NCBI RefSeq assembly: GCF_030272895.1
Contig: NZ_JALRNF010000039.1
Span: 3,910 to 67,909 of the forward strand
Origin: Pseudomonas sp. BGr12
GTDB taxonomy: Bacteria; Pseudomonadota; Gammaproteobacteria; Pseudomonadales; Pseudomonadaceae
Direction of reading: 5' to 3'
DNA: 64,000 nucleotides
Part shown: piece by piece, positions 1 to 64,000 of the stretch
Numbering within the stretch: the stretch's first letter is position 1
Layout of the letters: each line of letters begins with the position of its first letter
The notes under the pieces: generated by a model
Told to the model about the DNA's origin: nothing
The model's database searches: none
What the model saw: the letters and a program-made list of their open reading frames with translations, nothing else
Translations under genes and position numbers: made by a program

Positions 1-276
1 AAAAAACGGCAAGTGCGCCGTGCTCTGGTGAACGTCGGCGATAAAGCTACAGGGGAGCTAACTGAAGCGGTTCAGCTTGCGGCGGGGAGGATATAGCTGA
101 ATTTGTAAGAAAAAAAGTCAATTCAACAAGAGGCACCGTTGCCGGATCGGTAACAGTGCCAGTGGGAACTACTGTATAAGAGGTGGGAACGGGCTTGCCC
201 CGCGATTGCAGTGTGTCAGTCGCATCGCATCGCGGGGCAAGCCCGCTCCTACAAAGCCAGTTGTTCCCGGGTTGAA
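1..276. other. window edge, no supported gene
   Basis: I see no convincing gene here. Frame 1 of the plus strand is open from base 1 to a TAG at 94-96 and could be the tail of a gene cut by the window edge, but the peptide is not recognisable. An imperfect inverted repeat (13-base arms, 11 matching) lies at 132-160, and a REP pair follows at 185-253 just past the stop of the receptor gene. Confidence 0.3.
185..253. repeat. REP pair (CGCGGGGCAAGCCCGCTCC family)
   Basis: Two inverted copies of the REP palindrome (185-206 and 229-253) enclose a short spacer. The pair lies just downstream of the stop codon of the TonB-dependent receptor and could end its transcript or protect its 3' end. Confidence 0.85.
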
Positions 277-2325
277 TCAGAAGCTGGTACGCAGGCCAAC
301 CTCGACACTGCGCCCCGGCGCCGGGGCGATATCGCGCAGGATCGAGCTGGCGTAGCGCACGGTCTGGTCGGTGAGGTTCTCGCCGCGGACAAAGGCCAGC
401 CACTGGCTCTGGCCGATGTCGAAGCGGTAGCCAAGGCTGGCGCCCAGGGTGGTATAGCCGTCGGTGCTGGTTTCGTTGGCCGGTTTATGGTGCTGGGCGC
501 TGGCATGCTGCACATCGAAACGGGCCTGCCAGCGGTCCATCTCCCACAGCAGGCCGCTGTTCAGGCGCAGTGGGGCAATGCGTGGCAGGTCTTCGCCGCT
601 GTCCAGGTTTTTGGCCCGGGTGTAGTCGCCGGACAATTCCAGGGCAAAGCTGCCGTAGCGGTTCTGCGCCAGTTGCCAGCGATCCTGGGCCTCGATGCCG
701 TAGAAGCGTGCACGCACGCCACGGTACAGGTACTCGGGCACGTCGGCGGCGTGTTCGTGGTCATGATCGTGGTCGTGGTCTTCATGGCCGTGGTCATGGC
801 CTTCGCGCAGGTTGCCGCTGGCCAGCAGGCCGATGTAGTTGCGGAAATGGCTGTAGAACACCCCGACACTGCCTTTGTGCACGCCGTTGTCGAAGCGCAA
901 GGCCAGGTCGCTGGATATCGCCTTCTCCTTGCTCAGCCCCGGATCGCCGATCTCGAAGGTACCTGTGGCGACATGGACGCCATTGGCATACAGCTCGTAG
1001 AAGGTCGGCGCGCGTTCGGTGTAGCCCAGGGTCGCAGCCAGCGACCAGATCGGCGTCAGCTCGAAGACCGCCCCGGACGACAGGCTGGCCGCCGTGAAGC
1101 TGCTGGCGCTGTCGGCATGGGCAAAGCGCTCGCTGCCCAGGCTGTCGGGATCGACCCGGGTGTGCTCCAGGCGAGCGCCGAGGCTCAGGTTCAGGCGTTC
1201 GCTGGCCTGCCATTGTTCAAGCATGAACAGCGCCAGGCTGTCGGTATCGGTTTGCGGAACGAAGGCTTCCTCGCCCAGGGCAGAAAACTCGCTGCGGCTG
1301 ACCTGGGCACCGATCACGCCTTCAACTGGCCCCAGGGGTTGGTGCCGGGCCTCGACCCGGGCCTCGTAGCCCTTGTTCTTGAAGGTGGTGTGCACCTCGC
1401 CGCCTTCTCGTTCGCGGTGCTGGTAGTCGGTGTAGCCCAGGTCGAACTTCAGTGCACTGAAGGGGCCGTCCAGGTCCTGCAGTTCGGAGGCGAAGCCGTA
1501 CTGGTCCTGCTGCATGTCCAGGCGCACACCAGGCTCGGCCACCGAACCGTAGTTGGAATCGTAGCGGCTGTAGGAAAGGCCGGTGTAGCCATGGTCCCAG
1601 TGGTAGGCCCCACCGATTGCACCGCCATCCTGACGGCCATCGCTGTTCTCCAGGCGATGCTTGCTGCCCGGTTCGTCGGCATCGCGGACCTTGGCGCTGC
1701 GGGCGTAACCGGGAATGCGCAGGTCGTTGAACTGCCGACTGTTGGCGTCCAGGTGCAGGGCAAAGCGCCCATCGCCGGCTTCCAGCTTGCCGGCACTGCT
1801 GCGGGTGGTGTCGGCGCCGCCATAGCGCAATTCACCGGCGCCATGGATGCCGTCGACGGGCGAAGTGGGAATACGGTTGTCGAAGCTGTTGACCACGCCG
1901 CCAATGGCGTTGCCACCGTAGAGCAGGGCAGCGGGGCCGCGAACGATTTCGATACGCTCAACCGTCGCCGGGTCCAGCGGCACGGCGTGGTCATAGGACA
2001 GCGACGAGGCATCCAGGGCGCCGACGCCGTTGCGCAGGATGCGAATGCGGTCGCCATCCAGGCCGCGGATCACCGGGCGGCTGGCGCCGGGGCCGAACCA
2101 GGTCGAGGCGACCCCGGGCTGGTTGTTCAGGGTCTGGCCGAGGCTGCCTTTTTGTTGCAGGGTCAGGTCGTCGCCTTCGAGCACGCTGGTGGGGGCGGCC
2201 AGTTCGCTGTTGCCCAGCGGGTTGGCGGTGATGACCTGGGTGTCCAGCTCCAGTGCCTGGCTCAGCGGCGAGGCGAGCCAGAGGGTGGCGGCGAGGGGAG
2301 AGAGTCGCAGGGGCAGGTGACGCAT
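277..2325 (-). CDS. znuD: TonB-dependent zinc receptor, ZnuD-like
   Basis: Outer-membrane, TonB-dependent receptor of 682 residues, likely for zinc. The start at 2325 gives a Sec signal peptide (MRHLPLRL...SQA). A plug domain follows (about residues 45-150, with VIRGLDGDRIRIL and GNAIGGVV), then a beta-barrel ending in a C-terminal Phe (VGLRTSF). A predicted loop near residues 507-528 is very rich in His and Asp (GHDHGHEDHDHDHDHEH), as in ZnuD-type receptors, and would suit Zn(II) capture. A Zur-type palindrome directly upstream (2355-2377) supports repression by zinc. An upstream TTG-initiated extension is possible but would spoil the signal peptide. Substrate is inferred from the loop and operator; the receptor family is certain. 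Confidence 0.85.
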   Translation of the reverse strand: MRHLPLRLSPLAATLWLASPLSQALELDTQVITANPLGNSELAAPTSVLEGDDLTLQQKGSLGQTLNNQPGVASTWFGPGASRPVIRGLDGDRIRILRNGVGALDASSLSYDHAVPLDPATVERIEIVRGPAALLYGGNAIGGVVNSFDNRIPTSPVDGIHGAGELRYGGADTTRSSAGKLEAGDGRFALHLDANSRQFNDLRIPGYARSAKVRDADEPGSKHRLENSDGRQDGGAIGGAYHWDHGYTGLSYSRYDSNYGSVAEPGVRLDMQQDQYGFASELQDLDGPFSALKFDLGYTDYQHREREGGEVHTTFKNKGYEARVEARHQPLGPVEGVIGAQVSRSEFSALGEEAFVPQTDTDSLALFMLEQWQASERLNLSLGARLEHTRVDPDSLGSERFAHADSASSFTAASLSSGAVFELTPIWSLAATLGYTERAPTFYELYANGVHVATGTFEIGDPGLSKEKAISSDLALRFDNGVHKGSVGVFYSHFRNYIGLLASGNLREGHDHGHEDHDHDHDHEHAADVPEYLYRGVRARFYGIEAQDRWQLAQNRYGSFALELSGDYTRAKNLDSGEDLPRIAPLRLNSGLLWEMDRWQARFDVQHASAQHHKPANETSTDGYTTLGASLGYRFDIGQSQWLAFVRGENLTDQTVRYASSILRDIAPAPGRSVEVGLRTSF

Positions 2326-2354
2326 GGGCAGCAAGGTTCCTTGGCAGTGTTCTA

Positions 2355-2377
2355 GTGTTGATACAATATAACATTGC
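2355..2377 (-). promoter_or_regulatory. putative Zur box of znuD
   Basis: A 23-bp imperfect palindrome matches the proteobacterial Zur consensus (GAAATGTTATA-N-TATAACATTTC) at 17 of 22 fixed positions by my count; the right half, TATAACATTGC, is nearly perfect. It lies 30-52 bp upstream of the receptor start, in promoter position. Confidence 0.7.
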
Positions 2378-2523
2378 ATTCATCAATTAAACGCCCACCC
2401 GCTGGCTAGAGCCTTTGCCCACACTAGAATGTTTGTTATCCGGACCTTGATTGTGAAAAGTCTGAAGACTTGCCACCCGTCACTGGGCTAAGGTGCGCAC
2501 CTTTGATTCGCTGGAGCACAGGC

Positions 2524-2745
2524 ATGAGTACCGCCAACCCCGATCCGCTGCATGGCGTGACCCTGGAGCAGATCCTCACCGCGCTGGTGGCGCACTACCA
2601 ATGGGAAGGGCTGGCGCAGCGCATCGACATCCGCTGCTTCAAGAGTGACCCGAGCATCAAGTCGAGCCTGACCTTCCTGCGCCGCACGCCCTGGGCGCGG
2701 GAAAAGGTCGAGCGCCTGTACCTCAAGCTGCAGCGCGGTCGCTAG
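2524..2745 (+). CDS. VF530 family DNA-binding protein
   Basis: Small 73-residue protein of the VF530 (DUF2132) family, seen from the N-terminal pattern [19 protein letters not shown] and the core [20 protein letters not shown] followed by a basic tail. Family members are compact helical proteins described as DNA-binding; no specific cellular role is established. The ATG at 2524 follows a GGAG ribosome site and is preferred over an upstream in-frame start at 2470. The next gene begins 4 bases after the stop, so the two are probably cotranscribed. Confidence 0.8.
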
Positions 2746-2749
2746 GCCG

Positions 2750-3403
2750 GTGATGCGCCGCGAAGTGGCCATCGGCCTGGCCGCCTGCCTGGGCTGGAGC
2801 GCCCTGGCGATCCAGATGTACCTGGTGTTCTGGGTGCGCTGGCAGGAGCAGGCCAGTCTGTTGGGCGGCCTGGTCAACTTCTTCAGCTATTTCACCGTGT
2901 TGAGCAACACCCTGGTGGCCGTGGTGCTGAGTCATGCGGCGTTCGGCCGGGAATCGGCTGCACGACGCTTCTTTCTATCCCCGGCGACCAGCTCGGGCAT
3001 CGCCGCCAGTATCGTCCTGGTCGGGCTGGCCTATAGCCTGCTGTTGCGCCACCTGTGGCAGCCAGAGGGCTGGCAGTGGCTGGCCGATGAGTTGCTGCAC
3101 GATGTCATGCCGCTGCTGTTCGTCGTCTACTGGTGGTGCTGCGTGGACAAGGGCAGCTTGCGGCCCCGGCACCTGCTGGCCTGGCTTCTGTATCCGCTGG
3201 TGTATTTCGCCTATGCGCTGCTGCGCGGGCACACGATAGGGTTCTATCCCTATCCGTTCATCGATGTGGCAAGCCTGGGCTTTACCCAGGTGCTGATCAA
3301 TGCCCTGGCGATCCTGCTCGGCTTCATCGCCATCGGCCTGCTGTTGCTCGGCCTGGATCATTGGCAGGGCGGGCGCCTGGCCAAGGCCAGGACGCAACCC
3401 TGA
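2750..3403 (+). CDS. Pr6Pr family integral membrane protein
   Basis: Polytopic inner-membrane protein of about 217 residues with roughly six hydrophobic segments. The segment VNFFSYFTVLSNTLVAVVLS (residues 43-62) carries the FxYFTxxSN signature of the Pr6Pr (FAR-17a/AIG1-like) family. The function of bacterial members is unknown. It starts with GTG at 2750 or ATG at 2753, right behind the VF530 gene. It converges on the siderophore reductase gene, with only 10 bp between stops. Confidence 0.75.
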   Translation: MMRREVAIGLAACLGWSALAIQMYLVFWVRWQEQASLLGGLVNFFSYFTVLSNTLVAVVLSHAAFGRESAARRFFLSPATSSGIAASIVLVGLAYSLLLRHLWQPEGWQWLADELLHDVMPLLFVVYWWCCVDKGSLRPRHLLAWLLYPLVYFAYALLRGHTIGFYPYPFIDVASLGFTQVLINALAILLGFIAIGLLLLGLDHWQGGRLAKARTQP

Positions 3404-3413
3404 AGGTGGCGGA

Positions 3414-4184
3414 TCAGGCGTCGTCGTGCGGGTCGAGGCGCCAGTAGGCGGCGGCCTTGATCAGATCTTCCTGCACGCCCTTGTCCTCGATCAGCAGGCG
3501 CTTGGCCTGGCGCGTCAGGGCTTTTTCCAGGGCAACCCAGGTGTAGAGCCGACCTTCGGGCAATGGCAGTGCCTTGAGCACCTCAAGCAGATCCTGCCGA
3601 TGCCGTTGTACCCAGATCACCTCCACGTGTGCCGAACTCTGCAACGTCTGTTGTTCCCGGACATCTTCGACCTCGATGAGCGCCACCACCTTGCGCGTGG
3701 CAGGCAACTCTTCCAGACGCCGGGCAATGGCCGGAATCGCGGTTTCGTCACCGACCAGCAGGTAGCTGTCGAAGATATCCGCAACCACCATCGAACTACG
3801 CGGGCCGGCGATGTTCAGCACCTGGCCGACCTGAGCCTGGGCCGCCCAGGTGGAGGCGGGGCCGTCGCCGTGGAGGACGAAGTCGATGTCCAGTTCGCCG
3901 GCCACCAGGTCGATCCGCCGTGGCGTGTATTCGCGCATGGTCGGGCGTACGCCGTCGCGGCTGAAGTCGAGGTTGTCCAATGCCGCCTGTTCTTCTGCCG
4001 AGCAGGCGAACAGCAGTTTGACGTGGTCGTCGCTGCCCAGGCTGGTGAAGCCCTGCAGTTGCGGCCCGCCCAGGGTGATGCGGCGCATGCGCGGGGTCAG
4101 GTCGGTGACCCGCAGCACATCCAGGCGACGGTGTTTGATCTCGTGGTTGACGCGATGAATCGCGCTGGTTTCGCTGACACTCAT
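3414..4184 (-). CDS. yqjH: siderophore-interacting FAD reductase (YqjH/ViuB-like)
   Basis: Cytoplasmic NAD(P)H-dependent ferric-siderophore reductase of the SIP family, 256 residues. The N-terminal FAD-binding barrel contains the RMRRITLGG segment and the flavin-binding MREYTPRRID motif. The C-terminal nucleotide-binding lobe has LVGDETAIPAIARRLE and ends with the family-typical YWRLDPHDD. The start ATG overlaps the stop of the upstream PadR gene (ATGA), so both genes share one transcript. In E. coli the related yqjH is repressed by YqjI; the same pair is found here, which points to release of iron from ferric siderophores under metal control. Confidence 0.88.
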   Translation of the reverse strand: MSVSETSAIHRVNHEIKHRRLDVLRVTDLTPRMRRITLGGPQLQGFTSLGSDDHVKLLFACSAEEQAALDNLDFSRDGVRPTMREYTPRRIDLVAGELDIDFVLHGDGPASTWAAQAQVGQVLNIAGPRSSMVVADIFDSYLLVGDETAIPAIARRLEELPATRKVVALIEVEDVREQQTLQSSAHVEVIWVQRHRQDLLEVLKALPLPEGRLYTWVALEKALTRQAKRLLIEDKGVQEDLIKAAAYWRLDPHDDA

Positions 4185-4750
4185 TCGGGTTTCTCCGTAG
4201 GAGCCGTGGCCGGTCCGGCAACGATGGCCTTGGCGGTGGTGTTGAGCAGGTTGCGCACCCGCTCGATTTCTTCCGGGGTCCAGCGGCCGCTGTGCATCTG
4301 CAGGGCATGGCGCAGGTTGTGCACCGCTTCGTGGATTTCCTGCGGGCGATCGTGCCCGCGCAGGGAACGTTTGCTGACCTCGATGCGCATGCGCACGCCA
4401 TCCAGGGCAACGGCCTGCTCATTCAGGTGCTCAAGCCCTGCCGGGGTGACGCTGTAGCGCTTCTTGCTGCCGTGGACCTGGCCAGTAATCAGCTCGCTTT
4501 CTTCAAGGAAGGTCAGGGTCGGGTAGATGACCCCGGGGCTTGGGCTGTAGCTGCCATCGAACAGGGTTTCGATCTGGCGGATCAGGTCATAGCCGTGGCA
4601 GGGCTGCTCGGCGAGCATCGACAACAGCAGCAGTTTCAGGTCGCCGGGGGCGAACACCCGGGGGCCGCGGTCGCCACGCTCGCGGCTGTGGCGACGCTCG
4701 AAACCGTCGTGGCGTTCGCCGTGGTCACGGTGGGGGTGGTGGTCACGCAT
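4181..4750 (-). CDS. yqjI: PadR family metal-responsive repressor, YqjI-like
   Basis: Transcription repressor of 189 residues. A His-rich N-terminal extension (HHPHRDHGERHDGFERRHSR, residues 4-23) precedes a PadR winged helix (residues 35-115, with PCHGYDLIRQIE and YSPSPGVIYPTLTFLEE) and a helical dimerisation tail. E. coli YqjI has the same layout and answers to nickel and iron through its His/Cys-rich head; here the head holds His but no Cys. It is the first gene of an operon with the siderophore reductase. Two palindromes upstream (4775-4804) are likely its own operator. Confidence 0.87.
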   Translation of the reverse strand: MRDHHPHRDHGERHDGFERRHSRERGDRGPRVFAPGDLKLLLLSMLAEQPCHGYDLIRQIETLFDGSYSPSPGVIYPTLTFLEESELITGQVHGSKKRYSVTPAGLEHLNEQAVALDGVRMRIEVSKRSLRGHDRPQEIHEAVHNLRHALQMHSGRWTPEEIERVRNLLNTTAKAIVAGPATAPTEKPE

Positions 4751-4774
4751 GGGGAATCTCCGTTGTGTACGATG

Positions 4775-4804
4775 TATCTTTAGATATTACTCAAGATATA
4801 TCTT
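4775..4804. promoter_or_regulatory. putative PadR/YqjI double operator
   Basis: Two palindromes lie 24-54 bp upstream of the padR start. One is TATCT-TT-AGATA at 4775-4786 (5-bp arms). The other is the perfect 12-mer AAGATATATCTT at 4793-4804. Their starts are 18 bp apart. YqjI is known to repress by binding AT-rich palindromes near its promoter; that this site serves the adjacent PadR protein is inferred. Confidence 0.6.
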
Positions 4805-4898
4805 AACGCAAGCATGAGAGTGAGAATAATTCTCATGGCGTGACCGGCGGTAAGTCGAGCCGGGCGCAGCAGGTGCGCCCGGGGACTGTTTCAAGGGG

Positions 4899-7800
4899 TT
4901 ATTTCTGCGCGACGTCTGGCGATTTGCACAGGGTGTGGCTGCCCGGCTGCAGGTAGGGCATCAGGATCGGAGCCATGCCCTTGAGCACCTGCACCGGCAG
5001 GGCCGAGGTGAACTTGAAGGACTCGGCGGCCTGGCCCGGTACGAAGGCGGTGAGGGTGCCGAAGTGGTTGTCGCCGAGGAAGAACACGAAGGTGGCCGTG
5101 CGGTTGATCGCTTTCGACCCGATCAGGCGTCCGCCGGCACCGAAGCTTTCGATCCGGTTGTCGCCGGTGCCGGTCTTGCCGCCCAGCACCATCGGGGTGC
5201 CGTCGTTGAGTTTGAAGCTGCCCGATACCCGCCGCGCGGTACCGGCGTCGACCACTTGCGACAGGGCGCCACGCAGGGCCCGGGCGACTTCCACCGAGAG
5301 CACCCGCTGGCCCAGGTCGGGGTCGCCGGTCAGGCGCGTCTCGTAAGGGGTGTCGGCAGCAAAGTGCAGGGTGTCGATGCGCAAGGTCGGCAGCTTGATA
5401 CCGTCGTTCTGGATGATCCCGACCAGCTCGGCCAGGGCCGCCGGGCGATCGCCGGAGCTGCCGATGGCGGTGGCCAGGGACGGTACCAGGTGATCGAAGG
5501 GATAGCCGACGCTTTTCCAGCGCTGGTGGATATCGAGAAACGCCTCGATCTCCACCAGGGTACGGATGCGGCTGTCGCGGGCGCCCTTGTGCTTGCTCTT
5601 GAACAGCCAGCTGTAGACTTCCTGGCGCTCGAACTGGCTGGCCTGTGCGGCGTCCTGGAAGCTGGCGCTGGGGTGCTTGAGCAGATAGCCCAGCAGCCAC
5701 AGGTCCAGCGGGTGGACCTTGGCGACGAAGCCCTGGTCGGGCAGGTCGAACTTGCCAGGGCCGTAGGCATAGTACATGTCGTCCAGGCGCTCGTCGGTCA
5801 CCGTGTCCTGCTTGGTCGGCTTGCGCTTGGTTTCCTCCAGGTTCTTTTTCAGGTGGGCGCGGACGAAGGCGTTGAAGGTGGCCTGGTCGGCTTCGGGGAA
5901 CAGGTAGCGATGCACGGCAGCCAGGCGGATCGGGGTCACTCGCAGGCTGTCCATGAAGGTATCCAGGCGCTGTTGCGAGGTCTTGTTGCGGTACTTTTTC
6001 CAGAACCTGCGCAGGTAGTCGGTGCCTTCCTTGTCGGCGAAGCGGGCCAGGTACTCCTGGCGGCGCGGCTCGCTATCGTCCCTGAGCAGCTTGGCGCTGT
6101 TGCCCGGGGCCTGGTAGGTGCTGTAACGCACCAGGTCACGCATCAGGCGGATGAACGGCAGGTTGATCGATTCGCGCAGTGCGTCCTTGAGGGTAGGGAT
6201 GCGGTTGTTGTCCTCCTTGCGGAAGTTGGCGAACACGTGAATGCCGCCACCGGTGAAGAAGCCTTCGTAGGGGCTGGCCGAGTACTTGCGGTTGAGCGCC
6301 GCGTCGAGCATCGCAGTGATGTTGCGGTCCTTGTTCTGGATCAGGTAGTCGATGGCCCAGCGGGTGATGAAGTCCAGCTCTGCCACTTCGACTTTCTTCA
6401 GGTCCGCAGCCGGGGTCTCGGCGTACTTGTCGTGCAGTTCGGCGATGATTTGCAGGTAGGTGGTCAGTACCCGCAGCTTGGCAGTGGAGCCCAGCTCCAG
6501 CTTGCTGCCTTCGTTGATGTCGAACGGCTGGTCGGTGCTGTCGGTCTGCACCCGTACCCGGGAGCCGTTGGCCGTGCGTTCGAGCAGGGTGAAGCTGTAG
6601 CGCACCTGGGTGGTGGTGGTCGGGGTCAGCAGGCGCTCGCCGAACAGGCCGGTCTTGGCGGCGAATTCCGGGTCGGCAAGGTCCTTGAGGTACTGGCTGA
6701 CCTGCCCCTGCAGGTCGGACTGCAAGGTGCTGGTGGCCGACAGGTCGAGGCGGTCGAGGTCGTACAGCGGCCGGGCCAGGGCTAGCGACAGGCGGCTGCG
6801 GGCGACGCTGATGCCCTTGTTGGTGACGATCGGCACGATGGTGGGCTGGGCGACCCAGTCGCGGAAGGTGGCCTTGCTGGCCAAGGCGGCATCGGCTGTC
6901 GGCCGATCGACGATGCTGGCGGCGGCCAGGATGCGGATATGGCTGTCAGTCAGATCGGCCAGCTCGTTGCGGCCCTTGGTCAGAAAGTGCGACGGCCGCC
7001 GCTGGGCGATCATCAGCGACAGCACCTGGCGCAAGGCCAGGCCGCGTGCGGCCAAGCTCGCCGGGTCGCTGGCAGACGATGCCAGGGCCTGGTTGACCTG
7101 GGCGAAGTCGGCGCCGTACCAGACCCGCAGGCCCTCGGCCATGCCATGCACCTCGCCATGGCCGGGCACCGCCGAGAGCGGCACGCTGTTGAGGTAGTCA
7201 CGCACGATGCGCTGGCGTGCTTCAAGGGTTTGTGGCCCGCCCTGGTAGGCACGCACACTGGCGGAAATCATCTGGCGGATTTTCTCGCTGCCCGAGACGG
7301 TCAGGCCTTCGGGGGAGTGCCGGTACTTCTCCAGCTGGGTCGCCAGGGTACTGCCACCGGCCGACTGGCCGGGCAATGCCAGGTACTTGGCCACCTGGCT
7401 GTAGGCCGCCTTGGCGAAACGCGGCCAGTCCACGGCGGGGTTGGCGTAGGGGTCGTGGGGATCGAGCAGATCGCGGTTCTCGATGAACAGCAGGCTGTTG
7501 ACGATGACCGGCGGGATGGCGTCGAAGTCCGGGTACAGGTACTGCGGGTATTGATATTGGTAGAGGATGTCGCCCTTGCAGTCAGTGATCGACAGGCCGG
7601 TCTGGATCTTTTCCTTGTAGGGCACGAACAGGCCGTGCTCGGTGTAGTCCATCAACGCCGGCGAGAAACGCACCTGGTCGCTGATCACATAGTCGCGCTT
7701 GAGCAGGCGCGGCAGGAACTCGCCCAATGCGCTGTAGCCCAGGCGCTGGTCGAAGGGCCCGTTGCCGGGGTAGATGATCGCGTCGCTGGGGCCCGGTTGC

Positions 7801-8033
7801 AGGGAATAGGTCAAGGTCGAGGCGAACTGGCTCAGCTCGCGCGATTGCAGGCGCGAGGTCTGCAGTTCCTTGGCGACGGCAAGGCCCAGTGCGATCAGGG
7901 CGAGCAGTAGCACCAGCCATACGAGCCGCCACCACAGATGACGTTGGCGGGGGCTTTTTGGCGTAGGCGATTCTTCGAGAGATTCAGGGGGAGCTTCCTT
8001 GCTTTCAGGTTCCGATTGCCACAATGCGCCCAT
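4899..8033 (-). CDS. class A penicillin-binding-protein-like murein synthase (GT51 + transpeptidase)
   Basis: Large bitopic inner-membrane protein with one hydrophobic anchor (LVWLVLLLALIALGLAVAKE) and a big periplasmic part. A glycosyltransferase-51 region is visible from ENRDLLDPHDP (motif 1), GGSTLATQLEKY (motif 2), EKIRQMISA (motif 3) and VRDYLNSVPLSA (motif 4). The transpeptidase region has STAK (SxxK), SIN (SxN) and KTGTG (KTG), so acyl-enzyme chemistry looks possible. Motif 1 has EN for ED, and motif 3 has Gln where canonical enzymes have Glu, so transferase activity is doubtful. I chose the ATG at 8033; a GTG at 8126 would add 31 residues. At about 1044 residues it is longer than PBP1a or PBP1b. 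It is a single-gene unit divergent from the permease. Confidence 0.75.
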   Translation of the reverse strand: MGALWQSEPESKEAPPESLEESPTPKSPRQRHLWWRLVWLVLLLALIALGLAVAKELQTSRLQSRELSQFASTLTYSLQPGPSDAIIYPGNGPFDQRLGYSALGEFLPRLLKRDYVISDQVRFSPALMDYTEHGLFVPYKEKIQTGLSITDCKGDILYQYQYPQYLYPDFDAIPPVIVNSLLFIENRDLLDPHDPYANPAVDWPRFAKAAYSQVAKYLALPGQSAGGSTLATQLEKYRHSPEGLTVSGSEKIRQMISASVRAYQGGPQTLEARQRIVRDYLNSVPLSAVPGHGEVHGMAEGLRVWYGADFAQVNQALASSASDPASLAARGLALRQVLSLMIAQRRPSHFLTKGRNELADLTDSHIRILAAASIVDRPTADAALASKATFRDWVAQPTIVPIVTNKGISVARSRLSLALARPLYDLDRLDLSATSTLQSDLQGQVSQYLKDLADPEFAAKTGLFGERLLTPTTTTQVRYSFTLLERTANGSRVRVQTDSTDQPFDINEGSKLELGSTAKLRVLTTYLQIIAELHDKYAETPAADLKKVEVAELDFITRWAIDYLIQNKDRNITAMLDAALNRKYSASPYEGFFTGGGIHVFANFRKEDNNRIPTLKDALRESINLPFIRLMRDLVRYSTYQAPGNSAKLLRDDSEPRRQEYLARFADKEGTDYLRRFWKKYRNKTSQQRLDTFMDSLRVTPIRLAAVHRYLFPEADQATFNAFVRAHLKKNLEETKRKPTKQDTVTDERLDDMYYAYGPGKFDLPDQGFVAKVHPLDLWLLGYLLKHPSASFQDAAQASQFERQEVYSWLFKSKHKGARDSRIRTLVEIEAFLDIHQRWKSVGYPFDHLVPSLATAIGSSGDRPAALAELVGIIQNDGIKLPTLRIDTLHFAADTPYETRLTGDPDLGQRVLSVEVARALRGALSQVVDAGTARRVSGSFKLNDGTPMVLGGKTGTGDNRIESFGAGGRLIGSKAINRTATFVFFLGDNHFGTLTAFVPGQAAESFKFTSALPVQVLKGMAPILMPYLQPGSHTLCKSPDVAQK

Positions 8034-8126
8034 ATTCTTCAGCCCGGCTACGTATTTTCGTCTTGCTTGCCTGAAGCTTAGACGGTGCCCGGGTTCGGTG
8101 AAAAATTTGTGCTGATTGTCAGGCAC

Positions 8127-8471
8127 TTCCTGAAACAGCGTAGGGCATGCGTCTTTGGTTGAGGTTGTAATGCCCTGTTTTGGTGCTATGTTAGCCGCCC
8201 TGTTGACTGCAGTGGAGAAAACACGGGGAATGCCCCTCCGTGAATAGGGTTTTTGCCGAGAGTTCTCGCCAAATATCCTGCTCTTTATAGTGAAATGCCC
8301 TACAGAGGCCTTCCTATACTGCTCGGCCCTTTCGCTCTGCCTGCGCCCGGTGCTCTGGCAGGCGGGTCCCGCTCACAAGGCGGTGCCCGGCAAGGCAGCG
8401 TATTCGCCTATCGGCGGTGCCTGGCCTGCACGAACGGTTTATATCCAATAACAAAATGAGGTTGTATTTCT
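8127..8471 (+). promoter_or_regulatory. divergent promoter region and long permease leader
   Basis: This 345-bp gap separates the PBP-like gene from the permease. A stem-loop at 8222-8242 (CACGGGG / CCCC-T-CCGTG, one bulged base) is followed by a T5 run at 8250-8254 and could act as an attenuator. A small in-frame ORF (8253-8459) has no family resemblance. The permease ribosome site (ATGAGGT) lies at 8456-8462. Confidence 0.4.
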
Positions 8472-9893
8472 ATGCCAGTCGGCAACCATCCTTCTCACGG
8501 TGAGACCGTCCAGGGCGGCCCACTCAAGCGAGAACTCGGCGAACGGCACATTCGCCTGATGGCGCTGGGCGCCTGTATCGGCGTCGGCCTGTTCCTCGGC
8601 TCGGCCAAGGCGATCGAAATGGCCGGTCCGGCCATCATGCTGTCCTACATCATCGGCGGCCTGGCGATCCTGGTGATCATGCGCGCCCTCGGTGAAATGG
8701 CCGTCCATAATCCCGTTGCAGGCTCCTTCAGCCGTTACGCCCAGGACTACCTCGGCCCGCTGGCGGGCTTCCTCACCGGTTGGAACTACTGGTTCCTGTG
8801 GCTGGTGACCTGCGTGGCGGAAATCACTGCGGTGGCCATCTACATGGGCATCTGGTTCCCTGACGTACCACGCTGGATCTGGGCCCTGGCGGCCCTGGGC
8901 AGCATGGGCGCGATCAACCTGATCGCGGTCAAGGCCTTCGGTGAGTTCGAGTTCTGGTTCGCCCTGATCAAGATCGTCACCATCATTGCCATGGTCCTGG
9001 GTGGTATCGGCATCATCGCCTTCGGCTTCGGCAACGACGGTGTGGCGATGGGCATTTCCAACCTGTGGAGCAATGGCGGCTTCATGCCCAATGGTATGAC
9101 CGGCGTGCTGATGTCGCTGCAGATGGTGATGTTCGCCTACCTGGGCGTAGAAATGATCGGCCTGACCGCCGGTGAAGCGCGCAACCCGCAAAAAACCATT
9201 CCACAGGCCATCGGCTCGGTGTTCTGGCGCATCCTGCTGTTCTATGTCGGTGCGCTGTTCGTGATCCTGTCGATCTACCCCTGGAACGAAATCGGCAGCC
9301 AGGGCAGCCCGTTCGTGATGACCTTCGAGCGTCTGGGCATCAAGACCGCCGCCGGCATCATCAACTTCGTGGTGATCACCGCGGCGCTGTCGTCCTGCAA
9401 CGGCGGCATCTTCAGCACCGGGCGCATGCTCTACAGCCTGGCGCAGAACGGCCAGGCCCCGGCCACCTTCGCTCGTACCTCGAGCAACGGTGTGCCGCGC
9501 AATGCGCTGCTGCTGTCCATCGCCGCCTTGCTGCTGGGCGTGCTGGCCAACTACCTGGTACCGGAGAAGGTCTTCGTCTGGGTCACCGCCATTGCCACCT
9601 TCGGCGCGATCTGGACCTGGGTGATGATCCTGCTGGCCCAGCTCAAGTTCCGTGCCGGCCTGTCCACCGCCGAGCGCCAGGCGCTCAAGTACCGCATGTG
9701 GCTGTGGCCGCTGAGCTCCTACCTGGCGCTGGCGTTCCTGATCCTGGTGGTCGGCCTGATGGCCTACTTCGAGGAAACCCGCGTGGCCCTGTACGTCGGC
9801 CCGGCGTTCCTGGTCCTGCTGACCGTGCTGTATTTCGTGTTCAAGCTGTCGCCCAAGGCTGACAACGCCCAACTGGCACGTTCCGCGTCCTGA
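8472..9893 (+). CDS. amino acid permease (APC superfamily, ProY/AroP type)
   Basis: Inner-membrane amino acid-proton symporter of 473 residues with about 12 membrane spans. The APC signature near the N-terminus is clear (residues 20-60, LGERHIRLMALGACIGVGLF then IIGGLAILVIMRALGEMAVH). PVAGSFSRYAQDYLGPLAGF and GWNYWFLWL match the proline/aromatic/histidine permease group; the exact substrate cannot be read from sequence. It is monocistronic, followed at once by a REP palindrome that would serve as terminator. The long leader with a possible attenuator hints at substrate-dependent control. Confidence 0.85.
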   Translation: MPVGNHPSHGETVQGGPLKRELGERHIRLMALGACIGVGLFLGSAKAIEMAGPAIMLSYIIGGLAILVIMRALGEMAVHNPVAGSFSRYAQDYLGPLAGFLTGWNYWFLWLVTCVAEITAVAIYMGIWFPDVPRWIWALAALGSMGAINLIAVKAFGEFEFWFALIKIVTIIAMVLGGIGIIAFGFGNDGVAMGISNLWSNGGFMPNGMTGVLMSLQMVMFAYLGVEMIGLTAGEARNPQKTIPQAIGSVFWRILLFYVGALFVILSIYPWNEIGSQGSPFVMTFERLGIKTAAGIINFVVITAALSSCNGGIFSTGRMLYSLAQNGQAPATFARTSSNGVPRNALLLSIAALLLGVLANYLVPEKVFVWVTAIATFGAIWTWVMILLAQLKFRAGLSTAERQALKYRMWLWPLSSYLALAFLILVVGLMAYFEETRVALYVGPAFLVLLTVLYFVFKLSPKADNAQLARSAS

Positions 9894-9900
9894 TGTAACA

Positions 9901-10002
9901 AGCCCGCTCCCGTAGGAGCGGGCTTGCCCCGCGATGAAGCCCGACCGGGCAATACACCTGACGAGTGCTGCGCCCTCGATCGCGGGTCAAGCCCGCTCCC
10001 AC
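9901..10002. repeat. REP pair, likely permease terminator
   Basis: The first copy (9901-9935) is itself a perfect hairpin, AGCCCGCTCC-CGT-... with GGAGCGGGCT, 7 bp after the permease stop. A second, inverted and slightly altered copy lies at 9978-10002. Confidence 0.85.
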
Positions 10003-10138
10003 CGGCCATGGCGACCCTGCTGGCTTGTCGCCCGGTGCATGATGAGACAGTTCAGGCAACTGTCATTTTTATCAGTTTCTCTTCCTGTGTTTCAGACGCA
10101 TGCTACTAACTCCTTACGTCGTAAAGGAGCACCGTCAC

Positions 10139-10495
10139 ATGCCCAAAGCCATGATTGCGACGTTGCTCATCGGCTTCATGAGCGCAGCCCCCGCCAACGC
10201 CGGGACTTGCCCTGCTGCAGCCAGTATCAGCCAGGCGCCGAAGGGCCTCGGATTCTCCTACAGCGCCCCTGGCGGCTGGGAGGGCGAAAGCCCTTCGGCG
10301 GACGAAGGCGACCTGAAGACCTTTACCTTTGCCAATGCCTCGATCAAGTCGGATGCCGTGGTATGCAAGTACAAAGGCGATAACCAATCCAGCATAAGCT
10401 TGACCCTGAAAAAGAGCGTAATGCCGGTTGGCGGCTCCAGTTGGCAAGGGGGGACGTGCGCAGGGTCCGATCCTGCCGAGTGTGCATTCGACTGA
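10139..10495 (+). CDS. small secreted protein, DUF3757-like
   Basis: A 118-residue protein with a clear Sec signal peptide (MPKAMIATLLIGFMSAAPANA, cut near residue 21). The mature part begins GTCPAAASISQAPKG, holds four Cys, and has Gly/Trp-rich segments (APGGWEGESPS). The start of the mature protein with TCP and the W-G pattern resembles DUF3757 proteins of Pseudomonas, whose function is unknown; this assignment is tentative. The ATG is well placed behind AAAGGAG (10122-10128). Confidence 0.6.
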   Translation: MPKAMIATLLIGFMSAAPANAGTCPAAASISQAPKGLGFSYSAPGGWEGESPSADEGDLKTFTFANASIKSDAVVCKYKGDNQSSISLTLKKSVMPVGGSSWQGGTCAGSDPAECAFD

Positions 10496-10547
10496 CCGGT
10501 ATCGGTGTTGCACACCATCGATGCACAGTGCGCTGCCCGCGATGCTG

Positions 10548-10853
10548 TCAAAGCGGGTTCAACGCCCGGTTCTCCAGGGCATCGAGCAAGGCCTCGACCA
10601 GCCCCTTGGCCATCTCCACCGAATGCAGGGTCGACCACAGGAAACCCTTGGCCGATGTGTCGACGCCGTCGAGAGACTTGTACGCAGTGTCGTAGGCACA
10701 ACGCAGGTACAGCGAGGCATGCACCAGCGCGTCGTGCGGGGCGATGCCGGCGTTTACGGAAAAGAGTTGCGGGTGGCCGGCGGCGTAGTCGCCGAAGGGT
10801 TTGCCGAGGGTGGGGTAGAGTGAGGTGGGTGGATCTGGAACGATCTTTTTCAT
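10548..10853 (-). CDS. DUF3077 family protein
   Basis: A 101-residue cytoplasmic protein starting MKKIVPDPP, the hallmark N-terminus of the Pseudomonas-restricted DUF3077 family, with the typical helical core HDALVHASLYLRCAYDTAY and a second helix MAKGLVEALLDALEN. Function unknown; such genes occur in several copies per genome. The start at 10853 follows AGGAG. An open frame continues upstream to 11045, but that stretch folds as a structured leader and is better read as untranslated RNA. Confidence 0.75.
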   Translation of the reverse strand: MKKIVPDPPTSLYPTLGKPFGDYAAGHPQLFSVNAGIAPHDALVHASLYLRCAYDTAYKSLDGVDTSAKGFLWSTLHSVEMAKGLVEALLDALENRALNPL

Positions 10854-11060
10854 TCTGACTCCTGTATGCATAGGAGCTGCTCCGTCCGTTTCCACACGTA
10901 AGGTGGCAGCTGTACGCGGGGTGGAAAACCGAGGCATACAGGAAACTCGGCAGGCCAATAGCCTCCCGCGCACAGCCGCCATAACGGCAAATCCTGAATG
11001 ACTCTCGGGTTTCCACACCCGATCGCTGAACCGAAAGCGACCCACGGAGCCTAGAAGGAC
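10854..11060 (-). ncRNA. structured 5' leader of the DUF3077 gene (candidate cis-acting RNA)
   Basis: The leader contains a long inverted repeat: 10903-10924 pairs with 10962-10982 with about 17 matches over 20 positions. Its loop carries a second perfect stem, CCGAG (10929-10933) with CTCGG (10946-10950). A further small hairpin, CGGGT...ACCCG, lies near 11006-11021, and GGAGC-A-GCTCC precedes the ribosome site. G-U-compatible changes in the long stem are what one expects of a selected RNA. Function unknown; control of the downstream gene is an inference. Confidence 0.5.
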
Positions 11061-11166
11061 CGGTTTCCGAGGGCAATCAGAACGGGATCGACAGACGCGG
11101 TAGGGTATTTCCTAGGACCAAAATTGACCAGCCTGAAAACATCCGGAAGTAACAATGCGCCCCTCG
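11061..11166. other. intergenic, nothing recognised
   Basis: Between the DUF3077 leader and the REP pair I see no gene. It probably holds the promoter of the minus-strand leader transcript, but I could not assign -35 and -10 boxes with confidence. Confidence 0.3.
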
Positions 11167-11237
11167 GTAGGAGCGGGCTTGCCCCGCGATGCGATGTGCC
11201 AGACATACCGCTATCGCGGGGCAAGCCCGCTCCTACA
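11167..11237. repeat. REP pair overlapping the opgC stop codon
   Basis: Inverted REP copies lie at 11167-11190 and 11213-11237. The TAG stop of the OpgC-like gene (11233-11235) falls inside the outer part of the REP arm, CCTACA, so the repeat touches the coding end. Confidence 0.85.
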
Positions 11238-12360
11238 GGGGGACCTGCACCGGCATGGGCTTGTTCAAGCGCTTGTTCAGGTCCAGCCAGGCAGCCAGCA
11301 ACACCATCAACCCCACCCCTGCCAATGCAGTGAGCAACTGCATCGACCAGTGCTCATCGGCCAGGGCATTGGCCATGTCTGCCAGGGGCGCGAGCAGCAC
11401 GCCAAAACAGAACACCTCCAGCGAATAACGTCCCATCCGGCAGCTTTGTTGCGCCAGCCAGCCCTCTACCCAGGCGCCACGAGGCAACAGCTTGGCCGTG
11501 CAGTAGGCCAGGGCGAGGAAGTGCAGCAGCCGCGCCGGTGAAAGGTTGGTCTTGCTGATCGGGTACAACCACTCGGCCAGCTGTTTGGGCATCAGCGCAT
11601 CGTGCACGGCGGGCCAGCGCCAGGACAGGGCGATGGCGGCGCACACCAGCAGGTAGGCGGCAGCGCCGATGAACAGCGGCTGGCGCCAGGCCGGGCGAGT
11701 CTCGGCGGTTTGTGCGCGCTGTGAATGGATCGCCGCCGCTCCACCCAGGATGAACAGCAATTGCCAGGCCAGCGGGTTGAAGAACCACACCCCGCCTTCC
11801 TGGGCGGCCAGGTTCCACTGGAACATCGGCGCCAGCAAGTACAGCGCCACCGACAGGCCGACCACGTATTCGACCTTGCGCAGCATCGCCGGCAACACCA
11901 GCGGCAGGCCGAGCAGCAACAGGATGTACAGCGGCAGCGGGTCCATCAGGTTGGGTTTGAAGCGCAGCAGCAGTTCGTCCACCAGCGCCTGTTGCGGGTT
12001 GCTGAGGAAGTAATAGAGGCCCATCTCCTGGATCATGTCGCGGGTCTCGACATGGTTGTTGGCGACGAAAACGATGCCCATCAACAGCACCAGCAGGAAG
12101 ATGTGCACCACATACAGCACCCAGGCCCGGCGCAGGATGCGCACACTGGCCACCAGCCAGCCGTCGCGCAAGGCGATCTTGCCGTAGGCGAGCACGGCGG
12201 CGTAGCCGGCCAGGAACACGAAGATCTCCGCCGCGTCGCTGAAGCCGATATTGCGCACGGTGAGGTTGGCCAGCGGGTTGCCGGGGATGTGGTCCCAGAA
12301 GATGAAGATCAACGCCAGTCCGCGAAAGAAGTCGATGCGATGGTCGCGACCGTTGTTCAT
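11233..12360 (-). CDS. OpgC-like membrane acyltransferase
   Basis: Polytopic inner-membrane protein of 375 residues with about ten hydrophobic helices. The opening RDHRIDFFRGLALIFIFWDH is the OpgC/acyltransferase-3 signature, with RIDFxRG at residues 5-11. The family includes OpgC, which adds succinyl groups to osmoregulated periplasmic glucans in Rhizobium and related bacteria; many Pseudomonas paralogs have no tested substrate. The ATG at 12360 is preferred over a TTG six bases upstream. It is monocistronic, and its stop lies in a REP element. Confidence 0.75.
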   Translation of the reverse strand: MNNGRDHRIDFFRGLALIFIFWDHIPGNPLANLTVRNIGFSDAAEIFVFLAGYAAVLAYGKIALRDGWLVASVRILRRAWVLYVVHIFLLVLLMGIVFVANNHVETRDMIQEMGLYYFLSNPQQALVDELLLRFKPNLMDPLPLYILLLLGLPLVLPAMLRKVEYVVGLSVALYLLAPMFQWNLAAQEGGVWFFNPLAWQLLFILGGAAAIHSQRAQTAETRPAWRQPLFIGAAAYLLVCAAIALSWRWPAVHDALMPKQLAEWLYPISKTNLSPARLLHFLALAYCTAKLLPRGAWVEGWLAQQSCRMGRYSLEVFCFGVLLAPLADMANALADEHWSMQLLTALAGVGLMVLLAAWLDLNKRLNKPMPVQVPL

Positions 12361-12508
12361 GAGCAAAGCCTTGGCCAGGGTGTTTCAGTAGAGGATAGGT
12401 GCCCGCAGGCAAAGGTTGCGCGCCGACCGGGCAGGCCGATCGGCGGCGGGGAGGGTTGCAAGTTTTGTCGGCGAATGCAAAGTCAGGGTATTACCGAATG
12501 TCTCTGCC

Positions 12509-14128
12509 TCAGGCCGCCACCTCGGTATTGGGTTCGAAGCTGTCCGCCCGGGCCATCTGCCACATCCGCGAGTAGAACTCGCCACTGATGTTGCCGCTGA
12601 GCAATTCGCCGGGCTTGAGGAACACATGCATCTGCGAGAACAGCTTGATCTCCGTGGCCGAGACCCGGCGCACCAGGTGTCTGGCCTCCAGTTGCGAAGG
12701 GTGTTCGAGGCCGGCGGCGGCGAGCATTTCGGCCAGTGCCTTGAGGGTGCTGTGGTGGAAGTTGAAGACCCGCTGGGCCTTGTCCGGCACCACCAGGGCG
12801 CGCTGGCGCAGGGCATCCTGGGTGGCGACGCCGGTCGGGCATTTGTTGGTGTGGCAGCTCTGCGACTGGATGCAGCCAATGGCGAACATGAAGCCGCGCG
12901 CGGCGTTGGCCCAGTCGGCGCCGATGGCCAGCACGCTGGCGATGTCGAAGGCACTGACGATCTTGCCGCTGGCGCCCAGCTTGATCTTGTCGCGCAGGTT
13001 CAGGCCCACCAGGGTGTTGTGAACGAACAGCAGGCCTTCGCGCAGGGGCACGCCGATATGGTCGGTGAACTCCACCGGGGCGGCGCCGGTGCCGCCTTCC
13101 TTGCCGTCGATGACGATGAAGTCCGGCAGGATCCCGGTTTCCAGCATGGCCTTGGCGATGCCCATGAACTCCCAGGGGTGACCCAGGCAGAACTTGAAGC
13201 CCACCGGCTTGCCGCCGGACAGCTCACGCAAGCGGGCGATGAACTGCATCATCTCGATCGGGGTGGAGAAGGCGCTGTGGCGGGAGGGTGAAATACAGTC
13301 TTCACCCATGTTCACCCCACGGGTCTCGGCGATTTCGCGGGTGACCTTGTGCTTGGGCAGGATGCCGCCATGGCCCGGCTTGGCGCCCTGGCTCATCTTG
13401 ATTTCGATCATCCGCACCTGGGGGTCGCGGGCCTGTTCGGCAAAACGCTCGGGGTCGAACTGGCCGTCGGCAGTGCGACAGCCGAAGTAACCGCTGCCCA
13501 GCTCCCAGGTCAGGTCTCCGCCGTTTTCGCGGTGATAGGGGCTGATGCTGCCTTCGCCGGTGTCATGGGCAAAGTTGCCCAGTTTGGCGCCCTGGTTCAG
13601 GGCGCGGATGGCGTTGGCGCTGAGCGAGCCGAAGCTCATGGCCGAGATGTTGAACACCGACGCCGAATAGGGCTGGCTACACTGCGGGCCGCCGACGGTG
13701 ACGCGGAACGAGGCTGGGTCGCTCAAGGGCGCCGGGCGCATGGAGTGACCGATGAACTCGAAACCCGACTGGTAGACATCGATCAGGGTGCCGAACGGCT
13801 TGTCGGAGGCTTCGTTCTTGGCCCGGGCATAGACCAGCGAGCGCTGCGCCCGGGAGAAGGGCAGGGCGTCGCTGTCGGCTTCGAGCAGGTACTGGCGGAT
13901 TTCCGGGCGGATGCCTTCGACCAGGTAGCGGATGTTGCCCAGGATCGGGTAGTTGCGCCGTACGGCGTGGCGACTTTGCAACAGGTCGAATACACCGATG
14001 AGGCTGAGGATGGCGGTGGTCAGGGTGAACGGCCACAGCCATTCATGGTGAAGGAAAGGCAGGCTCACCAGGGTGAACAGCACACAGGCGGCAAAAAAGG
14101 CGTAGCGGCTGAGAAGTGACAGGCTCAT
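12509..14128 (-). CDS. FMN-binding glutamate synthase family protein, membrane-anchored
   Basis: A 539-residue protein with two hydrophobic N-terminal helices (residues 7-25 and 30-50), followed by a GltB-type FMN-binding TIM-barrel domain (about residues 140-480). Visible motifs include GAKPGHGGILPKHKV, DGKEGGTGAAP and the Fe-S cysteines of CIQSQSCHTNKCPTG (C-x5-C-x4-C), as in the synthase domain of glutamate synthase. It lacks the glutaminase and GXGXG domains of true GltB, so it is a stand-alone oxidoreductase of unproven substrate. The membrane anchor suggests an electron partner in the membrane. It is monocistronic. Confidence 0.83.
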   Translation of the reverse strand: MSLSLLSRYAFFAACVLFTLVSLPFLHHEWLWPFTLTTAILSLIGVFDLLQSRHAVRRNYPILGNIRYLVEGIRPEIRQYLLEADSDALPFSRAQRSLVYARAKNEASDKPFGTLIDVYQSGFEFIGHSMRPAPLSDPASFRVTVGGPQCSQPYSASVFNISAMSFGSLSANAIRALNQGAKLGNFAHDTGEGSISPYHRENGGDLTWELGSGYFGCRTADGQFDPERFAEQARDPQVRMIEIKMSQGAKPGHGGILPKHKVTREIAETRGVNMGEDCISPSRHSAFSTPIEMMQFIARLRELSGGKPVGFKFCLGHPWEFMGIAKAMLETGILPDFIVIDGKEGGTGAAPVEFTDHIGVPLREGLLFVHNTLVGLNLRDKIKLGASGKIVSAFDIASVLAIGADWANAARGFMFAIGCIQSQSCHTNKCPTGVATQDALRQRALVVPDKAQRVFNFHHSTLKALAEMLAAAGLEHPSQLEARHLVRRVSATEIKLFSQMHVFLKPGELLSGNISGEFYSRMWQMARADSFEPNTEVAA

Positions 14129-14271
14129 GCGGGCTCCTTGCGATGGCGCGGTCAGGCTCAGGGCCTGGGCAATCCTTGACCTTAGCCCGGTTGGGCGCGC
14201 TTGCGCCAGTGCGCAAAGATGAAGCTTTGCGCCGGGTCAGCTGAAGAATGATTCATCGGCAAGCCGGGGAT

Positions 14272-17200
14272 TCACCAAAGCCCCGGCTCGCGGATCAGCC
14301 GGTCACGCACTTCACCCTGTTCCTGCGGATCGACCTGAGGCTCGTAGTGCAGCTTGCCGGCCACCAGGCTCGCGACCGCCACGCCATCGCGGTAGAGCAG
14401 GCGATTGCCGCTCAGGGCCGGCACCTTGGTGCCGGGCAGCAAGGTGCCGACCAGGTTCAACGGGTCGCTGGCGCTGAGGGCGACCAGGGCGCCGTCCGGC
14501 GCCCGCCGGCGCACTTCACGCAGCAACGCCACGGCTTCGGGCAAGGCAAACTGTTCGCCGGCCAGGCCGCTGATGAAGCGCCCGCCACGGATTTCGCCGC
14601 GGGCTTCCAGGCGATGGTAGCAGCGCAGCAGCTCACGCCAGCCGGGCAGCCAGTCGGCCTCACGTTCCAGCAGTCGCCAGCAGATCACGCCATAGCGGCG
14701 CAGCAAGGTACGGGCGATGTGCTCCAGGCTCTCATCGCGGTTGTCGACGGCGCTGGCCTTGCGCAGCAGGGCCCAGCGCCCGGCGTCCTCCATGCCGCCG
14801 AACAGCGGCCCGCGCCCACGGCGATGGCTGCGGCCCTGACGCTTGCTGGCCGGGGTGATCAAGGCGCGCAGGCCGGCGAAGCTGTCGGCGCTGACCAGGC
14901 CGGCGGCCACCAGCTCCTGCAGGGCGGTTTCCAGTTCGCTGGGCAGCAGGTGGGCGTCTTGCACCAGCTCGTCGAAGAACAAGGCGCCGTGTTCGCCCAG
15001 GGCCGTGTGCACGCGCTGCGCCCGGGGGCTCAGGTGTTCGCTGTCCAGGGCCGGGCCGAAGGCGCGCCACAGGTTCAGGCGCGGGCGCGGCAGCAGCACC
15101 AGCGGCGTGCTGCGCAGGGTGCTGCTGGCCGCGACGGGGGCCAGGCGCGCCCAGACGTGCTTGCCGGCGCGGCAGCTCTCGTCCAGCCAGCGCGGGCTGT
15201 AGTCCTTGATCCGGCTGGGCAGCAGATCGCTTTCCCAGGCACTGGCTGCCGCCGGATAGCCCTCGAACCGCTCCAGCACTTCGCTGACTGCTGCCGGACC
15301 TTGCAGGCGTGTGGCGGGCGAAAGGTGCTGCCAGTCGAACAGAAAACGCATGAAGTCCTGCAGGCTGACCGGTTCGATCTCCCGGCGCAGGCGCTTGACC
15401 GTGTAGCGGTGGATGCGTGCCAGCAGATGCCGCTCGCACCATTGCAGGTCCTGTTGGCCCGGGCTGAAGTAGCCGCGCATCACGTAGCCTTCCGTCTCCA
15501 GGCGAACCAGGGCCTGTTCCAGCGCATTGACCGGCAAGCCCAAGGGCGCGGCGATCTGCGCCAGGGTCAGCGGACCGAAGCCACTCAGGCGCGCCCGCAA
15601 TACCTCGACCAGCGCCGTGTCACTGTCCACGGAGTGCTCGAACCCCGGCAGCGGGGGAACATCCGGGGACATGTCAGCCTGCGGATAAACCGCCCGTAGC
15701 ACCATCAGGCGTTCGCGGGCCAGCCACAGGCTGGGCTGTGCAGCAAGGTGCAGGCAAACCGCCCGCCCGGCAGTGGCAAGCTGTGTCAGCCAGGCCTGCC
15801 AGTCGTGATGGGCCTGCACTTCTTCCTGGCTGATACAGGCCAGGCTCATCAGTGCCTCATGCATCTCGTCGCAGCGGCTGGGGGCAGGCCAGGCTTCGGC
15901 ACGTACTGCGCTGATGGCCTCGGGGTCCAGGGCGCCCAGGTCATCACTGCTCTGCACCTCGCTCCAGCGCCGGTTGAGCACGGCCTGGGTGCGGCGTTCT
16001 TCCAGCGGCGCATCGTCGAGAAAGGTGTAGGGCCGGGCATTGAGAATGGCCGCAGCCAGGGGCGAAGGGGCTGGCAGGTCGCGGCTGATCAGGCTGACCT
16101 GGCCCTGCTCGATACGTCGCAGCAAGGCCAGCCAGCCGTCGCAGTCCATGGCCTGGTGCAGGCAGTCGTCGAGGGTTTGCTCCACCAGTGGATGGTCGGG
16201 AATCTGCCGTTCGCCGACGAGGTTTTCCAGACAGGCGATCTGGTCGGGGAACACCGCGGCGATCAGGTCTTCGCTTTTCATGCGCTGGATCTGTGGCGCC
16301 ACCTTGCGTCCGCCGACATAGCGCGGCAAGGCCAGCGCAGTGCCGGCATTCCAGCGCCAGCGCACGCCGAACAAGGGCGCATCGAGCAGGGCCTGGACCA
16401 GGATCGATTCGGCCGTGTTGCTATGCAGATAGCGCCACACCTCGTCCAGGGCGAAGCTGTGGCTGGCCGACAGCGACAGGACGATGGCATCTTCGCTGGC
16501 CGCCGCTTGCAGTTCGAAGTTGAAGGTGCGGCAGAAGCGCTTGCGCAGGGCCAGGCCCCAGGCACGGTTGATGCGGCTGCCGAAGGGGGTGTGGATGATC
16601 AGCTGGGTGCCGCCGGATTCGTCGAAGAAGCGCTCCATGATCAGGGTCGACTGCGAGGGCAGGGCACCGAGCACCTGGCGGGTACGGCTCAGGTAGTCGA
16701 GCAACTGGCCGGCGCTGCCCGGGTCCAGGCCGATCTCTTGTTGCAGCCAGTCGAGCGTCGGCTGCAACCGGCCTGCCGATTCAGCCAGGCGCCGGTCGAT
16801 CTCGCCTTGCAGGCGGGCCACACCGAAGGACAGTTCATCGCTGCGCCCCGGGGCCTCGCCCAGCCAGAACGGAATGCTCGGCGGCAGGCCCCGGGCGTCC
16901 TCGACCCGGACCTTGCCGCTTTCCACCCGCAGGATGCGGTAGGAGGTGTTGCCCAGCTGGAAGATGTCGCCGGCGATGCTCTCCACGGCGAAGTCTTCGT
17001 TGACGCTGCCAATGTTCAGGCCCTGGGGTTCGAGCAGCACGGCATAGTCGGCGTTGTCGGGGATGGTGCCGCCGCTGGTCAATGCGGTCAGCTGGCTGCC
17101 GCGCCGCCCGCGCAGGCTGGCGTTGACTGCATCGCGGTGCAGGTAGGCGCTGCGCACGCCCTGGCGGCCGTTGAAGCCTTCGGCGAGCATGCGCAGCAAG

Positions 17201-18564
17201 GCCTGGTAGTGCGCCTGGTCGAGGTCGGCGTAGGGCATGGCCTGGCACAGGCACTCGAACAAGGCCTGCTCCTGCCAGGGCTGGCAGCTGACCTCGGCGA
17301 CGATCTGCTGGGCCAGCACGTCCAGTGGCGCCCTGGGCACGTGCAGCAGGTCCAGCTCGCCGCGGCGCACGCAGTCGAGCAGCGCCGCGCATTCGATCAG
17401 GTCGTCCCGCGACAGGGGAAACAGACGGCCTTTGGGCGTGCCCTCGACCTGGTGGCCGGCGCGCCCGACCCGCTGCAGAAAGGCGGCGATCGAGCCAGGC
17501 GTGCCGATCTGGCAGACCAGTTCGACTTCGCCGATGTCGATGCCCAGTTCAAGCGAGGCGGTGGCCACCAGCACCTGCAACTCTCCGCGCTTGAGGCGCT
17601 GCTCGGCATCCAGGCGATGTTCCTTGGCCAGGCTGCCGTGGTGCGCGGCGACCGCGTGCAGGCCCAGGCGCTCGCTCAGGTGCCGGGTCAGGCGCTCGGC
17701 CAGGCGCCGGGTGTTGACGAACACCAGGGTGGTGCGGTGTTCGCGGGCCAGCGCTGCCAGGCGGTCATAGACCAGCTCCCAGACATCCGTGGCCATCACC
17801 GCAGCCAGCGGCACCGGCGGTACCTCCAGGGCCAGGTCGCGGGTGCGGGCATGGCCGATATCGACGATGGCACAGGTGCGTCCGCTGCCCATCAGAAAGT
17901 CCGCCACACGCTCCACCGGGCGTTGGGTCGCCGACAAGCCGATGCGCCGCAAGGGGCGGCCACACAGGGCCTGCAAACGCTCCAGGCTCAGCGCCAGGTG
18001 GCTGCCGCGCTTGTTGCCGGCCAGGGCATGGATCTCGTCGACGATCACCGTGTGCACGCTTGCAAGGCCCTGGCGCCCGGATTCCGAGCCCAGCAGCACA
18101 TACAACGACTCCGGCGTGGTCACCAGGATATGCGGCGCCTTGCGGCGCATGGCCGTGCGTTCCTTCTGCGTGGTGTCGCCGCTGCGCACCGCGGTGCGGA
18201 TGTCCAGCGCCTCGGCGCCGTGCTCGATCAGGGCTTCATTGATACCGGCCAAGGGCGCCTGCAGGTTGATCTGGATGTCGTTGGACAGCGCCTTGAGGGG
18301 CGAGACATAGACCACCTGGGTCTGGTCCGGCAGCTCGCCGCCGGCCAGGCCCTGCTCGAACAGTTCATCGAGAATCGCCAGGAAGGCGGTGAGGGTCTTG
18401 CCCGAACCGGTCGGTGCGGCCACCAGCAACGACTGGCCACGGCGAATCAACGGCCAGGCCCGGGCCTGGGCGGCCGTCACGGTGGCAAAGCGACGCTGGA
18501 ACCAGGCGCGTACGGCGGGGTGGAAGGCGTCCAGTGCCGGGTGGTTCAGGGCGGGCAGGTTCAT
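14272..18564 (-). CDS. lhr: ATP-dependent helicase Lhr (long form)
   Basis: A 1430-residue superfamily-2 helicase of the bacterial Lhr-type. N-terminal RecA domains hold Walker A APTGSGKT (about residue 50), VIVDEIHALAGNKRG (motif II), SATQRP (motif III) and QRVGRAGHQVEG (motif VI). The Lhr winged-helix and core domains follow, then the long Lhr-CTD typical of full-length bacterial proteins. Lhr translocates 3'-5' on single-stranded DNA and is linked to DNA repair; some homologs also carry uracil-DNA glycosylase activity in the CTD. It lies alone on the minus strand, 143 bp from the glutamate-synthase-like gene. Confidence 0.92.
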   Translation of the reverse strand: MNLPALNHPALDAFHPAVRAWFQRRFATVTAAQARAWPLIRRGQSLLVAAPTGSGKTLTAFLAILDELFEQGLAGGELPDQTQVVYVSPLKALSNDIQINLQAPLAGINEALIEHGAEALDIRTAVRSGDTTQKERTAMRRKAPHILVTTPESLYVLLGSESGRQGLASVHTVIVDEIHALAGNKRGSHLALSLERLQALCGRPLRRIGLSATQRPVERVADFLMGSGRTCAIVDIGHARTRDLALEVPPVPLAAVMATDVWELVYDRLAALAREHRTTLVFVNTRRLAERLTRHLSERLGLHAVAAHHGSLAKEHRLDAEQRLKRGELQVLVATASLELGIDIGEVELVCQIGTPGSIAAFLQRVGRAGHQVEGTPKGRLFPLSRDDLIECAALLDCVRRGELDLLHVPRAPLDVLAQQIVAEVSCQPWQEQALFECLCQAMPYADLDQAHYQALLRMLAEGFNGRQGVRSAYLHRDAVNASLRGRRGSQLTALTSGGTIPDNADYAVLLEPQGLNIGSVNEDFAVESIAGDIFQLGNTSYRILRVESGKVRVEDARGLPPSIPFWLGEAPGRSDELSFGVARLQGEIDRRLAESAGRLQPTLDWLQQEIGLDPGSAGQLLDYLSRTRQVLGALPSQSTLIMERFFDESGGTQLIIHTPFGSRINRAWGLALRKRFCRTFNFELQAAASEDAIVLSLSASHSFALDEVWRYLHSNTAESILVQALLDAPLFGVRWRWNAGTALALPRYVGGRKVAPQIQRMKSEDLIAAVFPDQIACLENLVGERQIPDHPLVEQTLDDCLHQAMDCDGWLALLRRIEQGQVSLISRDLPAPSPLAAAILNARPYTFLDDAPLEERRTQAVLNRRWSEVQSSDDLGALDPEAISAVRAEAWPAPSRCDEMHEALMSLACISQEEVQAHHDWQAWLTQLATAGRAVCLHLAAQPSLWLARERLMVLRAVYPQADMSPDVPPLPGFEHSVDSDTALVEVLRARLSGFGPLTLAQIAAPLGLPVNALEQALVRLETEGYVMRGYFSPGQQDLQWCERHLLARIHRYTVKRLRREIEPVSLQDFMRFLFDWQHLSPATRLQGPAAVSEVLERFEGYPAAASAWESDLLPSRIKDYSPRWLDESCRAGKHVWARLAPVAASSTLRSTPLVLLPRPRLNLWRAFGPALDSEHLSPRAQRVHTALGEHGALFFDELVQDAHLLPSELETALQELVAAGLVSADSFAGLRALITPASKRQGRSHRRGRGPLFGGMEDAGRWALLRKASAVDNRDESLEHIARTLLRRYGVICWRLLEREADWLPGWRELLRCYHRLEARGEIRGGRFISGLAGEQFALPEAVALLREVRRRAPDGALVALSASDPLNLVGTLLPGTKVPALSGNRLLYRDGVAVASLVAGKLHYEPQVDPQEQGEVRDRLIREPGLW

Positions 18565-18628
18565 GGGCTGTTTATGCGACCAACGGCGTGGGGTTGCAAG
18601 GGGCGTTCGTCAGGCGGTGGTGGCCTCC

Positions 18629-18700
18629 TGTGGGAGCGGGCTTGCCCCGCGATGCGTTGTGACGGACAGTCCTTGATCGCAGGGCAAGCCCGCTCCCACA
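18629..18700. repeat. REP pair between lhr and the Nudix gene
   Basis: Inverted REP copies (18629-18652 and 18675-18700) lie between two divergently transcribed genes. This is less usual than the 3' locations seen elsewhere in the window; the pair precedes the Nudix gene start by about 60 bp. Confidence 0.85.
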
Positions 18701-18761
18701 AGATTTGAAAGGCCTGCACCAACATGTGATCCTTGCCCGCTTTCCCCGTCACGAGCCTCCC

Positions 18762-19175
18762 ATGAGCAAAACCATCCGCATCGCCGCCGCCCTGCTGATC
18801 GATCCGCAAGGTCGCACCCTGCTGGTGCGCAAGCGCGGCACCAAGGCCTTCATGCAACCTGGCGGCAAGATCGAGGCCGCAGAGTCGCCGGTCAGCGCCC
18901 TGGCCCGTGAACTGTTCGAAGAACTGGGCCTGGTGATCGATCCGCAGGAGGCACGGCACCTGGGCCAGTTCAGTGCCCCGGCGGCCAACGAGCCGGGTTT
19001 CGAGGTCCAGGCCGAGCTGTTCCAGGTGCACACCGTGATGCCGGTCGAGCCCGCCGCGGAAATCGAAGAGGCGGTCTGGGTCTCGGCGCGCAAGCCGCTG
19101 AGCCTGGAGCTGGCGCCCTTGACCCGGGACTTGATTCTGCCCCTGTTTCGGACGTTAACTAAGTCCCCCGCCTGA
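18762..19175 (+). CDS. Nudix hydrolase
   Basis: A 137-residue cytoplasmic Nudix protein. The Nudix box is complete: G-x5-E-x7-REL-x-EE-LG at about residues 37-59 (GGKIEAAESP then ALARELFEELGL). These enzymes split nucleoside diphosphates linked to another group using Mg2+; here the substrate is unknown. ATG 18762 follows the promoter-side REP. The LysE-type gene begins 22 bp after the stop, so the two may form a short operon. Confidence 0.88.
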   Translation: MSKTIRIAAALLIDPQGRTLLVRKRGTKAFMQPGGKIEAAESPVSALARELFEELGLVIDPQEARHLGQFSAPAANEPGFEVQAELFQVHTVMPVEPAAEIEEAVWVSARKPLSLELAPLTRDLILPLFRTLTKSPA

Positions 19176-19197
19176 TCTCACTTGCAAAGGAATGCTG

Positions 19198-19836
19198 ATG
19201 ATCCCTGTTCACGAATGGCTGTTGTTTATCGGTGCCGCGCTGCTGATGGTCCTGACCCCGGGACCGAACATGATCTACCTGATCTCCCGCTCGATCTGCC
19301 AGGGACGCCTGGCGGGTGTCACCTCGTTACTGGGGGTGGTGGGCGGTTTCCTGGTGCACATGACCGCCGCGGCCGTCGGCCTGACCGCGCTGTTCATGGC
19401 CGTGCCCCTGGCCTACGACCTGCTCAAATGGGCCGGCGCCGGCTACCTGTTGTGGCTGGCCTGGCAGGCAGTCAAACCCGGTGCACGCTCACCGTTCGAG
19501 CCCCGTGAGCTGGCCCCGGACTCGCCGTCCCGGCTGGTGCTGATGGGTTTTCTGACCAGCTTGCTGAACCCCAAGGTGGCGGTGTTCTACCTGTCGGTGC
19601 TGCCGCAGTTCGTCTCCCCGGAAAACGGCTCGGTGCTGCTGCAGAGCCTGGCCCTGGGCCTGACCCAGATCGCCGTGAGCTTTTCCGTCAACCTGCTGAT
19701 CGCCCTGTTCGCCGCAGGCATCGCCGGCTGGTTCGTGCGTTACCCGCTGTGGATGGTGCTGCAGCGTTATGTCATGGGCTTCGTGCTTGCCGGCCTGGCG
19801 CTACGCCTGGTCCAGGAGCAACGCCGGACCATCTGA
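19198..19836 (+). CDS. LysE/RhtB family amino acid exporter
   Basis: Inner-membrane exporter of 212 residues with six hydrophobic segments. The N-terminal signature LMVLTPGPNMIYLISRSICQ and the middle TSLLNPKVAVFYLSVLPQFV are diagnostic of the LysE/RhtB family, which exports lysine, homoserine, threonine or related metabolites. I prefer ATG 19198 because AAAGG (19186-19190) is 7 bases ahead of it; ATG 19192 would leave almost no spacing. It converges with metR, with 3 bases between the stops. Confidence 0.85.
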   Translation: MIPVHEWLLFIGAALLMVLTPGPNMIYLISRSICQGRLAGVTSLLGVVGGFLVHMTAAAVGLTALFMAVPLAYDLLKWAGAGYLLWLAWQAVKPGARSPFEPRELAPDSPSRLVLMGFLTSLLNPKVAVFYLSVLPQFVSPENGSVLLQSLALGLTQIAVSFSVNLLIALFAAGIAGWFVRYPLWMVLQRYVMGFVLAGLALRLVQEQRRTI

Positions 19837-19839
19837 GGC

Positions 19840-20769
19840 TCAACGCACCGCGCTGACGCCGTCGAGGGTGGAGAAGGACGTGTCCTTGGCGGTCAGCAGG
19901 AAGTCGCGCATGTAGGGCGCATCGAGCATGTCGGTGCGCACCGCCGCGTACAGGGTGGCGAACAGGCCTTTCTCGCCCAGGCGCTTGCCCTTCACATAGC
20001 CGCGCGAGCTGTACTCGTGCAGGGCCCAGTGCGGCATGCCGCAGACGCCGCGGCCGCTGGCCACCAGCTGCATCATCATCACCGTCAGCTCCGCCGTGCG
20101 CACCTGCGCAGGCTCGACGTCGGCCGGCTCCAGGAAGCGGGTGAAGATGTCCAGGCGATCGCGCTCCACCGGGTAGGTAATCAAGGTTTCGCTGGCCAGG
20201 TCGTCGGGCACGATATAGGGCTTGCTGGCCAGAGGGTGCTGGTTGGCCACCGCCAGCATGGCTTCGTAGGTGAACAGCGGCACATAGGTCAGGCCGGGCA
20301 ACTCCAGCGGGTCGGAGGTCACCACCAGGTCCAGGTCGCCGCGGGCCAGCGCCGGCAGCGGGGCGAAGGCGAAGCCCGAGGCCAGGTCCAGTTCCACCTC
20401 TGGCCAGGCGTCGCGGAACTGGTCGATGGTCGGCATCAGCCACTGAAAACAGCTGTGGCATTCGATGGCCATGTGCAGGCGCCCGGCCGTACCGCCGGCG
20501 AGGCGGGCGATATCGCGTTCGGCCGTGCGCAGCAGGGGCAGGGTGGCGTCCGCCAGTTGCAGCAATCGCAGGCCGGCACTGGTGAAGCGGATCGGCTTGG
20601 TCTTGCGCATGAACAACTGCATGCCCAAGCGTTCTTCCAGTTCCTTGAACTGATGGGACAACGCCGACTGGGTCAGGTGCAGGCGCTCGGCGGCCTCGAC
20701 CAGACTGTCGGCCTCGCGCAGGGCATGCAGGGTTTTGAGGTGACGGATTTCCAGCACAGCGTTCTCCAT
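19840..20769 (-). CDS. metR: LysR-type activator of methionine synthesis MetR
   Basis: A 309-residue LysR regulator. An N-terminal winged helix (residues 1-60; SLVEAAERLHLTQSALSHQF, then KELEERLGMQLF) precedes an effector domain. The conserved MetR segment HSCFQWLMPTIDQFRD lies near residue 105. Homocysteine is the coactivator in enteric MetR. It is divergent from metE across 96 bp, the classic MetR/metE arrangement, and an inverted repeat between them fits a LysR box. The ATG at 20769 is taken rather than a TTG two codons upstream. Confidence 0.9.
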   Translation of the reverse strand: MENAVLEIRHLKTLHALREADSLVEAAERLHLTQSALSHQFKELEERLGMQLFMRKTKPIRFTSAGLRLLQLADATLPLLRTAERDIARLAGGTAGRLHMAIECHSCFQWLMPTIDQFRDAWPEVELDLASGFAFAPLPALARGDLDLVVTSDPLELPGLTYVPLFTYEAMLAVANQHPLASKPYIVPDDLASETLITYPVERDRLDIFTRFLEPADVEPAQVRTAELTVMMMQLVASGRGVCGMPHWALHEYSSRGYVKGKRLGEKGLFATLYAAVRTDMLDAPYMRDFLLTAKDTSFSTLDGVSAVR

Positions 20770-20798
20770 GAACAATTCTAAAGACGAACACGAATTTA

Positions 20799-20813
20799 TT
20801 GAGTTTGTCTCAA
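20799..20813. promoter_or_regulatory. putative MetR operator
   Basis: A perfect inverted repeat, TTGAG-N5-CTCAA, in the metR-metE intergenic region. It contains a T-N11-A core as expected for a LysR-type site. It is 53 bp upstream of metE and 30 bp upstream of metR, so one dimer site could serve both. Confidence 0.6.
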
Positions 20814-20865
20814 GTTACCCTGGCTGTCGACAATAGCCTCATCTTTTACAAGGAGCTCGATTGTC

Positions 20866-23175
20866 ATGGCACTGGCCCACAACCTCGGTTTTCCGCGCAT
20901 CGGCGCCGACCGCGAACTGAAAAAAGCCCAGGAAGCCTACTGGAAAGGCGACCTCGACCAGGCCGGTCTGCAGGCGGTAGGCCGTGAACTGCGTGCCCGT
21001 CATTGGCAACTGCAAAAAGACGCCGGTATCGAGTTGCTGCCGGTGGGCGATTTTGCCTGGTATGACCAGGTCCTGACTCACTCACTGACCTTCGGCGCGA
21101 TCCCCGAGCGCTTTGCCAAGGCCCTGGATGCCAACGGCCTGCCTACCCTCGACACCTTGTTCGCCATGGCCCGTGGCGCCACCACCTGCTGTGGCGGTGA
21201 GCACGGCCAGGCGCAATATGCGCAAGAGCTGACCAAGTGGTTCGACACCAACTACCACTACCTGGTCCCGGAGTTTTCCGCCGACCAGCGCTTTTTGCTC
21301 AGTTGGGAGCAACTGTTCGAGGAAGTCGCCGAAGCCCGCGCCCTCGGCCATGCGGTCAAGCCGGTGCTGATCGGCCCGCTGACCTACCTGTGGTTGGGCA
21401 AGGCCAAGGGCGGCGAGTTCGACAAGCTCGACCTGCTGGAGCGCCTGCTGCCGGTCTACGGCGAAATCCTCAGCCGCCTGTCGCGCCAGGGCGTGGAATG
21501 GGTGCAGATCGACGAGCCGATCCTCGCCCTGGACCTGCCCCAGGACTGGAAGAACGCCTTCGAGCGTGCCTACCACATCCTCCAGTACTCGCCCTTGAAG
21601 AAGCTGGTGGCGACCTATTTCGGTGGCCTGGAAGACAACCTTGGCCTGGCCGTGGGCCTGCCGGTAGACGGCCTGCACATCGACCTGGTACGTGCGCCCG
21701 AGCAATTGCCGACCGTGCTCGATCGCCTGCCGACCTACAAGGTGCTGTCCCTGGGCGTGGTCAATGGCCGCAACGTCTGGCGCTGTGACCTGGACCTGGC
21801 GCTGGAGCAACTGCAACTGGCCCGCCAGCGCTTCGGCGCCAACCTGTGGGTGGCCGGCTCCTGCTCGCTGCTGCACAGCCCCGTGGACCTGGCGCGGGAA
21901 GACAAGCTCGATACCGAGCTGAAGAGCTGGCTGGCGTTCGCCGTGCAAAAGTGCGAAGAGATCGCCGTATTGGGCAAGGCTGTCGACTCCCCGCACCTGC
22001 CGCTGGTGCAGAACGCCCTGGCCACAAGCCGCGCCGTGCAGCGCAGCCGCAGCGAGTCGCCGCGCATCCACAAGCCCGAGGTGCAAGCCCGTCTGGCCGC
22101 AGTGACTGCCGCCGACCGCCAGCGCCAGTCGGTCTTTGCCCAGCGCATCGAGGCGCAACGCCAGCGCCTGCAGTTGCCTGCGTTCCCGACCACCACCATC
22201 GGCTCGTTCCCGCAGACCTCGGCCATTCGTCTGGCACGCCAGGCCTACAAGCAAGGCAAGCTATCGGCCAACGACTACACCGATGCCATGTACAGTGAGA
22301 TCCGCCACGCCGTGCAGGTACAGGAGCAACTGGGCCTGGACGTGCTGGTGCACGGCGAAGCCGAGCGCAATGACATGGTCGAATACTTTGCCGAGCAACT
22401 GGACGGCTACCTGTTCACCCGCTTCGGCTGGGTGCAGAGCTATGGTTCGCGTTGCGTCAAACCAGCAATCATCTTCGGCGACCTGAGCCGTCCGCAACCC
22501 ATGACCGTGAGCTGGATCGAGTACGCCCAGCGCCAGACCCGCAAAGTCATGAAAGGTATGCTGACGGGCCCTGTGACCATGCTCATGTGGTCCTTCCCGC
22601 GCGAAGATGTGTCGCGCCAGACCCAGGCCGAGCAACTGGCCCTGGCCATTCGCGACGAAGTGCAGGACCTGGAGGCGGCGGGTATCAAGATCGTGCAGAT
22701 CGACGAAGCCGCCTTCCGCGAAGGCCTGCCCCTGCGCCGGGCACACTGGCAGGCTTACCTGGACTGGGCCGTGCAGGCCTTCCGCCTGTGCTCCAGCGGC
22801 GTGCGCGATGAAACCCAGATCCACACCCACATGTGCTACAGCGAGTTCAACGACGTGATCCAGGCCATCGCCGCCATGGACGCCGACGTGATCACCCTCG
22901 AGACCTCGCGCTCGGACATGGAGTTGCTGGAGGCGTTCGAGGCTTTCGACTACCCCAACGACATCGGTCCGGGAGTCTACGACATCCACTCGCCACGGGT
23001 GCCGGACACCGCCGAGATGGTCAAGTTGATGAGCAAGGCGGTGAAGCGCATTCCGGCCGAGCGCTTGTGGGTCAACCCTGACTGTGGCCTGAAGACCCGT
23101 GCGTGGCCTGAGACCGAGGCGGCCCTGGTGAACATGGTGGCGGCGGCGCGGCAACTGCGTAGCGCACTGGCCTGA
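20866..23175 (+). CDS. metE: cobalamin-independent methionine synthase MetE
   Basis: Cytoplasmic zinc enzyme of 769 residues that moves a methyl group from 5-methyltetrahydropteroyl-triglutamate to homocysteine, the last step of methionine synthesis. The N-terminal barrel begins [16 protein letters not shown]. The C-terminal catalytic barrel carries the zinc ligands in [10 protein letters not shown] (His and Cys) and NPDCGLKTR (Cys), plus the family sequence [13 protein letters not shown]. The length is normal. AAGGAG lies 11 bases before the ATG. Transcription is probably activated by the divergent MetR. Confidence 0.96.
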
Positions 23176-23178
23176 GAC

Positions 23179-23212
23179 AAACGACGGCGAGCTTGTGGGC
23201 TCGCCCTCGTTT
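23179..23212. terminator. stem-loop between metE and the toxin-like gene
   Basis: A 13-bp stem (AAACGA and GGCGAGC arms with one C-C mismatch, loop TTGTGG) follows the metE stop by 4 bases and lies 10 bases beyond the convergent gene's stop. There is no strong T run, so it may be a bidirectional weak terminator. Confidence 0.5.
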
Positions 23213-23222
23213 GAGCCAAGGT

Positions 23223-26200
23223 CTACAGGTCCGCGAAATACTGGTTTGCCACTTCTGCCCTGATCACCCCGCGCCAGATGTCATCCGGGGGGTTGCCGCC
23301 TCCGGTCTGGGTCTGTTGCCATTGCGGGCCCTTGAAGCGATCCTCCACCCGTTTGAGATGAGCGGCACTGAAGCGCTCGAACGGTGTATCAAGGTCGCGG
23401 TAGTGGAAGTGCGCATACCACAAGACAGGCTCGCCAGCCGATTTCAGGTCTACAACCTCATACTCCTGGAGATAGTCGCGGGTACGCAGCAACTGGCGGT
23501 TGTTCGGTCGCTGGATCCTGATCTGGCCATGAGTGAGGAGGTCGACCAGATAACCTGCATTGGGTTGCTGACTGGCCTTGATCTGAGCAACGAGCAACGC
23601 TGTACCTTCCTGACGCAGTAAGGTTGCCTGCTGGCGTAAATCAGCTGTATCGGTGAGTGTGCCGCCTAGCGCCTCGATACGATTGGCACAGCTTTCCAGA
23701 CTATTGGCCTTGATGGTCATCATGTCGTTGAGTTGATAGGGGCTGCTGGTCGGTTTGATGCTGGTGTGTACATTGCGACGGAAGCTGTCCAGATCCTTGA
23801 GCAACGCGGCGGCTGTTTGTTTGAGGTTGCGCAGCTCGTGTGGCCGAGCGGGGGGGGGAGTGATCAAGGGTCTCCAGCGTTCGCCAACCGGCTCGAATTG
23901 TCTGACAGCACCGCCGTCCGGGTTGTGCGCGGTGATGCGTGCAGGCGCGCTGCCTGTGGCGGGAGTGAAATCGCCAATATAGAAATTGCCATCCTCTACC
24001 TGAAACAGCCGTGGGCTGCTTCGCCCGCGGGAGGGGCGTGGCTGGCCGGGCAATCGCCGAATGTATTTTTCGGTCTGCAGGAGCAACTCATCGAGATTCT
24101 CATGTAGCTGCTTCAGGTAGTGCCCGTCGAACAGTTCGGGAAAACTGGCATGGGTGCTTTGCAGTTCCAGTTTGTACTGGCGGTACACGCGCAGGGCACT
24201 GTCTTGAATCGCTCGACGCTGTTCGGAGGAGGTGGTCACCTCATACATGTCTGCCAGGGTACCCTGGACTTGCGCCACGTCTTCTTCGATCGCATTCAAG
24301 CGCCGCAGGTAAAACTCGGCAATGACTGAAGTGTTGCCGTAGTGTTTTGCCGCAACCATCAGGTGCAAAGTGTTAAAGAGGATGAAAAGCGTGTTGTTCA
24401 AGCGCTTTTCCAGGCGTTGGTAGGCGTGTTTGAATATCTCGTGCCTGGCGAACTCCTGCAGATACTCCGCGTTGATGTCGAAATTGTCTCCCAGCCTGGT
24501 CAGTCGGTTCTCGAACTGCTGGTTGGCTTCAGCCACTGCCGTTTGGTAATTGTCGGCGTCCTGTATGTGCTCTGCCGCCTTCAGGCGCTCGGTAAAGTCG
24601 GACTTTATACTGTTCAGCCGTTGATTGAAGTCGGCAGCGCGCCTGCCTGGCCGAGGCGCAGGAAAGTCCAGGGCCTTGTACCAGTCGACCAATTGCAGCT
24701 TGTGTGCGGCCATCTGCGACTTTGCCTGGAGAACCGTCACCGATTCGCTGCGCAACCTGCGCAGCAAAGGCGCCTGATCGACCAGGTCGTCTACCTGGGC
24801 CAGTTGCAAGCGGAGGTTCACTGCCTTGTGCACGCTGCCCAGGGATTCGTCCCGGGCCAGTTCGATCAGGTGGTGCAGTCGATCACAGACGACTTTGGCG
24901 CTGCGTACTTTTTGTAGCATGCACAGTTGCTTGTCTGTCCGATTGGCGATTTTCAGTAGTTCATCCCAGCTAGTGAACGCGTTTTTTGCCGCATCGATAT
25001 CGGCCAGGCAGTTTGCTTTCATCTGCGTGCGCAGGGCCACTTGAGCGGCCGGAGCCGCCGCGTCGTATGCGATGAAGCTGGCGTTGGAGCGTTGCAGCGA
25101 AGTTTGCAGCCGGTTTTCGTCCTGCAGGCCCCGGGCTTTGAGCATGTGCTGGCGACGATACAAACGGTCCGTCCAGAAGCGCGGCAGCCTTTGGCGAATG
25201 GCGGCAGGCCAGTACGGGTCCAACTGCTCGGCCAGGTGACCGAGTGCTTGCCCTCCACCCGAACCGCCGCCGTGCAGATGGACGCCGTACAAGGCGAAGT
25301 GGGTATCCCACTGGCCCTGCTCATTCAGGGCGATGTTCCTTTTCCAGGTCTTGCGCGAGGTACCACGTAGACGCCAGGTGTGTTCCGTCTCCAGCCATTC
25401 CACCTGGCAAAGGCGGTCTTCGACCAGGATGAAGTCACCCTCGGCATGCCGGTAGACGCCGCGGTACTTGCCCTGCTTTGCGGGGCGCAGATCCTGCAAG
25501 TCCAATGGGAACGGGTATTCATAACCTGCGAAGCGCGCCAGGCGTTTGCTGGCGCTGGCCGTGCTCGACTTGGGCCCCGTACCCTGGCCGCCTTGCAGTG
25601 AATTCAGCTGGCGAAAACGGGTGAGTCGGCGCGCGGCGCTGCCTTTGACTACCAGGGTGGGCAGCACATCCATGGCCGCATCGATGAAGCACAACAGCGC
25701 TTGTTCCAATTCATCCATGGCGCGCCCTACCTGGCCATGTACCAGCGCCGAGGCGGCTCGGGCGCAAGCGTCGAACATGTCGTACACGCTGACTGCGGTA
25801 CCGATCAGCGGAACGAAGCCGATTGCCATCTTGATGTAGTTGAAGATCATGCCGCTCTGGTAGGCGAAATTCTCCAGCCATAACGTTTCGTTGGAGCGCG
25901 AGGTCAACCGATGGGCCTCCAATACCCTGCCTTCCTGGGCATTGAGCAGGGTCTGGGCCAATGAGATGTTCGACAGCCATGCCGAACCCAGGCCGATAAT
26001 GCCGGAAAAGCGTTTTTCGATGGCCTGGCGCATCCGCGACGCGTGGGAGGTGGGGTCGCCCTGCAAGGCACGACTGGTGAGGTAGTCGATTTCACCGCTC
26101 TGTTTGGTCGATTCATACAAGGCTTCGCGCGCTGACTCCAGTGAACTGAATTGGCGAATCAGCTTGCTGGGGTGGTCAGGGCAGTAGAGCACTGTAATGC

Positions 26201-28874
26201 CACTGGTCTGGTCGTTGATGAAGGTGACACCGGAGAGTGTTGTGGGACCATCGTTTGTGTCTTGTCCGCCCACGGTGAGCCGGGCAGGGATCAAGCGAAT
26301 GTCATGGCCGCTGACCTGATAGTCGTCGGTGTGGCCGGCGTCGATGGCGATATCGAAGATAACCTTGCCATGTGCGTCCAGGTTGCCATTAGCCCTGGCA
26401 TGGACGCTGTGCATCTTGAGCATTTGGCGAAAGGGTTCGGTCAGGCACTCGCGGCGAAAGGCGCGGGCAAATTCGCTTTCGTTGGTACCGCGATAGGTGG
26501 CCAGTATCCGATCTTCATATTTCTGGGCCAGGTCGAGGTCTTCGGCTAGGTCTTCCAGATAGGTCTTATCGATCGTGCTGTTCAGGGCCTGAGCGATGAC
26601 CGGGTCTGTGCTGCTCGGCTGCAGCGTCATGAAGTACAGGCGATTCTTCATGGCCGTGTCGATGTTTTCCAGGAACAGATTGTCCAGCGTCAGGGTTTGT
26701 CGTGCCGGACTGGCAACCAGGTCTGACTTTGACGGCACGCCACCAGGTGTGCCGCCACCGCTCACGGGGTCCTTGCGCCAGGAGGTGCTGTGCGGAAGGT
26801 CGATGGAGATTTCACTGTCGTCATAAGTCGGGATGTCCTGCTTCAGGCGCTGCCTGATGTACTGGCGGCAGAACAGCGGACGATTGGGCAGGTCGCGGGC
26901 AATCAGGGCCTGGGCGCTACGCATGGCCTGAAGGTAGTCCTGGGCACTCGACTTGAAGGCGCTACGCTCGGCGTCGGTCAGATTTTCCAGCCAAGGCATG
27001 CTCAGGCTGCTGAGGGTGACAGTGGCCCGTTGTTCTTCCAGTAGTCGCAGGGCCAGTTCACGGGCACCATGGCCAGGAACCCGCAAGGAGTGGGCCAGTG
27101 CTTCTCCAAGATGCGATAGCGCTTGGTCGCCGACCGTGCTGTCGGCCATAGGCGAAAGTCGTTGCGCCGCAGCCTTGCTGCGCAGCAGATGATGGGTCAG
27201 GACCTGGCCCAGGATATCGCCGGCAAGCGGGACCAGGGTGACAGACTGGCTGCCTGGATCGACAACGCCGAGGCAGCGCTCCAGCTCGGCCTGGTTGGCA
27301 AGGCGCAGTAGTCCCCCCATTGCGCCCGGCCAGAACAATAACAGGCTGGTAGGGGCTTGCTGATTCTTCAGGGTGATGATGACGCAGTCGCTGATAAGCG
27401 TCCTGGTGGTGCTCTCGGTGCCGTCCCGCTGTGTCGTTTCGCTCAGTTCCGGGTGTGCGGCGATGATGTCGGAGCCTGGTTTCGGAAAGGACGACGGTTG
27501 GTCGAGCACGCTCTCGATCCACCGGCGTTCCTCATCGTCGATCTGGCCCAGCAGGTTCTGGATCTGGGCGTGGGCGCGCAGTCCCTCATGGTGAGCTGAC
27601 AGCAACGGTGGGTCGTCATCGGTTTGCGATGCATTGAACGACAGCCAGGCGTTGGCTTGCAGCAGTGGTTCCATGGCTAGGTCGGCTTTGCTGCGAGCCC
27701 CTTCCAAAGTGGCCTGCCAGGTCTTGAGGGATTGCAGTTTTTCTTCGTCGAGTGCGTCCAGCAGATTCATTTGTTTCTTGATCTGCTCCGCGCGGACGCT
27801 ATAGGGCACTTCGATGGACAGATGGCCAAAATCGAAAAATGAGGCCTCTGAAGCGTCGCTGTCCAGTTCCGGTTCAGTTGCCGGCAGGGCATGGAACAGG
27901 TTGGCGTTGCGTTGTGCCGCGTCGACCGCGTGAAGCTTGCCAAGGGCAAGCTCTGCATGGGTTTGAATATCAGCGCCCGGATCGAACGCCAGGGCGTCGA
28001 GCCGGACCTGGAGCAGGTCGTTGAACAGGGTAGTGAATCCTGCTGCAAGGCTGTCTTGACGGTGGAAGCTGACAATTGCTGTCGCGTCACTGGTGCTGCT
28101 GTTATGCAACAAGGCGGCTTCCAGTGCTTGCCCGGTCGCATGGGCGGTAAAGGTCTGCTGACTGCCCGGTATATAGAGCACTCGCAGGGGGGTGTCCTCG
28201 ATACTGAACACCAACGCACCGGGTATCGCCTTTCCCGCTATGGCGGGGGTTTCGATAAAGAGTTGCTTGCTGCCCAGGCGCAGCCATTCCGGGTCGTTCA
28301 GTACGCCGGAAACCAGGCGTTGCTGCTGGGTATCGAGTTCACCGCTTGCCACCACAGCTTCCCAGCGTGCCCTGAAAATACCCAGGTACTGGTCCTGGGC
28401 GTGGGTTTGCCGGCTGACGGGCGTACCCTTGGCTCGTGCATTCCAATAACTGTTCCACGCTTGCCGGATAGCCGCCGGGAGATCCAGCTCACCGAGCCGG
28501 GCCAGCAACTGAGTGGGCGTCAGGCGCAGCAACGGGCTCTGGGCTTCTGTGCCCACGACTTGGGCGCGGGTGTCCAGGTCGGTCGGGGCCCGGGGATGAT
28601 GGCGGTTATAGGCGGCAAGGGCGGCGAGGCTGACAAAGGTGTTGCTGGTGTTGAAGCGCAGGCCGGTGGTGCTCGGCTCCGTGCTGAGTTGTTTGCGTAG
28701 CAGCGTCTGTATGACCTGATGCGTACTGTTTGCCTCGGCAAGGAGGATGGTGAAGGTGTCGCGATGCTTCCTGTGTCGATTGAGTATGTCCTGAGGTACG
28801 CCGTTCAATCGGGCGGCAATGAAACTGACGGGCGCAAAAGAGAGGGTATCCGGGGTTTCGGTGGAATCGCTCAT
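23223..28874 (-). CDS. giant toxin-like protein (dermonecrotic-toxin-domain/DUF6543 type)
   Basis: A single 1883-residue protein. It has no Sec signal peptide and no enzymatic motif that I can recognise. Parts resemble the large Pseudomonas proteins annotated with a dermonecrotic toxin domain. A hydrophobic helical hairpin near residues 1000-1070 (MAIGFVPLIGTAVSVYDMF, then ALLCFIDAAMDVLPTLVV) resembles a membrane-inserting segment. A beta-rich module (KYRGVYRHAEGDFILVEDRL, then a TWRLRG stretch) follows, then a long helical region and a similar module (QVEDGNFYIGDFTPATG). The start at 28874 gives MSDSTETPD. It is transcribed alone; no immunity gene, T6SS or Tc component adjoins it. By eye its base composition is less GC-rich than its neighbours. 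Toxin function is inferred. Confidence 0.6.
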   Translation of the reverse strand: MSDSTETPDTLSFAPVSFIAARLNGVPQDILNRHRKHRDTFTILLAEANSTHQVIQTLLRKQLSTEPSTTGLRFNTSNTFVSLAALAAYNRHHPRAPTDLDTRAQVVGTEAQSPLLRLTPTQLLARLGELDLPAAIRQAWNSYWNARAKGTPVSRQTHAQDQYLGIFRARWEAVVASGELDTQQQRLVSGVLNDPEWLRLGSKQLFIETPAIAGKAIPGALVFSIEDTPLRVLYIPGSQQTFTAHATGQALEAALLHNSSTSDATAIVSFHRQDSLAAGFTTLFNDLLQVRLDALAFDPGADIQTHAELALGKLHAVDAAQRNANLFHALPATEPELDSDASEASFFDFGHLSIEVPYSVRAEQIKKQMNLLDALDEEKLQSLKTWQATLEGARSKADLAMEPLLQANAWLSFNASQTDDDPPLLSAHHEGLRAHAQIQNLLGQIDDEERRWIESVLDQPSSFPKPGSDIIAAHPELSETTQRDGTESTTRTLISDCVIITLKNQQAPTSLLLFWPGAMGGLLRLANQAELERCLGVVDPGSQSVTLVPLAGDILGQVLTHHLLRSKAAAQRLSPMADSTVGDQALSHLGEALAHSLRVPGHGARELALRLLEEQRATVTLSSLSMPWLENLTDAERSAFKSSAQDYLQAMRSAQALIARDLPNRPLFCRQYIRQRLKQDIPTYDDSEISIDLPHSTSWRKDPVSGGGTPGGVPSKSDLVASPARQTLTLDNLFLENIDTAMKNRLYFMTLQPSSTDPVIAQALNSTIDKTYLEDLAEDLDLAQKYEDRILATYRGTNESEFARAFRRECLTEPFRQMLKMHSVHARANGNLDAHGKVIFDIAIDAGHTDDYQVSGHDIRLIPARLTVGGQDTNDGPTTLSGVTFINDQTSGITVLYCPDHPSKLIRQFSSLESAREALYESTKQSGEIDYLTSRALQGDPTSHASRMRQAIEKRFSGIIGLGSAWLSNISLAQTLLNAQEGRVLEAHRLTSRSNETLWLENFAYQSGMIFNYIKMAIGFVPLIGTAVSVYDMFDACARAASALVHGQVGRAMDELEQALLCFIDAAMDVLPTLVVKGSAARRLTRFRQLNSLQGGQGTGPKSSTASASKRLARFAGYEYPFPLDLQDLRPAKQGKYRGVYRHAEGDFILVEDRLCQVEWLETEHTWRLRGTSRKTWKRNIALNEQGQWDTHFALYGVHLHGGGSGGGQALGHLAEQLDPYWPAAIRQRLPRFWTDRLYRRQHMLKARGLQDENRLQTSLQRSNASFIAYDAAAPAAQVALRTQMKANCLADIDAAKNAFTSWDELLKIANRTDKQLCMLQKVRSAKVVCDRLHHLIELARDESLGSVHKAVNLRLQLAQVDDLVDQAPLLRRLRSESVTVLQAKSQMAAHKLQLVDWYKALDFPAPRPGRRAADFNQRLNSIKSDFTERLKAAEHIQDADNYQTAVAEANQQFENRLTRLGDNFDINAEYLQEFARHEIFKHAYQRLEKRLNNTLFILFNTLHLMVAAKHYGNTSVIAEFYLRRLNAIEEDVAQVQGTLADMYEVTTSSEQRRAIQDSALRVYRQYKLELQSTHASFPELFDGHYLKQLHENLDELLLQTEKYIRRLPGQPRPSRGRSSPRLFQVEDGNFYIGDFTPATGSAPARITAHNPDGGAVRQFEPVGERWRPLITPPPARPHELRNLKQTAAALLKDLDSFRRNVHTSIKPTSSPYQLNDMMTIKANSLESCANRIEALGGTLTDTADLRQQATLLRQEGTALLVAQIKASQQPNAGYLVDLLTHGQIRIQRPNNRQLLRTRDYLQEYEVVDLKSAGEPVLWYAHFHYRDLDTPFERFSAAHLKRVEDRFKGPQWQQTQTGGGNPPDDIWRGVIRAEVANQYFADL

Positions 28875-29071
28875 GAAGGTAGTCCGCAATCAAGGTTGTG
28901 CCGGTACTGGCATTGCGGATTTGGAAGCAAGTGGCACGGTGCGGTGCGGTACATAACGCTGGCTGCCGTTGGGCGGGGTTCATCAAACTGTCACGCAACT
29001 GTGGCAGCGCGCTTGAATGAAAGTCATCAGACTCACGATCTACTGGGGATTTGCATTCTGGTGTTTCACTC

Positions 29072-30064
29072 ATGCGGGCTTTTTTATTGTTCCTGGCGCT
29101 GGTCTGCGCCGTGCCTTCCTTTGCCGCGGCACGCTGCGACGTCAATGTGCCTACCGAACGGGTCGAGCTGGCACAGGTCAGCCTGGCCTACCAGAGCATC
29201 GGCCGTCGCTCCGATCCTGCGCTGCTGTTGGTGATGGGCCTGGGCGGGCAGTTGATCCACTGGCCTGATGAGGTGGTGGTCGCCCTCTGCCGGCAGGGCT
29301 TTCGGGTGATCCGCTACGACAACCGCGATATCGGCCTGTCGGCCTGGAACCAGGCACCGGCCAGTGCCAGCCTGTCCTTCGAACTGCTGCGCTACAAGCT
29401 GGGTTTGCAGGTGGCTGCGCCCTACACCCTGACGGACATGGCTGAAGATGGCCTGGGTTTGATGGATGCCCTGCATGTGCAACGTTTTCATGTGCTGGGT
29501 GTGAGCATGGGTGGGATGATTGCCCAGCACCTGGCGGCCCTGGCGCCGCAGCGGGTCGAGAGCCTGACCCTGATCATGTCCAGTTCCGGTGCACAGGGGC
29601 TGCCGATGCCAAGCGCGGCACTGCTGCAGTTGTTGGCCCGGCGCGAAGCGCCAAACCGCGAAGCGGCCCTCGAACAACAGGCCGATCTGCTGGCGGCGCT
29701 GGGGAGTCCGCAGGTCAAGGACGATCGTCAGGAGTTGCTGGAGCAGGCCGCGATTGCCTATGACCGGGCGTTCAACCCTGAAGGCGTCGAGCGCCAGATC
29801 ATGGCCATTCTTGCCGAGCCGAGTCGGGTCGAGTTGCTCGACAAGCTACGCCTGCCAACCCTGGTGGTACATGGCACCGCCGACCCGTTGTTGCCGGTGA
29901 TGCATGGGGTGCACCTGGCCGCGCACCTGCGGGACAGTCAATTGAAGCTGATCCCGGGCCTGGCCCATCGCTTCCAGGCGCAGTTCAAGGGCGCGTTGCT
30001 GGGCGCGGTGTTGCCGTACCTGGAGACGCAACGGCTGGCTGATACCCCTCTGGCGGTGTACTGA
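29072..30064 (+). CDS. alpha/beta hydrolase, exported
   Basis: A 330-residue alpha/beta-hydrolase with a Sec-type signal ([20 protein letters not shown]). The fold is clear from [15 protein letters not shown] (oxyanion region), YDNRDIGLS, the nucleophile elbow GVSMGG (Ser about residue 154), the acid in [10 protein letters not shown] and the catalytic His in GLAHRF. The substrate is unknown; the pattern GLGGQLxxWPxxx is shared with many bacterial hydrolases of unknown role. The chosen ATG is the only start giving a clean signal; the ribosome site is weak. It converges on glpM with a REP pair between. Confidence 0.8.
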
Positions 30065-30112
30065 TCGCGGGGCAAGCCCGCTCCCACAGTAGGAGCGGGC
30101 TTGCCCCGCGAT
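30063..30112. repeat. REP pair between convergent genes
   Basis: An almost perfect inverted pair with only a few bases between arms (ATCGCGGGGCAAGCCCGCTC and its complement). It begins inside the hydrolase stop codon region and ends 6 bp before glpM's stop, so it is well placed as a bidirectional terminator. Confidence 0.88.
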
Positions 30113-30117
30113 GAGCC

Positions 30118-30453
30118 TCAATGCAACCTCACCCAGACACTGACCAGCACCGTCGCCGCCATCAGCCAGGCCACCGCCGCCAGCGCCAATGACAGCTCCA
30201 GGCGCAGGCGGTCCACCAGCACATACAGCGCTACCAGGTAGACGAAGTAGGGAATGATCGACCACATGCCGAACAGGATGGTGGTCTTCAGGTCGTCCAG
30301 CGAGCGCCCCTTGCCGACGATGTAGTGGGCAATCAGGGCGAAGGTCGGGAACAGCGGCACCAGGCCGGCAATGTAGTAGTTGCGGGTCTTGGCCAGGGCG
30401 GCAAGGATCACCACCACGGCGGCGCCCAGGCAGGCTTTGAGTATCAGGTCCAC
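30118..30453 (-). CDS. glpM: GlpM family membrane protein
   Basis: A 111-residue inner-membrane protein with four hydrophobic helices ([20 protein letters not shown], then [19 protein letters not shown]). It matches GlpM, first described in P. aeruginosa beside glpD and needed there for efficient alginate production; biochemical function is unknown. It starts with GTG at 30453, 24 bp after aauR's stop, so it is probably read through from the aau transcript. In P. aeruginosa it lies next to glpD; here the aau/aat block lies between them. Confidence 0.85.
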
Positions 30454-30477
30454 GTACTTTTCCGATGTCTTGGCGGG

Positions 30478-31803
30478 TTATCCGAGGCCGTACTTCTTCA
30501 CTTTGTCGAACAGGGTGGTCTTGGCCATGCCCAGCTCCTGGCTGGCCTGGCTCAAGTTGCCGCCGGTGCGCTGCAGGGCATCGCTGAGCAGGTTGCGCTC
30601 GAAGGCTTCCACGGCCTCGGCAAAGCCCAGGCCCTGGTTGGCACTGGCGCCGCTCTTCTTGAACGCGGGCAGGCCCAGGGCGTAGCGTTCGGCGACATTG
30701 CGCAGTTCGCGCACGTTGCCCGGCCAATCGTGGGCCATCAGCCGCGACAGGGTCTGGCTGTCCAGTTGCGGGGTTTCACGGTCGAAGCGCAGCGCCGACA
30801 GCTGCAGGAAGTGTTCGAACAGCTGCAGGATGTCTTCGCGGCGCTCGCGCAGCGGCGGCAGTTCCAGGGTCACCACGTTGAGGCGGTAGTACAGGTCGCT
30901 GCGAAACTGGCCGCTCTGGCCCAGGGCGTCGAGGTCGGATTTGGTCGCGGCAATCACCCGGCAGTCGACCGGGATGCTCTGGTTCGAGCCCAGGCGCTCC
31001 AGGGTCCGTTCCTGCAGGACCCGCAGCAGCTTGATCTGCAGGTTGATCGGCATGCTCTCGACTTCATCGAGGAACAGCGTGCCGCCATTGGCGTGCTCGA
31101 TCTTGCCGATGCGGCGCTTGCCGGCGCCGGTAAAGGCATTGGCCTCGTGGCCGAAGATCTCGCTTTCGAACAGGTTCTCCGGCAGGCCGCCGCAGTTCAG
31201 GGCCACGAACGGTTGCCCCTGGCGCCGGCTGAAGTCGTGCAGGCAGCGGGCGACCAGTTCCTTGCCAGTGCCGGTCTCGCCTTCGATCAGGACGTTGGCC
31301 GAGGTATCGGCGACGTTGGCGATCAGCTCGCGCAGGTTCTGCATGGCCGGCGAGCGACCGATGATCCGTCCTTCCAGGGTGCTTTGCCCGGCCAACTGGC
31401 GGCGCAGGGCGAAGACTTCCCGGGCCAGGCCGCGTTGCTCCAGGGCACGGCGCACCACTTCGACCAGGCGTTCCGGGGCGAAGGGCTTTTCCATGAAGTC
31501 GTAGGCGCCGTTGCGCATCGCCCCCACGGCCATGTCGATATCGCCGTGGCCGGTGATCAGCACCACCGGCAGGCTGTTGTCGCGGGCCTTGAGGCGGCCG
31601 AGCAGTTCCAGGCCATCGATGCCGGGCAGGCGAATGTCGCTGACCACGATGCCGGCGAAATCATCACCGACGCGTTGCAAGGCTTCCTCGGCGCTGCCGA
31701 CACCTTCGCAGGCGATGTCTTCCAGGGCCAGGGCCTGCTGGCAACCGAGCAGCACATGCGGGTCGTCTTCGACGATCAGGACGGTTAGGGGTGCTTGGTT
31801 CAT
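30478..31803 (-). CDS. aauR: sigma54-dependent response regulator AauR
   Basis: A 441-residue NtrC/DctD-type activator of acidic amino acid uptake. The receiver domain has phospho-acceptor Asp56 (VVSDIRLPG). The AAA+ domain shows Walker A GETGTGKE, Walker [11 protein letters not shown] and the sigma54-contact loop. A Fis-type helix-turn-helix ends the protein ([20 protein letters not shown]). The loop reads NAFTGA rather than GAFTGA. The start codon overlaps the aauS stop (ATGA). In P. putida the AauRS pair activates the aatJQMP transporter in response to Glu/Asp; the sigma54 promoter and operator pair upstream of aatJ in this window fit that circuit. Confidence 0.9.
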
Positions 31804-33707
31804 AGGGACTCGGCAGATTCGGTGGGGGCATTGACCAGGGGCAGGGCGAGGACGAACGCGGTACCGCCACTGGCGGGATGTTCGACACTCAGGCTGCCCT
31901 TGGCGGCGGCGGCGAGGCTGGCGGACAGGGTCAGGCCCAGGCCCAGGCCGTGCTCTCCCGGTTTGGTGGTGAAGAAAGGTTCGAACAGATGCTTGCGCGC
32001 TTCGTCGTCGATACCGTGGCCATTGTCGCGTACCCGCAGGCGGTACTTGTCGCCCTGCAGTTCGCCTTCGAGCCACAACTGCGGCGCAGGTTGCGCGGCC
32101 ATGGCGTCCAGGGCGTTGCCGATCAGGTTGACCAGGATCTGTTCCAGGCGGGTCTGGTCGATGGCCAGCTGCTGATCTTCGTAGTTGCTGTGCAGCTTGA
32201 GGTGGCAGCCGGCGACCCGGTTGCCCAGGACCTGCAGGCTGGCCTCGATCGCCTTGGCCAGCGACGCCTGGCCGCTGTCGTCGCCGCGCCGGGCAAAGGA
32301 GCGCAGGCTGGCGGTGATCCGGCCCATGCGGTCGATCAGGTCGTTCATGGTGCTCAGGTTGGTGCTGGCGGTCTCCAGGGCGCCGCGCTCGAGAAAGCGC
32401 ACGGTGTTGCCCGACAGGGTGCGCAGGGCCGCCAGCGGCTGGTTCAGTTCGTGGGCGATGCTGGTCGACATCTGGCCGATGGCCGCCAGCTTGCCGGCCT
32501 GCACCAGTTCGTCCTGGGCGTGGCGCAAGGTCTGCTCGGCGTGCCGGCGTTCGCGGATCTGGCCCTTGAGGCGGTCGTTGCTGGCGCGCAGGTCAGCGGT
32601 GCGCTCGGCAATCTTGCGCTCCAGTTGGCTGTTGGCTTCTTCCAGGGCTTCACGGGCTGCCAGGCGAGTGGCGATTACCTTGCGCCGTTCGTTCCAGGCA
32701 ATCAGCAGGATCGCCAGCAAGGCGAAGGCGATGGCCACCAGCACGCCCTGGACCACCGACTCGCGGCGCAGGTCCTGCAAGGGGGTGAGCAGGGTGAAGT
32801 GCCAGGGGGTGTCGCTCAGGCGCCGGGTCTGGGCCAGGTAGGCGACTTCGTGGCGACCGTCGCCCAGTTCGGCATTGGCCGGAAAGCTCAGTTTTTCGAT
32901 ACCGTCGGCGAGCTTTTCTCGCGACAGCGGCTGCAATTCGTTCAGCGGCCACCAGTAGTACTGCAGGCTGCGCGCCAGGCGTTCCTTGATCTCCGGGGTC
33001 AGCGGGCGCACCGACTTGAGGCGCCGTGCCGGGTCGCTGGAGAGGATGATGATGCCGTTCTCGTCACTGACGAAGGCTTCCAGGCGCGCCCGTTGCCAGC
33101 GCTCTTCCATGGCCTCCAGGCGGACCTTGATCACCGCCACGCCGATGATCTTGCCGTGTTCTTCCAGGCCGTGGGCCAGGTAGTAGCCCGGCTCGCCGGT
33201 GGTGCTGCCGATGCCGTAGAAACGGCCCGGTTGCCCACGCACGGCGTCCTGGAAATAGGCGCGGAACGACAGGTCTTCACCGAGGAAACTGTCGGCATCG
33301 CGCCAGTTGCTGGTGGCCTGGACCCGGCCGGTGGTGTCGAGGACGAAGATGGCCCGGCTGCGGCTGCGGCGGTTCAGGCCTTCGAGGTATTCATTGACCG
33401 TCTGGCGGTTTTCGCCGTTGGCGTCGGTCAGCAGGTGGGAGACGCTGTCTTCCAGTTCCAGCAGGCTGGGCAGGTAGGTGTATTTGCTGATTTCACTTTC
33501 GACCGCGCGCGCGTGCAGCTCGAGCTGGCGCTCGCCGTTCTCGCTCAAGCTGCGGATGCCGTTGTGTTCGCTGATCATGAAACCGGCCACTCCCAGGCCG
33601 ATCATCAGCAGGACGATCAAAGGAGGCAGCAACAACTGGCGGATCAGACGGGGTTTCACGGCTAGGGCAGGCTTGGCTGGGCGAAAAAGCGAAGGATCGC
33701 ATTTCAT
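31800..33707 (-). CDS. aauS: sensor histidine kinase AauS
   Basis: A 635-residue inner-membrane kinase of the DctB type. There is one membrane helix near residues 25-47, a long periplasmic Cache-like sensor (to about residue 320), a second helix (GVLVAIAFALLAILLIAW) and a coiled coil. The HisKA domain has His419 in TSIAHELNQPLAAL, followed by the ATPase domain (N box ILVNLIGNALDAM, G1 DNGHGID, G2 GLGLGLTLSAS). It should sense periplasmic glutamate or aspartate and phosphorylate AauR. ATG 33707 was chosen because it precedes the first membrane helix by a normal distance; longer frames pass through the hairpin region. Confidence 0.88.
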   Translation of the reverse strand: MKCDPSLFRPAKPALAVKPRLIRQLLLPPLIVLLMIGLGVAGFMISEHNGIRSLSENGERQLELHARAVESEISKYTYLPSLLELEDSVSHLLTDANGENRQTVNEYLEGLNRRSRSRAIFVLDTTGRVQATSNWRDADSFLGEDLSFRAYFQDAVRGQPGRFYGIGSTTGEPGYYLAHGLEEHGKIIGVAVIKVRLEAMEERWQRARLEAFVSDENGIIILSSDPARRLKSVRPLTPEIKERLARSLQYYWWPLNELQPLSREKLADGIEKLSFPANAELGDGRHEVAYLAQTRRLSDTPWHFTLLTPLQDLRRESVVQGVLVAIAFALLAILLIAWNERRKVIATRLAAREALEEANSQLERKIAERTADLRASNDRLKGQIRERRHAEQTLRHAQDELVQAGKLAAIGQMSTSIAHELNQPLAALRTLSGNTVRFLERGALETASTNLSTMNDLIDRMGRITASLRSFARRGDDSGQASLAKAIEASLQVLGNRVAGCHLKLHSNYEDQQLAIDQTRLEQILVNLIGNALDAMAAQPAPQLWLEGELQGDKYRLRVRDNGHGIDDEARKHLFEPFFTTKPGEHGLGLGLTLSASLAAAAKGSLSVEHPASGGTAFVLALPLVNAPTESAESL

Positions 33708-33725
33708 CACAGTAACCTTGTAACG

Positions 33726-33813
33726 AACAGCACTGCCTGCCCGGCGTACACCGGGCAAACAGTGACAATTAACAACACTGCCGATCCGGCGTACGCCGAA
33801 ACAACAGTGTTGT
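33726..33813. repeat. two tandem related hairpins between aatP and aauS
   Basis: Two 39-bp units (33726-33764 and 33771-33809) agree at 30 of 39 positions. Each folds: the first through TGCCCGG/CCGGGCA (33738-33757), the second through ACAACACTG/CAGTGTTGT (33772-33780 with 33805-33813) plus an inner CGGCGTACGCCG palindrome. They lie just after the aatP stop and before aauS and may end or dampen read-through from the transporter operon. Confidence 0.7.
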
Positions 33814-33817
33814 GTCC

Positions 33818-34552
33818 TCAGTGTTGCAGGATCTTGCTGAGGAAGTGCTGGGTACGCTCGTGGCGTGCGCTCGGGTCACCGAAGAAGTCTTCCTTCTGGC
33901 AATCCTCGATGATGCGGCCCTGGTCCATGAAGATCACCCGGTTGGCCACCTTGCGGGCAAAGCCCATCTCGTGGGTCACGCACATCATGGTCATGCCTTC
34001 GTGGGCCAGCTCGACCATGACGTCCAGTACCTCGTTGACCATTTCCGGGTCCAGGGCCGAGGTCGGTTCGTCGAACAGCATGACGATCGGGTCCATCGAC
34101 AGGGCGCGGGCGATGGCCACACGCTGCTGCTGGCCACCGGAGAGCTGGCCGGGATGCTTCTTGGCATGGGCGCTGAGGCCGACGCGGTCGAGCAGGGCCA
34201 GGCCCTTCTTGGTCGCTTCGGCTTCGCTGCGGCCCAGGACCTTGCGCTGGGCAATGGTCAGGTTCTCGGTGATCGAGAGGTGCGGGAACAGCTCGAAATG
34301 CTGGAACACCATGCCGACCCGCGAGCGCAGCTTGGGCAGGTTGGTCTTGGGATCGGCGATCGAGGTGCCGTCGACCACGATGTCACCTTTCTGGAACGGC
34401 TCCAGGGCGTTGACGCACTTGATCAGGGTCGATTTGCCGGAACCGGAAGGGCCGCAGACCACCACCACTTCACCTTTTTTGACTTCGGTGTTGCAGTCGG
34501 TCAGAACCTGGAAGTCGCCGTACCACTTGTTGACGTTCTTGATGGAAATCAT
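33818..34552 (-). CDS. aatP: acidic amino acid ABC transporter ATPase AatP
   Basis: A 244-residue cytoplasmic ABC ATPase of the polar amino acid uptake family. Walker A is GPSGSGKST, the signature LSGGQQQR, Walker [14 protein letters not shown] and the switch His is in CVTHEMG. It drives Glu/Asp (and likely Gln/Asn) import with AatQ and AatM. Its ATG overlaps the aatM stop by 4 bases, which ties the genes into one transcript, aatJ-Q-M-P. Confidence 0.94.
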
Positions 34553-35223
34553 ACGGTTATCCTTTTCTGCAGACGCTTGACCAGCCAGGAAGCGGAGAAG
34601 CTGACGAGGAAGTACACGACGCCGGCGAACAGCAGGAACTCATGGGAGCGCCCGATGATGTCGCCGTTGGCACGCGCGGAGTTGAGGAAGTCCACCAGGC
34701 CGACGGTGTAGACCAGCGAGGTGTCCTGGAACAGGATGATGCTCTGTTGCAGCAGCAGCGGGGTCATCTTGCGAAACGCCTGGGGCAGGATGATCAGGCG
34801 CATGGTCTGGCCGTAGGTCATGCCCAGGGCCTGGGCTGCGCCCATCTGGCCCTTGGAGATCGACTGCACGCCAGCGCGGACGATTTCACAGAAGTAGGCC
34901 GCCTCGAACATCATGAACGCCACGACGCAGGAGGTGAAGGCACCGACCGGGGTGTCTTCGCCGGTGATCCAGCGCAGGATGAAGGGCACCGCCAGGTAGA
35001 ACCAGGTGATGACCAGCAGCAGCGGGATGGAGCGGAAGTAGTTGACGTAGAAGCCGGCGACGTTGGCCAAGAGCTTGCTCGACGACAGGCGCATCAGGGC
35101 CAGGAGGGTACCCAGCACGATGCCGCCGACCACGCCCATGACCATCAGTTGCAGGGTCAACAGCATGCCGTCCCAAAGGGCCGGCAGGGCAGGGCCGATG
35201 CTTGAGAAATCCAGCTCCATCAT
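34549..35223 (-). CDS. aatM: acidic amino acid ABC transporter permease AatM
   Basis: A 224-residue inner-membrane permease of the His/Glu/Gln/Arg opine family (HEQRo) with about five membrane helices. The EAA loop is visible ([20 protein letters not shown], then LIILPQAFR). It pairs with AatQ to form the channel fed by AatJ. The start at 35223 overlaps the aatQ stop (ATGATGG), arguing for translational coupling. Confidence 0.92.
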
Positions 35224-35966
35224 TTACCCCCTACGGAAATCAGGCCTGGCACCGAGACTTTCTTCTCGACCATGCGCATGAACAGCATCAGCCCCATGTT
35301 CAGGGTGAAGTAGATCAGCGTGGCCAGGGTGAAGGCCTCGAACAGGTTGGCTGAGAATTCGGCGGTCTGCTTGGTCTGGGCCAGCAGTTCCATCAGGCCG
35401 ATCAGCGAGGCTACCGAGGAGTTCTTGAACACGTTCAAGAATTCCGAGGTGAGCGGCGGAATGATGATCCGGTAGGCTTGCGGCAGCAGCACGTTCCAGT
35501 AGATCTGCGGCAGGCTGAAGCCCATGGCGCGGGCGGCCGATTCCTGGCCACGCGGCAGCGCCTGGATACCGGTGCGCACCTGTTCGCAGACACGGGCAGC
35601 GGTGAACAGGCCCAGGCAGATGACCACGCTGATCAAGGCCGAGGTGGTCGGGTTGAGATCCTGCTTGAACCATTCCTGCAGGTTTTCCGGCAGCAGGTCG
35701 GGCACCAGGAAGTACCAGATGAACAGCTGCACCAGCAGCGGTACGTTGCGGAAGAGTTCCACGTAGCAGGTGGCGATACCCGATACCACGCGGTTCGGGA
35801 CAGTGCGCATGACGCCGAGTACCGAACCCAGCAGCAGCGCAATGATCCAGGCAGTGATGGCGATGGCGATGGTCCAGCCCAGACCGGTGACGTACCAGTC
35901 CAGATAGGTTTCGCTGCCCACGCCGGTGGACTTGAAGAATACGCCCCAGTCCCAGTTGTAATTCAT
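35220..35966 (-). CDS. aatQ: acidic amino acid ABC transporter permease AatQ
   Basis: A 248-residue inner-membrane permease of the same family as AatM. It has an extended N-terminus (MNYNWDWGVFFKSTGVGSET) typical of GltJ-like proteins and the EAA loop ALPRGQESAARAMGFSLPQI. It lies 99 bp downstream of aatJ; a strong hairpin lies in that gap and probably lowers its expression relative to the binding protein. Confidence 0.92.
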   Translation of the reverse strand: MNYNWDWGVFFKSTGVGSETYLDWYVTGLGWTIAIAITAWIIALLLGSVLGVMRTVPNRVVSGIATCYVELFRNVPLLVQLFIWYFLVPDLLPENLQEWFKQDLNPTTSALISVVICLGLFTAARVCEQVRTGIQALPRGQESAARAMGFSLPQIYWNVLLPQAYRIIIPPLTSEFLNVFKNSSVASLIGLMELLAQTKQTAEFSANLFEAFTLATLIYFTLNMGLMLFMRMVEKKVSVPGLISVGGK

Positions 35967-36009
35967 CGGGATTTCCCCTCAGATCGGTTGTTTCACGGGC
36001 ACCTTCGAG

Positions 36010-36038
36010 CATCCGAGGGCGACATGCGCCCTCGGATG
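36010..36038 (-). promoter_or_regulatory. intercistronic hairpin aatJ-aatQ
   Basis: A perfect 12-bp stem (CATCCGAGGGCG / CGCCCTCGGATG) with a 5-base loop lies between the aatJ stop and the aatQ start. It has no T run on the transcript. Such hairpins commonly stabilise the binding-protein mRNA and reduce read-through into permease genes. Confidence 0.7.
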
Positions 36039-36065
36039 AAAGGTTAGACACTAACTAGCTGGGGA

Positions 36066-36986
36066 TCAGGACTTCTTTTCGTCTGCAGCTTTGTCGGTTG
36101 GCGTGGCGATCAGCGCCTTGAGCTCGTCGCTCATCTGGAACTGCAGGTTCAGGCCTTTTGGCGGGATTGGCTGCATGAACCACTTGTCGTAGATCTTGTT
36201 GATCTCGCCCGACTTGTACAGTGCGACGATGGCGTCATCGACGGCTTTCTTGAAGGCAGGGTCGTCCTTGCGCACCATGCAGCCGTAGATCTCGTAGGAC
36301 TGCGGGGTACCGGTGATGACCCAGTCGGCCGGCTTGCGGGCCTTGGCCATTTCGCCGGCCAGCAGGGCGTCGTCCATCATGAAGGCCACGGCGCGGCCGC
36401 TTTCGAGCATGTTGAAGGCTTCGCCGTGGTCTTTTGCCGAGATCACGTTCATCTTCATCTGCTTGTCGGCGTTCATCGCCTTGAGGATGCGCTCGGAGGT
36501 GGTGCCGGCGGTGGTCACCACGTTCTTGCCGGCCAGGTCCGGGAAGTCCTTGTAGCTTGGCTGACCATCCTTGACCTTGGTCAGCAGGCGGGTACCCACT
36601 TCGAAGATGCCGACCGAGAAGGCAACTTGCTGCTGGCGTTCGACGTTGTTGGTGGTGGAGCCGCATTCAACGTCGACGGTGCCGTTCTGCACCAGCGGGA
36701 TACGGGTCTGGGAGGTGACCAGGTTGTAGCGGGTCTTCAGGTCCGGGGCGGCGAGCTGCTTCTTCAGGTGCTCGACGATGGCCAGCTGGATGTCGTGGGA
36801 ATAGCCTACGGGCTCCGGTTTACCAGCCAGGTAGGAGAACGGGATGGAGGAGTCGCGGTGCCCCAGGGTGATGGTGCCCGAGTCCTTGATCTTCTTCAGG
36901 GTGCCGGTGAGCTCCTCGGCCATGGCCGGCGAGCTGATCACGGCAGCGGCGATGGCCGCACCCAACAGATGACGAACGATACGCAT
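36066..36986 (-). CDS. aatJ: periplasmic glutamate/aspartate-binding protein AatJ
   Basis: A 306-residue periplasmic solute-binding protein (family 3, GltI/BztA-like). The signal peptide MRIVRHLLGAAIAAAVISSP is cut after AMA. The mature start (EELTGTLKKIKDSGTITLGH) and ligand-site elements DSSIPFSYL, SQTRIPLVQNGTVDVECGST and TAGTTSERILKAMN are typical of Glu/Asp binding proteins. ATG 36986 is preceded by GAGGAA. It heads the aatJQMP operon and has a sigma54 promoter with two AauR boxes upstream. P. putida work established this system for acidic amino acid uptake. Confidence 0.94.
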   Translation of the reverse strand: MRIVRHLLGAAIAAAVISSPAMAEELTGTLKKIKDSGTITLGHRDSSIPFSYLAGKPEPVGYSHDIQLAIVEHLKKQLAAPDLKTRYNLVTSQTRIPLVQNGTVDVECGSTTNNVERQQQVAFSVGIFEVGTRLLTKVKDGQPSYKDFPDLAGKNVVTTAGTTSERILKAMNADKQMKMNVISAKDHGEAFNMLESGRAVAFMMDDALLAGEMAKARKPADWVITGTPQSYEIYGCMVRKDDPAFKKAVDDAIVALYKSGEINKIYDKWFMQPIPPKGLNLQFQMSDELKALIATPTDKAADEKKS

Positions 36987-37086
36987 CAAAATTTCCTCGA
37001 CGTTGTTTTTTTTATGGAGCCGTTGGCGGGCTCGTCGTTCAGCGAACACTGCAATGAAGCGTTGCGCATTCGGGTACTGAGTGTAG

Positions 37087-37102
37087 AGCATGACTCGTGC
37101 CA
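37087..37102 (-). promoter_or_regulatory. sigma54 promoter of aatJQMP
   Basis: On the minus strand the site reads TGGCACGAGTCATGCT: the -24 element TGGCACG is perfect, and GG and GC are exactly 10 bases apart as sigma54 requires. Transcription would begin about 12 bases on, near 37076, leaving a leader of about 90 bases. Confidence 0.8.
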
Positions 37103-37179
37103 AGCCCTGACTTCGATCACGAGGGCCCGGAAAATCAGGGTATTAATCTTTTTTGAAGTTTTGGTGGCGGGGTTATTCG

Positions 37180-37224
37180 TCCGGCTCGCCGAATGTCAGC
37201 GTGTTTGTCGTTCGGAAATCCGAA
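37180..37224. promoter_or_regulatory. two AauR boxes
   Basis: Two inverted repeats fit the AauR motif TTCGG-N4-CCGAA reported for P. putida: TCCGG-CTCG-CCGAA at 37180-37193 (one mismatch) and a perfect TTCGG-AAAT-CCGAA at 37211-37224. Their centres are 31 bp apart, about three helical turns, and they lie roughly 80-120 bp upstream of the -24 element. Confidence 0.8.
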
Positions 37225-37253
37225 TGTAGCGCCGTTTTTGTGTCGTCAATATT

Positions 37254-37374
37254 GCCGGCTACGCCAGCTCCCACGGCTGACTCATTGTGGGAGCTGGCGT
37301 AGCCGGCGATGGAATCGACGCGGTGCCAGGCGATTCGCGTCGTCAGTAGTGCTGGCGATGCCAGCTTCCACAGG
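37254..37374. repeat. second REP-like family (GCCGGCTACGCCAGCTCCCAC)
   Basis: A perfect hairpin with 21-bp arms (37254-37274 and 37287-37307) and a 12-base loop. A decayed third copy lies around 37351-37374. It is unrelated in sequence to the CGCGGGGCAAGCCC REP found elsewhere in the window. It lies just downstream of the glpD stop and upstream of the aat regulatory sites, where it could end the glp transcript. Confidence 0.75.
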
Positions 37375-37393
37375 GATCAGTAGGCAATCAGCA

Positions 37394-38941
37394 TCAGGCG
37401 GCCTGAACGCGGGCGCGGTTCAGTGCCAGGCGCTGAAGGTAGTCCTTGAGTGCCTGCTGTTCGGCCGCCGTGGTGAACAACCCCAGCTTGCTGCGACGCC
37501 ATAGGATGTCTTCGGCGCTGCTCGCCCATTCTTCGCTGCACAGGTAGTCCACCTCGCGGGTGAACAGGCCGCCGCCGATCGCTTCGCCCAGGTCTTCAGG
37601 GCCCTGCACGCCTTCGAGCAGGCGCCAGACGCGGCTGCCGTAGGTGCGCGCCCAGCGCTTGGCAATCTCTGCCGGCAGCCAGCCACAGCGGGCCAGGATC
37701 GCATCGACCAGCGCTTGCGGGGTGGTCATGTCTTCGCCGCCTGGCAACGGTGCAGTGGCGGTCCAGCTGCCGCGCATCTGGGTGAAGAACGGCGCCAGTT
37801 CGCCCATCGCCGACTCGGCCAGTTTGCGGTAGGTGGTCAGCTTGCCGCCGAACACCGACAGCAACGGCGCCTCGCCGTTGCTGGCCGAGAGCGCCAGGGT
37901 GTAGTCGCGGGTCACGGCCGAGGGGTTGTCGGACTCGTCGTTGCACAGCGGCCGCACGCCGGCAAAAGTGTGCAGGATGTCTGCGCGGCTGAGCTGGTGA
38001 TTGAAGTGTTCGTTGACGATCTTGAGCAGGTAGTCGGTCTCGGCTTCGGTGATCGCGACCTTGGCCGGGTCGCCGGTGTATTCACGGTCGGTGGTGCCGA
38101 TCAGGGTGAAGCGTTCCAGGTAGGGAATGGCGAAGACGATCCGCTGGTCTTCGTTCTGCAGGATGTAGGCATGTTCACCTTCATAAAGCTTCGGCACGAT
38201 CAGGTGGCTGCCCTGGATCAGGCGAATGCCGTAGGGGGCCTTGAGCTGCAGGTCGTCCTCGATGAACTTGGCGACCCATGGGCCCGCTGCGTTGACCAGG
38301 GCGCGAGCCTTGATCGACTGCTGGCTGCCGTCGGCATGTTGCAGCTGGACATTCCACAGGCCATCGACCCGGCTGGCGCTCAGGCAGCGGGTGCGGGTGC
38401 GGATGTCGGCGCCGTGCTCGCGGGCGGCCATGGCATTGAGCACCACCAGGCGGGCGTCATCCACGGCGCAGTCGGCGTATTCGAAACCGCGGCTGATCGC
38501 CGGCTTGAGCGGATTGCCCGGGCCAAAGCGCAGGCTGCGCGAGGCGCCGAGCTGCTTGCGCTTGCCCAGGTGATCGTAGAGGAACAAGCCGGCGCGGATC
38601 ATCCAGGCCGGACGCAGGTGCGGGCGGTGCGGCAGGACGAAGCGCATCGGTTTGACGATGTGTGGCGCCTTGGCCAGCAGCACTTCGCGCTCGGCCAGGG
38701 CTTCGCGCACCAGACGGAATTCGTAATGCTCCAGGTAACGCAGGCCACCGTGGATCAGCTTGCTGCTGGCCGAGGAGGTGTGGCTGGCCAGGTCGTCCTT
38801 TTCGCAAAGGAACACCGACAGGCCGCGTCCGGCTGCATCGGCGGCAATGCCGACGCCATTGATGCCACCGCCAATCACGGCGAGGTCGTAGATATCGGCC
38901 AGGGCGGGCGATGACAGGCTGGAGTGCGGCACGGAGGGCAT
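37394..38941 (-). CDS. glpD: aerobic glycerol-3-phosphate dehydrogenase GlpD
   Basis: A 515-residue FAD enzyme at the inner membrane that oxidises glycerol-3-phosphate to dihydroxyacetone phosphate and feeds electrons to ubiquinone. The N-terminal FAD site YDLAVIGGGINGVGIAADAA is clear, followed by KLIHGGLRYLEHYEFRLVRE, GIRLIQGSHLIVPK and GGKLTTYRKLAESAMG. I chose the start MPSVPHSSL at 38941 by similarity to other Pseudomonas GlpD proteins. The GAGG ahead of it is very close, and an upstream ATG at 38974 is possible. GlpR-type sites lie directly upstream. Confidence 0.93.
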   Translation of the reverse strand: MPSVPHSSLSSPALADIYDLAVIGGGINGVGIAADAAGRGLSVFLCEKDDLASHTSSASSKLIHGGLRYLEHYEFRLVREALAEREVLLAKAPHIVKPMRFVLPHRPHLRPAWMIRAGLFLYDHLGKRKQLGASRSLRFGPGNPLKPAISRGFEYADCAVDDARLVVLNAMAAREHGADIRTRTRCLSASRVDGLWNVQLQHADGSQQSIKARALVNAAGPWVAKFIEDDLQLKAPYGIRLIQGSHLIVPKLYEGEHAYILQNEDQRIVFAIPYLERFTLIGTTDREYTGDPAKVAITEAETDYLLKIVNEHFNHQLSRADILHTFAGVRPLCNDESDNPSAVTRDYTLALSASNGEAPLLSVFGGKLTTYRKLAESAMGELAPFFTQMRGSWTATAPLPGGEDMTTPQALVDAILARCGWLPAEIAKRWARTYGSRVWRLLEGVQGPEDLGEAIGGGLFTREVDYLCSEEWASSAEDILWRRSKLGLFTTAAEQQALKDYLQRLALNRARVQAA

Positions 38942-38967
38942 CCTCAAAGGCGTTCTAATAGCGAAAT

Positions 38968-38995
38968 TGAACATCAATGTTCATATTCGAAAATA
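38968..38995. promoter_or_regulatory. putative GlpR operator at glpD
   Basis: Two overlapping signals are present: the inverted repeat TGAACAT-CA-ATGTTCA (38968-38983), and a 20-mer at 38976-38995 that matches 16 of 20 positions of the E. coli GlpR consensus (WATGTTCGWTAWCGAACATW). Position in front of glpD fits repression by the neighbouring GlpR. Confidence 0.6.
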
Positions 38996-39115
38996 CTAGC
39001 GCAAGAGAATGCCTGCTGCCAGTCACTTTCCATAGAAAATACTGATCAGATGACAATTAAATGAAAAATAACGAACATGACGGCTGCCACCCCAGCGGTG
39101 GCAGCGCTGCTGGCC

Positions 39116-39871
39116 TCAGACCACTTCCAGGCGAATCTTGAACTGGTTGAGCAACTGGGTGAGGGCGGGCACTGGCGCCTGGTCGGTGACCAGGCAATCG
39201 ATCAGGCTGATCGAGCCCAGGCGCACCATGGCGTTGCGCCCGAACTTGCTGGAGTCGGCGGCGAGGATCACCTGGCGGGCATTGGCGATGATCGCCTGGG
39301 AGACCCGCACTTCCTGGTAGTCGAAATCGAGCAGGCTGCCGTCTTCGTCGATGCCGCTGATGCCGACCAGGGCGAAGTCGACCTTGAACTGGTTGATGAA
39401 GTCGACACTGGCCTGGCCGACCACGCCGCCGTCGCGGCGCACATTGCCGCCGGCCAGCAGCACTTCGAAGTCATCCTTGGCGCTGAGGATCGAGGCCACA
39501 TGCAGGTTGTTGGTGATGATCTTCAGGTGATTGTGGTTGAGCAGGGCGCGGGCGATGGATTCGGTGGTGGTGCCGATATTGATGAACAACGAGGCATGGT
39601 CGGGAATCTGTGAGGCGATGGCCTCGGCGATACGCTGCTTTTCATCGCGCATCTGGTCGGCGCGCATGGCGTAGGCGGTGTTCTCGATGCTGGAGTCATA
39701 GGCCGCGCCGCCATGGTAGCGACGTAGCAGGTTCACTTCCGCAAGCTGATTGATGTCGCGGCGGATGGTCTGCGGTGTAACGACGAACAGCTGCGCCATT
39801 TCTTCGATACTGACGTAGCCACGTTCACGGACCAGTTCGAGGATTTGTTGTTGGCGAGGGGGCAGATTCAT
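39116..39871 (-). CDS. glpR: DeoR-family glycerol-3-phosphate repressor GlpR
   Basis: A 251-residue DeoR-family repressor. The N-terminal helix-turn-helix includes [20 protein letters not shown] and the recognition part [14 protein letters not shown]. The sugar-phosphate sensor domain carries [14 protein letters not shown] and [24 protein letters not shown] segments. Glycerol-3-phosphate should relieve repression of the glp genes. ATG 39871 follows AGAAGGA. It lies between glpK and glpD in the same direction, so the repressor is probably controlled with the operon. Confidence 0.93.
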
Positions 39872-39949
39872 GGGCGGTCCTTCTGGGCTGCCGGGCAAAT
39901 TTCTCCATGATGCCGGAGGAATTGGCTGACGACCAGTCACCGAATCAAT

Positions 39950-39992
39950 CCCGGGGCAAGCCCGCCCCCGTAGGAGCGGGCTTGCCCCGCGA
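39950..39992. repeat. REP pair between glpK and glpR
   Basis: A compact inverted REP pair (CCGGGGCAAGCCCGCCCC and the matching arm) 16 bp after the glpK stop. It could separate glpK from glpR mRNA levels within the glp cluster. Confidence 0.85.
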
Positions 39993-40007
39993 AGGGGCTA
40001 CGAAGGT

Positions 40008-41573
<1,566 letters not shown>

Positions 41574-42425
41574 TCAGGAGGCCTGGGTATTGCCCTGAGG
41601 GTTGGCGTCGGTCCGGGCGGTTTCGCTCTGGGCAACCGGCAGGTTGCGGGCGATCACGCCGCGATACAGGGCGGCACCAAGGCTCGCTCCTATGATCGGC
41701 GCAAAAATCGGAATCAGGAAATAGGGAACATCACGACCGCCAGTAAAGGCGACTTCGCCCCATCCGGCGAGGAATGTCATCAACTTGGGCCCGAAGTCGC
41801 GGGCCGGGTTCATGGCAAAGCCGGTCAGCGGGCCCATGGCGCTACCGATCACGGCGATCAGCAGGCCGATCAGCAGGGGGGCCATGGCGCCCCGGGGCAG
41901 GCCGTTGTTGTCGTCGGTCAGGGCCATGATCACCGCCATCAGTACGGCGGTAATGATCACTTCGACCAGAAAGGCCTGGCCGGTGGACAGGGCAGGGTGC
42001 GGGTAGGTGGAGAACACCGAGGCCAGCTCCAGGCTGGCCTGGCTGCCGCGAATCATGGCGTGGGCCTGTTCGTAATCGAAGAACAGGTTGCTGTACAGCG
42101 TGTAGACCAGGGCCGCCGCGCAGAAGGCGCCGGCGACCTGGGCGACGATGTAGAACGGCAGCTTGTGCTTCTCGAATCCGGCGAACAGGCACAGGGCGAT
42201 GCTCACGGCCGGGTTCAGGTGCGCGCCGGACACCCCGGCGGTCAGGTAGATCGCCATGCTTACGCCGACGCCCCAGATGATGCTGATTTCCCACAGGCCG
42301 AAGCTGGCGCCCGCGACCTTGAGCGCCGCCACGCAACCGGTGCCGAAGAAGATCAGCAGCGCGGTGCCGAGAAACTCGGCCATGCATTGGCTTGAAAGTG
42401 TTGGTTGTCGTAGAGCCGTCGTCAT
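41574..42425 (-). CDS. glpF: glycerol facilitator GlpF (aquaglyceroporin)
   Basis: A 283-residue inner-membrane channel of the MIP family, allowing glycerol to diffuse into the cell. Six helices and both half-helix NPA motifs are present (HLNPAVSIALCLFAG and FAMNPARDFGPK). The Asp after the second NPA-R (ARD) is typical of glycerol-conducting members. It heads the glpF-K-R-D cluster; GAGG lies at a proper distance from the ATG. Confidence 0.95.
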   Translation of the reverse strand: MTTALRQPTLSSQCMAEFLGTALLIFFGTGCVAALKVAGASFGLWEISIIWGVGVSMAIYLTAGVSGAHLNPAVSIALCLFAGFEKHKLPFYIVAQVAGAFCAAALVYTLYSNLFFDYEQAHAMIRGSQASLELASVFSTYPHPALSTGQAFLVEVIITAVLMAVIMALTDDNNGLPRGAMAPLLIGLLIAVIGSAMGPLTGFAMNPARDFGPKLMTFLAGWGEVAFTGGRDVPYFLIPIFAPIIGASLGAALYRGVIARNLPVAQSETARTDANPQGNTQAS

Positions 42426-42752
42426 TCGTTACCTCGGTTCTTGTTGTTGTGAGGCGCAGTGAGCGCTCGACAAACGCCCGACCAAAATCCCCATTTCGGT
42501 CGGGCAGGCTGCAGGGAATGCACCGATACGGGGCATGGCTATATTCAGAATCGAAAAAATATAGACAAGAAACGCTTATGTCAAAGGTCGAAAGTGAACC
42601 GTCATTCACAAACTGACTGTTGGCAATCCTGTCGATACCGGAATTTCCCACACCGAAGTGACGGGCTCGTCTGTGACGGCTGTGGCTGGCGCGGGGGTTT
42701 TGTCCTAAAGTACCGGGCGAAAATGGCATTCACCTTCTGTCTGGAGTTCTGC
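42426..42752. promoter_or_regulatory. glpF-ybaK divergent promoter region
   Basis: This 327-bp gap holds the glpF promoter on the minus strand and the ybaK promoter on the plus strand. A GlpR-like degenerate site at 42540-42559 matches about 14 of 20 consensus positions, too weak to be certain. No gene is supported in the gap; an open frame that extends ybaK upstream to 42459 has no family resemblance. Confidence 0.4.
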
Positions 42753-43223
42753 ATGACCCCCGCACTGGATCTGCTGAAAAAGGTTCGCGCCGAACATCGT
42801 GTCCACAGTTACGAACATGACCCCAAGTCGGCTTCCTATGGGCTGGAAGCTGCCGAAAAACTGGGGTTGGAGCCGGCGCGGGTATTCAAGACCTTGCTCG
42901 CCAGCAGTGAAAAGGGCGAACTGTTGGTGGCGGTGGTACCGGTGGTCGGTAGCCTGGACCTGAAGGGGCTCGCCCATGCCGCCGGGGTGAAGAAGTGCGA
43001 AATGGCCGACCCGGCAGCGGCCCAGCGTTCGACGGGCTACCTGGTGGGTGGGATCAGCCCGCTGGGGCAGAAAAAGCGCCTGCGCACCTTTATCGATCAG
43101 TCTGCCCAGTCATTTGAAACCATCCATGTCAGCGCTGGTCGGCGTGGGCTGGAGGTGGAGTTGTCGGCGGCGGTGCTGGCCGAACATACCCAGGCGAAAT
43201 TTGCCGAGATTGGTCGCGGCTGA
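42753..43223 (+). CDS. ybaK: Cys-tRNA(Pro)/Cys-tRNA(Cys) deacylase YbaK
   Basis: A 156-residue cytoplasmic trans-editing enzyme that hydrolyses Cys mischarged on tRNA-Pro. The YbaK/ProX core is visible: YEHDPKSASYGLEAAEKLGL, then ARVFKTLLAS with the conserved Lys, and the family sequence GYLVGGISPLGQKKRLRTFI. ATG 42753 is preceded by CTGGAG. It converges on the ABC ATPase gene across a REP pair. Confidence 0.92.
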   Translation: MTPALDLLKKVRAEHRVHSYEHDPKSASYGLEAAEKLGLEPARVFKTLLASSEKGELLVAVVPVVGSLDLKGLAHAAGVKKCEMADPAAAQRSTGYLVGGISPLGQKKRLRTFIDQSAQSFETIHVSAGRRGLEVELSAAVLAEHTQAKFAEIGRG

Positions 43224-43231
43224 CTCAACGC

Positions 43232-43283
43232 ATCGCGGGGCAAGCCCGCTCCTACACACCGTAGGAGCGGGCTTGCCCCGCGA
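43232..43283. repeat. REP pair between ybaK and the ABC ATPase gene
   Basis: Two inverted REP copies with a very short loop fill almost the whole 66-bp gap between convergent genes, and are likely to act as a bidirectional terminator. Confidence 0.88.
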
Positions 43284-43289
43284 AAGGAA

Positions 43290-44399
43290 TCACACCGCCG
43301 AACTGTAGCGCCGAACCCCGTTCTCCGGCACCGGCAGCTGCGCCGCCACGCTACCGGGCACGGCAAACAGCACCAGGTGATCGGCCGCCACTTCGATGCC
43401 CACCTCGGCCCCGACCTGGTGGTCGATATGGCTGGGGAAGATCGCTTCGAGCTGGCTGCCGGTCGGCAGTTGCAGGCGATACAGGGTCGAGGCGCCGAGG
43501 AAGCTCTTGCCGACGATCTGTACCTTCAGTGCGCTGTGCGGCGCATGGAGGATGTCGTCCGGACGCAGCAGGACGTCGACCGCGCTGCCCGGGGTGAAGG
43601 TGTAAGCGCGATTGCCGCGCAATTCACCCAATTCGGTACGCACGGACTCCGGGCTGGTCAGCTGGCCACGAATGAAGTAGCCCTGGCCGATGAAGCTGGC
43701 CACGAAGGGGGTCAGGGGTTCGTGATAGAGGTTGTAGGGCGTGTCCCACTGCTCCAGGCGACCTTCCTTGAAGACGCCGACATGGTCACTGACCGCGAAG
43801 GCTTCTTCCTGGTCGTGGGTGACCAGGATGGCGCTGGTGCCGCGGCTTTTGAGAATGTCGCGAACCTCATGGCTGAGGCGGCGGCGCAGTTCCACGTCGA
43901 GGTTGGAGAAGGGCTCGTCGAGCAGCAGCAATTGCGGCTCGGGGGCCAGGGCGCGGGCCAGGGCCACGCGTTGTTGCTGACCGCCGGAAAGCTCGTGTGG
44001 GTAGCGTTTGCCGAGCCCGTCGAGCTTCACCAGCTCGAGCATTTCCTTGACCACCTGCTGCTGGTTGGGGTGCTTGCCGATACCGAAGGCGATGTTCTCG
44101 GCCACTGTCAGGTGCGGGAACAGCGCGTAGTCCTGGAACACCATGCCGATCCGGCGCTTTTCCGGCGCCAGGGTGAAGCCAGCCTTGGAGATGACTTCAC
44201 CGGCCAGCTGGATCTCACCCTCGTGCACGGGCTCGAAGCCTGCGATGGCGCGCAGGGTGGTGGTCTTGCCGCACCCCGATGAGCCGAGCAGGCAACCGAT
44301 GTCGCCGGCGTTGAGGTGCAGGTTGAGGTTCTGGACGATGCGCTGCTCGCCATAGCCACAGGCGAGGTTGCGCAGGTTAAGCAGTAAAGGTTGACTCAT
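43290..44399 (-). CDS. ABC transporter ATPase, FbpC/PotA-like, orphan
   Basis: A 369-residue ABC ATPase of the iron/spermidine/sulfate import group. Walker A is [11 protein letters not shown], the signature [15 protein letters not shown], Walker [13 protein letters not shown] and the switch is [11 protein letters not shown]-terminal TOBE-like regulatory domain spans about residues 240-360. FbpC-type Fe(III) uptake is a reasonable guess because of overall similarity, but no permease or binding protein gene is nearby. Its start overlaps the argF stop by 4 bases (ATGA), so it is translated from the argF mRNA and would follow arginine control. Confidence 0.82.
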
Positions 44400-45316
44400 G
44401 CGTGGTGATAGGCCGGTTCAACAAGAAATTCGAGAAGCGCCTTCTGTGCATGCAAGCGGTTTTCGGCCTGGTCCCAGGCGACCGAGCGTGGGTCGTCGAG
44501 CAGGTCCAGGCTGATTTCCTCGCCACGGTGGGCGGGCAGGCAGTGCATGAACAGGGCATCGGGTGCTGCCAGGTCGAGCAGTTCGCGGGTTACCTGGTAA
44601 GGCGCGAACAAGGCCAGGCGCCGTGCAGTTTCCTCTTCCTGACCCATGGAAGTCCAGACATCGGTGCTCACCAGGTGCGCGCCCTGCACGGCATCCTTGG
44701 GTTCACGGAAGATCTGCACGCGCTCGCCAGCCTTGGCCAGGAACTCGGCATTGGGCTCGTATTCGGCCGGGCAGGCGATGCGCAGCTGGAAGTCGAACTG
44801 GATGGCCGCCTCGATGTAGCTGTTGCACATGTTGTTGCCGTCACCGATCCAGGCCACGGTCTTGCCCTGGATGGCGCCGCGGTGTTCGAGGAAGGTCTGC
44901 ATGTCGGCCAGCAGCTGGCAGGGGTGCAGGTCGTCGGACAGGCCGTTGATCACCGGTACCCGGGAGTTGGCGGCGAACTCGGTCAGGGTGCTGTGGGCGA
45001 AGGTCCGGATCATCACCGCATCGAGCATGCGCGACATGACGATGGCGCAGTCGCCGATCGGCTCGCCACGGCCCAGTTGGGTGTCGCGCGGGGACAGGAA
45101 GATGGCCTGGCCGCCGAGCTGGATCATGCCGGCTTCGAACGACAGCCGGGTACGGGTCGAGGATTTCTCGAAGATCATCCCCAGCACGCGGTTCTTCAGG
45201 GGTTCGAACAGTACGCCGCGGTTACGCAGGTCCTTCAGCTCGATGCCTCGACGGATCACGCTCAGCAGTTCGTCGGCTGTGAAGTCCATCAGGGAGAGAA
45301 AGTGCCTAGCGCTCAT
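44396..45316 (-). CDS. argF: ornithine carbamoyltransferase (anabolic) ArgF
   Basis: A 306-residue cytoplasmic enzyme making citrulline from ornithine and carbamoyl phosphate. The carbamoyl-phosphate site [13 protein letters not shown] (near residue 50), the HPCQLLAD segment and the ornithine/catalytic HCLPAH motif (near residue 270) are intact. It has a strong promoter covered by two ArgR half-sites upstream, so arginine should repress it. The downstream ABC ATPase is coupled by a 4-base overlap. Confidence 0.96.
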
Positions 45317-45421
45317 GTTTGACTACCTTATTTGCAACAGACCGCAGGTCAACGATGCCGGTTTTTCGAAACAACGGAGGTGACCTGCGGCGAAAGCCGC
45401 ACGGGGCGACGAAATAGGGGA

Positions 45422-45463
45422 AGACGCAATACTATAATTAAATGTCGCGTCATACCAAGTGGG
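45422..45463 (-). promoter_or_regulatory. argF promoter with tandem ArgR half-sites
   Basis: The Pseudomonas ArgR consensus is TGTCGC-N8-AA-N5. On the plus strand a perfect half-site begins at 45443 and a weaker one (AGACGC-N8-AA) begins 21 bp before it, at 45422. They cover a minus-strand promoter: -35 TTGGTA (45458-45453), 16-bp spacer, -10 TATAGT (45436-45431). This is the geometry of arginine-dependent repression known for argF in P. aeruginosa. Confidence 0.78.
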
Positions 45464-45680
45464 GCGTGCACTGCCTTTATTGTGGGCAATGCCGCAACCC
45501 ATTGGGCGGATGCTTTTTTTATGCCAGCACAAGGGTTTTACACTGCCCGCTGGCGGCTTGGCAAACCCTGGCGCATCGTTACGCCTGATGCCGCAAGATT
45601 CACGGGGCGAAACTCGCTGGTGGCACTGCGTGTCCGGGCTCATAGTCAGGCCCATCACCAGACACCCGGAAGAGGTGGCC

Positions 45681-47789
45681 ATGAACAAGACCTTGCATCA
45701 CCGTGCCTGTCACCTGTGCGAAGCCATCTGTGGCCTGACCATCGAAGTCACCGAAGCGCCCGGCGCCGCGCCGCGCATCAGCTCGATCAAGGGCGACCCC
45801 CAGGACAGCTTCAGCCGTGGTCACATCTGCCCCAAGGCCGTGGCCCTGCAGGACATCCAGAACGATCCCGATCGCCTGCGCGTACCGCATCGGCGGGTGG
45901 GCGACAGCTGGGAGCCGATCGGCTGGGACGAAGCTTTCGAGTTCGCCGCGCAAAAGCTCTGGGCCATCCAGCAGGCCCACGGCCAGAACGCCGTGGCGGT
46001 CTATCAGGGTAACCCCAGCGTGCATAACTACGGGCTGATGACCCACAGCAACTACTTCCTCGGCTTGCTCAAGACCCGCAATCGTTTCTCCGCCACCTCG
46101 GTTGACCAGCTGCCACAGCACCTGACCAGCTACCTGATGTATGGCCATGGCTTGCTGCTGCCGATCCCGGACATCGACCACACCGACTTCATGCTGATCC
46201 TGGGCGGTAACCCCCTGGCTTCCAATGGCAGCATCATGACCGTGCCGGATGTAGAGAAGCGTCTGAAGGCGATCCAGGCCCGAGGTGGCAAGCTGGTGGT
46301 GGTTGATCCACGGCGCAGCGAAACCGCAGCCATGGCCGACCAGCATGTGTTCGTGCGCCCCGGTGGCGATGCGGCGCTGCTGTGTGGCCTGCTCAATACC
46401 CTGTTCAGCGAGGGCCTGGAGCGACCGTCGAGCTTGCCGGTCGACGGGCTCGACCAGGTGCGTGAGGCGATTGCACCGTTCAGCGCCGAAGCGATGGCGC
46501 CACTGTGTGGCGTCGAAGCGCAGGTCATCCGCCAGTTGGCGCGCGACTTCGCCGCCGCCGACAAAGCCGTGTGCTATGGGCGCATGGGCGTCTCGACCCA
46601 GGCCTTCGGTACCCTGTGCCATTGGCTGGTGCAGTTGATCAACCTGGTCAGCGGCAACCTCGACCGGGTCGGTGGCGCCTTGTGTACCCAGCCTGCGGTG
46701 GACCTGGTGGCCAGTACCTCCGGTGGGCATTTCAATGCCTGGCAGAGCCGGGTGTCCGGTTTGCCGGAATACGGGGGCGAGTTGCCGGTGGCAGCGCTGG
46801 CCGAGGAAATGCTCAGCGAAGGGGAAGGGCAGGTGCGCGCACTGGTGACGGTGGCGGGTAACCCGGTGCTGTCCACCCCCAACGGCAGGCAACTGGAGCG
46901 TGCGCTGGAGGGCCTGGAGTTCATGCTCAGCATCGACCTCTATATCAACGAGACCACCCGCTATGCGGACCTGATCCTGCCGTCCACCTCGGCCCTGGAA
47001 AACGATCACTACGACACTACTTTCAACCTGTTGGCCGTACGCAATGTCAGCCGCTTCAACCGGGCGATCCTGCCCAAGCCGCAAGGGGCCTTGCACGATT
47101 GGGAAATCTTCGTCGGCCTGGCCAGGGCCTTTGCCGCGCTTGCCGACAAGCCGTTGAAACCGACCTTGCCGCCGGCGCAGCTGATCGACATCGGCTTGCG
47201 CCAGGGGCGCTATGGCGAAGGTTCGCCGTTCAACCTGTCGATCGCGACGCTGGACCAACACCCCCACGGCATCGACTTGGGGCCCTTGCAGCCGAACCTT
47301 GCCGGGCGCCTGAAGACCGTCAACCAACGCATCCAGGCCGCGCCGCCGGAGATTCTCATCGACCTGCAGCGGTTTGCCGGGCAACAACCGATTGGATCGG
47401 ATCAACTGTTGCTGATCGGGCGCCGGCATGTGCGCAGCAACAACTCCTGGATGCACAATTACCACCGTCTGGTGAAGGGCAAGCCGCGCCATCACTTGCT
47501 CATGCACCCGGACGATCTGGCCGGTCGCCACTTGAGCGACGGGCAGCGGGTGCGGGTCAGCTCCCGGGTGGGCAGTATCGAGGTCGAGGTGCAGGCGTGC
47601 AGCGACATGATGCCGGGGGTGGTCAGCCTGCCCCATGGCTTTGGCCATGGCCGCGCCGGTGTGCGCATGGACATCGCCCGCAACCAGCCCGGGGCCAGCG
47701 CCAATGACCTCACCGATGAGCGCTGGCGCGATGCGGTATCGGGCAACGCGGCGCTCAATGGCGTGCCGGTGCAGGTGGTTGCGGCCTGA
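45681..47789 (+). CDS. molybdopterin oxidoreductase, FdhF-like
   Basis: A 702-residue enzyme of the DMSO-reductase superfamily. An N-terminal [4Fe-4S] site is present (CHLCEAIC and the later Cys of GHICPKA), then the molybdopterin core (GGNPLASNGS, VVDPRRSETAAMADQH) and the C-terminal molydopterin dinucleotide-binding domain (RSNNSWMHNYHRL, MHPDDLAGRHLSDGQ). There is no twin-arginine signal, so it is cytoplasmic. The substrate is unknown. No partner subunits adjoin it, and it begins 364 bp from argF in the other direction. ATG 45681 follows AGAGGT. Confidence 0.82.
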   Translation: MNKTLHHRACHLCEAICGLTIEVTEAPGAAPRISSIKGDPQDSFSRGHICPKAVALQDIQNDPDRLRVPHRRVGDSWEPIGWDEAFEFAAQKLWAIQQAHGQNAVAVYQGNPSVHNYGLMTHSNYFLGLLKTRNRFSATSVDQLPQHLTSYLMYGHGLLLPIPDIDHTDFMLILGGNPLASNGSIMTVPDVEKRLKAIQARGGKLVVVDPRRSETAAMADQHVFVRPGGDAALLCGLLNTLFSEGLERPSSLPVDGLDQVREAIAPFSAEAMAPLCGVEAQVIRQLARDFAAADKAVCYGRMGVSTQAFGTLCHWLVQLINLVSGNLDRVGGALCTQPAVDLVASTSGGHFNAWQSRVSGLPEYGGELPVAALAEEMLSEGEGQVRALVTVAGNPVLSTPNGRQLERALEGLEFMLSIDLYINETTRYADLILPSTSALENDHYDTTFNLLAVRNVSRFNRAILPKPQGALHDWEIFVGLARAFAALADKPLKPTLPPAQLIDIGLRQGRYGEGSPFNLSIATLDQHPHGIDLGPLQPNLAGRLKTVNQRIQAAPPEILIDLQRFAGQQPIGSDQLLLIGRRHVRSNNSWMHNYHRLVKGKPRHHLLMHPDDLAGRHLSDGQRVRVSSRVGSIEVEVQACSDMMPGVVSLPHGFGHGRAGVRMDIARNQPGASANDLTDERWRDAVSGNAALNGVPVQVVAA

Positions 47790-47881
47790 TATCGGCAAGG
47801 CCGAGCGTCGCGCTCGGCTTTCCGATACAATGCGTCACCGTGCCGACAAACAGGTCGGAAAGTTCAGCCGCGAGGTGCTTC

Positions 47882-48217
47882 ATGGATATCATCGAAACAA
47901 TCAAAGAGCAGATTGCCAACAACACCATTCTGCTTTACATGAAAGGCTCGCCGAATGCACCGCAGTGCGGTTTTTCGGCCAAGGCGGCGCAAGCCGTGAT
48001 GGGTTGTGGTGAGAAGTTCGCTTACGTGGATATCCTGCAGAACCCGGAAATCCGTGCCAACCTGCCAAAGTACGCCAACTGGCCGACCTTCCCGCAACTG
48101 TGGGTGGCCGGTGAGCTGGTTGGCGGTTCCGACATCATGACTGAGATGTTCGCCAACGGCGAACTGCAGACCCTGATCAAGGACGCTGCGGCCAAGGCCA
48201 AGGCAGCCGAGGCCTGA
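47882..48217 (+). CDS. grxD: monothiol glutaredoxin GrxD
   Basis: A 111-residue cytoplasmic glutaredoxin with the CGFS active site (APQCGFSAKA) and glutathione-contact segments WPTFPQLWV and GGSDIM. CGFS proteins bind a glutathione-ligated [2Fe-2S] cluster, often with BolA, and act in Fe-S delivery and iron sensing. It stands just upstream of the bfr-bfd iron storage genes. ATG 47882 gives the normal family N-terminus (MDIIETIKEQI). A strong terminator follows. Confidence 0.95.
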   Translation: MDIIETIKEQIANNTILLYMKGSPNAPQCGFSAKAAQAVMGCGEKFAYVDILQNPEIRANLPKYANWPTFPQLWVAGELVGGSDIMTEMFANGELQTLIKDAAAKAKAAEA

Positions 48218-48237
48218 TCCCAGGCCCGCTGACAAAG

Positions 48238-48265
48238 AGCCCCGCACTGCGGGGCTTTTTTTTTT
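48238..48265 (+). terminator. Rho-independent terminator of grxD
   Basis: A perfect 8-bp stem, AGCCCCGC / GCGGGGCT with loop ACT, is followed by a run of ten T, 20 bp after the stop. Confidence 0.93.
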
Positions 48266-48269
48266 GGCT

Positions 48270-48340
48270 GTAGGAGCGGGCTTGCCCCGCGATACGATGT
48301 GACTGATTCACCGCAATCGCGGGGCAAGCCCGCTCCCACC
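48270..48340. repeat. REP pair between grxD and bfr
   Basis: Inverted REP copies at 48270-48293 and 48316-48340, lying between two intrinsic terminators of convergent genes. Confidence 0.88.
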
Positions 48341-48355
48341 GATCGCAACCAGGCA

Positions 48356-48385
48356 CAAAAAAGCCCGCATCGCTGCGGGCTTTTT
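48356..48385. terminator. bidirectional terminator downstream of bfr
   Basis: A stem AAGCCCGCA / TGCGGGCTT with A-run on one side and T-run on the other; it can end bfr transcription on the minus strand and any read-through from grxD. Confidence 0.85.
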
Positions 48386-48405
48386 GCTGCTGGAAGCAGA
48401 TGCGA

Positions 48406-48876
48406 TTACTCGCCCATCTGCGACTGCAGGTAGTTTTCCAGGCCGACCTTGTCGATCAGGCTCAGCTGGGTTTCCAGCCAGTCGATGTGTTCTTCCTCGG
48501 ACTCGAGGATGTCTTCGAGCATTTCACGGCTGCCGAAGTCGCCAACGGTTTCACAGTGGGCGATGGCGGCCTTGAGGTCGGTCAGGCCTTTTTGCTCGAT
48601 CTTGAGGTCGCACTCGAGCATTTCCTTGGTGTGTTCACCAATCAGCAGCTTGCCCAGGTCCTGGACGTTGGGGATGCCTTCGAGGAACAGAATACGCTTG
48701 ATCAATTTGTCAGCGTGCTTCATTTCATCGATGGATTCCTTGTACTCGTGCTTGCCGAGCTTATCCAGACCCCAGTCTTCGTACATGCGCGCATGCAGGA
48801 AGTATTGGTTGATTGCGACCAGCTCGTTTCCGAGGATCTTGTTGAGATGCTGGATGACGCTAACGTCGCCTTTCAT
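48406..48876 (-). CDS. bfr: bacterioferritin (haem-binding, BfrB-like)
   Basis: A 156-residue bacterioferritin, subunit of a 24-mer iron store. Ferroxidase ligands are in place (Glu18, Glu51, His54, and the late [11 protein letters not shown] segment), and Met52 for the inter-subunit haem is present. It should exchange electrons with the neighbouring Bfd when iron is released. ATG 48876 is the family start; a longer frame to 48942 has no homology. The upstream region is AT-rich with two 17-bp direct repeats. Confidence 0.95.
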
Positions 48877-49032
48877 GATGGGGTCCTGCCCTGTTAGTGT
48901 GCCTATAAGGACAAGTTTGAGCTCGCTAACTTCGCCTGTCAAACCTAAGTTATTGAATAATAAGTAAAAATTAATCGGAATAAGAATGTTTTCATTCCGC
49001 GTTTTAACCCTAACTTATTGAATTACAGGCAT

Positions 49033-49058
49033 AAAAAAACCGGACACGAGGTCCGGTT
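49033..49058 (-). terminator. Rho-independent terminator of bfd
   Basis: Read on the minus strand, an AACCGGAC / GTCCGGTT stem with loop CTCGT is followed by seven T, about 20 bp after the bfd stop. Confidence 0.9.
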
Positions 49059-49075
49059 CTTCGAATGGGCTGTAT

Positions 49076-49294
49076 TTACGCTGCGGTAAATTCCACAGGG
49101 TAGGGCAGGATGGCCTGGCTGACCTGCAGTTCGGTCAGGGTTTCGCGCACTACCTGTTTGGCCAGGCAGGCACACTTGCCACACTGGCTCGCCACGTTGG
49201 TGGCGGCTCTGACTTCCTTGTAGCTGCAGCATCCTTCATAGATCGCATCGCGGATCTGTCCGTCGGTTACACCAACACAAAGACACACATACAT
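49076..49294 (-). CDS. bfd: bacterioferritin-associated ferredoxin Bfd
   Basis: A 72-residue [2Fe-2S] protein that reduces bacterioferritin haem to release stored iron. The four cluster cysteines are Cys4 and Cys6 (MYVCLCVGVTD) and the later pair in SQCGKCA. The CVGVTDGQIRDAI start and the YKEVRAATNVAS helix are typical. A Fur-type box lies 51-65 bp upstream, consistent with induction in iron starvation. It is next to bfr but separated by a terminator, as in P. aeruginosa. Confidence 0.95.
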   Translation of the reverse strand: MYVCLCVGVTDGQIRDAIYEGCCSYKEVRAATNVASQCGKCACLAKQVVRETLTELQVSQAILPYPVEFTAA

Positions 49295-49344
49295 AGGGCA
49301 GACCATCACTGGTAAAGGCTCAATGCGAAGAAGCTTAATGTTAA

Positions 49345-49359
49345 TGAGAATGCTTGTCA
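49345..49359 (-). promoter_or_regulatory. Fur box of bfd
   Basis: TGAGAATGCTTGTCA matches the 7-1-7 Fur motif TGATAAT-N-ATTATCA at 11 of 14 fixed positions. It is in promoter position for bfd; the divergent peroxiredoxin start is 170 bp away. Confidence 0.7.
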
Positions 49360-49528
49360 AAGCACATCATCCTGATGCCCGTGCCAGGGCGACCGGCGGT
49401 CGTTTCGAGGATCGGCAATGCTGAAATTCGGCGAGCGGCTTCAGGCGGTGTATCATGGCCGGCCTTTTGTCTGCCAGGCCGGCCAAGCCTGCCTGTGCAG
49501 CCTCACTCAATCCATCAGGAGATAGCGA

Positions 49529-50131
49529 ATGAGCGTACTCGTTGGCAAACAAGCCCCGGACTTCACCGTTCCAGCCGTGCTGGGCAATGGCGAAATCGTA
49601 GACAGCTTCAACCTGGCTTCGGCCATCAAGGGCAAGTACGGCCTGGTGTTCTTCTACCCGCTGGACTTCACCTTCGTCTGCCCGTCCGAGCTGATCGCCC
49701 TGGACCACCGCATGTCCGAGTTCCGCGACCGCAACGTTGAAGTGATCGCTGTTTCGATCGACTCGCACTTCACCCACAACGCCTGGCGCAACACCCCGAT
49801 CAATGCCGGTGGCATCGGTCACGTCTCGTACATCATGGCTGCTGACATGAAGCACGATATCGCCAAGGCCTACGACGTCGAGTCCGAAGGCGGCGTTGCC
49901 TTCCGTGGCGCGTTCCTGATCGACGACAAGGGCGTTGTCCGCTCGCAGATCGTCAACGACCTGCCGCTGGGCCGTAACATGGACGAGCTGCTGCGTCTGG
50001 TCGACGCCCTGCAATTCCATGAAGAGCACGGCGAAGTCTGCCCTGCCAACTGGAAAAAAGGCGACAAGGGCATGACCGCTTCGCCAGAAGGCGTTGCTGC
50101 CTACCTGAGCGAGAACGCTGGCAAGCTGTAA
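49529..50131 (+). CDS. typical 2-Cys peroxiredoxin (AhpC/Tsa)
   Basis: A 200-residue cytoplasmic peroxidase reducing H2O2 and organic peroxides. The peroxidatic Cys is in DFTFVCPSEL (residue 51) and the resolving Cys in GEVCPANW (near residue 170). The C-terminal YF-type motif is replaced by EGVAAYLSENAGKL, typical of the Tsa group. CAGGAGA lies 7 bases before the ATG. It is divergent from bfd, placing peroxide defence with iron storage. Confidence 0.93.
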   Translation: MSVLVGKQAPDFTVPAVLGNGEIVDSFNLASAIKGKYGLVFFYPLDFTFVCPSELIALDHRMSEFRDRNVEVIAVSIDSHFTHNAWRNTPINAGGIGHVSYIMAADMKHDIAKAYDVESEGGVAFRGAFLIDDKGVVRSQIVNDLPLGRNMDELLRLVDALQFHEEHGEVCPANWKKGDKGMTASPEGVAAYLSENAGKL

Positions 50132-50141
50132 GCGCCACGCG

Positions 50142-50173
50142 TAAAAAAACCGGCCCTGGTGGCCGGTTTTTTT
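50142..50173 (+). terminator. Rho-independent terminator of the peroxiredoxin gene
   Basis: A stem AACCGGCC / GGCCGGTT with loop CTGGT followed by seven T, 16 bp after the stop; the leading A-run makes it usable by the convergent rnt transcript too. Confidence 0.92.
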
Positions 50174-50185
50174 ATGCCTGCGACT

Positions 50186-50854
50186 TCAGTCGTTGAAGTC
50201 GTGCCAGCCGCCCATTTCCTTCCAGCGGTTGACGATGCCGCAGAACAGCTCGGCAGTCTTCTCGGTGTCGTAGCGCGCCGAGTGGGCCTCACGACCGTCG
50301 AAGTCGATGTCGGCGCTCTGGCAGGCCCGGGCCAGCACGGTCTGGCCGTAGGCAAGTCCGGCCAGGGTCGCGGTGTCGAAGCTGGAGAACGGATGAAACG
50401 GATTGCGTTTCATGTCGTTGCGCGCCACGGCCGCATTGAGGAAGCCCAGGTCGAAGCTGCTGTTGTGACCGACCAGGATGGCCCGTTTGCAGCCATTGGC
50501 CTTGAGCGACTTGCGCACGCCACGGAAGATGTCGGTCAGTGCCGACTCTTCGCTGACGGCCATGCGCAGCGGGTGATCCAGCTTGATCCCGGTGAATTCC
50601 AGGGCCGCCTGCTCGATGTTGGCCCCTTCGAACGGCTCGACGCGGAAGAAATAGGTATGTTCCGGGAACAGGAAGCCTTTTTCGTCCATGCCGATGGTGA
50701 CGGCGGCGATTTCCAGCAGGGCATCGGTGGCGCTGTTGAAGCCACCGGTTTCCACATCCACTACAACCGGCAGGTAGCCGCGAAAGCGTTCAGCCATCGG
50801 GTGGCGTGGGCCACCGCTTGGACCGTCCTGGTCGTCGTACAGGTCTTCACTCAC
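50186..50854 (-). CDS. rnt: ribonuclease T
   Basis: A 222-residue DEDDh 3'-5' exoribonuclease that trims tRNA and other stable RNA 3' ends. The acidic residues appear in [10 protein letters not shown] (Exo I), [14 protein letters not shown] (Exo II) and [14 protein letters not shown] (Exo III with the catalytic His). It overlaps pyrC by 4 bases and is downstream of it, so both are one transcript. Confidence 0.95.
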
Positions 50855-51897
50855 GCGTTTTCCTCCAGCAGGCGCCAGCGCAGTTGCTCACCGGCGCGCA
50901 GCGGGACGACGGTTTGCTCGCCGAACGGCAGGCTGCTTGGGGCGGTCCAGCTTTCACGAACCAGGGTGATGGTATCGGTGTTGCGCGGCAGGCCGTAGAA
51001 GTCCGGGCCGTGCTTGCTGGCGAAGGCTTCGAGCTTGTCCAGGGCGTTGCGTTGCTCGAACGCCTCGGCGTACATCTCGATAGCGGCATAGGCGGTGTAG
51101 CAGCCGGCGCAGCCACAGGCCGCTTCCTTGGCGTGACGGGCGTGCGGGGCCGAGTCGGTGCCGAGGAAGAACTTGCTGCTGCCGCTGGTGGCGGCGTCCA
51201 GCAGGGCCACCTGGTGGGTGTTGCGCTTGAGGATCGGCAGGCAGTAGTAGTGCGGACGAATACCGCCAACCAGCATGTGGTTGCGGTTGTACAGCAGGTG
51301 CTGGGCGGTGATGGTCGCGCCGACGTTGGCCGGGGCCTCGTTGACGAACTGCACGGCATCGCTGGTGGTGATGTGTTCGAAGACCACCTTCAGGGTCGGG
51401 AAGCGCTCGACCACACGGCGCAGGTGCTCGTCGATGAACAGCTTCTCGCGGTCGAACACGTCGATCTCGCTGCGGGTCACTTCACCGTGTACCAGCAGTG
51501 GCATGCCGACTTCGGCCATGGCTTCGAGCACCGGGAAGATGTTGTCGATGCTGGTGACGCCGGAATCGGAGTTGGTGGTCGCGCCGGCCGGGTAGAGCTT
51601 GGCGGCATGCACGAAACCGGTGGCCTTGGCCGCACGGATTTCCTCGGGCTGGGTGCGGTCGGTGAGGTACAGCACCATCAGCGGTTCAAAGCGGCTGCCG
51701 GCCGGGCGCGCGGCCAGGATGCGCTCGCGATAGGCGCCGGCTTCGGCCGCGTCGCGCACCGGAGGTACCAGGTTGGGCATGATGATTGCGCGGGCAAAGG
51801 TGCGCGCAACGTCGCCGACGGTATGGGGCAGTACGGCACCATCGCGAAGATGGATGTGCCAGTCATCGGGACGCAGGAGGGTCAGGCGGTCGGACAT
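50851..51897 (-). CDS. pyrC: dihydroorotase PyrC
   Basis: A 348-residue zinc enzyme of pyrimidine synthesis that closes carbamoyl-aspartate to dihydroorotate. Zinc ligands [16 protein letters not shown] and FEHITT are visible, with the catalytic Asp in [12 protein letters not shown] 51897 gives the E. coli-type start ([17 protein letters not shown]); an open frame upstream to 51924 was not used. Confidence 0.96.
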
Positions 51898-52025
51898 TGG
51901 GGATTCCAGGCGGGTCGAACTCAATATGAATGCTACCGGAAAAGCCGGTTCCGAGCACTCGCTATCAAGTTTTGCCCCGACCGACCGATAGCCTGCGGGT
52001 ATACCGAAAATCTGTGGAGCCGCCC

Positions 52026-52982
52026 GTGCGCCAGCGTTATCTAGCCCTGCTCAGTGTGTTTGCCAGCCTGCCCGCCATGGCGCTCACGTTCCAGACGCGT
52101 CTGGAGAATATCGAGTGGAAAGTCGAAGGCGATCAGTTCGAGTGCCGTCTGGTCCAGCCGGTCACCGATTTCGGCAGTGGCGTGTTCGTGCGCCGCGCAG
52201 GCGAGCAGGCTACGTTCCAGCTGCGTTCGAGCGTCAATGTACTGGGCACGGGCTCGGCGTCCTTGCTGGCGGCGGCTGCGCCCTGGCAGCCCGGTCGTGG
52301 CGACATCAACCTGGGATCGGTGCGTATGGCGCGCAGCGGCGTGCTCTTTACCAGCACCCAGGGCCAGGCCAGCCGCCTGATCAATGGCTTGCTCGACGGG
52401 CGCAGCACCGTCGTGCGCAACTATGCCGGTGAAGCGGGGCGGGCGATGGAAGTTCGCCTGCTACCGGTCAAGTTCAGCCAGGCCTATGGCGAATACCAGC
52501 TGTGTGCGGCCAAGCTGCTGCCGATGAACTATGACCAGATTCGCCAGGCGCGGGTCGGGTTCCCCGGGGGCGGTATCGACCTGGATGCCGATGCCAGGGC
52601 GCGCCTGGACGTGATCCTGGACTTCATCAAGGCTGATCCGACGGTCAACCACATCGACATCGACGGCCACTCCGACAACAGTGGCAACCGCCTGACCAAC
52701 CGCGACCTGTCCCGGCGCCGGGCCCTGGCGGTCATGGACTACTTCAAGGCCCACGGTATTCCGGAGGACCAGATCACCGTGCGCTTCCACGGCGAGCGCT
52801 ACCCGTTGACGGCCAACAACTCGGCGGCCAACCGCGCGCGCAATCGCCGGGTCAATATCCAGCTGGACCGTGTGACACCGGTGGAGAAGCCGGTAGAGCA
52901 AGCCGCCGACTCGGCACCGGCCACCCCTGCCGCCGCACCGGCTGCGCAAACCGAAGCCGGCAAGCCGGTGGTCAAGTCCTGA
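52026..52982 (+). CDS. motY: OmpA-family flagellar T-ring protein MotY-like
   Basis: A 318-residue exported protein. It uses GTG 52026 ([19 protein letters not shown] signal) preceded by GGAG. The N-terminal half is the MotY-type domain; the C-terminal half is an OmpA peptidoglycan-binding domain ([20 protein letters not shown], then RNRRVNIQL), ending in a low-complexity Ala/Pro tail. The location between pyrC and argG matches P. aeruginosa PA3526, which is MotY, a T-ring component of the flagellar stator. The function is assigned from family and synteny. Confidence 0.83.
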
Positions 52983-52994
52983 GCTGCGACCTTC

Positions 52995-53057
52995 CGTCGC
53001 GCTCTCGACAGTTCCTGTCGCTTTGTCGTCACAAGCTGTCGCCCCACTGTAATTTTT
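52995..53057 (+). promoter_or_regulatory. three ArgR half-sites at argG
   Basis: Hexamers CGTCGC (52995), TGTCGC (53016) and TGTCGC (53037) are each exactly 21 bp apart. The last is followed by N8-AA, a full match to the Pseudomonas ArgR half-site TGTCGC-N8-AA-N5. They end 55 bp before the argG start. Confidence 0.72.
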
Positions 53058-53111
53058 GCCGCAAGGCCGGTAGAATCAACGGCTTTCCGTACAACCCCGT
53101 GGAGTGATGGC

Positions 53112-54329
53112 ATGGCGGACGTAAAAAAGGTCGTACTGGCGTATTCCGGCGGCCTTGATACTTCGGTGATTCTCAAGTGGCTGCAGGATACCTACAACTG
53201 TGAAGTGGTGACGTTCACCGCCGATCTGGGTCAGGGCGAGGAGGTCGAGCCGGCCCGCGCCAAGGCTCAGGCCATGGGCGTGAAGGAAATCTACATCGAT
53301 GACCTGCGCGAAGAATTCGTCCGAGACTTCGTGTTCCCGATGTTCCGCGCCAACACCGTCTACGAAGGCGAGTACCTGCTGGGTACTTCCATCGCTCGTC
53401 CGCTGATCGCCAAGCGCCTGATCGAAATCGCCAACGAAACCGGCGCCGACGCCATTTCCCATGGCGCTACCGGCAAGGGTAACGACCAGGTGCGTTTCGA
53501 ACTGGGTGCCTACGCACTCAAGCCAGGGGTCAAGGTCATCGCGCCGTGGCGTGAGTGGGACCTGCTGTCCCGCGAGAAGCTCATGGACTACGCTGAGAAG
53601 CACGGTATCCCGATCGAGCGTCACGGCAAGAAGAAATCGCCTTATTCGATGGACGCCAACCTGCTGCACATCTCCTACGAGGGTGGCGTGCTGGAGGATA
53701 CCTGGACCGAACACGAAGAAGACATGTGGAAGTGGACCAAGTCGCCAGAAGCTGCGCCGGACGTTCCTACCTACCTGGAACTGACCTACCGCAACGGTGA
53801 CATCGTCGCCCTGGACGGCGTGGAAATGACGCCTGCCACCGTACTGGCCACCCTCAACCGCATCGGCGGCGAGAACGGCATCGGTCGTCTGGACATCGTC
53901 GAGAACCGTTATGTCGGCATGAAGTCCCGTGGCTGCTACGAGACCCCGGGCGGCACCATCATGCTGCGCGCCCACCGCGCCATCGAGTCGATCACCCTGG
54001 ACCGCGAAGTCGCTCACCTGAAGGATGAGCTGATGGCCAAGTATGCCAGCCTGATCTACACCGGCTACTGGTGGAGCCCTGAGCGCCTGATGCTGCAGCA
54101 GATGATCGACGCCTCGCAGGTCAACGTGAACGGTGTGGTTCGCCTGAAGCTGTACAAGGGCAACGTGATCGTCACCGGCCGCAAGTCCGATGACTCGCTG
54201 TTCGACGCCAATATCGCAACCTTCGAAGAAGATGGCGGCGCTTACAACCAGGCGGACGCGGCGGGCTTCATCAAGCTCAATGCCCTGCGCATGCGTATTG
54301 CTGCCAACAAGGGCCGTTCGCTGATCTAA
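53112..54329 (+). CDS. argG: argininosuccinate synthase ArgG
   Basis: A 405-residue cytoplasmic enzyme joining citrulline and aspartate with ATP. The PP-loop AYSGGLDTS (residues 10-18), the [15 protein letters not shown] segment and [13 protein letters not shown] contacts are typical. It follows motY by 129 bp and has its own ArgR operator region; argF in the same window carries the same sites, so both late steps of arginine synthesis are likely co-repressed. A clean terminator follows. Confidence 0.96.
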
Positions 54330-54345
54330 GCGACGCGCTGAACGA

Positions 54346-54374
54346 AAAACCCCGGCCTGGTCCGGGGTTTTTTT
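54346..54374 (+). terminator. Rho-independent terminator of argG
   Basis: A stem AACCCCGG / CCGGGGTT with a short loop followed by seven T. It reaches the stop codon of the convergent membrane protein gene. Confidence 0.92.
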
Positions 54375-54879
54375 ATTCTGCGATCGGGCGGGTGACCAGT
54401 GTGGTCCGGGTGCCAGCGTCCAGATTGCACAGTATCCAGGTGGTGTCGGGTGGTTGTGTCTGTTTCAACGCCTGGGCGGCAAACAGTTCGATCAGTCGGG
54501 GTGTTTGTGCGCCACGCATGCAGATGGTGATGCTCGTCTGTTCAGGGGGTGTGGCAGGCTCGCCGAGCGGTTGCATGTCCTGAAGTCTGTCGGGGCCGGC
54601 GCTTTCAACAACTGTTTCATCCATTACCGCGAGCGAAATGTGGGTGTCTGGCATAGCGCCGGGATCAACCGGCGGCGGTGAGAACAGTGACCTGTAGTTG
54701 AAGTTCAGGGTAAGAAAGAACAGTACCGTCAGAAAGAACGGGAAGCCGACGAGGAACCAGGTATAGATGCCCTGGCTACGCTCGCTCAGGAATGGCAACG
54801 ACGCCAGGGCCGAGGCTTCGATAATGCCGGCTAATATTGCGATGATCGTCAGCGGGCTTTTCAGCTCTGAGTCGTTCAT
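54373..54879 (-). CDS. hypothetical two-helix membrane protein
   Basis: A 168-residue protein I do not recognise. Two hydrophobic segments lie near the N-terminus (PLTIIAILAGIIEASALASL and WFLVGFPFFLTVLFFLTL), then a Pro-rich linker and a soluble C-terminal domain (ITICMRGAQTPRLIELFAAQ, ending TWILCNLDAG...). The layout suggests a membrane-anchored cytoplasmic or periplasmic domain. Start ATG 54879 has GGGAGG very close; GTG 54888 is possible. Its downstream end touches the argG terminator. Confidence 0.6.
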   Translation of the reverse strand: MNDSELKSPLTIIAILAGIIEASALASLPFLSERSQGIYTWFLVGFPFFLTVLFFLTLNFNYRSLFSPPPVDPGAMPDTHISLAVMDETVVESAGPDRLQDMQPLGEPATPPEQTSITICMRGAQTPRLIELFAAQALKQTQPPDTTWILCNLDAGTRTTLVTRPIAE

Positions 54880-55306
54880 GCCTCCCACCTCTCATCGGCA
54901 GTTCAAGTTAATCTTCATTTATTCCCGATAAAGGCAGTACTGGCAGAGGGTGGCATTTCTTGATCAGGAAGTTGTTGCTGCGCGCGCTCGAAAATTTCAT
55001 ATGTTTTTTATTTCGAGTATTTATCAAGCAAAAGTCTAGGATATTTCCTGCGTGGCTAATGGCTTTGTGAGCTGGTCTGTCTAGACAGCACGGTGCTACC
55101 TTAGTGTCAGAGTTATAGCTGTTGCTGTTGTTGGGAGCGTACGGACATGGGGTGTCCTGCAATTATCTTATTTGTAGGAATAGTCTCTTAAGTGTGTAGG
55201 TTCTGTCTTTATACATACTTGTTCGTCAATGGCGTAATACATTATGTTGTGTGACTAGGCTATTGTGCGGGCTTGAAATTCGAACAGCGAACTATTGGAT
55301 TTGCCC
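54880..55306. promoter_or_regulatory. AT-rich intergenic region upstream of response regulator
   Basis: This 427-bp gap is clearly more AT-rich than its surroundings and has no supported gene. A perfect palindrome CTGTCTAGACAG lies at 55077-55088. The AT-rich character (for example around 54995-55035 and 55195-55260) would suit silencing by MvaT/H-NS-like proteins and a complex promoter for the orphan regulator. Confidence 0.45.
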
Positions 55307-55933
55307 ATGAATAAAGTGCTGATCGTGGATGATCATCCGGTCATTCGCCTGGCTGTGCGCATGCTGATGGAGCGGCATGGATATGAAGTCATCGCGGAAA
55401 CGGACAACGGCGTGGATGCGTTGCAATTGGCACGGGAACACAGTCCGGACATCGTCATCCTGGATATCGGCATTCCCAAGCTCGATGGCCTCGAGGTGAT
55501 CGCCCGGCTCACCACAAGTTGCCAGGGCATCAAGGTGCTGGTCCTGACCTCCCAGGCTCCCGGGCACTTCTCGATGCGTTGCATGCAGGCGGGGGCTGCG
55601 GGTTATGTCTGCAAGCAGCAGGATCTCACCGAACTGCTCAGTGCAATCAAGGCGGTGCTCTCCGGCTACAGCTACTTTCCCAATCAGGCCTTGCATTCGG
55701 TTCGCTCCAACCTGGGAGGCGCCAGCGAGGCGGACATGGTCGAGCGCTTGTCCGGGCGGGAGATGATGGTGTTGCAGCAACTGGCGCGAGGCAAGACCAA
55801 CAAGGAAATCGCCGACGGCATGTTCCTGAGCAACAAGACCGTCAGCACCTACAAGACACGCTTGCTGCTCAAGCTCAACGCCCGTTCGCTGGTCGACCTG
55901 ATAGAACTGGCCCAGCGCAACGGCCTGGTCTGA
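55307..55933 (+). CDS. orphan LuxR-type response regulator (BvgA/RocA-like)
   Basis: A 208-residue response regulator. The receiver starts MNKVLIVDDHPVIRLAVRML with phospho-acceptor Asp53 (VILDIGIPK) and Lys in VLTSQ...AAGYVCKQ. A LuxR helix-turn-helix closes the protein (LSGREMMVLQQLARGKTNKE, then NKTVSTYKTRLLLKL). It is most like the RocA/EvgA/BvgA group, which in P. aeruginosa controls fimbriae and biofilm. No sensor kinase is adjacent. The ribosome site is weak, suggesting low or controlled translation. Confidence 0.85.
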   Translation: MNKVLIVDDHPVIRLAVRMLMERHGYEVIAETDNGVDALQLAREHSPDIVILDIGIPKLDGLEVIARLTTSCQGIKVLVLTSQAPGHFSMRCMQAGAAGYVCKQQDLTELLSAIKAVLSGYSYFPNQALHSVRSNLGGASEADMVERLSGREMMVLQQLARGKTNKEIADGMFLSNKTVSTYKTRLLLKLNARSLVDLIELAQRNGLV

Positions 55934-55949
55934 CGCGGGCAAAAACAAC

Positions 55950-55974
55950 AAAGCCTCCGTGCAGGAGGCTTTTG
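55950..55974 (+). terminator. terminator of response regulator gene
   Basis: A stem AAGCCTCC / GGAGGCTT with loop GTGCA and a short T run, 17 bp after the stop. Confidence 0.85.
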
Positions 55975-56031
55975 TGTAAGTGATGAGGCCGGGTCGCGGG
56001 CTTGTTGCCCGGTCAGGCTCGATCCAGGGTG

Positions 56032-56211
56032 TTACAGGTCGTAGTCAAAATCGGCCAATTCTTTCTGCAGGCGGCGCTCTTCCAGCATGTTGTCGATGGT
56101 GCGGCGTTTGCTCAGGTTGGTCTTTGCCACTTCTGCCGGCTCTCTCTCTTCTGTCTCGCTGGCGTCGAAGTCGTCTTCCACTACATCCAGGTCTTCTTTA
56201 TCGGTGCTCAT
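56032..56211 (-). CDS. PA3496-family small acidic protein
   Basis: A 59-residue protein, MSTDKEDLDVV at the start, very acidic N-terminal half, then TNLSKRRTIDNMLEERRLQK and the C-terminus ADFDYDL. It matches the PA3496 family, described as putative envelope integrity proteins and found beside nth in P. aeruginosa. No signal or membrane segment is visible. GGAG lies 6 bases before the ATG. It is short enough to be missed by length-filtered gene calling. Confidence 0.85.
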   Translation of the reverse strand: MSTDKEDLDVVEDDFDASETEEREPAEVAKTNLSKRRTIDNMLEERRLQKELADFDYDL

Positions 56212-56316
56212 AAGTCACTCCAAGCCAAGAGGGCCATTGGCGCACCTTATAGCGAGAATCCTTGAGCGGGTAAAAAAGATTTTTTCAATCGACAGGTCAA
56301 GAATTTCACTATCTTC

Positions 56317-56955
56317 TCAATCGTCCGAGGTTTTGTGCTTGTATTCGCACAGGTCTTCGATCCGGCAGCTTCCGCAACGGGGTTTGCGCGCCTGGCACAC
56401 ATAACGGCCATGCAGGATCAGCCAGTGGTGGGCATCGAGCAGGTAGGCCTTGGGAACGAACTTCAACAGTGCCTTCTCGACCTCAAGTACAGTCTTGCCC
56501 GGGGCAATGCCCGTCCGGTTGCTGACCCGGAAAATATGCGTATCGACCGCCATGGCCAGTTGCCGAAATGCGGTATTGAGCACTACGTTGGCGGTCTTGC
56601 GACCGACGCCAGGCAGGGCTTCGAGGGCTTCACGGGTTTCCGGCACCTGGCTGCCATGCTGCTCGATCAACAGGCGGCAGGTTTCTATCACGTTGCGGGC
56701 CTTGCTGTTGTACAGGCCGATGGTCTTGATGTACTCCGACAGTCCGTCTACGCCCAGCGCATAAATGGCTTCGGGGGTGTTGGCGATCGGGTACAGTCTG
56801 GCGGTTGCCTTGTTCACGCTGACATCCGTGGCCTGGGCAGAGAGGATCACCGCGATCAGCAATTCGAAGGGCGTGGTGTAGGCCAGTTCGGTCTTGGGGT
56901 CAGGATTGTCTTCATGCAGCCTGCGAAAGATTTCCAGGCGTTTTGCGGCATTCAT
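56317..56955 (-). CDS. nth: endonuclease III
   Basis: A 212-residue DNA glycosylase/AP lyase removing oxidised pyrimidines. The helix-hairpin-helix with catalytic Lys is in LPGVGRKTANVVLNTAF, the catalytic Asp in AVDTHIFRVSNR. The C-terminal [4Fe-4S] loop has Cys-x6-Cys-x2-Cys-x5-Cys (CQARKPRCGSCRIEDLC). It is the last gene of the rnf operon, 4 bp after rnfE, as in E. coli rsxE-nth. Confidence 0.96.
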   Translation of the reverse strand: MNAAKRLEIFRRLHEDNPDPKTELAYTTPFELLIAVILSAQATDVSVNKATARLYPIANTPEAIYALGVDGLSEYIKTIGLYNSKARNVIETCRLLIEQHGSQVPETREALEALPGVGRKTANVVLNTAFRQLAMAVDTHIFRVSNRTGIAPGKTVLEVEKALLKFVPKAYLLDAHHWLILHGRYVCQARKPRCGSCRIEDLCEYKHKTSDD

Positions 56956-56959
56956 GGGG

Positions 56960-57484
56960 TCAATGCTTTCCTTGACGGCGTGAGGGGGCTCGCTGCAGGC
57001 AAACCCGGTTGTAAAGGGCGAGCAACAGGCCCAGCAGGATCAAGCCACCTGGCAGCAGCGCGGCCAGGCGCACACCTGCCCAGCCTGCCAGTACTTCGCG
57101 GCTGACGCCCAGGGCGATGCACAGGGCGGCAAAGCCCAAAAGCACGCTGCCGGTTTCGCGCCAGCGACGGCTGTGACCCAGGGCATGTTCGAATACCAGG
57201 CATTGTACGGCGATCAACGCCGGGTAGGGACTCAGTGCTTGATACAGGGGAAGGGCCCAGGCGCGCAGGCTCAATTCCAGGCAGGTAACCAGTGCGGCGG
57301 CCAGCAGCACGCTGGCGGTCAACTGGCTGGCGGGGGAGAGGCCCTGGTGCAGGGGCTTCATGGCCAGGTGGTGCACCGCAATCAGCGCCACGCTGCAAGC
57401 GCCAATGACGCTGGCGTTGACCAGCGTGCCGGTTGCGCCGAGCAGCGGGGCAAGGGATACGGCGGCCAGCCATTGTCTATTCAT
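56960..57484 (-). CDS. rnfE: Rnf/Rsx complex subunit E, reduced
   Basis: A 174-residue polytopic inner-membrane protein aligned to RnfE/RsxE, but shorter than E. coli RsxE (231). The N-terminus AAVSLAPLLGATGTLVNASV aligns with the RsxE segment around LLGLCPLLAVT, so the first Cys ligand of the intramembrane [2Fe-2S] cluster is replaced by Ala. A Cys in the second repeat (IAVQCLVFEHAL) remains. Its start overlaps rnfG by 8 bases. Operon order and family support the call; the cluster loss is my alignment by eye. Confidence 0.75.
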   Translation of the reverse strand: MNRQWLAAVSLAPLLGATGTLVNASVIGACSVALIAVHHLAMKPLHQGLSPASQLTASVLLAAALVTCLELSLRAWALPLYQALSPYPALIAVQCLVFEHALGHSRRWRETGSVLLGFAALCIALGVSREVLAGWAGVRLAALLPGGLILLGLLLALYNRVCLQRAPSRRQGKH

Positions 57485-58094
57485 GAGGGGCGCCCTCGAG
57501 CAATGGCTGGCGGTGTTCGTCGAAGTAACGCAATGCATCGTGCACCGCCTGGATCACCGCACGGGATGTCACGGTGGCACCGGCCAACTGATCGAACTGA
57601 CCGTTGTCACGTTTCAGCGCCCAGGCCGAATCGGGCAGTGTCTGGCGGCTGGCGCCGGTGAAGGTTTGCAGCCAGTGGTTGCCCGGTTCCACCAGTTTGC
57701 CGCCCAGCCCCGGCGTTTCCTGTTGCCGCATGACCTTGGTGCCGATCAGGCGGCCCTGGCTGTCGACGGCGATCAGCAGTTCCAGTGGTCCACCATAGCC
57801 TTGGCTCTGGCTGTGCAGTACCACGGCGCTGGGCTTGCCGGCCAGGGTGGCGCGATAGCCGGCCAGTAGCTGGCTGTGATCGAGTGACGGATTATCCAGT
57901 ACCAGGGGGGATTGCAGGGGTTGGTTGTCGTAGCTCGATGGCGGCAGGACGCTAAGCCAGGTTTGTGCCTTTAGCTGTTGTTGCGCCTGGGCAATAGCTC
58001 CGGCGCTGAAGTGTTGCCAGGCCACGACGCTACCCAGGCTCAGCAGGCCGACCAGCAACAGCAGCGACGCACTGCGCAGCGCTGCACGGTTCAT
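57477..58094 (-). CDS. rnfG: Rnf/Rsx complex subunit G
   Basis: A 205-residue protein with one N-terminal membrane helix (ALRSASLLLLVGLLSLGSVV) and a periplasmic FMN-binding domain. The flavinylation motif is present as AGATVTSRAV, with the Thr that takes covalent FMN. GGPLELLIAVDSQGRLIGTK and HxETPGLGGK-type segments (RQQETPGLGGKLVEPGNHWL) are family-typical. It overlaps rnfD and rnfE by a few bases. It should pass electrons within the membrane complex. Confidence 0.87.
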   Translation of the reverse strand: MNRAALRSASLLLLVGLLSLGSVVAWQHFSAGAIAQAQQQLKAQTWLSVLPPSSYDNQPLQSPLVLDNPSLDHSQLLAGYRATLAGKPSAVVLHSQSQGYGGPLELLIAVDSQGRLIGTKVMRQQETPGLGGKLVEPGNHWLQTFTGASRQTLPDSAWALKRDNGQFDQLAGATVTSRAVIQAVHDALRYFDEHRQPLLEGAPHE

Positions 58095-59077
58095 GTTGAC
58101 ACCGCCTGTCGACGTTCGGCCCAGCGCTCCAGGGCCGGTACGCCGAGGTTCATCAGCAGCACGGCGAAGGCGCCGCCATCGGGATAGTTGCCCCAGGTGC
58201 GGATCAGGTAGATCAACAGGCCCACGCCCGCGCCGAACAGCAGCCTGCCCCAGGGTGACCTGGGACCGGAGACGGGTTCTGTGGCGATGAAGAACGCCGC
58301 CAGCATGGTCGAGCCACTGAGCAGATGCAGCAGCGGCGAGCCATTGGAATCCGAGCCCGAACCGTTCCAGCACAGCAGGCTGATCACGAACAGGCTGGCC
58401 AGCAGGCCGACCGGGGTGTGCCAGCTGATGACCTTGCGTTGCAGCAGCAACAGGCCTCCGGCGAGGAAGGCCAGGTTGACCCATTCGCTGCCCTTGCCAC
58501 CGAAATGACCGAAGCCTGGGTGGCTGGCGAACAGCTCATCCATGGTCAGGCTGCGGTTGTGGCGCAAGCCGTCGAGGATCGTAGCCTGTGCCCAGGCATC
58601 GGGCTGTTCGCCGATGCTCAGGCCGAATACATGCTGCAGGCTGGTGCCCAGGTCGAGCAGTTGCGTGCCCGGCCACTGGGTCATGTGCTGCGGGAAGGTC
58701 AGCAAGGCCACCGCGTAGCCCAGCATGGCCGGGTTGAACGGGTTCTTGCCGACGCCCCCATACAGGTGCTTGCCCAGCAGCATGGCACTTGCCGTGGCGG
58801 TTACCGGTACCCACCAGGGCGGGTAGGCGGGCAGGGCAACGGCCAGCAGGGTCGCGCTGACCAGGGCGCTGCCGTCATTGAGCGATGGCAAGACCGGCCG
58901 TTGCTGCAATTTGAGCGCGATCGCCTCGAAGGCCAGGGCGGCGCCGGCACACAGCAACAGATTGAACAGCATGCCCCAACCGTGCTGCCAGAGCAGCACC
59001 AGCACACCTGGCAGGCAGGCCAGCAGCACCAGCAACATGGTGCCGCGCAAGCGTTCACTGAGGTCAGCGGGCTGCAT
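58091..59077 (-). CDS. rnfD: Rnf/Rsx complex subunit D
   Basis: A 328-residue inner-membrane protein with about nine helices, matching RnfD/RsxD. Signature segments are [40 protein letters not shown] and [21 protein letters not shown] candidate covalent FMN site is [12 protein letters not shown], whose Thr aligns with the flavinylated Thr of RnfD. The start at 59077 overlaps the end of rnfB, leaving no room for rnfC, which normally lies between them. Confidence 0.87.
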
Positions 59078-59918
59078 GATCGGTGGCCGGTTGCAAGGCT
59101 TGCAGGCGAGCCTGTGCCTGATCGGCTTCCCGTTCAAGCTCGGCCAGCTGGGCGTGTTGCGCTTCGCTGGGGCTGGCGCCGAAGGCCGTTCTGGCCTTGC
59201 TCAGTTGTGCCCGACTCATGGCAGCGGCAATTTTGGCCTGTTTCAGGGCCGTATCGGCGGCCGCAGCCTTCTGCGCCTTGACCCGTTCGATAGCCGCCTT
59301 GATCGGGTCGTCAGCCACTTCGCTCTGGTTGTTGGTGCTGGCTTGGGCGCTACGCTGGCTACGGGCGGCGCGCTCCGCCTGTTTGCGTGCTTCCTCGCGC
59401 TGCAAGCGGCTATTGCGCAGCTCGAAACGGCGTCGCGCGTGGTTGCGCTTGCTGTTACGTGCTGCCAGGGCATCCGCATCATGGGCAAATCCGCCGACGA
59501 TCGGCACTATGGTGCTGCTGGCGGTCAGCGGTAGCAGGTCGATGCAATCTACCGGGCAGGGCGCCACGCACAGGTCGCAGCCGGTGCATTCGGCGCTGAT
59601 CACCGTGTGCATCAGCTTGGCCGCACCGACGATGGCATCCACCGGGCAGGCCTGGATGCATTTGGTGCAGCCGATGCATTCCGCTTCGCGAATGAAGGCC
59701 ACCTGGGCGGGGGCGCTACCGCGTTCGGTATCCAGGGCAATGACCGGAACCTGCAGCAGGCTGGCCAGGGCCGCGATGGTTTCGCTGCCGCCCGGTGGAC
59801 ATTTGTTGATCGCTTCGCCCTTGGCCAGCCCTTCAGCGTACGGCTTGCAGCCAGCGTGACCGCATTTGCCGCACTGGGTCTGCGGCAGCAGGGCGTCGAT
59901 GCGTTGAATCAGACTCAT
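59064..59918 (-). CDS. rnfB: Rnf/Rsx ferredoxin subunit B with RnfC-like tail
   Basis: A 284-residue protein. The N-terminal four-cysteine [4Fe-4S] domain ([19 protein letters not shown]... NKCPPGG) is followed by two 4Fe-4S ferredoxin motifs ([14 protein letters not shown] and [14 protein letters not shown]). The usual N-terminal membrane anchor of RnfB is missing: the frame starts at [13 protein letters not shown]. After residue ~150 comes a long charged helical tail ([20 protein letters not shown] and [16 protein letters not shown]) like the C-terminal repeats of RnfC/RsxC. It overlaps rnfA by 4 bases and rnfD by 14. Confidence 0.82.
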
Positions 59919-60496
59919 GATGTAAATAATCCGTTGAAGCCGAAAAACGCCAGGGCCATGACGCCTGCCCCGATCAACTCGACAGGCAGGCCACGAAAGG
60001 CCAGGGGTACAGCGTCGTTGTCAGTGCGCCGGCGCAGGTCGGCAAACAGCGCCATGACCAGCCAGAAACCCAGCCCGCCACCCAGGCTCCAGGCCAGGGT
60101 CTGCACTACACCATAGCCCGCTTCGCTGACCTGCAGGCTCAGGCCCAGCAGCGCCACATTGCCCAGCAGCAAGGGCATCAGCCCGGCAAATGGCAGGCTG
60201 GGCAGCGCTCGCGACAACAACCCGAGCACGGGGGCGATCAGCAACGCTGCCAAGGGCAGCAAGACGAACAGGCGCAGGTAGTCGAGTTGCAAGGGCAGCA
60301 ACAGAAAGTGGTACAGCAGTTGACCCAGGTTGGTCGCCAGCACCAGCACCACCAGTGTCGCCAGGCCCAGTGCGTGCAGCCGACGGCGTTCCTGGTCAAC
60401 CGGGTAGTGCAGGGCAGGGTCGATGGCCAGCCCCTGATGCAGGATCAGGTTGTTGATCAGCGCGGCGCTGATCAGGGCCAGGATGAGTTCGCTCAT
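59915..60496 (-). CDS. rnfA: Rnf/Rsx complex subunit A, cysteine-free
   Basis: A 193-residue inner-membrane protein with six helices aligned to RnfA/Rsx[21 protein letters not shown] matches the RsxA start, and [20 protein letters not shown] the end. The protein has no Cys. RsxA normally carries two (in the LGLCPF and TNCAVLG segments) that help hold the [2Fe-2S] cluster shared with RnfE. It is the first gene of the operon. ATG 60496 gives a length equal to E. coli RsxA; an ATG at 60508 would add four residues. Confidence 0.8.
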
Positions 60497-60554
60497 GGGG
60501 GTGCACATTGCCAGGGCTGTTCGCCATTATCCGGCAATGAGGCAAGGATGAGAA

Positions 60555-60580
60555 CGCCCCGGACGCAATCGTCCGGGGCG
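60555..60580. terminator. strong hairpin between metG and rnfA
   Basis: An 11-bp stem CGCCCCGGACG / CGTCCGGGGCG with loop CAAT lies 7 bp after the metG stop. It has no T run on the metG strand, so it may need Rho or act as an mRNA end barrier. Confidence 0.6.
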
Positions 60581-60586
60581 TGGGGG

Positions 60587-62626
60587 TTACTTGATGCGCT
60601 GGCCTGGCTTGGCGCCGCTGTCGGGGCTGAGCAGGTAGATTTCTTCACCGCCAGGGCCTGCGGCCATGACCATGCCCTCGGAGATGCCGAAGCGCATTTT
60701 GCGCGGCTTGAGGTTGGCGATCATCATGGTCAGGCGACCTTCGAGCTTGGCCGGGTCCGGGTAGGCCGACTTGATGCCGGAGAACACGTTGCGTTGCTCG
60801 TCACCGATGTCCAGGGTCAGGCGCAGCAGCTTGTCGGCGCCCTCCACGGCTTCGGCCTTGAGGATCAGGGCCACGCGCAGGTCGACGGCGGCGAAGGTGT
60901 CGAACTCGATCTCGGGCGACAGCGGATCCTTGGCCAGCTCGCCATTGCCGGTGACGACGGAGGTCTGGCTGGCGGCCAGGTCTTCCTTGCTGGCGGTGGT
61001 CATGGCTTCGACCTTGGCCGGATCGATACGGTTCATCAGCGCCTTGAACGGGTTCAGCTTGTGGTTGGTCAGGCGCGTCTGGTGATCGGCCCAGGTCAGC
61101 GGCGCGACATTGAGGAACGCCTCGGCGTCGGCGGCCAGTACCGGCAGCACCGGCTTGAGGAAGATCACCAGCTGGCGGAACAGGTTGACGCCCTGGGCGC
61201 AGATCGCCTGGACCTCGTCCTGCTTGCCTTCCTGCTTGGCCAGCGACCAGGGTGCCTTGTCGGCGATCCAGGCGTTGGCGCGGTCGGCCAGGGCCATGAT
61301 CTCGCGCATGGCGCGGGCAAAGTCACGACCTTCGTAGGCTTCGGCAATGGCCGGGGCAGCGTTGAGGAACGCCTCGGTCAGTTCCGGCGCGGCATCGCCG
61401 TCGACCATGACGCCGTCATTGCCCTTGTGGATGAAGCCGGCGCAACGGCTGGCAATGTTGACCACCTTGCCGACCAGGTCGGAGTTGACCTTCTGCACGA
61501 AGTCTTCGAGGTTCAGGTCGAGGTCGTCGACGCCGCGGCCCAGCTTGGACGCGTAGTAGTAGCGCAGGTATTCCGGCGACAGATGGTCCAGGTAGGTGCG
61601 CGCCTTGATGAAGGTGCCACGGGACTTGGACATCTTCGAGCCGTTCACGGTCAGGTAACCGTGCACGTTGATGCCGGTCGGCTTGCGGTAGCCGGCGCCT
61701 TCGAGCATGGCTGGCCAGAACAGGGCGTGGAAGTTGACGATGTCCTTGCCGATGAAGTGGTACAGCTCGGCCTTGGAGTCCTTGTTCCAGTACGCGTCGA
61801 AGTCCAGTTCCGGACGACGGGCGCAGAGGTTCTTGAAGCTGGCCATGTAGCCGATCGGCGCGTCCAGCCAGACGTAGAAGTACTTGCCCGGCTCGTCGGG
61901 GATCTCGAAGCCGAAGTACGGGGCATCACGGGAGATGTCCCACTCCTGCAGGCCGGCGTCCAGCCATTCGGCGATCTTGTTGGCCACGGCGTCCTGCAGG
62001 GTGCCACTGCGGGTCCACTGCTGGAGCATGGCCTGGAAGTCCGGCAGCTTGAAGAAGAAGTGCTGGGAGTCCTTGAGCACCGGGGTGGCGCCGGAAATCG
62101 CCGACTTGGGGTTCTTCAGCTCGGTGGGTGCGTAGGTGGCGCCGCATTTTTCGCAGTTGTCGCCGTACTGGTCTTCGGCAGCACACTTGGGGCAGGTGCC
62201 CTTGATGAAGCGGTCGGCCAGGAACATTTTCTTGTCCGGGTCGAAATACTGGGTGATCGAGCGGGTGGCAATATGCCCGGCTTCACGCAGCTTGAGGTAG
62301 ATCTGGCTCGACAGCTCGCGGTTTTCTTCGGCGTGGGTCGAGTGGAAGTTGTCGAAATCCACCAGGAAATCGGCGAAGTCCTTGCTGTGTTCGGCCTGGA
62401 CGTCGGCGATCAGCTGCTCGGGGGTGATGCCTTCCTTCTCGGCGCGCAGCATGATGGCCGAACCATGGGCGTCGTCCGCGCAGACATACACGCACTGGTT
62501 GCCGCGTAGTTTCTGGAAGCGCACCCACATGTCTGTCTGGACGTACTCGAGCATATGGCCAAGGTGAATGGAACCATTGGCATAGGGGAGGGCGCTGGTG
62601 ACGAGAATCTGACGTGGCTCGGACAT
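60587..62626 (-). CDS. metG: methionyl-tRNA synthetase MetG
   Basis: A 679-residue class I synthetase. HIGH-type HLGHMLEY is near residue 21, and the zinc knuckle has CPKC and CEKC. The KMSKS loop is [12 protein letters not shown], and a C-terminal tRNA-binding dimer domain ([20 protein letters not shown], then [11 protein letters not shown]) covers the last ~110 residues. Length and domain order are normal. It is divergent from apbC. Confidence 0.97.
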
Positions 62627-62779
62627 GGGGGCTCGGCTACTTTTCGGCTACTAGAGATAAAACGGTGATCGGCCACTATAAAACGCCGGGAAATTTATTT
62701 CACCCCATGGGCGTATCCGTCGTTGTTTCACGGGTTAGCATAGTGGCCTGTTTTGCTCAGTCTTATCACGGGAGTCTCC

Positions 62780-63874
62780 ATGAGTGCCGTCACTCGCGCA
62801 GCCGTCGAAGCCGTTCTTCGCCAGTACACCGACCCTTACCTGAACCAGGACCCGGTCAGCGCCGGCTGTGTGCAGGCCATCGATATCCAGGGCGGGCAGG
62901 TCAATGTCCAGTTGCAACTCGGTTATGCCGCCGGCCTGTTCAAGAACGGCTGGGCGCAGGTCCTGCAAACGGCCATCGAGGGTATCGAGGGTGTCGCTTC
63001 GGCGCGGGTCGAGATCAACTGCGTGATCGCCGCGCACAAGGCCCAGGCCCAGATCCCGGGGCTGGCCAACGTCAAGAACATCGTCGCCGTGGCCTCGGGC
63101 AAGGGTGGCGTGGGCAAGTCCACCACCGCGGCCAACCTGGCCCTGGCCCTGGCCCGTGAAGGCGCCCGGGTGGGGATTCTCGATGCCGACATCTATGGTC
63201 CGAGCCAGGGCGTGATGTTCGGGATTCCCGAGCGCACCCGGCCACAGGTCCGCGACCAGAAGTGGTTCGTGCCGCTCAAGGCCCATGGCGTCGAGGTGAT
63301 GTCCATGGCCTTCCTCACCGACGACAATACCCCCATGGTCTGGCGCGGGCCGATGGTCTCCGGGGCGTTGCTGCAACTGGTGACCCAGACCGCCTGGGAC
63401 GACCTCGACTACCTGGTGATCGACATGCCGCCAGGCACCGGCGACATCCAGTTGACCCTGGCGCAGAAAGTCCCGGTGGCAGGCTCGGTGATCGTCACCA
63501 CGCCGCAGGACCTGGCCTTGCTCGATGCGAAAAAGGGTGTGGAGATGTTCCGCAAGGTCAACATCCCGGTGCTGGGCGTGGTCGAGAACATGGCTGTGCA
63601 CATCTGCTCCAACTGCGGCCATGCCGAGCATCTGTTCGGTGAGGGCGGCGGTGAGAAGCTGGCGGCCCAGTACGGCGTGGAACTGCTGGCTTCGCTACCG
63701 CTGTCGATGCTGATCCGCGAGCAGGCCGACAGTGGCAAGCCGACCGCCATCGCCGAACCGGAAAGCCAGATCGCCATGGTCTACCAGGAGCTGGCTCGCC
63801 AGGTGGGCGCGCGGATCGTGTTGCAGGAAGCTGCTGCACCGGCGATGCCGAACATCACCATCAGCGAAGATTGA
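62780..63874 (+). CDS. apbC: Fe-S cluster carrier ATPase ApbC/Mrp
   Basis: A 364-residue cytoplasmic P-loop protein that carries [4Fe-4S] clusters to apoenzymes. An N-terminal MIP18/DUF59 domain (residues 1-85) is followed by the MinD/Mrp ATPase with deviant Walker A SGKGGVGKSTTAANLAL, DADIYGPSQG and DMPPGTGD. The cluster-binding pair is CSNC near residue 280. ATG 62780 follows GGGAG. It is divergent from metG across 153 bp. Confidence 0.95.
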   Translation: MSAVTRAAVEAVLRQYTDPYLNQDPVSAGCVQAIDIQGGQVNVQLQLGYAAGLFKNGWAQVLQTAIEGIEGVASARVEINCVIAAHKAQAQIPGLANVKNIVAVASGKGGVGKSTTAANLALALAREGARVGILDADIYGPSQGVMFGIPERTRPQVRDQKWFVPLKAHGVEVMSMAFLTDDNTPMVWRGPMVSGALLQLVTQTAWDDLDYLVIDMPPGTGDIQLTLAQKVPVAGSVIVTTPQDLALLDAKKGVEMFRKVNIPVLGVVENMAVHICSNCGHAEHLFGEGGGEKLAAQYGVELLASLPLSMLIREQADSGKPTAIAEPESQIAMVYQELARQVGARIVLQEAAAPAMPNITISED

Positions 63875-64000
63875 GATGAGCCCATCGCGGGGGGCCCCCC
63901 CCCCCCCAATCCCCGGAAGGCAGGGGGTGGCCCCCCCCGGGGCTAAAAAAAAAAACCCCCGGGAAAGGGGGGGGGGTTTTTTAAAAAGAAAACAAGACTA
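63875..64000. other. low-quality contig end
   Basis: After the apbC stop a REP arm seems to begin (ATCGCGGGG at 63884), but the rest is long runs of C, G, A and T, unlike anything else in the window. It is most likely sequencing or assembly error at a contig end rather than biology. Confidence 0.75.

Follow-up and report, generated by a model that had tools for sequence, protein, structure and literature searches.

The window, a 64-kb stretch of DNA from Pseudomonas sp. BGr12, carries a reduced Rnf operon that has no rnfC and encodes RnfA and RnfE proteins lacking three of the four cysteines that would hold their shared [2Fe-2S] cluster, while the flavin threonines of RnfD and RnfG are kept. 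The explanation we favour, to which we give about an even chance, is that this reduced Rnf is a one-way electron conduit that runs through the flavins of RnfD and RnfG and connects the cytoplasmic side with a partner in the periplasm. A literature search covering few subscription papers found no description of this Rnf variant.

The genes lie in the order rnfA-B-D-G-E-nth, all on the minus strand: rnfA (60496–59915; Rnf-Nqr domain PF02508, 70.9 bits, and alignment), rnfB (59918–59064), rnfD (59077–58091), rnfG (58094–57477), rnfE (57484–56960; PF02508, 49.2 bits) and nth, encoding endonuclease III (56955–56317; TIGR01083, 277.7 bits, cut-off 211.7), with metG as the upstream neighbour (60587–62626, minus strand; NF001100, 981.8 bits, cut-off 587). 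The starts of rnfD, rnfG and rnfE were set by homology, and the longest ORFs start further upstream. RnfB, RnfD and RnfG pass the cut-offs of their NCBIfam subfamilies (TIGR01944, 212.5 bits versus 68.7; TIGR01946, 352 versus 207; TIGR01947, 164.1 versus 102), whereas RnfA and RnfE fail theirs (TIGR01943, 110.5 versus 229.3; TIGR01948, 46.2 versus 213.4). RnfD is predicted to be the flavin-bearing membrane subunit and RnfG the periplasmic FMN subunit. Adjacent frames overlap by 4 nt (A-B), 14 nt (B-D), 4 nt (D-G) and 8 nt (G-E); therefore, there is no room for rnfC in the operon, and the B/D overlap rules out that one was overlooked. An earlier note on this DNA had claimed both this gene order with overlapping frames and the absence of rnfC between rnfB and rnfD, and the coordinates bear it out. 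The A-B-D-G-E arrangement without an RnfC body was found in 80 of 80 named loci (the best 80 of 192 relatives), 77 of them with the 14-nt B/D overlap; as these loci come from separate records, an assembly artefact is ruled out. Comparison of the loci indicates that the reduced layout is lineage-wide and beyond chance. The neighbours metG, nth and argG gave no hint of an electron donor or acceptor.

The 249 genomes compared fell into 149 with the variant RnfA, 30 with canonical or other RnfA, 59 with RnfB alone and 11 with none. The variant class (149 genomes, down to G345) was defined by similarity, with the Cys sites read in 35 of the 149. The alignments comprised 120 variants, namely the window, the 80 named loci (best 80 of 192 relatives) and 39 unnamed loci, the last being 35 of the 149 plus four from other genera (G034, G025, G133 and G072); the set contains some genomes twice. 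Counts for RnfE are out of 116, as the queries found no RnfE in four of the 39 unnamed loci (L161, L164, L167 and L184) and these were left out.

The [2Fe-2S] ligands reported from the C. tetanomorphum structure are Cys25 and Cys113 of RnfA and Cys26 and Cys109 of RnfE (PMC9588780). The window RnfA (193 aa counted from MSEL) contains no cysteine at all, just as the earlier note stated, and alignment places Asp26 at the Cys25 site and Val114 at the Cys113 site. The window RnfE is indeed only 174 aa long with Ala, at position 12, in place of the first cluster Cys; Cys95 is kept at the second site and is the one ligand of the four still present. Among the variants, no Cys was found at either RnfA site (0/120 at C25, 0/120 at C113) or at the first RnfE site (C26, 0/116), and 113 of 116 have Cys at the second; in the canonical set each of the four sites is Cys in 20/20. 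The RnfA C25 site is Asp in all 81 named and window sequences (the named being the best 80 of 192 relatives), and this Asp is missing in 11 of the 39 other variants; the Cys113 site is mostly Ala. Cys68 of RnfE, which is no listed ligand, occurs in 106/116 variants and 20/20 canonical sequences. A complete lack of cysteine in RnfA is confined to 18 of the 120 variants, and loss at the ligand sites is the general feature. The alignment was also checked for other cysteines replacing the lost ligands, and no consistent new Cys column was found, the commonest being present in 51/120 RnfA and 40/116 RnfE sequences. AlphaFold models were poor (mean pLDDT 65 for RnfA and 73 for RnfE) and did not place Asp26; their best Foldseek matches were Rnf/NQR subunits.

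The flavin threonines are present in the window as RnfD Thr166 and RnfG Thr174. Alignment found the RnfD Thr in 120/120 variants, and the RnfG site is Thr in 116 and Ser in four of the 120; from these kept sites, flavin attachment is predicted in both subunits. The 12-Cys Fe-S motif of RnfB is also intact, in the window as well as in 111/111 variants and 20/20 canonical sequences, so that the flavinylation and Fe-S motifs remain as first described. The RnfD motif of the window, DAWAQAT, is off the consensus D-x-x-[S/T]-G-A-[S/T] given for RnfD flavinylation in PMC12052999, and the consensus Gly was found in 3/120 variants versus 19/20 canonical sequences. At its riboflavin site, RnfD has Glu instead of Asp in 119/120 variants (Glu267 in the window); thus the cytoplasmic flavin may have changed. 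The window RnfD matches PF03116 only, with no NqrF-type NAD domain (PF00175) joined to it, and the window RnfG is the sole FMN_bind match in the whole genome. Columns conserved across the canonical and variant sets number 109 in RnfD, 34 in RnfG, 26 in RnfA and 11 in RnfE. A tree of RnfD gave good support to the canonical side (95/94) and weak support to the branch uniting the variants (81/68); a single origin of the variants appears likely.

ApbE was present in all 149 variant genomes and all 30 genomes of the canonical-or-other class, in 12 of the 59 that have RnfB alone and in 1/11 with none (Fisher p = 9e-36, a value that overstates the link to ApbE because the genomes are related and not independent). 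FMN_bind was found in exactly the 179 genomes having an RnfA-type match, as a single copy in 113 of the 149 variant genomes. ApbE persists in 12 genomes without RnfG. The variant rnf genes are under purifying selection, with median dN/dS of 0.127 (D), 0.138 (G), 0.102 (B), 0.182 (A) and 0.286 (E), and the canonical A, D, G and E genes gave 0.14–0.21 (13 and 9 pairs, respectively, all hand-picked). Relative to metG of the same pairs, the values for variant versus canonical genes were 3.6- versus 1.3-fold (A), 5.7 versus 1.9 (E) and 2.5 versus 1.4 (D); since constraint on the variant genes is by this measure weaker than on their canonical counterparts, some relaxation is real. Plain pseudogene decay was nevertheless rejected, as dN/dS is well below 1.

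The RnfB of the variant, here termed RnfB′, has 9–17 residues before its LLPQTQC motif in 111 sequences versus 38–42 in 20 canonical RnfB, which indicates that the N-terminal membrane anchor has been lost. Its C-terminal tail (residues 127–284; 59067–59540, minus strand) resembles RnfC, with an hhalign E-value of 1.9e-53 for 81 tails and a score of 92 bits for the window tail versus at most 43.1 in 300 shuffles. A chance likeness caused by the Ala/Lys-rich composition was ruled out, five column-shuffled controls reaching at most 4% probability. Judged by these profile comparisons, RnfB′ is a fusion of ferredoxin domains with an RnfC-type tail. Its best NCBIfam match in the window is NF005415 (PRK06991, RsxB), which covers residues 2–280, the tail included, at a score just below the cut-off (264.1 versus 281 bits). 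The PRK06991 family is largely solitary and betaproteobacterial. RnfB is present in 129 of the 149 variant genomes and missing in 20, and therefore is not needed by the variant; no rnfB frame was seen in any of nine loci fetched from genomes lacking it. Conversely, 59 of the 249 genomes have an RnfB match without an RnfA-type match, and in 9/9 such loci read RnfB stands alone between metG and nth. One RnfB-only locus (L210) has a 51-aa frame before nth that matches RnfE (41 bits).

An intact rnfC does exist in the same genome, detached on contig C182 (NCBIfam RsxC, 424 bits, cut-off 345), where its frame overlaps that of a second rnfD and apbE is its divergent neighbour; the second RnfD reads ATDPV and so keeps the canonical Asp. 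A second complete rnf set was not found: the genome search turned up two Rnf-Nqr proteins, both of them encoded in the window. Of the findings elsewhere in the genome that the earlier note had set against itself, an intact rnfC or a full second set, the former was thus made and the latter was not. Another PF13375 match in the genome (L002) was rejected as RnfC, being a homologue of pyruvate carboxylase subunit B/oxaloacetate decarboxylase alpha. The rnfC-rnfD pair occurs in 10 of the 249 genomes with RnfC identities of 78–92%; five of these genomes have the variant operon, with apbE next to the pair, and five have canonical rnf, where no adjacent apbE was found. Profile search found no RnfC match above 50 bits in 143 of the 149 variant genomes, RnfC being counted only above this threshold and many matches of about 23–28 bits mostly covering the same part of the profile; hence the variant does not generally depend on the detached rnfC. 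Four of the 30 genomes with canonical or other RnfA (G298, G260, G435 and G496) also gave no strong RnfC match.

In a complete Rnf, electrons are described as crossing the membrane twice, from ferredoxin through RnfB, the [2Fe-2S] cluster of RnfA/E, the FMN of RnfG, the FMN and riboflavin of RnfD and RnfC to NAD+ (PMC12174285, PMC9588780). In the variant, the cluster ligands of the first crossing and the anchor of RnfB have been lost, and the NAD end of the second is gone from the operon, while RnfD and RnfG stay recognisable as before and ApbE is kept with both. An operon that lacks rnfC and the A/E ligands, yet keeps the flavin Thr and the Fe-S motifs of RnfB, must use a different electron route. 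The earlier interpretation therefore stands as to the operon, the dismantled A/E ligands, the kept motifs and a different route, and falls short in that a detached intact rnfC is present. In the conduit we favour, RnfD and RnfG would pass electrons across the membrane once, and RnfA/E would be kept to hold RnfG in place. As donor, the electrons may come from RnfB′, as a soluble ferredoxin-like protein with an RnfC tail, where it is present, or possibly quinol, by analogy with NQR, and the acceptor would be some periplasmic protein. Single-crossing NQR/RNF-like clusters have been proposed to be unidirectional (PMC8238504).

The RnfC and RnfD of C182 might instead complete the complex in trans, in which case NADH would still feed or drain it and only the gene order would have changed. 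We consider this unlikely: this RnfC is intact, its gene overlapping rnfD and divergent from apbE, the window RnfG is the only FMN_bind protein available, and the pair is kept in 10/249 genomes with apbE adjoining in the variant ones only, but 143/149 variant genomes do without RnfC, the pair brings its own RnfD with the canonical Asp and also occurs with canonical rnf, and it cannot restore the A/E cluster. A metal centre in RnfA/E held by other ligands (RnfA Asp26, RnfE Cys95 and perhaps Cys68), with the path RnfB to A/E to RnfG still running, is also improbable. The constancy of Asp26 in the 81 named and window sequences (named, best 80 of 192 relatives), of Cys95 (113/116) and Cys68 (106/116) and of the 12 RnfB cysteines (111/111) speaks for it, and it is contradicted by the missing Asp in 11/39 other variants, the mostly Ala Cys113 site, the presence of the non-ligand Cys68 in 20/20 canonical RnfE, the lost RnfB anchor and the 20/149 variants without RnfB.

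It is similarly doubtful that RnfA, E, D and G are relics carrying no electrons, with only the RnfB ferredoxin mattering on the way to an RnfB-only state. The dN/dS values of 0.13–0.29 for A, D, G and E, all far below 1, the kept flavin Thr, ApbE in 149/149 and the 20/149 genomes that lost RnfB yet kept the rest, the opposite of decay toward RnfB, outweigh for us what such a course would explain, namely the 59/249 genomes with RnfB and no RnfA-type match, the 9/9 loci read with RnfB alone, the RnfE-like remnant frame of L210, the short and fast-evolving RnfE and the relaxation relative to metG. In E. coli, SoxR reduction is attributed to RsxABCDGE acting together with RseC and ApbE (PMC12174285; PMC11729352), and a SoxR-reducing system without NADH, in which RnfB reduces SoxR and the membrane part supplies the power, would fit the intact Fe-S motifs of RnfB. 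This seems very unlikely here, because with the cluster ligands and the RnfB anchor gone nothing visibly links RnfB to the membrane flavins, and genomes lose RnfB and A-D-G-E independently of each other.

The variant is related to the Rnf complex (RnfABCDGE; PDB 8ahx, 7zc6, 9eri): its A, B, D, G and E are homologous, their gene order and their position between metG and nth match those of canonical operons in related genomes, the RnfD/RnfG flavin Thr and the RnfB 12-Cys motif are shared, and the solved relatives of A, D and E are Rnf/NQR chains. It differs in that its operon has no rnfC, three of the four ligand Cys of A/E and the RnfB anchor are lost, RnfB carries the RnfC tail, and RnfD has Glu for Asp. 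It shares the membrane core of Na+-NQR (NqrB, C, D and E), which works without RnfB and with NqrA, a cofactor-free relative of RnfC, electrons flowing from the core to ubiquinone (PMC12174285); however, the Cys site described in PMC9588780 as conserved in NQR and Rnf is lost, and the operon has no NqrF or NqrA gene. The one-way systems described by Meheust et al. (2021; PMC8238504) likewise have flavinylated proteins and a proposed single crossing, but in them NqrB/RnfD carries a fused NAD domain of the NqrF type, and most come from Actinobacteria and CPR, whereas the Pseudomonas variant has no attached NAD domain and retains RnfA/E homologues.

More tentatively, it is possible, though we think it rather improbable in full, that an Rnf free of Fe-S and NADH has arisen in Pseudomonas, no longer a two-way redox ion pump but a membrane conduit relying on flavins only, in which the mid-membrane RnfA Cys25 to Asp change and the change from Asp to Glu at the RnfD riboflavin/Na+ site may couple the single electron crossing to proton movement; the RnfB ferredoxin domain and RnfC tail would have been reused as a soluble protein, and RnfC with the second RnfD would form a separate NADH-to-membrane module.

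The database names of some variant RnfA are 'electron transport complex protein RnfA' or 'NADH:quinone oxidoreductase', and such names could mislead metabolic models of Pseudomonas. With other subunits, the variant resembles the loss and fusion steps by which, according to PMC4014512, NQR may have arisen from Rnf. Current structures assign the [2Fe-2S] cluster of RnfA and RnfE a role in both electron transfer and Na+ pumping (PMC11889175, PMC12174285). In a variant that is common and under selection, and that lacks the cluster ligands and the NAD end while retaining ApbE and the flavin sites, nature would have taken the complex apart; such a variant should reveal what RnfD-RnfG achieve by themselves and what remains for A/E once redox function is gone.

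Inspection of the window located the five rnf frames and nth on the minus strand where the earlier note had placed them, bounded by metG and nth, and confirmed that the frames overlap; rnfB and rnfD share 14 nt, leaving no place for rnfC between them, so that rnfC is indeed absent from the operon as claimed. Profile search placed window RnfB, RnfD and RnfG above the NCBIfam subfamily cut-offs, and RnfA (110.5 versus 229.3 bits) and RnfE (46.2 versus 213.4 bits) below them. By eye, the gap between metG and rnfA shows a GC-rich inverted repeat at about 60545-60586, which could be a terminator of metG transcription.

This rnfA-B-D-G-E variant of the canonical rnfABCDGE operon was also found in the best 80 of 192 named relatives, all without an RnfC body in the locus and covering strains of P. 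fluorescens, P. protegens, P. putida, P. chlororaphis, P. koreensis and P. viridiflava, among others. A survey of 249 genomes (at least 95% complete) from the genus to which G295, a close relative, belongs assigned variant RnfA by similarity to 149, and 143 of the 149 had no RnfC match above 50 bits anywhere. RnfC matches above 100 bits were found in 27 of the 249 genomes. RnfB was present in 129 variant genomes and absent in 20, and a further 59 of the 249 had an RnfB match with no RnfA-type match. A further Rnf set, distinct from the first and encoding a shorter RnfC (485 and 548 aa, respectively), occurs at two loci, L316 (genome G316) and L317 (G479).

In C. tetanomorphum the four cluster ligands are given as RnfA Cys25 and Cys113 and RnfE Cys26 and Cys109 in the structural account of PMC9588780. 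Alignment revealed Cys at all four sites in 20/20 canonical operons of relatives, and at neither RnfA site in any of 120 variants; the first RnfA site is Asp in all 81 named-collection and window sequences and in 28 of 39 other variants. The noted loss of the first RnfE cluster Cys also held (Cys in 0/116 variants), and the second RnfE site is Cys in 113/116. RnfA free of any Cys, as described for the window, was found there but is not a general trait (18/120 variants). No consistent substitute emerged: Cys gained at other positions falls in scattered columns, the most frequent of them being found in 51/120 RnfA and 40/116 RnfE.

RnfB retains its Fe-S motifs as claimed, with the 12-Cys motif in 111/111 variant proteins, but its ends differ. 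The LLPQTQC motif is preceded by 38-42 residues, hydrophobic by eye, in canonical RnfB versus 9-17 in variants (9 in 81/81 named-collection and window sequences). Past the second ferredoxin motif, variant RnfB runs on as an RnfC C-terminal tail: a comparison by hhalign of the tails of 81 variants with 19 canonical RnfC tails (of 20, one not matching the cutting motif) gave a probability of 100 and an E value of 1.9e-53, versus at most 4% in five column-shuffled controls. The window tail alone scored 92 bits versus at most 43.1 in 300 shuffles, and RnfB of variant locus L165 matched canonical RnfC residues 416-813 at E 3e-71. The simplest history would be a deletion in which the RnfC body was lost and the RnfC tail came to follow directly on the ferredoxin domain of RnfB. 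In the RnfB-only loci L210 and L212-L219, RnfB with the RnfC-type tail was the sole gene between metG and nth (9/9 read), and in L210 a 51-aa frame matching RnfE remains ahead of nth. RnfB was lost and A-D-G-E kept in variant operons L150, L151, L154, L156, L157, L159, L160, L171 and L188.

The RnfD tree separated 19 canonical from 60 variant sequences, with support of 95/94 for the canonical branch and only 81/68 for the variant branch; on it, RnfB absence requires four changes, of which supported branches force at least three. In a quick metG tree, six variant operons fall among 14 canonical ones. Operons may thus have been exchanged between species at the metG-nth site, of which this tree gives only a hint because metG adjoins the operon. 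Window metG is 96% identical to that of G295 and 85% to that of G017, whose rnf operon is canonical. Since G017 is labelled as the species of the window and G295 bears a different genus label, the genus label given to the window's genome looks wrong.

The flavinylation threonines noted earlier proved general: RnfD Thr166 (window numbering) is present in 120/120 variants, and at the site of RnfG Thr174 there are 116 variants with Thr and four with Ser. The motif flanking the RnfD Thr has drifted (Gly to Gln in 101/120), and 109 conserved columns are common to variant and canonical RnfD. A strictly conserved residue of RnfD has changed, however: Asp248 of C. tetanomorphum, which adjoins riboflavin and a proposed Na+ site in the account of PMC9588780, aligns with window Glu267; this site is Asp in 20/20 canonical sequences and in the five PDB chains listed, and Glu in 119/120 variants.

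The median dN/dS of 13 variant pairs was 0.10 for rnfB, 0.13 for rnfD, 0.14 for rnfG, 0.18 for rnfA and 0.29 for rnfE, indicating purifying selection. Judged against metG (0.05 for variant pairs; 0.11 in eight canonical pairs), they are less constrained than the canonical genes (0.14 to 0.21, nine pairs), rnfA and rnfE most so.

FMN is attached by the enzyme ApbE, and FMN_bind is the domain of RnfG. ApbE was found in 149/149 variant genomes, 30/30 with canonical or other RnfA, 12/59 with RnfB alone and 1/11 with none; these genomes are related and not independent, so the Fisher p value for the association overstates it. FMN_bind was present in exactly 179 genomes, those with an RnfA-type match, and was single in 113/149 variant genomes, as it is in the genome of the window. 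Thus ApbE is kept with its visible targets RnfG and RnfD, and is mostly gone where they are gone. Four genomes, G298, G260, G435 and G496, have an RnfA-type match, ApbE and FMN_bind but lack a strong match to RnfC; the FMN_bind and ApbE matches of G298 are about 3 kb apart.

The genome search proposed for a detached rnfC did find an intact copy on another contig (C182), overlapping a second rnfD at 13861-16205 of locus L007, with no other rnf genes nearby and a divergent apbE at 16345-17610. This RnfC (466 aa; RsxC profile 424 bits versus a cut-off of 345) has two 4Fe-4S motifs by eye, stops at the end of the RnfC core (profile position 436/556) and lacks the long tail. Of the 249 genomes, ten have the pair, half of them with canonical and half with variant rnf (RnfC identity 78-92%); a neighbouring apbE was found in each of the five variant genomes and in none of the five canonical ones. 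Most simply, the pair is a separate module and not the general missing subunit of the variant; a link between the two within this genome is possible.

In a complete Rnf the electron makes two membrane crossings, as described in PMC12174285 and PMC11889175. The variant has the first crossing without cluster ligands and the second without RnfC, and keeps RnfD, RnfG and the maturation enzyme. Most likely, a single crossing via RnfD links a cytoplasmic or quinone-side partner with periplasmic RnfG; RnfA and RnfE would then act as a scaffold, and the variant RnfB, where present, is a candidate donor. Single-crossing NQR/RNF relatives, built differently, have already been proposed (PMC8238504). The variant descends from the Rnf complex, but since RnfC, the cluster ligands and the RnfB anchor are missing it is not classed as one; it is termed a half-Rnf here.
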